Of a stretch of DNA of 29,035 nucleotides, positions 1 through 29,035 are shown piece by piece; position 1 is the stretch's first letter; each line of letters starts with the position of its first letter. Both the position numbers and the translations under genes were made by a program. This DNA is from a virus, in the IMG/VR virus record IMGVR_UViG_3300021475_000045, positions 1 to 29,035 of that record. The stretch is one strand, 5' to 3'. The notes beneath the pieces were generated by a model that saw nothing but the letters and a program-made list of their open reading frames with translations, ran no database searches and was not told where the DNA came from.

Positions 1-361
1 ACTGCCCGGTGCCGGAATCAACAATCAAGCTACGCCGTGAAGCCGTGCCGCCTAGCGTCAGATCGCCGGTCAGAACACCTCCACCAAGCGGCAGATAGCC
101 TGACAGATCGACGGGCGGGATAGCTGCAACCAATGCATCAACATACTGCATGGTCGCTGCGTCCAGCGGGTTGACCGGATCATCTGCCAGGGTCAGCGGA
201 CCCACCATCGTGCCGCCATCAAGCGGCAACCATGGTGCAGGCGCATCCATGGCAGCCTGCAAGGCACTGATCTCGTCAGCGGCTGCCTGGAAGTTGGCGC
301 GCATGTCTGCGGTGTATGCGTTCGGACTGGCTGGCTTGGTGGCGTCGATGTTGCTGGTCAT
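1..361 (-). CDS. Fibre-like phage structural protein (N-terminal part, cut by window edge)
   Basis: The gene starts with ATG at 361, overlapping the stop of the head closure gene as ATGA, and runs off the window. The first 120 residues are visible. Residues about 43-75 hold the motif LPLDGGTMVGPLTLADDP followed by an AATMQYVDAL segment. The same module is repeated in the collagen-like fibre at 5841-7679, where it reads [10 protein letters not shown] and [10 protein letters not shown]. Such repeats are common in tail fibre and receptor-binding proteins. I infer a tail or head fibre component; its C-terminus and true role lie outside the window. Confidence 0.7.
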   Translation of the reverse strand, partial: MTSNIDATKPASPNAYTADMRANFQAAADEISALQAAMDAPAPWLPLDGGTMVGPLTLADDPVNPLDAATMQYVDALVAAIPPVDLSGYLPLGGGVLTGDLTLGGTASRRSLIVDSGTGQ

Positions 362-849
362 GTCCAGATTGCATCCCAGGAGGTGCTTCCGCCGTCCCAC
401 ACCACGTTGCTGTATGGTTCCGTCAGCAGCGCGTTGCGCGTTGCGTCACTGTCATCCGGCGTGGTCCTGCTGCGCTCAAGTTCGCATTCCAGTTGGATGA
501 ACCGCTTGCGGCCCGCGATCTCCAGTGACCGGCGCACGCGGTAGACCTCGCTGCGCAAGCTGCCGTCTGGACGCTGCGTGGTCCTGATCACCACCTCGAT
601 TGTGGCTGGGTAGTCCTGCCAGCGGATGTAGACCATGTGCGTGACCGGCGCATCGACCTGGGTGCTCTGGTAGAAGGTGCCCGGTCGCGTGCCCTGGATG
701 TCAGCGTGCACCGTTGCCAGCGGCACAAGGTTCTCGGTCAGTGCCAAGTCATCAGCAGGAGACTGGTCGCGCCGATACAACGTGACCTGCCATCGCAGCG
801 CGCCGATGCCGTTGGACGCCTGGAGTTGACCGCTCGGATTATCCGGCAT
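358..849 (-). CDS. Head-tail joining / head closure protein
   Basis: This 163-residue protein follows the pattern of the phage head-tail adaptor family (Phage_H_T_join). GALRWQVTLYRR lies near the N-terminus, a central segment reads VTHMVYIRWQ, and the C-terminal beta hairpin ends RFIQLECELER. Family members form the ring that closes the DNA channel below the connector. Its place straight after the Gp6-type connector in the leftward structural operon agrees. The protein is longer than the usual 110 residues because of an extra C-terminal tail (about residues 125-163) of unknown purpose. The ATG at 849 has only a weak GGGA upstream. Confidence 0.75.
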   Translation of the reverse strand: MPDNPSGQLQASNGIGALRWQVTLYRRDQSPADDLALTENLVPLATVHADIQGTRPGTFYQSTQVDAPVTHMVYIRWQDYPATIEVVIRTTQRPDGSLRSEVYRVRRSLEIAGRKRFIQLECELERSRTTPDDSDATRNALLTEPYSNVVWDGGSTSWDAIWT

Positions 850-869
850 TCAATCCCGATGCCTCGACA

Positions 870-919
870 CGCTTCGCGCCGCATCGCACCGCTGCTCGCC
901 GCAACGCAACGCGCCGCTC
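870..919 (+). repeat. Short CGCNN pentamer array (array D)
   Basis: Ten consecutive pentamers fill most of the 72-bp gap between the head closure start (849) and the connector stop (922). Nine read CGCNN and one reads CTCGC. They are in exact register and match the large arrays of the early region. The CGC reading is on the plus strand, so the late-operon mRNA, made from the other strand, would carry GCG-rich sequence. Confidence 0.8.
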
Positions 920-921
920 CA

Positions 922-1554
922 TCATCCTGCAAACGTCCAGAGGCGATAGGGATCGAGCAAGCGGTAGAATGCTGGTGGCATTTCCGCCGTCACATCACCC
1001 CGATTCTCGTAGTAGTGCGCGGTGCCCACCATGATCGCAATGCGGATCGGCATGGGCACGGCATCAGGGTCGCTGTCGTCATATCCAGCCGTGTAATCAA
1101 TGATCATGGACTGCTGCGGGATGCGCGGCAGAAGCTGCGGCTTCACCGCAACGTATCCAGGTTCCACGCCCAGGTTCAGGCTGTAGTCGTCAGGATCGGC
1201 AACCTGCATGTCGTCCAACGGCCCCCAGGTGATCTGCTGCACCGACTGGCACGGCGCGCGCGGAAGCTCTATCGGTCGTTTGACCAGAGGTGGCCAGTTC
1301 AACGGGAAGATGATCAAGCTCTGCGGGACGAGCGGCGTGGCGGTTGGCGGCGGTGCCCAGGTGACGGCGAATTGCAATTTCTGTGTGAACAGCGCGCGGT
1401 TTAGGAAGGCTTCAGCCTCCACGCGCGCACTGGTCACATACATCTGCAATATGTCGTCATCATAATCGGCGTCGATGCGGCAATGCTTACGCGCAAGGTC
1501 AGTCGTCACTGGCTCACTTGCAGGTGCCTCGATGACGCGCAGCGCGGCATACAT
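922..1554 (-). CDS. Gp6-like head-tail connector protein
   Basis: This 210-residue protein has the layout of the phage gp6-like head-tail connector family. An N-terminal helical part (EPVTTDLARKHCRIDADYDD, then ILQMYVTSARVEAEAFLNRAL) is followed by a beta-rich middle with PIELPRAPCQSVQQI and a C-terminal helix (PIRIAIMVGTAHYYENRGD). These proteins form a dodecameric ring below the portal. It starts one base after the preceding small gene, so translation is probably coupled; I see no clear ribosome site of its own. Confidence 0.85.
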   Translation of the reverse strand: MYAALRVIEAPASEPVTTDLARKHCRIDADYDDDILQMYVTSARVEAEAFLNRALFTQKLQFAVTWAPPPTATPLVPQSLIIFPLNWPPLVKRPIELPRAPCQSVQQITWGPLDDMQVADPDDYSLNLGVEPGYVAVKPQLLPRIPQQSMIIDYTAGYDDSDPDAVPMPIRIAIMVGTAHYYENRGDVTAEMPPAFYRLLDPYRLWTFAG

Positions 1555-1555
1555 G

Positions 1556-1768
1556 CTATTTTTTCACAATGCCGGCTGGTGCCACCTGACGCGCAGGGGC
1601 GTTCGGGTCCGTTGGCACCAGGAGGTTAAGCGGATGCGCAAGCCGCTTGGCGGCAAGGTCTTGCGCGGCTGCCATGGGAACCGCGATGATCTCGCCTGCA
1701 TTGTAGTGCTGGAAGCGCCGCAGGGTCCGCATGCTGACGAGCGTGCCGTTGGTATACGAGTCACTCAT
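1556..1768 (-). CDS. Small phage structural-region protein
   Basis: This 70-residue protein has no family I recognise. It sits between the Ig-like protein and the connector gene. Residues about 20-45 (HYNAGEIIAVPMAAAQDL) resemble the N-terminal segment of the neighbouring protein at 1780-2181 (SYNPGEVASFTAGEKQVL). The two genes therefore seem to share a short module of about 30 residues, possibly by duplication. It is probably a head or head-tail accessory protein. The start at 1768 follows the previous stop by 11 bases. Confidence 0.65.
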   Translation of the reverse strand: MSDSYTNGTLVSMRTLRRFQHYNAGEIIAVPMAAAQDLAAKRLAHPLNLLVPTDPNAPARQVAPAGIVKK

Positions 1769-1779
1769 TGGTCAGTCCT

Positions 1780-2181
1780 TCATTGGATGACAACGCCATT
1801 CGATGGCGGCGCGGCTGTCGATCCTGCGGCGTTGGTGGCGGTCACGATGCAGGTCCCGGTCAGTCCCACGTCAGCAACCTGCGTTGCATAGGTGGGTGAG
1901 TTCGTCCCGACGTTCACGCCGGCAACGCGCCACTGGTAGGCATAGCTGGTCGGCTCGCCATTCCAGGTGCCCATCGTGCAGGTCAGGTTGGACCCAACCT
2001 GTTGCACGGCGGGCACTGTCACGTTGGATGGCGGTGAAAGGATCACGCCCTTGTCGGCCAGGACCTGCTTCTCGCCAGCCGTGAAGCTCGCAACTTCACC
2101 TGGATTGTAGCTTGCCCAGTGCTGGCTGAACGTCACGACCTGATCGCGTTGCGGGATGCCTTCCACTGCCATCACGAACAT
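1780..2181 (-). CDS. Ig-like domain phage head protein
   Basis: I chose the ATG at 2181 because AGGAG lies 10 bases upstream and it begins 15 bases after the capsid stop; an open frame continues further up inside the capsid gene. The 133-residue product has an N-terminal YNPGEVASF module. From about residue 55 an immunoglobulin-like domain follows, with paired cysteines (NLTCTMGTW and TGTCIVTATN), the core tryptophan in YAYQWRVAG, and the closing TATNAAGS motif. Ig-like domains often decorate phage heads and tails and bind host surfaces. Its position directly after the capsid gene suggests a head decoration protein; that role is inferred. Confidence 0.75.
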   Translation of the reverse strand: MFVMAVEGIPQRDQVVTFSQHWASYNPGEVASFTAGEKQVLADKGVILSPPSNVTVPAVQQVGSNLTCTMGTWNGEPTSYAYQWRVAGVNVGTNSPTYATQVADVGLTGTCIVTATNAAGSTAAPPSNGVVIQ

Positions 2182-2195
2182 GGTGTTGCGACTCC

Positions 2196-3725
2196 TTATG
2201 CCGGATCGGTCAGTGTTGGCGGCGGGTTCGCGCCGGTCGCCAGCGCCGGTCTGATCGCCGCAGCCTGCGACCACGTGGGGTTAAGCGGCTGGGTGGTCCA
2301 CGGTGCCCCTGGCGAGCCAGGAACGCCTGTGAAGGCCCAGTCTTGCGTCAGCAGCACCACCAGACTCTGGAGGTGCCGCATGTTGACATCGTGCTCCGAT
2401 ATCACCCTGAACAGTGACTGATCCCGCTGGAACGCAGACACCATCGAGGTTCCGTCATTGTAGGCAGCCACGTCAGACGCATCCACGACCACATTGTAGG
2501 TGTCTGCAATTACAAAGTCGGCCATGTCGCAAAAATAGATTTCAGATGCCTTGGTGTTGGCACCCATCACAAGGTTCGTGGGTATCTGCTGCGTCAGGCG
2601 GATCGGGTAGCCTTCCCACATGCCCCTTTCGATTTCATCCTTCCAGTAGAAGCCGCCCACCTGATCGCGTGCCAGACTGATGAAGCGGGCAATCGTGGGT
2701 GCCATGATCCAGGTCGGGCGGATCATGCGCGACATGCCATTCTGAAGCGCCAGGATGGCAGCCGACGCGCCAGACAGGATTGCCGTCAGTTGATCACCAG
2801 GGGCCGGCGTTGCCGGCATGGCGGTCACGGTGATCAGGTTGGACGCCTGGACCAGATGGCGCATCCCGACCGGCCCCTTGTCTGTTCCGTCACCACGGAT
2901 GAAAGCAAGGTCTTCGCGGCGTGCAATGGTCTGCACCAGATCGTCACGCACGATTTCCTCCACGCCGATAGGCGAGCGGCGTATCAGGTCATTGCTGACG
3001 GGGACCATGGCCGTCAGCTTTTTGGCAACGAAGTTGACATCATCGAACCGCTCTTGGCTGATGCTGATGTCGTCAAGCTCGTTCTGGTAAGCAGCGGTTG
3101 CGCCGCCGGCCAGACGCGGGATGGTGAGGTTGCCCATCGGCATTCCCACCTCCATCGGGTTCGCGCCGCGCACCGCAGTCATGGCGCGCAGTAGCTCGAT
3201 CAGGTCTGCCATGAAGTCCTGCGGGATCAGCGCACCACCTTCGCCGGTCACGCCAGAGTTCAGCGCGCGGGCAACGATGTCATCCCCGAAGCGGTTGGTG
3301 ACGAACTCTGCTGCCTTCTCCATCGAGACGTGATGGAAGCGCGCATGCAGCAGCCCGCACACATAGCGCGCAGCCTTGATGCCCCGCTTGTCCTTCAGGC
3401 GCGCATCAGGGTCAGGCTTGGCACGCGCCGGCACTGTGGTCGTCCGCACGCGGAAGCCTGCCGGCTTCAGGCCCTTGTCATCATCATCCCCGCCTTCGCC
3501 GTCGTCAGCGTCCTGTGCACCTTCTGCGGCTGCCTGCATGGCTGCGGCAACGCGCTGGAGGCGTTGGTCTATTGAAGCCAGGGCAGATGCAAGCTGATCG
3601 AACGTGCTTTGCTGTTCATCATCCGGCTTGTCATCATCGTCAGCCTTCACGATCTCGCCCATCTTGGCGACAATCTCAGACCGCCGACGCTTCAGTTCGC
3701 GGTGTTTTTCACTCAGGGTGGCCAT
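2196..3725 (-). CDS. HK97-type major capsid protein
   Basis: The 509-residue protein has the two-part layout of HK97 capsid precursors. An N-terminal coiled-coil, strongly charged scaffold or delta domain covers about residues 1-85 (with an acidic run near residue 75). The capsid fold follows, with typical segments GEGGALIPQDF, RREDLAFIRGDGT and PVSNDLIRRSP. The prohead protease encoded just upstream would remove the delta part during maturation. The ATG at 3725 is preceded by AAAGGAT about 9 bases away. The C-terminal tail rich in Pro, Thr and Ala, ending LTDPA, is longer than usual. Confidence 0.95.
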   Translation of the reverse strand: MATLSEKHRELKRRRSEIVAKMGEIVKADDDDKPDDEQQSTFDQLASALASIDQRLQRVAAAMQAAAEGAQDADDGEGGDDDDKGLKPAGFRVRTTTVPARAKPDPDARLKDKRGIKAARYVCGLLHARFHHVSMEKAAEFVTNRFGDDIVARALNSGVTGEGGALIPQDFMADLIELLRAMTAVRGANPMEVGMPMGNLTIPRLAGGATAAYQNELDDISISQERFDDVNFVAKKLTAMVPVSNDLIRRSPIGVEEIVRDDLVQTIARREDLAFIRGDGTDKGPVGMRHLVQASNLITVTAMPATPAPGDQLTAILSGASAAILALQNGMSRMIRPTWIMAPTIARFISLARDQVGGFYWKDEIERGMWEGYPIRLTQQIPTNLVMGANTKASEIYFCDMADFVIADTYNVVVDASDVAAYNDGTSMVSAFQRDQSLFRVISEHDVNMRHLQSLVVLLTQDWAFTGVPGSPGAPWTTQPLNPTWSQAAAIRPALATGANPPPTLTDPA

Positions 3726-3781
3726 TGTTCATATCCTTTGTGCAGCGCGTTCCCGCGCAGTGATTAGCGGATGCCACAGCC

Positions 3782-4474
3782 CTAGACCTCGGTTGCCAGG
3801 GCAAGTTGGAACGCGCGTCGGCGGCGCATTCGTGCTCTTGTTTGTTCTTCATTAAAGCTGGTCAATTCCTCGCCGGTCACTGGCGGGGTATCTGACGCGA
3901 TTGCCGTGCCTTCACCCGGCCCTGGCGCATCAATCAGCGCCTCGGGGTTGGCGGGCACGGTGACAATGGATAACTCCACGAGTTCCTGTTCCTCGAAGTC
4001 GATCCCAGGAAACCAATCATCCGCGCCGCGTGCGGCATCGCGCGTGTAGTCCCATTTGACAGGTCTAAAGCCCACACTGGTCGCGGCAATGAAGCCGCCG
4101 CGTGCCAGCCGGTAGACCGACTCCGCGAACATGCCGCCTTCCGGCGTATCCTGCGGGATGAACTCGACTGACGCTTTCAACGCGCCGTCTTCCACCTTCA
4201 CATCGAACGCGCGCCCTATGGGCAGGCGTGACGCATCATGCCCCCACAGCACGACCGGATTTTGTTTGTAGTTTTTCAGGTCCCAGCCGGCCACGGCGAT
4301 CTTGTCCTGCTCGCGGTCCACGGCATCAGTGCTGATGGTGAAGCGCAACGCGCGCAGGTCCCCGGTCATCTGTTCAGCCGCCCCGATGATCTGCTTGCGG
4401 ATGCCAACGGCGGCGCGCGTCACGTTGCGGCCCCTGTTGAGCGACTTAAAATGCGTTGCGCTGACGATCATCAT
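3782..4474 (-). CDS. HK97-type prohead maturation protease
   Basis: The 230-residue protein is a member of the phage prohead protease family (peptidase U35/S78). The segment ISTDAVDREQDKIAVAGWDL is followed by NPVVLWGHD, which holds the catalytic histidine, and by ELVELSIVTVPANPEAL, which holds the catalytic serine. The C-terminal 60 residues are variable and end in a basic stretch. It cleaves the delta domain of the capsid protein and then itself. Its first ATG overlaps the portal stop as ATGA, so translation is coupled. Confidence 0.93.
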   Translation of the reverse strand: MMIVSATHFKSLNRGRNVTRAAVGIRKQIIGAAEQMTGDLRALRFTISTDAVDREQDKIAVAGWDLKNYKQNPVVLWGHDASRLPIGRAFDVKVEDGALKASVEFIPQDTPEGGMFAESVYRLARGGFIAATSVGFRPVKWDYTRDAARGADDWFPGIDFEEQELVELSIVTVPANPEALIDAPGPGEGTAIASDTPPVTGEELTSFNEEQTRARMRRRRAFQLALATEV

Positions 4475-5844
4475 GCGTTGGCACCTCCAGGTTGCGGCTG
4501 CGGCGCGGCGGCAGTGGGTGCGTTGCTTGCCTCTGACGGCGCTTCTGCGCTTGGCGGCTGATCAGTGGGGACTGCGGTATTGAGCGGCACGCGGTATTCA
4601 TCACCGTGCCCATCATCAATTGGATTCAAGTTCTCCCTGGCGCGCACCTCATTGCGTGACAGCCAGCCGTTGAGCGTGCCGATCTGATACGCCTGGAATC
4701 TGGTCAGCAGGTCCCCGCGCGTCATGTCGTCAAAGTCAAACTTGCACTCCAGGGTCATGCGCTCGTCATCGAACAGCAGATGATGATCGAACAACTGTTC
4801 CAGCGAGCGCGTGGTGGGCTTCAACGCGCTGTCAACATACTGCTGATTTTGTTGCTCAATGTTATTGAGTGTTGCCTTGTCCAACTCGCCCAGGCGGTGC
4901 GGCGGCACGCCATACAGCCGGCATATGTCGATCACCTGGAAGCGGCGCGTTTCTAAAAACTGCGCTTCCTCATTGGTGATCGCCACCTTCGTGAATTGCA
5001 TGCCTTCCTCCAGGACCGCAGCCTTGTGCGCGTTCTGGACGCCGGCATGTGTCTCGCGCCACGAATTGGCGATGCGGTCTGAGGCTTCCTTGCTCAGTTT
5101 GCCAGGGTGACTGATCACGCCCCCGATTTGCCCGCCCTGGCGGAACAGGATGCCGCCGTGCTGCTGCGTGGCCAGCGCCAGCCCAATGACATCCTGCGCA
5201 ATGGCAATGGGAGATACGCCGACATATCCATCCATGGAGATGTTCTTAATGTGGATCATGTCATCGGGCGGCACGATCAAGCCGTAGCCCAGGCGGCGGC
5301 TGTTGATTCGATACCAGAGTTCTCCATCATCCGTCAGCATGATGGTGCAGCGGTCTGGAGCGATGGGGACAAGCTCTATGGGGTTGGCGTCATTGTCACG
5401 TTCCACCACCACGAAGGCATTGCCGCGCAGGCACAGCGAGCTAACGGCATAGCCGATGAACTCGAACCAGGTTTGCCAGCGGTTCGGCCTCTGGAAGACC
5501 TTATTGAGCGGATGCCGTAGCTCGCGCTTGAATCCGCCGCCGCCCAGCTTGCGGCGCACGAACGGGGACAGCATGGCGATGTCCTGGGAGATGGCGCGGA
5601 TGCAGCCATATACGGCGGCGGCTTGCAGTGCGGTGAATGGCGTGACCGGAACGCCGGTATTCGATGCATAGCCTCCCAGCGCGGCATACAGCATCGGCTG
5701 TGGCCACCCCAGCCCGCCAAGGGTGGAGGTGACAGCAGCCGAGTCTTTCACCACGGCGGCGGCTGCCCCGGCTGTCATGAATTCGCGCCGCGTCAATCGC
5801 GGCTCGCGCGCCGTGCCCTGAAGGGAACCGTATGGGCGACTCAT
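4471..5844 (-). CDS. HK97-type portal protein
   Basis: The 457-residue protein carries landmarks of the HK97 portal family: [19 protein letters not shown], the [15 protein letters not shown] stretch, [11 protein letters not shown], and the C-terminal [19 protein letters not shown] segment. Twelve copies form the DNA entry channel at one head vertex and bind terminase. The C-terminal tail is rich in Pro and Ala. The N-terminus carries an unusual [16 protein letters not shown] stretch that looks like a twin-arginine signal. The gene overlaps the fibre gene stop as ATGA. Confidence 0.93.
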
Positions 5845-7679
5845 GTTGCAGGTCCCAGGTCCATGATCATGTATTGCGAGCGGTCTGCCACGCTGGCGTC
5901 ACCACCAGTGATGGACACTGGCTGGAGCGGTGCCGCACTGCCGCCGTCCACCAAGCGAAGCTGGATGGTCACAACCGGATTGAATCCGGTGACATCCGCA
6001 TACAGGTTGACCGTGAAGCCGGTTGCCGTGCGCTCGCCGCTTATTAGCTGCATGCCGTATATCCAGACGCGGCGCTCTGGGTTGCCCATGATGCGCGCGG
6101 CTGCGAGCACGATGCCTTGCCCGTTTGGTCCACCTGATCCGGTCAGCTTCACGTTGGCTGACAGGCTGACCATGATGCGTGAAATGCCGCCGCGCTGAAT
6201 CGGGTAGGCTCGGACATCCAGGTTGAGCCATTCGCCCGTCTCGGGAAGCGGGAAATCAATCGGGACGTTGTAAAGCAACGCAGGCGACCGCTGCTGCGTA
6301 TCCACGTAGGACTTGGTTGCTGCATCCTGCGGCGCGGTCGGCATGCCGAGTGCAGTGATCTTCTGATTAACCATGCTGATCGGCACGGCAACCATCATCT
6401 GATTATAGAACCACTGCATGACGACTTCGCCGCTGATCCCGACAACCACGACGTTGCCGGTGCGGAAAAAGCCGGTTGAATTGTCCCCGATTGCCAGACC
6501 TGGATCGGTGACGCTGGTGCCGCGCGCTGTGATCAATGTGCCGTCCATCTGCCCGCCAGCCTTGGCCAGATACGGGGTCAGGTCAGGCGGCGGCGGCACC
6601 AGGGAGTCGGCGTAGCGTTTGGTGGCTGCCTGATCCGCGCTGACCGGATCAGCCGCCAGCAGGAGCGGACCCAGCATCTGCCCGCCGTCCAGGCGCAGAT
6701 ACGGGGACAGGTCTGGCACCAGGGAGTCGGCGTAGCGTTTGGTGGCTGCCTGGGTCGGCGTGGTCGGATCTGCCGCCAGCGCCAGGGGTCCCAGCATCTG
6801 CCCGCCGTCCAGGCGCAGATACGGGGTCAGGTCTGGCGGCAAGCCATCCGCATACCGCTTCGTCACCGCGTGGTCTGGCTGTGTCGGTTCCACCTCCAGC
6901 GTCAAGGTGCCCTTGGCCCGCGCAGCCTCCAGCCACAATGCCTCACCGCTGACCGTCAGCCCGCCCAGGAGCGTGCCGCCAGTCATGGGCAGCACAGGCA
7001 CCCAGCCATCGTTCAGCCGGCCATAGGTCTGCCCTGGCGGCGCGTCAGGGAAGGAAGGGGGACCTGGGACCCCCTGCGGCCCCTGCCCGCCCTGATCGCC
7101 CTGCGGGCCTTGCACGCCAGGATCACCACGCGGGCCGGCTGGACCAATGCCACCCTGCGGGCCGGCTGATCCTGGCAGCCCTGCTGGACCGGCTGGACCT
7201 GCCGCGCCCTGGCTGCCTGGGACGCCTTGCAGGCCCTGCGGCCCAGGTGGTCCCACGCTGCCCTGCGGGCCGGCTGGCCCAGGCACGCCTTGCGGGCCTT
7301 CCGCCCCTGGCGGGCCGGTCACTGGGCCAATGCTGACCCAATCAGCACCGGTAAAGACGAACACATCACCGGCTTGCGGATCAGGGTCGAACGGCTGGAA
7401 GACCAAGCCCTGTCCGACCAGCATTTGCAGATCGTTTTCCGGTCTGCCGGGACCATCCCAATCAGCCGGGATCAGCCCATCAGGCGGCAGGTCAGCCGGT
7501 GACGTCACCAGCCCGAACATGCCAACGATGGTGGTGACGCGGCCCTCGGGTCCTGTGGGACCGGCTGGGCCTTCTGCACCCTGCGGACCTTGCGGCCCAG
7601 GCGGTCCAGGCATCCCGCTTTTGACGTGAATATCGATGGCGCGCGGCTCGCCCAGGATGCCGGTGATGATGTCAGGCAT
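5841..7679 (-). CDS. Collagen-like repeat fibre protein
   Basis: This 612-residue protein has two collagen-like Gly-X-Y tracts, at about residues 24-47 and 120-205, rich in [10 protein letters not shown] and similar triplets. Between them is a globular stretch with [13 protein letters not shown]. Three to four repeats of about 40 residues follow (about 270-400), each with [10 protein letters not shown] and [10 protein letters not shown], and then a C-terminal domain ending [11 protein letters not shown]. Phage collagen tracts form trimeric rods, so this is most likely a trimeric tail or head fibre. Its position between terminase and portal is unusual for a tail fibre. Confidence 0.85.
6601..6820 (-). 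repeat. 120-bp direct repeats inside the fibre gene
   Basis: The sequences starting at 6601 and 6721 are nearly identical for about 100 bases, exactly 120 bases apart, with a more diverged third copy after 6840. They encode successive copies of the [20 protein letters not shown] module. Low divergence suggests recent duplication or gene conversion. Confidence 0.85.
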
Positions 7680-8020
7680 CAGGCCGACTCCGTCACGGAT
7701 GGCGTCACGAAGACATGGCCGGAAACGACCGTGGCGACGGTGCCATCACCCAGCGTCAGTTGCAGGTCCCAGACCGCGCTGCGGCGCGTCAGCTTCTGTG
7801 AATCATCCCGAGACAGATCAGCCTCGATGATGTTGGGTAATGTGGTCTTCAGTGGAAGCGCCAGGATCAGCGCGCCGCCGTGCCGCTCGCGTATCTCGGA
7901 CTTCGGTTCCACGCCGGTCAGGTCGACCGGCTGCGTGCGCTTGCGGTCCTGCCATAGCGTGAACACCCAAGACGCGGTGTCGCCGCGATACAGTTTCAAG
8001 TTGAATACTGCGGGGATCAT
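7679..8020 (-). CDS. Beta-sandwich phage structural protein, BppU-N-like (tentative)
   Basis: The 113-residue product reads as alternating beta strands with [54 protein letters not shown] and [11 protein letters not shown]. This pattern is seen in small phage proteins related to baseplate or fibre N-terminal domains of the BppU-N kind. Its stop overlaps the start of the collagen-like fibre as ATGA, so it may act as an adaptor or partner for that fibre. The family match is from pattern only. Confidence 0.65.
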
Positions 8021-8043
8021 GCCGGCAGGACCGCTACGCTAGA

Positions 8044-8547
8044 TCACTTCGGTTCGGGACGCGGCGGCAGTGGCGGGATAGCTTCAGGGTCGACGGCAAC
8101 ATACCGCCAGCCCACGCCAGGGATGCCGGCCACGACCCAGTAGACCTTCGGACGGTCTGGACGCTCGGGCAGGCTCGGGCGTCCTGGCAGGCCCTGGTCA
8201 GGCGCACCAGGGACTGGCGGCGTGCCACCAGCAGGCGGCAAGCCCTGGTCGGGCCTTACAGGACCACCACCAGGGGCAATCGGATGCGCTGGCCGGTCTG
8301 GACGTTCTGGACGCCCACCCACAGGTGGCCAGATGCTGCCTGGAGGCGTCCCAGGCGGCGCGGGTTGGATGGGATGGCTGGGCGTCAGAGGTGGCCAGAT
8401 GCCGGGAGGCGGCTCGGGCAAGCCGCCGTCAATCTCAGGACCTTCATCGATGCCGTAATCAGGATCGACCGGCCCTTCCTCACCGGGCAGCCCATGGTCA
8501 GGGTGGCCGCGCCGGATGATATGGAGGAAACCTTTAACGCGAGGCAT
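8044..8547 (-). CDS. Proline/glycine-rich phage protein
   Basis: I chose ATG at 8547 with GGAG seven bases upstream; a TTG two codons earlier is too close to that site. The 167-residue product is low-complexity in its middle (about residues 15-130), dominated by Pro, Gly, Asp and Glu. A short folded-looking C-terminus follows with KVYWVVAGIPGVGWRYVAVDP. Proteins like this occur near terminase and fibre genes in several phages, but I know no function. It is probably a structural linker or fibre accessory. Confidence 0.6.
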   Translation of the reverse strand: MPRVKGFLHIIRRGHPDHGLPGEEGPVDPDYGIDEGPEIDGGLPEPPPGIWPPLTPSHPIQPAPPGTPPGSIWPPVGGRPERPDRPAHPIAPGGGPVRPDQGLPPAGGTPPVPGAPDQGLPGRPSLPERPDRPKVYWVVAGIPGVGWRYVAVDPEAIPPLPPRPEPK

Positions 8548-8571
8548 GTGCAAACTCCGTTTCTGTTGAAA

Positions 8572-10254
8572 CTAACTCAGCACGAGCAGACCCCGGCTTT
8601 CGTAGACCGAGGTTGCATCGACGTGCGACATGCTGCGCGCAATCCCCATGATCACTGCCATCGTCGCGTCGATCTTGTTTTGGTCCCGCGCCCTGCGCGG
8701 AAATACGTTGCCGCGTGCGTCATAGTGACCAACGGCATTGGATATGCACCACGCCAGCGGCCCATTGCCGTCATGGCGCAGCCGGCCCGCGCGTGACGCT
8801 GCGTCGAGTTCCTTGGTGGGTTCGCTGAAGTTCTGGACGTTCTGCCGCATCTCCACCATGGGCACGCTTTCCGCCATCAGCCGCTGTGAAAGCTGCACCG
8901 CGTTCCAGGGATCAAAGGCAACCGCCAGGACCTGGAAGCGTTGGCAAAGTTCCAGGATGTCTGCTTCGATCCGCATGAAGTCGGTTTCGTTCCCTGGCGT
9001 GATGATCAATTCACCACTGCGCGCCCAGCCTGGATACGATGGATTGCGCGCCTCGTTCACCGCATCTTGGTTCAGGTAGCAGCGCGCGAAGACCGCATAC
9101 CCATTGCCTTCAGGAAACACGATGCCGATGGCAGTGAGGTCAGTCTTGCTGGCAAGGTCCACGCCCACGTAACAGGGCATGCCGGCAAAGTCGTCGATGT
9201 TCAGTGATGCATCTTTGCAATCTTGCCACGCCCGCATGCTGAACAGCGCATTATCCGCGCCGACCCAGATGTTCAGGTGCCGCGTCTTGAAGATCGACTC
9301 CTGGGAGGCGTTATTGCGTGCCTGCTTGGCGAAGCCACGGATGGCGTCAGGCTGCACACTCTGACCCCAGCCAGGATTGCACTTGCGCCAAGTGTCCTCG
9401 CTCCAGGGGTCGTCTTTGGCGTCTGCCGTATAGATCAGGCTGAAAAGCCGGTCATCGTCCTGGATGCCCTCCAGGACGCGCAGCGAGTAGTCCCACAGTT
9501 GCTTGCCGATGCCTGCCGTATTGTCAGTGGCGGTCGTGATCCCGATCAGCAGCGGCTGGTGACGCTTGCCCATGGCAGTGCGCAAAACGTCGTAGACTTG
9601 CTGTGTTTTGTGGCTGGCAATCTCATCACAGACCGCGATTGCCACGTTCAAGCCGTCCAGTGCCTTCGCGTCAGAACTGATCGGCGCAAAGCGTGATGCG
9701 GTATGCTCCTGAAAGATCGCATTCACCATCACCTTGACGTTGTGCGGCGGCTTCTGGATGCGTGACGTTCTGCGCACCATCTGCTGGGCCATGTCGAACA
9801 GGATGCGCGCCTGATCCCTGGTGACGGCTGCGGCGTAGCCTTCCGCGCCGCCTTCCTTCTCCATGAACGTCGAGTAAAGCGCAGCCGGCGCGACAATGGT
9901 GGTCTTGCCGTTGCCGCGCGGCACTGCCACGAAGGCTTGGCGGAAGCGTCTGACCCTGGTGCCGGCTTCCACGAAGCCATACAGGTTTGCATATACAAAC
10001 CGCTGCCAGTCCATCAGCCGCAGCGGCTTGCCGGCCTCCGGCCCTTTGATGTTGGGCAGCATCGAGACAAACATCATGGCGCGGTTCGCCAGCGCATCGT
10101 CGAACTGCCAGGGGCTGTTGCCGGCGCGGGCCTCCTGCAATTCACGGATGAACCGCTGACAGGACAGGCGCGCGGTTGCGCATGCGCCGGCATCATCCGC
10201 CATGCGTTCCGCAAACTCGATGGCAGGAGTAACGTGGTCGCGACTAAGCGACAT
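8572..10254 (-). CDS. terL: Terminase large subunit
   Basis: The 560-residue protein is a DNA-packaging motor. The ATPase domain holds the Walker A motif PRGNGKTT (about residues 110-117) and a Walker B-like IAVCDE (about 200). The nuclease domain begins CYVGVDLASKTDLTAIG, where the first Asp is a predicted metal ligand, and continues with VAFDPWNAVQLSQRL and a later acidic segment near DQNKIDATMAV. It cuts concatemeric DNA and pumps it through the portal. I prefer ATG 10254, which overlaps the small subunit stop by 11 bases; an in-frame TTG at 10293 would add 13 residues. Confidence 0.95.
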   Translation of the reverse strand: MSLSRDHVTPAIEFAERMADDAGACATARLSCQRFIRELQEARAGNSPWQFDDALANRAMMFVSMLPNIKGPEAGKPLRLMDWQRFVYANLYGFVEAGTRVRRFRQAFVAVPRGNGKTTIVAPAALYSTFMEKEGGAEGYAAAVTRDQARILFDMAQQMVRRTSRIQKPPHNVKVMVNAIFQEHTASRFAPISSDAKALDGLNVAIAVCDEIASHKTQQVYDVLRTAMGKRHQPLLIGITTATDNTAGIGKQLWDYSLRVLEGIQDDDRLFSLIYTADAKDDPWSEDTWRKCNPGWGQSVQPDAIRGFAKQARNNASQESIFKTRHLNIWVGADNALFSMRAWQDCKDASLNIDDFAGMPCYVGVDLASKTDLTAIGIVFPEGNGYAVFARCYLNQDAVNEARNPSYPGWARSGELIITPGNETDFMRIEADILELCQRFQVLAVAFDPWNAVQLSQRLMAESVPMVEMRQNVQNFSEPTKELDAASRAGRLRHDGNGPLAWCISNAVGHYDARGNVFPRRARDQNKIDATMAVIMGIARSMSHVDATSVYESRGLLVLS

Positions 10255-10744
10255 CCTTGGCAAGCTCGTCCCAGGGATCAATCTCGCCCTCAATCATGGG
10301 GGCGGCGTGTCCTGGAATCAGTTGGATACGGGGCCGGCTGGCCGGTGAGAAACCAAGCTCCATCACGCAGCGCAGCATGACCAGCGAAGCGTGGTTCATA
10401 ATCCGCAGATACGGTGAACTGATGGGGAAGCCATCTTTGCCCTTGGTCAGCAGCGGCATCTGATTGCCGCTATCGAGCTTCGCCTGTGTCATCATTGCCG
10501 TGCGGTGCCGGTCTTCCGCTTCAACCCAGATCACCAGCACGGAACGGTCCAGGGCCTTCAGCAGACCACGCGGCGCGTGCCGCATGACATAGGCCCAACC
10601 TTCCTTTTGGCTTGGCGTCAGAAAGTCGGGCGGGACAGGATCAAGATCGGTTTCCGGCTGCGGCTCGTATTTGTTCTGCCGCGTGACGTTGATGGTGCCC
10701 TGCAATTTTTTGAGCGCGGTTGGCTTGGTCCGCTTGGTCTTCAT
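10244..10744 (-). CDS. terS: P27-family terminase small subunit
   Basis: The 166-residue protein fits the P27 family of small terminase subunits. It has a basic N-terminus (KPTALKKLQGT), then PPDFLTPSQKEGWAYVMRHAP and a helical middle. The conserved ISSPYLRIMNHASLVMLRCVMELGFSPASR follows as two successive segments before the C-terminal tail. It recognises phage DNA and loads the large subunit encoded immediately downstream. Its start overlaps the stop of the glycosyltransferase gene as ATGA. Confidence 0.9.
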   Translation of the reverse strand: MKTKRTKPTALKKLQGTINVTRQNKYEPQPETDLDPVPPDFLTPSQKEGWAYVMRHAPRGLLKALDRSVLVIWVEAEDRHRTAMMTQAKLDSGNQMPLLTKGKDGFPISSPYLRIMNHASLVMLRCVMELGFSPASRPRIQLIPGHAAPMIEGEIDPWDELAKDVA

Positions 10745-11607
10745 GCCGCCACCAGCCGCATCCCGTATTCATCGTCCCCCGGCTGCACCTCCAGCCCAGG
10801 CTTGCGCACCAGCCGGTTGCACCGGAACTTGCTGTAGTCGACGTGGTGGTGATGCCGGCCATACCTCCAGGCCACGCGGCACACGTCAGGGTGCAATGCG
10901 GTCAGCATCAGCGACTTTGCCAGCGTCCCCCTGGCGTAAAGCTCGTCCGTGTTGCCGCCACGGATGCGCTGGGTGCGCGGCTTATTCACCAGGAAGGCAT
11001 TAAATAGCACCGTGCACAGCCCAGCCTTCAACATGCGCAGGGACAGGTCGGCATCCTCGTTGAAACGTGCCCGCCACCTGAACGGCAGGTCGTTACGGAT
11101 CAAATTGCAAGAGAATATCCGCGTATTCAGCGTAATGGGCGGTCTGGGCGCGCGGCGCAGCACGAAATTCTCGTAATTCGGACCCCCCATGGCCACATTC
11201 TCGTAGCGTAAGCAAAAATCCTCCATGACGCGGAATATAGTTCCATCTGCAACCTGTATTTTGGTGTTGCGGTTGCTGCGGTAAAAGCCGGCAATGTTAT
11301 CATCCATAATCCAGTGCCATGCGGCACCCTCTGACACGGCATGGTCCCAGATGAAGTTGCGCGCCGGCCCGCTGCCCTTGCTCCTGCTGTCATCCCAGTC
11401 GTCGCACGTGTCATAGTCGCGCTGATATGCCTTATCCAGCACCAGAAGCTGGCCAGGGTTGATCACCTGGGCATAGGCGCGGTGTTCCTGTTCCTCCACC
11501 ACCACGCGGTATGGCACGCGCAGGCGGTCCAGATACCGCATGGTGATCCTGGTATCGTGCCGGCCCTTGCTGGGGATGTAGACCGGGAAACTAGGATTCA
11601 CTGGCAT
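10741..11607 (-). CDS. TET-associated-type glycosyltransferase (TAGT-like)
   Basis: The 288-residue protein starts FPVYIPSKGRHDTRITMRYL and continues VPYRVVVEEQEHRAYAQVI, the entry pattern of the TET-associated glycosyltransferase family described in phages by the Aravind group. A DxD-like metal and sugar-nucleotide site is seen in WHWIMDDNIAGFYRS (about residue 100). The later NEDADLSLRMLKAG segment is typical of the second conserved acidic block. Family members are thought to add sugars to hydroxymethylated pyrimidines or related modified bases. Here the gene lies between ParB-like and terminase genes. The ATG at 11607 overlaps the ParB-like gene by 17 bases and lacks a good ribosome site. 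A protein-glycosylating role cannot be excluded. Confidence 0.78.
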   Translation of the reverse strand: MPVNPSFPVYIPSKGRHDTRITMRYLDRLRVPYRVVVEEQEHRAYAQVINPGQLLVLDKAYQRDYDTCDDWDDSRSKGSGPARNFIWDHAVSEGAAWHWIMDDNIAGFYRSNRNTKIQVADGTIFRVMEDFCLRYENVAMGGPNYENFVLRRAPRPPITLNTRIFSCNLIRNDLPFRWRARFNEDADLSLRMLKAGLCTVLFNAFLVNKPRTQRIRGGNTDELYARGTLAKSLMLTALHPDVCRVAWRYGRHHHHVDYSKFRCNRLVRKPGLEVQPGDDEYGMRLVAA

Positions 11608-12262
11608 ACACCAGGGCGCGGGCCTTCTGCCGCTCCACCTCTGGAAACCAGATGTAAGGGGCCTTCGCCGGGATGTCCTGGCCAATGCGCCGCGCAAACT
11701 CGTCCATCGCTTCCTGGTCAGGGAAATGGACCACCAGTGACCGGAAGCTGGTCAGATCGTCCTGGTGGTGCTCCGGCATGCCCTGCCACTCCTGGCCAGG
11801 GTCTTCTACGCCCAGGTCCAGCAGTGATTTGACCTCGTATGCCTCGAAGCCCACCAAGCCCAGGTCGATGCCCGCCGCTTGCAGGTCCGCGACCTCCAGC
11901 TTCAGCATGGCGGGGTCCCAACCTGAATTGAGCGTCAGCTTGTTATCCGCCAGCGTGTATGCGCGCCGCTGCGCGTCACTCCAGCCGTGCGCAACCATCA
12001 CCGGCACCTCTGGCAGTCCCAGCTTGTGACCGGCCAGCACGCGGCCATGCCCTGCGATGATGGTGCCGGCTTCATCCACCAGGACCGGCATCGTCCACCC
12101 CCACTCGCGGATGCTGGCCGCGATCTGACTGACCTGCGCATCATTGTGGGTGCGTGCGTTGCGTGCGTAGGGAATGAGCTTGTCGATTGGCCAGCGTTCC
12201 ACCTTGTCAGCCGGCCATTGCGGCTGTTGCGGCTTCACCTGGGCAATCTGCTTGCGCGGCAT
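11591..12262 (-). CDS. ParB-like (ParB/sulfiredoxin fold) phage protein
   Basis: This 223-residue protein has the ParB N-terminal signature: WPIDKLIPYARNARTHNDAQ, IAASIREWGWTMPVLVDE, then GTIIAGHGRVLAGHKLG. The GHGR box is the phosphate-binding or active motif of the fold. The middle (YTLADNKLTLNSGWD) and a C-terminal ferredoxin-like segment (FRSLVVHFPDQEAMDEFARR) match phage ParB-like proteins found with terminases and DNA-modification genes. The helix-turn-helix and dimerisation parts of a true partition ParB are not visible. Its role may be a nuclease, a nucleotide-binding factor or a methyltransferase-associated module; the exact role is unknown. ATG 12262 is preferred over TTG 12268. Confidence 0.88.
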   Translation of the reverse strand: MPRKQIAQVKPQQPQWPADKVERWPIDKLIPYARNARTHNDAQVSQIAASIREWGWTMPVLVDEAGTIIAGHGRVLAGHKLGLPEVPVMVAHGWSDAQRRAYTLADNKLTLNSGWDPAMLKLEVADLQAAGIDLGLVGFEAYEVKSLLDLGVEDPGQEWQGMPEHHQDDLTSFRSLVVHFPDQEAMDEFARRIGQDIPAKAPYIWFPEVERQKARALVYASES

Positions 12263-12272
12263 GGTCAAATTC

Positions 12273-12300
12273 GTCGGATTCGCAATCCAAAAAATCCGAC
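12273..12300. promoter_or_regulatory. Inverted repeat upstream of the ParB-like gene
   Basis: Two perfect 8-bp arms (GTCGGATT and AATCCGAC) are separated by 12 bases, ending 11 bases before the ATG at 12262. In the leftward mRNA this would be a leader hairpin; as DNA it could be an operator. The remaining gap up to 12358 carries G and C runs and no clear promoter. Confidence 0.4.
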
Positions 12301-12358
12301 TGGGGGGCGGTCAGCACTGGATCGCATTCTAAGTTCTGGACCCCCTACCCCCCGACGA

Positions 12359-12544
12359 TCAGCCTGCCAGCAGCCAGCCGTGACGCGCGAGGCCCACGAG
12401 CACGATCACGAGGCACACGAGCACGATGATCAGCTTCAGGACCGGATCAATCATCACAGGGCCACGCGCCACGACGATGACCAGATCAACGAGCCAGCAT
12501 GCAAGCCATGCGACGACGAAGTAAACGATGGCGCGTTCCTGCAT
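12359..12544 (-). CDS. Small two-helix membrane protein
   Basis: The 61-residue product has two hydrophobic segments, at about residues 7-25 (VYFVVAWLACWLVDLVIVV) and 34-51 (LKLIIVLVCLVIVLVGLA), joined by a short polar loop. GGAGG lies upstream. The ATG at 12544 overlaps the stop of the previous gene as TGATG, and a GTG at 12547 is an equally possible start. Small two-helix proteins in phages are often holins or superinfection-exclusion factors. This one is far from the lysis genes at 28 kb, so I do not assign it. Confidence 0.6.
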   Translation of the reverse strand: MQERAIVYFVVAWLACWLVDLVIVVARGPVMIDPVLKLIIVLVCLVIVLVGLARHGWLLAG

Positions 12545-12705
12545 CACCTGAATCCTCCGAATAGCAACACGAGGATCAGGATCAACACAATGAGGCCGAT
12601 GCCGCCAAGCCCACCATGGCCGTAGTATCCTGACTGATACCCATAATAACCACCGAAGCCACCGAACAAGACGATGACAATGATGATGATCAGCAGCAGG
12701 TTCAT
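12544..12705 (-). CDS. DUF3309-like small membrane peptide
   Basis: The product of 53 residues begins MNLLLIIIIVIVLFGGFGGY, has a Gly/Tyr-rich turn (GYQSGYYGHGGLGG) and ends LIVLILILVLLFGGF. Two hydrophobic helices around a Gly-rich GY segment are the layout of the DUF3309 family, common in Alphaproteobacteria and of unknown function. The ATG at 12705 overlaps the upstream stop as ATGA, which supports this start over the longer frame. The host form may have been captured by the phage. Confidence 0.65.
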   Translation of the reverse strand: MNLLLIIIIVIVLFGGFGGYYGYQSGYYGHGGLGGIGLIVLILILVLLFGGFR

Positions 12706-12926
12706 TTGGTCACCACCACCACGCCATGTGTGGTTTCCGTTGTCCATGACATCGAGCAAGTCGCGCACTCATAGGTGGTGATGAACGTATTCGGGTCGCT
12801 GCTTACCATGGCACCCGAACCGTCATACACAGGCGACCAAGCGATCAAAGGCGACTTGATCCCGCTGGACCGCGTGATGCGGCATTCGCTCTGATCATGC
12901 GTGCAATCAGCGTGGCGGAAGCTCAT
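12702..12926 (-). CDS. Small cysteine-containing hypothetical protein
   Basis: The 74-residue product has four cysteines arranged as C-x6-C near residues 8-15 (CTHDQSEC) and C-x2-C near residues 54-57 (CATC), so a small zinc-binding fold is possible. The C-terminus reads TTETTHGVVVVTK. I recognise no family. It overlaps the HNH nuclease stop at its 5' end and the DUF3309-like gene at its 3' end, each by four bases, so it is co-translated with them. Confidence 0.6.
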   Translation of the reverse strand: MSFRHADCTHDQSECRITRSSGIKSPLIAWSPVYDGSGAMVSSDPNTFITTYECATCSMSWTTETTHGVVVVTK

Positions 12927-13255
12927 GGCGCAATTCTCCTGACTGGATTGCCGAAACCGCCATCATATTTCGCTGTCTTGCGGTCATGGCATTGCTTGGT
13001 CATTGCTTGCAGATTGTTCCAATCATACAGCAACGCATCATCGCCGAGGTGCGGTGTGCGGTGATCGACCACAGTAGCAACGCCACCACAGTTGTCCTCG
13101 CACTCGCACATTGGATGCGTGGCAAGGTATGCATTGCGCAGATGATACCAGCGCCGCTTGGTGTAGTGACGAACCTTGGTCTTGTCATACGCAGCGCGGC
13201 GATCTTCTCTCGACTGCCAGCCAGCAGGAACATGAACCGGCGCACTTACCGGCAT
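12923..13255 (-). CDS. HNH endonuclease
   Basis: The 110-residue protein contains a compact HNH domain. TVVDHRTPHLGDD supplies the first His pair, YDWNNLQAMTKQCHDRKTA supplies the central Asn and last His, and a CECEDNCGG stretch may bind zinc. Phage HNH enzymes of this size often act with terminase in DNA packaging or nick host DNA. Here it is 2-3 kb upstream of terminase in the same operon, as in many HK97-type phages. It overlaps the next gene upstream by 10 bases. Confidence 0.85.
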   Translation of the reverse strand: MPVSAPVHVPAGWQSREDRRAAYDKTKVRHYTKRRWYHLRNAYLATHPMCECEDNCGGVATVVDHRTPHLGDDALLYDWNNLQAMTKQCHDRKTAKYDGGFGNPVRRIAP

Positions 13256-13599
13256 GCGTGGCTCGCCTGCTCGAAGGCTTCAGCGTGGCGTGCGCGCATG
13301 ATGGTGTGCGCAATGACTGCCACCAGCGCGACATCACAGTGTCCGATCACCTGGGGGATGTCATCCATGCACACCAGCGGATCGTCAGTCAGGACGACAG
13401 ACGCGCGTTGCTTCAGGCCGAGGATGGCAGACTGCGTTGGGGAGACGAGAACATGCGACCGATGGCGCGGGCCTGTCTGTGGTCTGATCGGGATGCCACG
13501 CGGCACGCCTGCCGCGTCGATCTCCCACACGATCAGGACATGTTCAGCATGGCGAACCACGTCACCACGCCGCAGGCTGTTGGTCAGGACGATCCCCAA
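13246..13599 (-). CDS. Hypothetical protein, faintly MazF/PemK-like
   Basis: The frame is open from 13663 and the only early start is TTG at 13599, with no ribosome site, so the N-terminus is uncertain. The 117-residue product begins LRRGDVVRHAEHVLIVWEID and continues HVLVSPTQSAILGLKQRASV and DDIPQVIGHCDVALVAVIAH. That order of strands recalls the MazF/PemK fold (RGDVV start, ending with IG...L). The resemblance is weak and no antitoxin gene is evident beside it. It overlaps the HNH start by 10 bases. Confidence 0.5.
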   Translation of the reverse strand: MGIVLTNSLRRGDVVRHAEHVLIVWEIDAAGVPRGIPIRPQTGPRHRSHVLVSPTQSAILGLKQRASVVLTDDPLVCMDDIPQVIGHCDVALVAVIAHTIMRARHAEAFEQASHACR

Positions 13600-13842
13600 A
13601 AAAGTGCTGGACGTTGGGGCTAAAACCGACGCCCAGCGAGTGGTGCAGGTTTGGTCTGCTCGTCATTGCCACCCCCGGTGAAGCGGGACGTGTGCGACAC
13701 GCTTCTGGCGACAATGACGCAATCTGTAGACCAACTGCGCACTACCTCGCAACCATTGGTGGTGTTCGCGGTTCGTTTTCCCCATTGGTCCGAGTCGGCC
13801 CGAGTCGTTCGTGCGCCGTTCCACGTGGAACTTCTGGGCACC
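13600..13842. other. Intergenic region between MazF-like and HTH genes
   Basis: No convincing gene is found in these 243 bases; the open frames here are antisense or shadow frames. The region holds the parS-like palindrome at 13818-13831 and may carry a leftward promoter for the HNH-to-capsid operon, but I see no strong -35/-10 pair. Confidence 0.5.
13818..13831. promoter_or_regulatory. parS-like palindrome
   Basis: GTTCCACGTGGAAC is a perfect 14-bp palindrome. The bacterial chromosomal parS consensus is TGTTTCACGTGAAACA; this site differs only by one symmetrical T-to-C change per arm in the 14-bp core. It could be bound by host ParB or a related factor. The phage ParB-like protein at 11.6-12.3 kb lacks a visible helix-turn-helix domain for it. 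Confidence 0.6.
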
Positions 13843-14286
13843 TCAGACGCCGGCCAGCCGGTCCAGCGCGCGGACGGTCCAGCGCCGGATGGTGGAGCGG
13901 TCGACATGGTGCTGGCGTGCCATCTCTGACCAGGACAAATCCAGGACCACGCAGCCCTGAAGCAGCCGGCAATGGAACGGCCCGAGAGCATCAGCCACCC
14001 GGCGCAGCCGCCCAACTGCCTCCAGGCGGGCCAGGGAGGCACCCCCAGGCGTTCCTGATCCCCGCATGGTCATCAGGGGCGGGCCACGCTGTGGGACCGC
14101 CGTAGCGCGTTCCCAGGCGGTCCTGAAGGCAACCGCCGCTGACCATGCCGGCAGGTCGATGGCTCCGTCAGCCAGCAGCCCATCGAGGCGCGTGACGATC
14201 CGCCAGCCCTGGCGGAAGACCGCAGCATCCACGCGCGGCGGCTCCAGGTCCTGGTGATGCTGGCGGGCGAACCGGCTGGGTTCCAT
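13843..14286 (-). CDS. Helix-turn-helix regulator (sigma region-4-like)
   Basis: The 147-residue protein ends in a clear helix-turn-helix. RLLQGCVVLDLSWSEMARQH makes the first helices, and HVDRSTIRRWTVRALDRLAG the recognition helix, like the region-4 fold of sigma factors and phage late regulators. The N-terminal 100 residues are helical and not recognised. ATG 14286 overlaps the previous stop as TGATG. Its place in the middle of the leftward operon suggests a late-gene activator or a DNA-binding packaging factor; this is inferred. Confidence 0.7.
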   Translation of the reverse strand: MEPSRFARQHHQDLEPPRVDAAVFRQGWRIVTRLDGLLADGAIDLPAWSAAVAFRTAWERATAVPQRGPPLMTMRGSGTPGGASLARLEAVGRLRRVADALGPFHCRLLQGCVVLDLSWSEMARQHHVDRSTIRRWTVRALDRLAGV

Positions 14287-14561
14287 CACCAGCAGTCCTG
14301 CGCCGGGTTGATCCGGCTGGCGTATGCGTCGATCTCCCGCGCCAGGATGATCCGCTGATGGATGTCGAGCGGCGGTAGCTCACGCGCCAGGATGTCCATG
14401 GTGTGGTCAAGTTCAGCGTCCCGCGTCGACGCCAGTTCGGCGATGTTGCGCGGCGCGACGGCACTCACCGGCTGATGCCCAGCCAGGAGCGCACGCGCGT
14501 GCACAGCCGGCACGGCTTGCGCGGCTGCGGCTGGTGGACCTGGAACGCTGGCCCACGCCAC
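14286..14561 (-). CDS. Hypothetical helical protein
   Basis: The 91-residue product starts at GTG 14561, four bases downstream of the previous stop region. It has an Ala-rich N-terminus and a helical, charged C-terminal half (AELASTRDAELDHTMDILAR and IHQRIILAREIDAYASRI). No family is recognised. It is translationally coupled to the helix-turn-helix gene and may be its partner. The start is uncertain because the N-terminal Ala/Pro stretch looks unstructured. Confidence 0.5.
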   Translation of the reverse strand: MAWASVPGPPAAAAQAVPAVHARALLAGHQPVSAVAPRNIAELASTRDAELDHTMDILARELPPLDIHQRIILAREIDAYASRINPAQDCW

Positions 14562-14564
14562 GCA

Positions 14565-15176
14565 CTAGGTGGCGACGGGATCGACGGCACGATCCTGGTC
14601 ATTGGCCGCGACGGTGGTTTCTGGCGCATGGCGTTTCACTCCCCCAGGTAGCGGATTGATCCGGTCAAGCTGTTCAGGTGTCGCATAGCGCGGCGTGCGG
14701 TCTGCAACCGTGACGGCTGGTGGTGCGCCATCATCACGCTCGATTGCCTCCAGGATATGCGGCGGCAGATAGCCCAAGTGCTGCGGTGCCCAGCGCCTGA
14801 CCAGGAATGCCAGCAGCCGCAGCGCACGCACGTCGCCCCTGTAGGCATGGACCTTGCGCATGATGCCGGCTGCGTCGTCCCAGTCCTGGCGCAGCCACGC
14901 TTGCCGGTCTTCCCAGGCTTCGCGCTCCAGCACCTGTTCCGGCACTGCCTGCTGGCGTTGCTGACGCGCATGGAATTCGGCCAGTGCTTTGCGAACACGA
15001 TCCGCGCTGTTCAGGCTGCGCAGGTCACGCCAGACGCCCTCGATGGCTGCCTCGGTGAACCATTCGGGCGGCAGGTCATCCAGCCGGGGGAGCAGATATT
15101 CCACCGTGCGTCGGCTGTTCCGTCCAGCAGGCAGCACCCTGTCACCCAGCGCAGCGATCCATTCATCCAGCGTCAT
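14565..15176 (-). CDS. Hypothetical phage protein downstream of the replication initiator
   Basis: I prefer ATG 15176 (MTLDEWIAALGDRVLPAG), which has AAGGA just upstream and overlaps the initiator stop by 14 bases; the frame extends to 15209. The 203-residue product is helical and rich in Arg, with TVEYLLPRLDDLPPEWFTEA and a central RQQRQQ stretch. The C-terminal tail is disordered. Proteins placed directly after a phage initiator are often helicase loaders, but no ATPase motif is seen here, so I leave the function open. Confidence 0.6.
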   Translation of the reverse strand: MTLDEWIAALGDRVLPAGRNSRRTVEYLLPRLDDLPPEWFTEAAIEGVWRDLRSLNSADRVRKALAEFHARQQRQQAVPEQVLEREAWEDRQAWLRQDWDDAAGIMRKVHAYRGDVRALRLLAFLVRRWAPQHLGYLPPHILEAIERDDGAPPAVTVADRTPRYATPEQLDRINPLPGGVKRHAPETTVAANDQDRAVDPVAT

Positions 15177-15744
15177 CGTCCTTGCTGCCTTTCCTGCCAG
15201 AAATTGCAACGACTAAAGCCTCCCGCTTGCGGGAGGTTTGGAGGGTTCTTTCTTTGGGGTTGGTAAGGGGTCTTCCCCTTACTTCTAGCTTCTGCTTCTG
15301 CTTCTGCTTCTGGATTCTGGGTAATAGGTGACCTAATAGGTCTGAGCCGTTTGACCTATTAGGTGACCTATTAGGTGACCTATTAGGTTCGCCCCACCTC
15401 TTGGCGATGTGCAGTCGGCCTTCCTGGCTGCGTTCAGCGTCACGGATCATTCGTCTACAGACAATGATCCCCTCATTGTTCCTACTGAAGACCCCCATGG
15501 TTTCAAGCTCGCGAATAAGGGGTAGCACTTGCCTCGCATCTGCTTTGCACATGCGTCCCACTTGCTTTGATTCTGTCTCGCACTTTCGTCGCGGCGGCAG
15601 AATGAGATGGCCGACCGGATCAGCGTTTGCCATCACGCAAAGCATTTCCATCCACAGCCCGCGTGCGGCGAGTGAACAGGCTTGCAGGTTCAGGTCCTGC
15701 TGCCAGTCACGCCACCAGAACTTGGCCCATTGCATCCCCTTCAT
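15163..15744 (-). CDS. Phage replication initiator (winged-helix type)
   Basis: The 193-residue protein opens WAKFWWRDWQQDLNLQACSL and continues AARGLWMEMLCVMANADPVG, the pattern of the N-terminal winged-helix domain of alphaproteobacterial phage replication proteins. ADARQVLPLIRELETMGVFS and EGIIVCRRMIRD complete it by about residue 107. The rest is basic and repetitive: NRSPNRSPNRS is encoded by the 12-bp iterons, and QKQKQKQK by a CTTCTG repeat. Initiator genes containing their own origin iterons are known from lambda gene O. An intrinsic-terminator-like hairpin lies in the last 30 codons. ATG 15744 is used; ATG 15735, after AAGGGG, is an alternative. Confidence 0.75.
   Translation of the reverse strand: MKGMQWAKFWWRDWQQDLNLQACSLAARGLWMEMLCVMANADPVGHLILPPRRKCETESKQVGRMCKADARQVLPLIRELETMGVFSRNNEGIIVCRRMIRDAERSQEGRLHIAKRWGEPNRSPNRSPNRSNGSDLLGHLLPRIQKQKQKQKLEVRGRPLTNPKERTLQTSRKREALVVAISGRKGSKDDDAG
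15216..15239. terminator. Terminator-like hairpin inside the initiator gene
   Basis: CCTCCCGC and GCGGGAGG (15219-15226, 15229-15236) form a perfect 8-bp GC stem with a 2-base loop, flanked by AAAG on the left and TTT on the right. It looks like a bidirectional intrinsic terminator, though it sits inside the 3' end of the initiator coding region. The T runs are short. Confidence 0.45.
15322..15388. repeat. 12-bp iterons, candidate replication origin
   Basis: Three perfect tandem copies of GACCTATTAGGT occupy 15353-15388. A variant GACCTAATAGGT is at 15330-15341, preceded by a partial copy (TAATAGGT) at 15322. Each unit is nearly palindromic (ACCTA T TAGGT). They lie within the replication initiator gene and next to a CTTCTG hexamer tract (15291-15312) with strong purine/pyrimidine asymmetry. 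The layout is like lambda ori inside gene O. Confidence 0.65.
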
Positions 15745-15750
15745 GGCGCG

Positions 15751-16065
15751 TCACCAGCCGGTCAGGTCGATGCCGGCGCGCCGTAGTGCTGGGATGCAAG
15801 CTGCGCGAATGCGCGCGTTCGGACCGCCTGACCCATAGTCTGGGCGGGCATACTTGATGGTGCGCGCCAACTCGCGCGGCGGCAGGCGGCACACCAGGGA
15901 CGCCGGATCGGTATTTGCGATCAGCCAATTCTCGTGCGCCGGATAACCACCCAGCCGGCCAGACGGTCCAGGCGTGTTGACCTTCAGCCTGCGGAACTCA
16001 TGCGGTTTGAACAGGATGGCGACATCAAGCGGCGTGGGTGCATTGCGGTTGGCTGCGCGTGTCAT
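15751..16065 (-). CDS. Hypothetical phage protein
   Basis: The 104-residue protein has no family I recognise. It contains PHEFRRLKVNTPGPSGRLGG, which continues as GYPAHENWLIANTDP, and a C-terminal helical segment with ARIRAACIPALRRAGIDLTGW. The start overlaps the VRR-NUC stop as ATGA, and the replication initiator follows six bases after its stop, so it is made together with the replication proteins. A small DNA-binding accessory is possible because of the many Arg residues. Confidence 0.6.
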   Translation of the reverse strand: MTRAANRNAPTPLDVAILFKPHEFRRLKVNTPGPSGRLGGYPAHENWLIANTDPASLVCRLPPRELARTIKYARPDYGSGGPNARIRAACIPALRRAGIDLTGW

Positions 16066-16475
16066 AGCGGTTCCCTCACTCGCCGGTTGCGGGGAATGCT
16101 CCAGGCATCAATGCAGGCCAGCACTTCTGTCGCATCACGTGCCACGCCTGCGCGGCCACCCGAGGCCAGGATGGCGGCAATCACTGACCGCTGCGCATCT
16201 GACAGCGTGCCGTCTGCTGCTTTGATTTCGATGACGTGGGCGATGCCACGGAACAGGACGAAGGTATCAGGGATGCCGGCAATTATGCCTCGCCCGATCC
16301 TTACGCCGGGAACTTCTCCCGCATAGTTAGCGTGGTCTATTGACCACCAGCAGACACCGAACCGGCTGACCTTTCCTGGTGGAGCGAGTTCGATTGTTAG
16401 TGTGCTGGCAATCTGTTTCTGGAGCGGATGTTCGCGGACCACAGGCGCAGTCAGCCTGAAGGTTGACCGCTTCAT
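16062..16475 (-). CDS. VRR-NUC domain nuclease
   Basis: The 137-residue product matches the virus-type replication-repair nuclease fold. HPLQKQIASTLTIEL supplies the first helix, GIIAGIPDTFVLFRGIAHV the catalytic Asp strand, EIKAADGTLSDAQRSVIAAI the E-x-K pair and following helix, and GGRAGVARDATEVLACI the last strand and helix. VRR-NUC enzymes are PD-(D/E)XK nucleases acting on branched DNA; in phages they accompany replication and recombination genes. I use ATG 16475 because the longer frame begins with TTG inside the previous gene. Confidence 0.88.
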   Translation of the reverse strand: MKRSTFRLTAPVVREHPLQKQIASTLTIELAPPGKVSRFGVCWWSIDHANYAGEVPGVRIGRGIIAGIPDTFVLFRGIAHVIEIKAADGTLSDAQRSVIAAILASGGRAGVARDATEVLACIDAWSIPRNRRVREPL

Positions 16476-16479
16476 CAGC

Positions 16480-16812
16480 CTAGCTCGCCTGCTGACGTGC
16501 CTTAGTCGATTGACCAAAAATACTTGGTTGTTCCCTCTTCGTCTTGGTCGATTGACTAACGCGCGGCTCGCTGCGTTCCGGCAGGAGTAAAACTTGCTCC
16601 ACAGCTTGCTTGCCGTAGCGCGGATGCGATGCAGCCAGTTGCGCCAGCGTTAGACGAATGCCCAATTCATCCGCGAGCGCGATGAAAGACAAATAAACGC
16701 TGTCAGGAATGCCGACTATTGCCCAGCGTGACACGGTAGTGCGGTGCAGGCCCAGTCGCTGGCCGACATAGGTATTGCCGCCGAGCTTCCGGATGATGTC
16801 TGCGTGGGTCAT
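16480..16812 (-). CDS. Cro/CI-like transcription regulator
   Basis: The 110-residue protein has an N-terminal helix-turn-helix: IIRKLGGNTYVGQRLGLHRT, then TVSRWAIVGIPDSVYLSFIA, as in Cro and YdaS-like regulators. The basic, Ser/Lys-rich C-terminal 35 residues look disordered. It is the first gene of the leftward operon and faces the rightward early genes, the classic place of a Cro-type switch. A palindrome at 16816-16831 lies just upstream of its ATG, with no ribosome site, so the message may be leaderless or autoregulated. Confidence 0.75.
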   Translation of the reverse strand: MTHADIIRKLGGNTYVGQRLGLHRTTVSRWAIVGIPDSVYLSFIALADELGIRLTLAQLAASHPRYGKQAVEQVLLLPERSEPRVSQSTKTKREQPSIFGQSTKARQQAS

Positions 16813-17069
16813 CCGAGGCAGACTACTGCCTAGCGCAATTCCCTGACAAGTCCGTGATGCCTGTTTTACGCAGCGATCACTATGGAGGGGGTTTTAATAC
16901 TTGTAGACAGTCGTAGACAACCAGAGAGTACTGCACGCACTGCTTTGTATATACGAAGTCACGATTAAAAATCTCTATTGCCCCGCCTGCCTGTCTAGCG
17001 GTAGGTATTCCTAACAGAGAACTGCCAGATTTGACAGGTCGGCCAGCGCATAATTCGTGGGAGGTGCGG
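16813..17069. promoter_or_regulatory. Divergent control region between leftward and rightward operons
   Basis: The region is clearly richer in A+T than its surroundings. It holds the 16816 inverted repeat, direct repeats GTAGACA 10 bases apart (in TGTAGACAGTCGTAGACA near 16901), the palindrome GTATATAC near 16947, and an AGG-TATT-CCT repeat near 17003. A TTGACA at 17031 is only 14 bases from TAATTC at 17051. Leftward, TTGTCT is followed 15 bases on by TATTAA (about 16920-16894). Both operons must start here, but I cannot pick firm promoters. Confidence 0.6.
16816..16831. promoter_or_regulatory. Operator-like inverted repeat at the Cro-like gene
   Basis: AGGCAG and CTGCCT are perfect 6-bp arms with a 4-base spacer, starting 4 bases upstream of the regulator's ATG (16812). 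Its position over the expected ribosome site suggests autoregulation. Confidence 0.45.
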
Positions 17070-17633
17070 ATGTCTGAACGCGCGCCAGGACCATCGACCA
17101 TTGAACGCTGCATCGCAGCGTGGCAGCGCGCCAAGGCAACGCTGGAAGCGGACCCCAACATTGACCTGGACGAGCAGGCGATTAGGACCGCGCTTGATAC
17201 TGATCCGTCAGTTGTTCACCCGGATGAATTGCTGCGGCGCATTGTCACAGCCATCGTCTTCGCAGAAGCACGTGAAGCAGAGTCCAAGACCATTGCCGCT
17301 TCTATGCGGGCACGCCAGCACCGCTACGACGCGCGGTCTGGCTGGCTGCGTGAATTGCTGTTCGATGTGATGGCAGCCCTGGAGCGGCGCAGCTTCGCGG
17401 CCCCGCTGGCCACAGTCAGCATCCGCGCCGGCAAGGCATCCGTGGTGATCACCGACGAGCAGGCATTACCGGACGCATACATACGCACCAAACGGGAACC
17501 GGACAGGGATGCAATCCTGCATGGGTTGATTGCGGGGGAGGTCATCCCCGGCGCTGTGCTGTCCAACCCCATGCCCAGCGTTGCCCTGATCAAGCAGAAA
17601 CCGAAGCTGATCGAAACCGAGATGGGGAATTGA
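17070..17633 (+). CDS. Siphovirus Gp157-like protein
   Basis: The 188-residue protein fits the Gp157 family. A helical N-terminus contains EAREAESKTIAASMRARQ, then WLRELLFDVMAALERRSF, then the strand block TVSIRAGKASVVITDEQALP. The end is PDRDAILHGLIAGEVIPGAV followed by NPMPSVALIK. Gp157 was linked to phage resistance in Streptococcus and in other phages accompanies recombination genes. ATG 17070 has GGGAGG five bases upstream, so I use it rather than the earlier ATG at 17031. It leads directly into the Bet gene. Confidence 0.85.
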   Translation: MSERAPGPSTIERCIAAWQRAKATLEADPNIDLDEQAIRTALDTDPSVVHPDELLRRIVTAIVFAEAREAESKTIAASMRARQHRYDARSGWLRELLFDVMAALERRSFAAPLATVSIRAGKASVVITDEQALPDAYIRTKREPDRDAILHGLIAGEVIPGAVLSNPMPSVALIKQKPKLIETEMGN

Positions 17634-17634
17634 G

Positions 17635-18768
17635 ATGGCACGCGAAGCACAGGCACTGACGGTCGCCACACGCTACCAGAAGCCACCCGGCTTCAATGGC
17701 ACAGACATCGCGTGGCGTTCCCTGTGTGAATGCTACCCAACGGCAGAGACGCCTGAAGTGCTGATGGCACTGGTGGAATATTGCACGGTGCGGCGGCTCG
17801 ATCCCTTCAAGCGGCCAGTGCACGTCGTGCCAATGTGGAATTCGCGCCTTAAGCGCAAGGTGCAGACGATCATGGTCGGCATCAATGAAATCGAAATCAC
17901 CGCAGCGCGCACCCAGAAGTGGGCAGGCATGGACCTGCCAGTGTGGGGACCTGACATCGAGCACACTTTCCGAGGCAGTTACGAGAATGATGATGGCACC
18001 ACGCGCGATGTCAGTGTGCGGATGGTGTTCCCCGCATGGTGTGCTGTCACGGTCTACAGGCTGGTCGCCGGCGAGCGCCGTGCCTTCACCGAACAGTTGC
18101 ACTGGATGGAGTGCTATGGGCGCGCCGGCTTCCGCAGTGAGGTCCCCAATGAGAGATGGACCAAGGCCCCCAGGCAAATGTTACATAAATGTGTCAAGTC
18201 TGCGGTCCTGCGCGCGGCGTTCCCAGAGGAAGGCATCGACTACACTGCCGAAGAGATGGATGGGCGGGAAACTGAAGCCGGCGGCATCCTGATCGACGGC
18301 AAGGCTGAACCGCCGGCAGACCAGACGGACCAGGACCGGCAGGCCGATCAGGCATACGGCAGGGGCGACCAGGACGAGGCTGTGGACCCCTTGGCGGAAC
18401 CGAATGGCACCCAGTGGCTGGTGAACCTCCAGGCCCTTCTGAAGCAGGCTGCAAGCGCCGCAGCCGTGGCTGACATTGGTGGGCACCCAGCGGTGCGCCG
18501 CGTCCTGCGGGAAGCGCCAAGCACATACCGCGCTCTGGTCAATGATGCGCTGCGTGATGCCCACCAGCGGCTGGCGGTCCAGGAAGATGATGATGGGCTA
18601 TCTGCCTTGCTGGTGGAGGTGGATGGAATGGACCTGATCAGCCTGAACAGCTTGCCCACCAGCGCGGCATGGATCGCCAGGACGCGCCCGCTGATCCCGC
18701 CAGACATGGACCGGCTGGAGGAAGCCATTGAGGCGCGCCGCAATGCACTGAAGGGGAACATTCGATGA
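17635..18768 (+). CDS. bet: Bet/RecT-family single-strand annealing protein
   Basis: The 377-residue protein has the Bet core in residues 1-215. LVEYCTVRRLDPFKRPVHVV is followed by TIMVGINEIEITAARTQKWA, a beta-rich middle (VSVRMVFPAWCAVTVYRLV), then WTKAPRQMLHKCVKSAVLRA and AFPEEGIDYTAEEM. It anneals complementary single strands during phage recombination. A C-terminal extension of about 150 residues, longer than in lambda Bet, is acidic and Gln/Asp-rich at first and then helical; it may recruit host SSB or a nuclease. No lambda-type exonuclease is recognised nearby. The VRR-NUC protein might partner it. Confidence 0.9.
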   Translation: MAREAQALTVATRYQKPPGFNGTDIAWRSLCECYPTAETPEVLMALVEYCTVRRLDPFKRPVHVVPMWNSRLKRKVQTIMVGINEIEITAARTQKWAGMDLPVWGPDIEHTFRGSYENDDGTTRDVSVRMVFPAWCAVTVYRLVAGERRAFTEQLHWMECYGRAGFRSEVPNERWTKAPRQMLHKCVKSAVLRAAFPEEGIDYTAEEMDGRETEAGGILIDGKAEPPADQTDQDRQADQAYGRGDQDEAVDPLAEPNGTQWLVNLQALLKQAASAAAVADIGGHPAVRRVLREAPSTYRALVNDALRDAHQRLAVQEDDDGLSALLVEVDGMDLISLNSLPTSAAWIARTRPLIPPDMDRLEEAIEARRNALKGNIR

Positions 18769-18983
18769 AGCCTAACGACAACGAGATGGCGGTGCTGGGC
18801 AGGGGCATCCGTGATCTTGCCAGCCTACATCCGCCTGCGCGCCGCCGCGTGCTCGCCTACTGGAATGCGCGTGTGGATTCACTGCCGGTCATAGCGGCTG
18901 TGGGTGGCGGCATCGAGGAAGACGAACAGGAACTACCGATGATGCCCATGCTGCAAGGAGCGAGAGGTGATGGCGCGCCCTAA
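18765..18983 (+). CDS. Small hypothetical protein
   Basis: The 72-residue product starts at an ATGA overlap with the Bet stop. Its N-terminal half is helical (MAVLGRGIRDLASLHPPARR, then RVLAYWNARVDSLPV) and the C-terminal half is acidic (EEDEQELP). I recognise no family. Tight coupling suggests a partner of Bet. It overlaps the start of the AlpA-type regulator by about 14 bases. Confidence 0.6.
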   Translation: MKPNDNEMAVLGRGIRDLASLHPPARRRVLAYWNARVDSLPVIAAVGGGIEEDEQELPMMPMLQGARGDGAP

Positions 18984-19236
18984 AGTTTCAGGACCTGAAC
19001 TAGCATTGCGGGCAACGCAGCCGGCCACGGTCGCGCGGCCAAACGCAGTGGACGAGGATGACAGGCTGATGGACATCCGCACACTGGTGACGCTGCTCAA
19101 TTGTTCCGAGACGTTGATATACCGGATGATCCGCGACGGTGAGTTTCCCGCGCCCATCAGGCTCGGAACGCTGACACGCTGGCGGCTGCGGGACTACCGC
19201 AGATGGATGCAAAAGGCAGCCGAGAAAGCGATGTGA
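18970..19236 (+). CDS. AlpA-family DNA-binding regulator
   Basis: The 88-residue protein has a MerR-like/AlpA helix-turn-helix: DIRTLVTLLNCSETLIYRMI, then RDGEFPAPIRLGTLTRWRLR and DYRRWMQKA. AlpA-type proteins activate phage genes or act as excisionases (Xis). Because an integrase is encoded downstream, an excisionase role is possible. AGGAG lies upstream; ATG 18970 and GTG 18967 are both well placed. The N-terminal 30 residues are an Ala/Pro-rich arm. Confidence 0.82.
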   Translation: MARPKVSGPELALRATQPATVARPNAVDEDDRLMDIRTLVTLLNCSETLIYRMIRDGEFPAPIRLGTLTRWRLRDYRRWMQKAAEKAM

Positions 19237-19237
19237 C

Positions 19238-19486
19238 ATGGGCGACGACCTCCTGCCGGTTGATCTGCAAGACATGATCATCGAGGCGAAGCAGGAGGCC
19301 CGCATGAAGCGCGACGTATACGGTCGAATGTGCCAGCAAGGCACCATGAACCGCCGCCGCGCCAACCGAAAGATCGACGTGCAGGACGCAATCATAAAAC
19401 TGCTGGAGGGGATACGAGATGGCAAATCGTTGGGAGAACTCTTGCCGCATCGATGGGCTGAAGGTGATGCGGACCCCCGAGGATAG
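19238..19486 (+). CDS. Small hypothetical protein
   Basis: The 82-residue product begins one base after the AlpA-type stop. It is highly charged: EAKQEARMKRDVYGRMCQQG, then MNRRRANRKIDVQDAIIKLL. It is probably helical and nucleic-acid binding by charge. The last 22 codons overlap the next gene in another frame, so its true end is less certain. No family is recognised. Confidence 0.5.
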   Translation: MGDDLLPVDLQDMIIEAKQEARMKRDVYGRMCQQGTMNRRRANRKIDVQDAIIKLLEGIRDGKSLGELLPHRWAEGDADPRG

Positions 19487-19619
19487 GTGGCTGATCATGC
19501 CGCGCAGTGAAGGCTTGCCGGTTGCAGAATGCCCCTGCTGCAACAAGCCATTTGCCACGGAAAAGGCAGCCAGACTGTGCGCCGAAATCCTGTTCCCAAT
19601 CCTGGGGGAAGTCGCATGA
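19419..19619 (+). CDS. Small CPCC-motif protein
   Basis: The 66-residue product has ATG at 19419, with GGAGGGG eight bases upstream, which supports the start despite the overlap with the previous frame. It contains VAECPCCNKPFATEKAARLC, a CPCC knuckle followed by a distant Cys, as in small zinc-binding phage proteins. Function is unknown. The stop overlaps the next ATG as ATGA. Confidence 0.6.
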   Translation: MANRWENSCRIDGLKVMRTPEDRWLIMPRSEGLPVAECPCCNKPFATEKAARLCAEILFPILGEVA

Positions 19620-19954
19620 CCATGAAGGATGAAGCAGCCGGCGCGAAGACCGGGATTGAAGGATTGAACGCGCTATTCGATGCGTTCAAGGCGCAGGACA
19701 GGTCACAGGACATCGAGATCAGCGCGACGGTGGGCGAGACGCTGGACCTAAAGCGGGAAGTGCTGCTGATCCGCATCGGCAATACCAAGTTCCTGACCAC
19801 GGAACAGCAGGCAATCGGCCTGGCTCGTGAAATCGTCAGGCGCGCCGGCACCCTGTCCATCCCGCAGGCTATGCAGCTTGGTGAATTCGCTGGTGCCCTG
19901 GCAGCAGCCGTTGACAGCATCCAGCGGGCCAAGCGTCAGACCACGGTGCACTGA
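19616..19954 (+). CDS. Hypothetical phage protein
   Basis: The 112-residue protein starts at an ATGA overlap with GGGGGAA upstream; a longer open frame reaching back to 19529 is a shadow. The sequence has a strand-rich middle (DIEISATVGETLDLKREVLL, IRIGNTKFLTTEQQAIGLAR) and a helical end (GEFAGALAAAVDSIQRAK). I recognise no family. It is coupled to the next small gene by a TGATG overlap. Confidence 0.6.
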   Translation: MTMKDEAAGAKTGIEGLNALFDAFKAQDRSQDIEISATVGETLDLKREVLLIRIGNTKFLTTEQQAIGLAREIVRRAGTLSIPQAMQLGEFAGALAAAVDSIQRAKRQTTVH

Positions 19955-20373
19955 TGATCCCGCACTGCAAATGCGGAAGGAAGGCAATCGCCGTGTCGCC
20001 CGGTAGCGATGCGGTATATGCCCCTGGTCATATCCTGGTCACGCGCGCCGTGCCGGCCAGGGCATGGTGCAAGGCCCATTGGCTTCAGTTTACCGCGCAT
20101 CGCTCCGCTTCTCATCGCCCCGCTGCGCATGGCACCGCACCGCTACGCAACGCAACGCAAGACACCTCTACACCACGCACCGCAACGCTGCGCTCCGCTC
20201 CACCACGCGGCTCGCCGCAACGCACCGCACTGCCCCTCCCCGCATCTCAACGCAACGCTTCTCAACGCGCCGCATCGCATCTCGCCGCCCCGCAGCACCT
20301 CGCCCCGCAACGCCGCTCACTGCCGCTCGCCGCCTCTCGCCGCAACGCAACGCCTGAAAGGAAAGTAAAATGA
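19954..20373 (+). CDS. Small Cys-rich protein whose frame runs through pentamer array A
   Basis: ATG 19954 overlaps the previous stop. The first 48 residues look like an ordinary protein: MIPHCKCGRKAIAVSPGSDA, with a later AWCKAHW, so a zinc site (C-x-C and a distant Cys/His) is possible. From about residue 48 the frame enters the CGCNN array and becomes a low-complexity Arg/Ala/Thr/Ser/Pro tail of about 90 residues. It ends at a TGA overlapping the next gene's ATG (ATGA). Either the array was acquired at the 3' end of the gene and the tail is tolerated, or translation through the array couples to the next gene. The tail cannot be assumed functional. Confidence 0.5.
   Translation: MIPHCKCGRKAIAVSPGSDAVYAPGHILVTRAVPARAWCKAHWLQFTAHRSASHRPAAHGTAPLRNATQDTSTPRTATLRSAPPRGSPQRTALPLPASQRNASQRAASHLAAPQHLAPQRRSLPLAASRRNATPERKVK
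20096..20355 (+). repeat. CGCNN pentamer array A
   Basis: Fifty-two consecutive pentamers cover 260 bases with no register slip. By my count all 52 have C at the third position, 48 have C at the first, 38 have G at the second and 35 are exact CGCNN; positions four and five vary freely, mostly A, C or T. The array ends 14 bases before the ATG at 20370, just ahead of its AAAGGAAAG ribosome site. Confidence 0.9.
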
Positions 20374-20957
20374 AACTCTGCAAGGTTCACATCGAAGGCA
20401 TCCCCGGCTCGCCATACAGCCAGTCAGCACTGCATGAAGACCCCAAGCTGGAGCGGGAGTCGCATGACGACTACGACGCGCGCACTTGGCGCAGCAAGTG
20501 CACCACCAATGAAAGCGGACAGGTCTGCGTGCCGGCCATGGCACTGAAGCAGGCTGTCGACCTTGCCGCGCAGAAGCTGGGCGAGAAGATCGCAGGCCGG
20601 CGCGGTGCAACTTACAAGACGTTCTTTACCAGCGGAGTCATCTGCAATGGTGACGTGCCGATTGCCAATGGCAAGGCATTGACGCCCAAGGATGCGGTGA
20701 TGGTGATGATTAATGCTAACTCTGACGGCGTGCGCGGATCAGGTAAGCGCGTCAAGCGTCGGTTCCCGGTCTTTGACAAGTGGCACGGCGTTGCCGAATT
20801 TACGATCGTGGACGATATTATTACGCCTGAAGTGTTTGAACATCACCTAAAGTCTGCCGGTATGATCTGCGGGATTGGACGCTATCGCCCTGCCAACGGT
20901 GGCAGCAATGGACGCTTCCGCGTCACCAAGGTCGAATGGCAGGACATGAGTGTGTGA
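20370..20957 (+). CDS. Conserved-looking phage protein of unknown function
   Basis: The 195-residue protein has an excellent ribosome site (AAAGGAAAG). Landmarks are GSPYSQSALHED, SHDDYDARTWRSKCTT, GRRGATYKTFFTSGV, RGSGKRVKRRFPVFDKWHG and MICGIGRYRPANGG followed by RFRVTKVEW. I have the impression that similar proteins occur near phage recombination genes. The Gly-rich closing GIGRYRP...GRFRV block recalls RAMP-type RNA-binding folds, but this is a hunch from pattern only. It lies between two pentamer arrays. Confidence 0.7.
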   Translation: MKLCKVHIEGIPGSPYSQSALHEDPKLERESHDDYDARTWRSKCTTNESGQVCVPAMALKQAVDLAAQKLGEKIAGRRGATYKTFFTSGVICNGDVPIANGKALTPKDAVMVMINANSDGVRGSGKRVKRRFPVFDKWHGVAEFTIVDDIITPEVFEHHLKSAGMICGIGRYRPANGGSNGRFRVTKVEWQDMSV

Positions 20958-21068
20958 AGGTTTCCGCCGCATCGCATCGATCCGCTCCGCACCGCATCGC
21001 GTCTCCACGCGCCGCCCCGCCGCGCAGTGCTGCGCACCGCTTCGCCCCGCTTCGCCTCGCAACGCAAC

Positions 21069-21087
21069 GATTCATTTATGGCATTTC
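21069..21087 (+). repeat. Embedded element copy 1
   Basis: GATTCATTTATGGCATTTC, preceded by CGCAAC and followed by AACGC. Confidence 0.9.
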
Positions 21088-21210
21088 AACGCTCCGCTAC
21101 GCTCCACCCCGCACCGCACCGCGCCTCAACGCTTCTCCGCGCCTCGCTCCGCAGCGCAACGCTCCGCGCCACTCCGCTCCGCAGCTCGTCGCATCGCAAC
21201 GCCACGCAAC

Positions 21211-21228
21211 GATTCATTTATGGCATTC
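21211..21228 (+). repeat. Embedded element copy 2
   Basis: The same element with one T missing near its end (GGCATTC), preceded by CGCAAC. Confidence 0.9.
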
Positions 21229-21297
21229 CGCCGCTTCGCTACGCACCGCTTCGCATCGCCCCGCCCCGCTCCGCAACGCAACGCAACGCTACGCAAC

Positions 21298-21317
21298 GAT
21301 TCATTTTATGGCATTTC
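21298..21317 (+). repeat. Embedded element copy 3
   Basis: The same element with one extra T in the central T run (CATTTTATGG), preceded by CGCAAC. Confidence 0.9.
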
Positions 21318-21425
21318 GACGCGCCGCTGCTCGCCGCTGCTCTTCGCCGCGCGACGCACCGCACCACCCCGCTTCGCTACGCACCGCATCGCCCCGCCAC
21401 GCCTCACTGCGCAACGCAACGCAAC

Positions 21426-21444
21426 GATTCTTTTATGACATTTC
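21426..21444 (+). repeat. Embedded element copy 4
   Basis: A diverged copy (GATTCTTTTATGACATTTC) with two substitutions, preceded by CGCAAC. Confidence 0.88.
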
Positions 21445-21608
21445 ACCGCGCCGCATTGCACCTCTACACCCCGCCCCGCTCCGCTACTCAACGCAACGCA
21501 CCGCTTCGCGCCTCGGCACCCCGCCCCGCCCCGCACCGCAACGCATCACCCCGCCACGCTCCGCGTCTCACCGCACCGCTACGCAACGCTACGCAATAGG
21601 AATGAATG

Positions 21609-22118
21609 ATGAAGCCTTATGAACGCTCCGAGACGACCAGCAGCCTTGTCCGGTATTTGGCGCAGCATGAAAAGGGGACGCGCATCAACTATGAGGAACT
21701 GACCAAGGTCGCCGGCGTCAGCATTACATCACGCACGACCTACCTCACCAGCGCCCGCAAGATATTGGAACGCGACCACAATCAGGTCTGGGTATGCATT
21801 GCGCCTGTGGTCTGTATATACCGGCTGAACGATCCCGAGATTGTTGATCGACAGCGTAATTGGTTCCTGTTCGGCGCGCGGAATAAGCTGGTGGCGGGAT
21901 CACGTCAGGCTGACGTGGTGGAACTGGACGCCCTGGACATCAGCCAGCAGGCACGCTTCGCAACTGACAGCATCATCCGTGAGATTGCCCACGAAGCTCT
22001 GGCCCGCGCCACCAGACGGAAGGTGGAGAAGGTTGCGCGCGGATCATCCAATGATCTGCCGGCATTCAATGCGGTCGAATGGATGATTAGCCTGTCGCCC
22101 AAGCGGGCCGGCAAATGA
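21609..22118 (+). CDS. Hypothetical phage protein, possibly winged-helix
   Basis: The protein has 169 residues from ATG 21609 (AGGA seven bases upstream; an ATG at 21606 adds one Met). The N-terminal 60 residues look like a winged helix: SSLVRYLAQHEKGTRINYEE, LTKVAGVSITSRTTYLTSAR. The rest includes RNKLVAGSRQADVVELDALD and a closing SSNDLPAFNAVEWMISLS. I recognise no named family. It sits between pentamer arrays B and C. Confidence 0.65.
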   Translation: MKPYERSETTSSLVRYLAQHEKGTRINYEELTKVAGVSITSRTTYLTSARKILERDHNQVWVCIAPVVCIYRLNDPEIVDRQRNWFLFGARNKLVAGSRQADVVELDALDISQQARFATDSIIREIAHEALARATRRKVEKVARGSSNDLPAFNAVEWMISLSPKRAGK

Positions 22119-22120
22119 AC

Positions 22121-22432
22121 CACGCCGCAACGCACTGCAACGCTTCGCCCCGCGTCTCAACTCAACGCCACGCGGCGCACCGCTGCGCACCGCGCCGCCG
22201 CGCCTCGCAACGCAACGCCACGCAACGATTCATTTATGGCATTTCACCGCACCGCGGCTCAACTCTACGCATCGCCACGCCTCTCGCCGCAACGCAGCGC
22301 AACGCTTCTCCCCACGGCGCTACGCCCCGCCCCGCTACGCTACGCTCCGCAACGCAGCACCCCGCCGCGCGCCGCCGCGCCCCGCTCCGCACCGCAACGC
22401 CCCGCGTCGCTACGCTCCGCAACGCAACGCCT
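22121..22432 (+). repeat. CGCNN pentamer array C with one embedded element
   Basis: Twenty-one pentamers (22121-22225), then the element at 22227-22245, then 37 pentamers (22248-22432), all in register; the third base is C throughout. The array begins two bases after the stop of the upstream gene and ends at the GGAGG ribosome site of the next gene. Confidence 0.9.
22227..22245 (+). repeat. Embedded element copy 5
   Basis: Identical to copy 1 (GATTCATTTATGGCATTTC). Its ATG at 22236 opens a frame that continues in phase into the gene at 22443. Confidence 0.9.
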
Positions 22433-22442
22433 GGAGGAAGAC

Positions 22443-22685
22443 ATGACAGGGCCACCGTCAGACACGCCGCAGGCAGACCGCATCGAACAGGATGAATTCG
22501 CCTTGCTGGCGAATGAGTTCCGCTCCACAGCAGCACGGCTGCGCGAAACCGCTGACGCCTGCCGGCTGACTGGCAGACCATCCATGGCAGTCAGATATGA
22601 GGCACGCGCCTGGGCGGTTGCACAGGCTGGACTGTGCTGTGAACAGAAGCTGGAGGAAGCACGTCGTGAGCGTGAAGCAGATTGA
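22443..22685 (+). CDS. Small hypothetical protein
   Basis: The 80-residue product starts at ATG 22443 with GGAGG five bases upstream, right at the end of array C. It is helical: DEFALLANEFRSTAARLRET, then MAVRYEARAWAVAQAGLCCE and QKLEEARREREAD. The open frame continues upstream through the array to the ATG of element copy 5. I recognise no family. Its 3' end overlaps the next small gene. Confidence 0.6.
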   Translation: MTGPPSDTPQADRIEQDEFALLANEFRSTAARLRETADACRLTGRPSMAVRYEARAWAVAQAGLCCEQKLEEARREREAD

Positions 22686-22803
22686 ATTCGCCCTGTCGCG
22701 CCCGGTCTTCGATCCCGAAACACAGATCGTGCCGGCGCATTACTTCTGGATCAGCAGCACCAGCATCGGGGCATGCCTGACGGTCAATATCGGCCTGGAA
22801 TGA
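22666..22803 (+). CDS. Very small hypothetical protein
   Basis: A 45-residue product from GTG 22666, with GGAGG nine bases upstream; it begins inside the previous gene in another frame. The sequence reads IEFALSRPVFDPETQIVPAH and then YFWISSTSIGACLTVNIG. Length and start are modest evidence. GTG 22672 is an alternative start. No family is known to me. Confidence 0.45.
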   Translation: MSVKQIEFALSRPVFDPETQIVPAHYFWISSTSIGACLTVNIGLE

Positions 22804-22842
22804 CACCGCTATGCTGGAGGTCGCCCGCTGTGGCAACTGTCA

Positions 22843-23097
22843 TTGAGCCATCAGCAGCGCGGCAAGCCGGCCCCCGTGCTCCGTTGGAGCCGAACCACGC
22901 ACCGCATGATTGAAGCCGCACGCGACCGCATCTTTCAACGCTGCGGCACTGACGAACCGCTATACGAGTCAGGTCCTGACGAATGGCCGCTTGGTCACCA
23001 GCCGGTCACGCGGCAATGGCGCAAGCCGCTGACCATTGAGGAAGTGGCACGCATGGCACCCACGCCAGAGGTGCGCGAGCGGAAAGGACGACCATGA
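22843..23097 (+). CDS. Hypothetical protein, start uncertain
   Basis: The open frame of 84 codons begins at TTG 22843; a GTG 11 codons later and an ATG at codon 22 (MIEAARDRIFQRCG) are alternatives, and the GGAGG at 22815 is too far from the TTG. The C-terminal half contains PDEWPLGHQPVTRQWRKPLT and a charged end. It overlaps the alpha-CTD-like gene as ATGA, which supports the frame. Function is unknown. Confidence 0.5.
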   Translation: MSHQQRGKPAPVLRWSRTTHRMIEAARDRIFQRCGTDEPLYESGPDEWPLGHQPVTRQWRKPLTIEEVARMAPTPEVRERKGRP

Positions 23098-23447
23098 GCG
23101 CAACACATTCCTTGGATGACATACTCGACAGATCAATCCAGGACCTGGACCTGCCGGTGCGGGCAATCAACGGCATTCAATGCCTGACGACCGGCATGTG
23201 GCATAACATCACAATTCGCCATTTGGCAGGGATGAGCGCGATTGAATTGATGCGGCTTCCTAACTTCGGCAAGCGAAGCCTGGAAGACGTGCGCGACAGG
23301 CTGGCTGCGCGTGGTCTGTATCTGCGTGGCGAAGGCCCCCCAGCGAAGCCTAAGCTGGTGGAATGCCCGAAGCTGTCAGTCTCTCACCGGCTTCAGATCA
23401 TCGAGGCGAAGCTAGACCTGATCCTGTCCAGGTTGCTCCCACCGTGA
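23094..23447 (+). CDS. RNA polymerase alpha C-terminal-domain-like protein
   Basis: The 117-residue protein carries the alpha-CTD pattern. LDLPVRAINGIQCL corresponds to the LxLSVRAxNCLK helix, TIRHLAGMSAIELMRLPNFG to the second helix and turn, and GKRSLEDVRDRLAARGLYL to the GKKSLxEI helix. That is the domain of bacterial RpoA that binds UP elements and activators. The residue equivalent to RpoA Arg265 appears present (VRA). The C-terminal 35 residues form a helix (LQIIEAKLDLILSRL). A phage copy could bind phage promoters or compete with host polymerase; both are inferred. Confidence 0.8.
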   Translation: MSATHSLDDILDRSIQDLDLPVRAINGIQCLTTGMWHNITIRHLAGMSAIELMRLPNFGKRSLEDVRDRLAARGLYLRGEGPPAKPKLVECPKLSVSHRLQIIEAKLDLILSRLLPP

Positions 23448-23479
23448 TTGACGGCGCACGGACCAGCCGGCCAGGATGC

Positions 23480-23500
23480 CTGATGCAACCGATGCATCAG
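23480..23500. promoter_or_regulatory. Hairpin element, copy 1
   Basis: CTGATGCA and TGCATCAG are perfect 8-bp arms around a 5-base loop, in the gap ahead of the gene at 23514. A related hairpin lies at 23952-23968, and both are followed by a G/C run and CCTGGC. It may be an operator or an mRNA leader hairpin. Confidence 0.55.
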
Positions 23501-23513
23501 GGGGTCCTGGCGG

Positions 23514-23711
23514 ATGGCTGACGGTCCTGGAAAATACGACGAGCTTGCAACCTATGTTCGCACGGCGGCGCAGGCACGGGGAGTCGTCCTGATCCTGGTC
23601 GACGGCACCCTGGGGTCAGGCTTCAGCGTGCAAGTAAACTCAGACTTGCGGCTGACGCTTCCAGTCCTGCTGCGGCGGATCGCGGATGACATCGAGGTAG
23701 ACACGCAGTGA
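23514..23711 (+). CDS. Small hypothetical phage protein
   Basis: The 65-residue product has an N-terminal helix (YDELATYVRTAAQARGVVLI), then LVDGTLGSGFSVQVNSDLRL and LPVLLRRIADDIEVDTQ. I recognise no named family. Purine-rich GGGGG lies about 10 bases upstream of ATG 23514. Its stop overlaps the next gene's GTG as GTGA. Confidence 0.6.
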   Translation: MADGPGKYDELATYVRTAAQARGVVLILVDGTLGSGFSVQVNSDLRLTLPVLLRRIADDIEVDTQ

Positions 23712-23953
23712 CTGAACCATACCTGATCTGGTCACATGAGCATGGCGCGTGGTGGGGGCCTGGGCGGCATGGATACGTGCAAGCCGTAGCTGATGCCGGT
23801 CGCTACTCACACGCCCAGGCAATGGCCATCTGCGCTGATGCCATGCCCGGCAACCTGGAGCGGCTTGGCGCACTGCCCGAGTTGCCGGTCAGGGAGGCTG
23901 ATGCCGTTGCCCTGCTGGCCAGCTACCGGGGCGAAACTCGGCCCCGGACCTGA
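23708..23953 (+). CDS. Small hypothetical phage protein
   Basis: The 81-residue product begins at GTG 23708. The sequence opens PYLIWSHEHGAWWGPGRHGY and continues with AVADAGRYSHAQAMAICADA and LPELPVREADAVALLASY. Proteins of the form IWS-EHGAWWGP...AGRYS are, to my knowledge, frequent in alphaproteobacterial phages but have no assigned function. The stop codon lies within the second copy of the hairpin element. Confidence 0.65.
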   Translation: MTEPYLIWSHEHGAWWGPGRHGYVQAVADAGRYSHAQAMAICADAMPGNLERLGALPELPVREADAVALLASYRGETRPRT

Positions 23954-23968
23954 TGCAAGCCATGCATC
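23952..23968. promoter_or_regulatory. Hairpin element, copy 2
   Basis: GATGCA and TGCATC arms surround AAGCCA-type loop bases; the element shares CTGATGCAA, ATGCATC and CCTGGC with the copy at 23480. It overlaps the stop codon of the preceding gene. Confidence 0.5.
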
Positions 23969-24246
23969 CAGGCCCTGGCAGCCGTGCAAGATGGATATCG
24001 AATAGATATCAGGGTGGGTCCATCACCCATATTGCCCCAATGATTTCAAGGCATTATAGCAAAATGCAGCATTGTTGACCACAATGTGGGATGCCCTGCG
24101 CCGGGGCACGCCTGACCCCGTATAGCCTTGAAAACCAACGAATTCGTGGGGTAAAGAGTGCACCGGGCACCGGCCAAGACCGCCCACGTTTCCGCAGACT
24201 AGATACGAAACAGATATCCAACCCAACCCACCAAGGAGTCATGACC
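23969..24246 (+). promoter_or_regulatory. Regulatory intergenic region with candidate promoters
   Basis: No gene is evident here. The region has GATATC at 23994 and 24005, 11 bases apart, and again at 24213; a TTGCCC (24032) and TATAGC (24055) pair with 17-base spacing; a TTGAAA (24128) and GTAAAG (24151) pair with 17-base spacing that straddles the perfect palindrome ACGAATTCGT (24138-24147); and a TGCCC/GGGCA hairpin near 24093. I infer a controlled promoter for the cluster of small genes that follows. Confidence 0.45.
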
Positions 24247-24492
24247 ATGACCAAGATCACCACCACCACCACCCAGACCGCGCCAGTGAACCAGGAGGAC
24301 ATTGAGAGGCTGGCTTGCCAGTTGGATGACTTGATCTGCGCGGCAGATGAAGCCGGCCAGGACAGGCTGTCAGCCCTGTTGAATGCTGCCTGTGATGCCC
24401 TGGAAGGGGCAATTGATGACGCGGCCATCCGTGCGGAAATCCTGGCTGACCTCCAGGCTTCCGCAGACGTGGAAGCTGATCTGAAAGCCTGA
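24247..24492 (+). CDS. Small helical hypothetical protein
   Basis: The 81-residue product begins MTKITTTTTQ and is then helical and acidic: EDIERLACQLDDLICAADEA, then LNAACDALEGAIDDAAIRAE. Two ATGs follow the leader CCCACCAAGGAGTC; the second (24247) has ideal spacing of 8 bases from AAGGAG, the first (24241) only 2. Function is unknown. A 9-bp hairpin follows the stop. Confidence 0.65.
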   Translation: MTKITTTTTQTAPVNQEDIERLACQLDDLICAADEAGQDRLSALLNAACDALEGAIDDAAIRAEILADLQASADVEADLKA

Positions 24493-24498
24493 CCACCA

Positions 24499-24521
24499 AT
24501 GGTGCCCCACCAGGGCACCAT
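24499..24521 (+). terminator. Hairpin after the 24247 gene
   Basis: ATGGTGCCC and GGGCACCAT form a perfect 9-bp stem with a 5-base loop. There is no T run after it, so it may protect the mRNA end or attenuate rather than terminate. Confidence 0.45.
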
Positions 24522-24556
24522 CCACCTTCAACAATTCCCACCAAGGAACCATGACC

Positions 24557-25330
24557 ATGAGCAACAAATACTTTTCTGCCACTGACGGGACCATCACAGT
24601 GTTCCGCGCCAGCGCCACCCGCACCTATCAGTCAGCCCTGAAGCTGCGGAACGGCATCAGCTTCAGTGCCACCCCGGCAAACCTGATGGAAGGGGCAATG
24701 CCAGCCGTGGAGATCACCAAGGGGGAGTATGACGCACTCTGCGCCCTGAAGGTTCAGCGGCTGAAGGCAACCGGCAAATCCTACTACACCAAGCCGGGGG
24801 ATAGCTGGGTGAAGAACACCAGCCTGCCGGCAACTGAGAAGCAACTGAAGGGAGCCGCCGCCAACTTGTCTGCGGTGATCAACAAGCCCTTCAGGGACGC
24901 TGCCCAGGCTGCCAAGGTTGGCAAGATTGCCACTGAAGCCGCCACCAAGATTGCCGCGTCCAAGAAGAAGCATGCGGCGGTCCTGAAGCTCCTGCCGTCA
25001 GACCATGGTGATGAAGCAATCCCGGCCCGCAAGCCCGCCAAGGCTGCCCAGGCTGCCAAGGCCCCCACCAAGACCGCCAAGGCTGCCACGGATGACGCCA
25101 AGGCCCCTACCGGCAACCGGGCCATCTTTGCCAAGCTGTGCCTGCGGGCACAGGGTGCCACCCGGCCAGAGATGCAAAAGGCTGCTGGGTCCAAGACCAT
25201 GCCATCCAGCAATGATCTGACCGTCCTGGCGGAACGCCTGGGCTATGAACTCTACGCGGACAAGGCAGCCCGCGCGGATGTCCTGGTCTACCAGTTTGTG
25301 CGTCCTGGTGCCGCCGCCACTGCCTACTGA
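24557..25330 (+). CDS. Ala/Lys-rich protein with histone H1-like linker
   Basis: The protein has 257 residues. The N-terminal domain (about 1-110) starts SNKYFSATDGTITVFRASAT and is not recognised. Residues about 110-190 are an Ala/Lys-rich, low-complexity linker (KIAASKKKHAAVLK, then KAAQAAKAPTKTAKAA) like histone H1 or HU-tail sequences. The C-terminal 65 residues look like a winged helix (FAKLCLRAQGATRPEMQKAA, NDLTVLAERLGYELYADKAA). I infer a DNA-binding, possibly DNA-condensing protein. The leader is CCCACCAAGGAACC; the second ATG (24557) is preferred to 24551. Confidence 0.7.
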   Translation: MSNKYFSATDGTITVFRASATRTYQSALKLRNGISFSATPANLMEGAMPAVEITKGEYDALCALKVQRLKATGKSYYTKPGDSWVKNTSLPATEKQLKGAAANLSAVINKPFRDAAQAAKVGKIATEAATKIAASKKKHAAVLKLLPSDHGDEAIPARKPAKAAQAAKAPTKTAKAATDDAKAPTGNRAIFAKLCLRAQGATRPEMQKAAGSKTMPSSNDLTVLAERLGYELYADKAARADVLVYQFVRPGAAATAY

Positions 25331-25350
25331 CCAAGCCCTAGCAAGACCAG

Positions 25351-25380
25351 AACGGCGCGCCCAGGCTACGGCGCGCCGTT
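25351..25380 (+). terminator. Hairpin after the Ala/Lys-rich gene
   Basis: AACGGCGCGCC and GGCGCGCCGTT form a perfect 11-bp stem with an 8-base loop, followed by GTCATT. It is a strong hairpin and probably a transcription terminator despite the weak T run. The stem recurs at 25629. Confidence 0.6.
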
Positions 25381-25412
25381 GTCATTCCCGCAACCCACCA
25401 AGGAGTCGCACC

Positions 25413-25613
25413 ATGACCACCACCACCACCCCGGCACACTGGACCACTTACCTTGTCACCTTCACCGCGCCAGACGGCGGGGACTTTTCCTATCTGCAAT
25501 TGCGGGCACTGGACCTGAAGACCGCCCGCAAGCTGGCCAAGCAACTGCTGGCAGAATTGCAGGAAGGCAGGGCACTGCCCCGCAAGACACGGCTGCAAGT
25601 GCAGCCAGTCTGA
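25413..25613 (+). CDS. Small hypothetical protein
   Basis: The 66-residue product has the leader CCCACCAAGGAGTC with a 7-base spacing to ATG 25413. It begins MTTTTTPAHWTTYLVTFTAP, followed by YLQLRALDLKTARKLAKQLL and ending LPRKTRLQVQPV. The layout suggests a small alpha/beta fold. Function is unknown. It is bounded by hairpins on both sides, so it is probably a separate transcription unit or one tuned by the hairpins. Confidence 0.6.
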   Translation: MTTTTTPAHWTTYLVTFTAPDGGDFSYLQLRALDLKTARKLAKQLLAELQEGRALPRKTRLQVQPV

Positions 25614-25628
25614 CCTGTCCAAAAACAT

Positions 25629-25665
25629 GAACGGCGCGACCCCGGCCAGGGCGCGCCGTTCTTTT
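25629..25665 (+). terminator. Intrinsic terminator
   Basis: GAACGGCGCG and CGCGCCGTTC form a perfect 10-bp stem with a 13-base loop, followed by TTTT. The stem repeats that at 25351. Confidence 0.7.
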
Positions 25666-25693
25666 CATTCTCACACCCACCAAGGATACGACA

Positions 25694-25876
25694 ATGAAGA
25701 TCGCTATTCGACCAGTTTCCAGCATGGAACGCAAGGCCCTTTCTGCGCTCGCCTTGCTCAATGAATTGCCGGCCCCCGTCCTGCGGTTGCCGGTCATTAC
25801 CCACGCGGAAGTGCTGCACATTCTGCATTGTGAATTTCCAGCAGGGTGCGAAACTTGCATCCGCAGGAGGTCGTGA
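25694..25876 (+). CDS. Small hypothetical protein before the integrase
   Basis: The 60-residue product follows the leader CACCCACCAAGGA with a 7-base spacing to ATG 25694. Sequence: IRPVSSMERKALSALALLNE, then LPVITHAEVLHILHCEFPAG and CETCIRRRS, with C-x2-C near the end. It stops just before the integrase ATG (25880). I recognise no family; the position would suit a directionality factor, but no DNA-binding motif is seen. Confidence 0.55.
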   Translation: MKIAIRPVSSMERKALSALALLNELPAPVLRLPVITHAEVLHILHCEFPAGCETCIRRRS

Positions 25877-25879
25877 ACC

Positions 25880-27181
25880 ATGAACACCAATCTTGTAGCC
25901 AGGAACGCCAAGCCCAACACCAGGACTGGCTTCGGTGAGGTCTGCGCGGGCCTTTACCTGCTGACCAATAGCCAAGGCATCAAGACCTGGAAGTGCAATT
26001 ATACCTATCGGGGACGCTACAGCGTTGCGGACCTGGGACGGTATCCAGACGTGACGCCCAATGCCGCCATAGCAAAACGGCTGGCAATCAAGGATCAGGT
26101 CAAAGCGGGCCTCGATCCGCGTGACGCGGCACGGCAGACCAGGGCAGCCAATGAAGCCACGTCTGACAATACCGTGGAAGTGATGGCAGACCGCTGGCTG
26201 AAGCGTCAGCCATCCGTGCGTAACTGGTCAGACGGCTATGCCATCCTAGTAGCGGCGCGGCTGAGAAATCATGTGTATCCGCAGATCGGCAAGCGGCCCA
26301 TTGCCGGGATCACCACGCAAGACATTGAAACGCTGATCGACGGCATTATGGGCAAGGGGCTGCGCGCCCAGGCGGTCCATGTGAAGCAGCATCTGCAATT
26401 ACTGTTCGACTACGCCAAGCGGCACAACTTTGTGGCAGACAACGTGGTGCGGCAGATTGCGGAGGAATTGCCCGTGCGCAAGAGCGGTGATGAACGGGAA
26501 ATAAAGCGTGCGCGCGTTGGCACCATTGAGGAAGCGCGGCTTGTCCTGGCAGCCATGGAGTCATCTCCCGCCAGCGGCTTCCTGAAGCTGGCTCACCGGC
26601 TGATTGCTCTCACAGCCACCCGTAAGATGGAAGCTGCGGACGCAGCCTGGAGTGAGATCAAGCAGGGGCAGGATGGCTGGACCTGGACTATACCGGCGGC
26701 GCGGATGAAGGGTCCGATTGGCAAGAAGCAGGAACATGTCATCCCGCTTTCACCGCAGGCCCTGGAGGTCTTCCAGGCTGCTCGCCGGCTGGCGGATGTC
26801 CTGGGCATAGACTCGCCCCTGGTCTTCCCTGGTAGGGGGCGTCTGAGTCTGGAGCGGTCAACCTTTAATCACGTAATGATCGACGCTCTGCCCTCAGTAG
26901 GGCTTGCCGGAAAGCATACCGTGCACGGCTGGCGCGGCACGTTTAGCACGCTGCAAAACACGGAAGACCCCGCGCACAAGATGATCATTGAAGTAATGCT
27001 CGCGCATAAAACCGAGTCCAATGTGTCCGGTCGCTACAATGACTCTGTCTACCTGAAGCCCAGGCTGGAGATTGCCTGTGCATGGGCTGACAAGCTCTTG
27101 CTGGGTGCGCCTACAGCCTTACAGATTGCCGGAATTGAGCCAGCCGGTAACGTCGTGCCGTTCATTAGAAAGGTGGCGTAA
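25880..27181 (+). CDS. int: Tyrosine recombinase integrase (P4-like)
   Basis: The 433-residue protein has an N-terminal arm-DNA-binding domain (about 1-100: GIKTWKCNYTYRGRYSVADL, then GRYPDVTPNAAIAKRLA), a SAM-like core-binding domain (about 100-200) and a catalytic domain. Visible catalytic residues are Arg in LTATRKMEAADAAW, Lys in ARMKGPIGKKQEHVIPLS, His-x2-Arg in VHGWRGTF, His in LAHKTES and the Tyr nucleophile in GRYNDS. It integrates the phage into the host chromosome. The usual TGxR is replaced here by ATRKMEA. No attachment site core could be recognised. Confidence 0.93.
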   Translation: MNTNLVARNAKPNTRTGFGEVCAGLYLLTNSQGIKTWKCNYTYRGRYSVADLGRYPDVTPNAAIAKRLAIKDQVKAGLDPRDAARQTRAANEATSDNTVEVMADRWLKRQPSVRNWSDGYAILVAARLRNHVYPQIGKRPIAGITTQDIETLIDGIMGKGLRAQAVHVKQHLQLLFDYAKRHNFVADNVVRQIAEELPVRKSGDEREIKRARVGTIEEARLVLAAMESSPASGFLKLAHRLIALTATRKMEAADAAWSEIKQGQDGWTWTIPAARMKGPIGKKQEHVIPLSPQALEVFQAARRLADVLGIDSPLVFPGRGRLSLERSTFNHVMIDALPSVGLAGKHTVHGWRGTFSTLQNTEDPAHKMIIEVMLAHKTESNVSGRYNDSVYLKPRLEIACAWADKLLLGAPTALQIAGIEPAGNVVPFIRKVA

Positions 27182-27239
27182 ATGGCTTGTGGGCTTGGAA
27201 CGCTCCAGGCCCGCTTCAACCTTTTAAGGGGTTCGTAGA

Positions 27240-27530
27240 ATGTGGATAAAAACTGACATGCAGCAAGCCGTTGAGAAGGTCGCTCGCATCTTTTATGTGG
27301 ACTACACCATGACCGCTTCATGGAATGAAGGCAGGCGGGAGAATGAACCGCGCCTGATGACTGGCTGGTGCTGGGAAGCCAAGTCTGGCGGAAGGCATCA
27401 GGCAGGAATCAAGACCATCACGGCTGCATATATCGACTGCTGGTATCACCTCGTGGCGGAAGTGGAACCGCCACGGATCAGCCGCAGCCGCGTCAGACTC
27501 ACCGTCGTTTCAGATAGGAAAGTGGCTTAA
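27240..27530 (+). CDS. Hypothetical protein
   Basis: The 96-residue product starts at ATG 27240 with AAGGGG ten bases upstream. It contains AVEKVARIFYVDYTMTASWN and RLMTGWCWEAKSGGRHQAGI, then AAYIDCWYHLVAEVEPP. It is rich in Trp and Tyr and looks folded. I recognise no family. It lies between integrase and repressor candidates, where immunity or exclusion genes are often found. Confidence 0.55.
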   Translation: MWIKTDMQQAVEKVARIFYVDYTMTASWNEGRRENEPRLMTGWCWEAKSGGRHQAGIKTITAAYIDCWYHLVAEVEPPRISRSRVRLTVVSDRKVA

Positions 27531-27536
27531 TAAATC

Positions 27537-28010
27537 ATGACCGCACCCACCCCGGCCCAGATTGCCCAGCTTGGTCATGTTGCCAAGCTGATTCGTGATG
27601 AACTGGAAAGGCGCAAGTGGAAGGTTTCAGACCTGCACCGCGCCATTGGTGAAGATGTCAAAAGCACGCGTGCCTATGCCTGGATAAATTGCCGCTCCAT
27701 GATCACGGATAAATTCCGCCCCAGGGTCGCCAAGGCACTCGGCTTGAATCAGGAAGACCTGATGCCGCGCGCACTGTCTCAGGAAGTGATCCCCGCGCCT
27801 GTGTCTGACGCCAAGCTGCGCGCCGTCCAGATGGCGCAAGGCGCGCCGGCCCGCGCGCTGGCAGTGGCTGGTGATGTCCTGGCGTTCAACGTGAACAGTG
27901 AAGGCAATGCACGGCTGCGCCTGGATGTCACGTTGCCCTTGGTGACGGCTGCGCCGCTGCTGCGCATGCTGCTGGACGCCGGCATTGTCATGGGAGGCAG
28001 TGAGGAATGA
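27537..28010 (+). CDS. XRE-type repressor candidate
   Basis: The 157-residue protein has an N-terminal helix-turn-helix: LIRDELERRKWKVSDLHRAI, then GEDVKSTRAYAWINCRSMIT and KFRPRVAKALGLNQEDLMPR. The C-terminal half (about 90-157) is a separate domain with FNVNSEGNARLRLDVTLPLV and no peptidase motif, so RecA-stimulated self-cleavage is not indicated. It is the last gene of the rightward run and could be the lysogeny repressor. No good ribosome site precedes ATG 27537. Confidence 0.65.
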   Translation: MTAPTPAQIAQLGHVAKLIRDELERRKWKVSDLHRAIGEDVKSTRAYAWINCRSMITDKFRPRVAKALGLNQEDLMPRALSQEVIPAPVSDAKLRAVQMAQGAPARALAVAGDVLAFNVNSEGNARLRLDVTLPLVTAAPLLRMLLDAGIVMGGSEE

Positions 28011-28036
28011 CTTGCTGCACAACTGACTGACAGGCC

Positions 28037-28067
28037 AGGGGGCGGGAGTGATCCCGCCCCCTTTTTA
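28037..28067 (+). terminator. Strong intrinsic terminator
   Basis: AGGGGGCGGGA and TCCCGCCCCCT form a perfect 11-bp stem with a 4-base loop, followed by a run of T. It ends the rightward operon and separates it from the convergent lysis genes. Confidence 0.9.
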
Positions 28068-28068
28068 T

Positions 28069-28329
28069 TCACGTCGGCGGCTGGCGCGGCTGGCCCATGA
28101 CGATCGCGACCAGGACCGGGATAGTCTCTGACAGAAAGTCGCGGAATATCATCGGCCATGGCCGGTCCAGGCATTCAGGAATGGTCCAGATTGCGCAGCG
28201 GATTGCCGTGACGCCAGCCGCCAGGGATGGCACCACGATCAGGACCGCCAGGAGGATCATTGCCCAGCGGGCAGGATCGAACGGCGGTCTAGGCGGTTGC
28301 GGCGGCGGGGTCAGCGGTGATGATGACAT
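28069..28329 (-). CDS. Holin-like membrane protein (tentative)
   Basis: The product has 86 residues from ATG 28329, with in-frame ATGs at 28344 and 28347 as longer forms; such dual starts are known in holin genes. A Pro-rich N-terminus is followed by one clear hydrophobic helix (WAMILLAVLIVVPSLAAGV) and a weaker C-terminal one (FLSETIPVLVAIVMG). The gene overlaps the endolysin candidate, the usual holin-lysin pairing. The assignment rests on topology and neighbours. Confidence 0.6.
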   Translation of the reverse strand: MSSSPLTPPPQPPRPPFDPARWAMILLAVLIVVPSLAAGVTAIRCAIWTIPECLDRPWPMIFRDFLSETIPVLVAIVMGQPRQPPT

Positions 28330-28681
28330 GATACGCATCGCCATCATTTGCCGCCGCGCCCTGGCCGGCGCGGTAGCGGATCACCCGCTGCTGGACAGGA
28401 TGCCCGACCCACTGATCCCACACCAGCAAGCCGTCGCTATGCCGCGCAATCAGGATTGCCGCATGGGACCTGCCGTCAGTGTGGTTCCCGTAGCGTTCGT
28501 CTGGCCCGAAGGTGGCAATGGCCAGCCCTGCCGGCGCATCAGCAAGGCCCCTGACCAGCGGGCCGCGCCGCCACTGTGAGGTGTGCGGCGCGCCGCTTGC
28601 CTCCCGCACGAAGGCCACGCAGTGCCCATCACCCACGGTGCGGAAGATGAACGCAGCGGCGTCCCGCGCTACCCAGCGCAC
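28289..28681 (-). CDS. BPSL0067-family cysteine hydrolase, endolysin candidate
   Basis: The 130-residue protein matches the BPSL0067 pattern. GDGHCVAFVREASGAPHTSQ holds the catalytic Cys, AGLAIATFGPDERYGNH follows, and GRSHAAILIARHSDGLLVWD holds the catalytic His, with the closing DQWVGHPVQQR. These are NlpC/P60-like or CHAP-like amidases that cut cell-wall peptides and are found in phages and effector cassettes. With the overlapping holin-like gene it forms a lysis pair. The start is GTG 28681, which has only a weak AGGTG upstream. Confidence 0.8.
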   Translation of the reverse strand: MRWVARDAAAFIFRTVGDGHCVAFVREASGAPHTSQWRRGPLVRGLADAPAGLAIATFGPDERYGNHTDGRSHAAILIARHSDGLLVWDQWVGHPVQQRVIRYRAGQGAAANDGDAYHVIITADPAAATA

Positions 28682-28775
28682 AGGGGCACCTGGGGGCCGG
28701 CTGGAGGCGTCCAGGCCCTGTCATGGCTGGGCAGGCCCTGGAAGCCCTGTAGCGATGCCCTGGCGACGCCTGGGG
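28682..28775. other. Short intergenic gap ahead of the lysis genes
   Basis: These 94 bases are G+C-rich with several CCAGGCCCTG-like runs. I see no gene, promoter or clear terminator. Confidence 0.4.
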
Positions 28776-29000
28776 TCATGCTGCGTCATCCCGCTCCAGG
28801 CGTTCCCGCTCAACCATTTCCTGGACCAGCCGCAGCCGCGCCCTGGCGATCCGGCGCGCCTGCCAGATGGCTTCCACCTTGGTCCGGTCATTCTTGGCCA
28901 CGCCGGCCCGCTCCACGGCATCCAGCAGGTCCAGCAGGTCTGACCGGCGCATGGCGGGCAGCGTCAGCCACCAGCCAGGGGCCTGACCCATGCGACTCAT
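28776..29000 (-). CDS. Small helical hypothetical protein
   Basis: The 74-residue product contains RRSDLLDLLDAVERAGVAKN and a long charged helix (EAIWQARRIARARLRLVQEM, then VERERLERDD). It may be a coiled-coil protein. Its ATG overlaps the stop of a gene entering from the right edge. It is likely part of the late operon just upstream of the lysis genes; function unknown. Confidence 0.6.
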   Translation of the reverse strand: MSRMGQAPGWWLTLPAMRRSDLLDLLDAVERAGVAKNDRTKVEAIWQARRIARARLRLVQEMVERERLERDDAA

Positions 29001-29035
29001 GCTGCGCGGGCCTCCAGGACATCCAGCCTACCGGC
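28997..29035 (-). CDS. C-terminal end of an upstream gene (partial)
   Basis: The last 12 codons of a minus-strand frame enter at the window edge and end LDVLEARAA, with TGA overlapping the next ATG as ATGA. The overlap style is the same as elsewhere in this operon, which supports a real gene, but almost none of it is visible. Confidence 0.4.
   Translation of the reverse strand, partial: AGRLDVLEARAA

Follow-up and report, generated by a model that had tools for sequence, protein, structure and literature searches.

The window, the 29,035-nucleotide stretch of viral DNA analysed here, very probably carries a complete VIPR (Viral Interference Programmable Repeat) locus on a temperate phage, in which arrays of CGC/NN guide-RNA units lie together with the genes vipr and vap. 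According to the published main account, VIPR comprises a viral RAMP protein, an accessory vap gene and guide RNAs (PMC13142463). The guides consist of GGY/NN units, in which the NN letters alone base-pair with DNA and every unit passes over one base of the target (PMC13142463). The same account admits "a related consensus" besides GGY (PMC13142463), so that CGC is a variant and not a ground for exclusion from VIPR. The initial annotation had stated that no phage element of this form was described; the VIPR paper, posted in April 2026, describes one. Our assignment draws on locus anatomy, homology, protein fold, column constraint, turnover of the NN letters in a sister phage and gapped matches to foreign phages, all observed, and VIPR membership of the locus is well supported. 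Its variant status follows from differences in triplet, linkers, block lengths, AA 3′ ends and strand bias. CGC in place of GGY, the 3′ AA units, the unstructured linkers and credible targets that are exclusively antisense are new with respect to the published main account.

A window-wide scan found 217 in-register pentamers distributed over eight blocks, all on the + strand, which is much more than chance would give. Array A (20096–20355, 52 units) has C at position three in 52/52 units and at position one in 48/52, exactly as first described, and its 3′ end reads CGCAA CGCAA CGCCT directly before the ribosome-binding site of vipr. The initial annotation had counted three arrays with more than 200 pentamers; the number of pentamers was confirmed but not that of the arrays, because linkers of 22–23 nt with the sequence CGATTCATTTATGGCATTTCNN split B into five blocks and C into two. 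The blocks of B are B1 (20968–21067, 20 units), B2 (21090–21209, 24 units), B3 (21232–21296, 13 units, eight variable ones followed by a CGCAA-rich 3′ end), B4 (21320–21424, 21 units) and B5 (21447–21596, 30 units); those of C are C1 (22126–22225, 20 units) and C2 (22248–22432, 37 units). Between them lie the linkers B1/B2 (21068–21089, 22 nt, CGATTCATTTATGGCATTTCAA), B2/B3 (21210–21231, 22 nt), B3/B4 (21297–21319, 23 nt), B4/B5 (21425–21446, 22 nt) and C1/C2 (22226–22247, 22 nt), likewise on the + strand. The window linkers, B1/B2 included, are without RNA structure (z about +0.8). Inside each block the 5-bp register does not slip, as had been claimed, linkers being found only between blocks. 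On the minus strand of the window the pentamer scan found no array of this type, and the sole further + strand run (870–919) is weak (score 17.5) and lies within a coding region. Position 2 is the loosest of the three held columns in the window, with G in 187, T in 27 and A in 13 of the 227 scored units (the 10 units of the 870–919 run included).

The same constraint is seen beyond the window. Over 5031 units, column entropies are 0.27, 0.73, 0.17, 1.98 and 1.97 bits for positions 1 to 5, and the triplet is CGC in 81% of the units, CTC and CAC coming next. The view of three held and two free columns thus stands for the held columns 1–3, where selection on a spaced motif is borne out across arrays; the free columns are not neutral but are the letters of the guides. 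NN=AA is enriched in the two or three units that close a block (99 and 117 of 205 blocks for the last two), and this conserved 3′ end is absent from the main text of PMC13142463. The comparison with a sister phage that had been proposed was run on L136, whose Vipr is 93% identical to that of the window. Its arrays keep the register and stand at the same places, and neither a lost register nor equal variation of all columns was found. The NN letters of L136 are almost entirely different from those of the window, a single guide, in array C, being common to both. An assembly artefact, also considered at the outset, is contradicted by ten exact consecutive units in 101 stretches of viral contigs, mostly with diverse NN. 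Nine-unit matches in 398 Pseudomonadota genomes were two only, both pure (CGCAA)n. Another phage, L052, has a distinct array architecture within the CGC/NN class: at 1386–3951 its array blocks alternate with linkers of about 60 nt that, unlike the unstructured ones of the window, contain two hairpins (z of −2.9 for one linker).

The arrays occupy the gaps around two same-strand genes, at 20370–20957 and 21606–22118. The first, vipr (20370–20957, +), encodes a 195-aa protein of the Cas7/RAMP fold with the glycine-rich loop GIGRYRPANGGSNGRF; G164, G168, G170, G178 and G181 are at least 90% conserved among 53 homologues. Its AlphaFold model (pLDDT 94.9) displays an RRM core, and among solved folds Foldseek ranks Cas7/Csm3 subunits of types VII and III highest (E down to 6e-8), so that the predicted structure is that of a Cas7-type RAMP. 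A profile of the 53 homologues matches one PDB sequence, 36pp_D, which is the Vipr of Escherichia phage SUSP1 (E=1.3e-10). Window Vipr also matches phrog_4652 at 2.2e-11, which suggests that this family without assigned function is a Vipr family. E30 is invariant in the 53 homologues; by our own reading it is situated in the loop that follows strand 1, close to the position of the RNA-cleaving Asp of Csm3, and it could hint at RNA cleavage. The second gene, the vap-like accessory gene (21606–22118, +), encodes 170 aa with a putative winged-helix-like DNA-binding fold, for which the fold matches are weak, and is homologous to SUSP1 vap1 (2e-11, only two sequences having been searched). The SUSP1 locus itself, found via annotation, contains vipr at 28474–29061, a vap relative and (GGYNN)n arrays.

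Genes and arrays are associated whichever of the two is used as a query. The 101 array loci were fetched by DNA pattern alone (ten exact consecutive units, viral contigs), and 53 of them have both vipr and vap, 19 one of the genes and 29 none; these last are mostly of low NN diversity or near the end of a stretch. Where the arrays of a locus lie on one strand, the strand agrees in 126/126 gene-array pairs. Conversely, CGCNN arrays adjoin vipr in all of the loci fetched by Vipr protein alone, namely 22/22 viral and 3/3 genome loci. The same two genes and the same arrays are present in L047 and L052. No homologue was found in genome contigs with the single window Vipr as query, and an alignment of close homologues retrieved three alphaproteobacterial loci from them; the diversity of the full 53-row alignment precluded a pattern search, and tblastn against isolated phages and plasmids gave no Vipr match. 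Eight loci (L017, L029, L037, L042, L050, L063, L108 and L111) were dropped as false arrays consisting of low-complexity or coding repeats. Upstream of the locus, the window has a Gam-like/Gp157 gene and a RecT gene; the phage is temperate, with an integrase at 25880–27181. Just downstream of the locus, at 23094–23447, a 117-aa protein matches PF03118 (RNA polymerase alpha C-terminal domain, 9.5e-11).

In order to decode the guides, their NN letters were written with a one-base skip and scanned against viral contigs, eight-unit cores being taken from four window blocks (B1, B2, B4 and C1). The B1 core matched six stretches, two of which extended well beyond it. The resulting guide (units 6–19, 20993–21062) matches the major capsid gene of L148 (26/28) and L149 (25/28) at the peptide GDAAFSKGNVQLRGA; we read the encoded protein as a probable HK97-type major capsid. 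Among the 38 stretches matched by the B2 core one extended, L191, where the guide (units 8–21, 21125–21194) matches 27/28 at the peptide TLEDAELLASRKF of a gene that appears, again on our reading, to encode the portal. The B2 guide also has L148 and L149 as targets. L148 had been fetched via B1 only, yet its portal gene contains a site matched by B2 (22/24), so that two window guides converge on one rival; from base counts, we estimate the chance of such a second match at about one in a million. The C2 guide common with L136 (units 10–20, 22293–22347) matched, with the one-base skip, a single viral contig, L141; the site corresponds to the peptide DYYGGFQGNFL and belongs to a DNA methyltransferase gene (phrog_3816). 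At this site the window guide scores 20/22 and the L136 version 24/24, that is 12/12 units, including bases that were free in the search pattern. The cores of B4 and C1 gave 26 matches, none of them extending, and in alphaproteobacterial genomes the C2 guide with at most two mismatches gave 3 matches, which is about chance (control 1).

The skipped base is the codon wobble in each of the three decoded window guides. Guides of other phages could be decoded as well: L126 targets the capsid gene of L149, L118 a terminase in L123, L120 the vap of the VIPR phage L135 and L062 a helicase in L053. Matches from L034 to L112 and those of L124 were set aside as not credible. The target sites are all in metagenome contigs. 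Self-matches of the window guides reach at best 12–15 of 20, with one at 17; for B2 the best is 21/28, starting at 4940 (+) within the portal gene of the window (4471–5844, minus). The capsid and portal genes of L149 are targeted at different sites by two VIPR phages (the window with B1 and B2, and L126 of the same metagenome). L136 carries, at 11477–11586 on the minus strand, a 22-unit array opposite to the strand of its VIPR genes that ends in CGCAA CGCAA; its guide matches 20/22 to a small window ORF near 22770 and 18/22 to L136 itself.

The one-base skip was controlled in a pool of 107 loci from which contigs fetched by guides were left out. Sites with at least 20/22 matches numbered 8 for skip 1 and 0, 1 and 2 for skips 0, 2 and 3, versus 1, 1, 0 and 1 with reversed-order guides in the same pool at the same cut-off. 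Four to five of the eight skip-1 sites are credible, with a wobble-placed skip in a recognisable gene. On the four target contigs, which had been picked with skip-1 patterns, window guides reached at least 17/20 at 34 sites with skip 1 and at no site with any of the other three skips. A first, sampled target search of the local pool (220/563 twelve-unit guides, every sixth unit) yielded no signal, in contrast to the exhaustive search of that pool, in which a target signal was present.

These matches bear directly on other explanations of the arrays. A DNA-level binding array (for partition, as origin iterons or for condensation), with a protein contacting CGC every half turn, agrees with the regular 5-bp spacing and with the adjoining winged-helix-like protein, itself recognised by weak fold matches only. 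It is contradicted by the gapped matches of the guides in capsid and portal genes of foreign phages, on account of which DNA iterons were rejected. The near-maximal NN entropy, the turnover between sisters and the Cas7 fold of the neighbouring protein also argue against it, a half-turn spacing makes no prediction for NN, and we consider this explanation highly improbable. The half-helical-turn DNA site proposed in the initial annotation is not retained either; the motif most likely operates within an RNA to which a Cas7-like protein binds. Still less credible, to the point of being negligible, is a functionless microsatellite that has expanded and is decaying. True period-5 microsatellites are known, (CGCCT)n in L037, L108 and L111 and (CGCAA)n in two genomes, but they have one or two distinct NN, whereas VIPR arrays combine nearly free NN with held columns 1–3 and are linked on the same strand to the two genes in all 126 cases. 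NN diversity, held columns and gene linkage thus lead us to reject microsatellite decay, for which the held columns had already been taken as an objection.

Translation of the arrays was considered as well. A stop-free translated spacer that lets ribosomes read through between genes would fit the forward codons (CGC, NNC, GCN, NCG and CNN) and the long ORFs that cross the arrays in three frames. These ORFs exist because CGCNN is free of stop codons whichever forward frame is read, and are a by-product of the motif. A translated spacer leaves both the NN entropy and the target matches without explanation and is very unlikely; coding repeats were rejected as an explanation of the arrays, and the earlier argument that coding in a single frame cannot produce them is sound. 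The ORFs that traverse the arrays (19954–20373, 20009–20368, 20064–20357, 20936–21622, 20950–21438, 21027–21599 and 22115–22495) are spurious and, for annotators, prone to mis-annotation as Arg/Ala/Pro-rich proteins.

The arrays are best explained as VIPR guides, and the way in which these would act can be outlined from the SUSP1 work, by analogy with which transcription, processing, RNP assembly, binding and silencing are proposed. The array strand would be co-transcribed with vipr and vap and give vrRNAs. Vipr subunits would coat this RNA, one per 5-nt unit, with CGC held and NN presented, and about 12–15 consecutive NN pairs would read the target as NN-x-NN-x-…, one target base per unit being skipped at the codon wobble. 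In this manner the locus may silence competing phages. Because its guides aim at genes for structural proteins and for DNA modification in other phages, it is most likely an inter-phage weapon directed against such competitors. Judged from sequence alone, the VIPR code holds with a different scaffold triplet. Concrete prey genes can be named for the window phage (capsid, portal and methyltransferase of rival phages), and an apparently inexplicable pentamer repeat is solved.

The type II VIPR of SUSP1 (PDB 36pp) is the closest known system. Both are phage-borne and consist of two genes, a single-domain RAMP Vipr and a DNA-binding vap, with intergenic 5-nt units made of a fixed triplet and variable NN; in both, one target base is skipped at the codon wobble and the targets lie in competing phages, including another VIPR locus. 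They differ in the triplet, which is GGY there and CGC (CKC) here, and in the pseudoknotted, structured 3′ tail of the type II guides in the published main account, here replaced by 22-nt unstructured linkers. Blocks contain 9–16 units in that account and 13–52 here, and the conserved NN=AA of the last two or three units and the restriction of credible targets to the antisense strand are likewise particular to the present locus. Type III (Csm3) and type VII Cas7 proteins share with Vipr the RRM core, the glycine-rich loop, one fold over the whole model and the logic of RNA coating. Unlike type III/VII CRISPR, the window locus is devoid of CRISPR repeats, contiguously read spacers, Cas10, Cas5 and a nuclease gene, and its arrays have a 5-nt periodicity instead of 6-nt. 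The tandem-repeat scan of the window detected no CRISPR-like repeats, further cas genes are absent at the locus, and a search of Rfam gave no match.

Every target judged credible runs antisense to its gene and places the skipped base at codon position 3. At 18/20 matches, real and reversed guides gave 22 vs 8 antisense-wobble sites and 2 vs 3 sense-wobble sites, and the antisense-wobble class is the only one clearly above reversed guides; at 19/20 it counts 5 real vs 0 reversed. Independently of this, the NN letters of 4275 units have a spectrum that agrees with codon positions 1–2 read antisense, with a sense share of 0.15 (95% CI 0.05–0.28). In the published main account, GGY systems have targets on both strands and silence from either strand (PMC13142463). 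The bias seen here therefore points to RNA targeting, to a roadblock on the coding strand or to strand-biased guide acquisition. One possibility, which we regard as rather unlikely, is that the locus is a VIPR locus whose CGC/NN guides base-pair with the transcripts of their targets, or necessarily with the coding strand, and not with either DNA strand. It is favoured by the antisense-wobble excess over reversed guides, by the NN spectrum read antisense and by the nearest folds to Vipr, which are RNA-targeting Csm3/type VII subunits. The credible targets, all antisense-wobble, also agree with it: capsid (window B1; L126), portal (B2), methyltransferase (C2/L136), vap of a rival VIPR (L120 to L135), terminase (L118 to L123), helicase (L062 to L053) and the small window ORF (L136 minus array). 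Against it, VIPR as presented in the main account binds double-stranded DNA on either strand (PMC13142463), and a CRISPRi-like roadblock on the non-template strand, or the mode of guide acquisition, could also produce the bias. Moreover, the independent targets are eight only, and the antisense codon-1–2 and sense codon-2–3 spectra are alike, being 16–59 log units apart. The CGC/NN class may, tentatively, be a VIPR lineage with a recoded scaffold triplet and guides that pair with transcripts or strictly with the coding strand. If true, the locus would be an inter-phage weapon resembling RNA interference with a noncontiguous code, and not a strand-blind DNA binder. An antisense-only bias is absent from the published main account, and DNA versus RNA targeting in the CGC/NN class is directly testable.

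Two further repeats were noted in the window, away from the VIPR locus. A collagen-like Gly-X-Y repeat protein is encoded at 5841–7679, adjoining the structural genes, with 120-bp repeats at 6595–6901. The 12-bp repeat TGACCTATTAGG is present in three perfect copies at 15352–15388, inside the ORF 15163–15744, and is possibly a replication or operator site.
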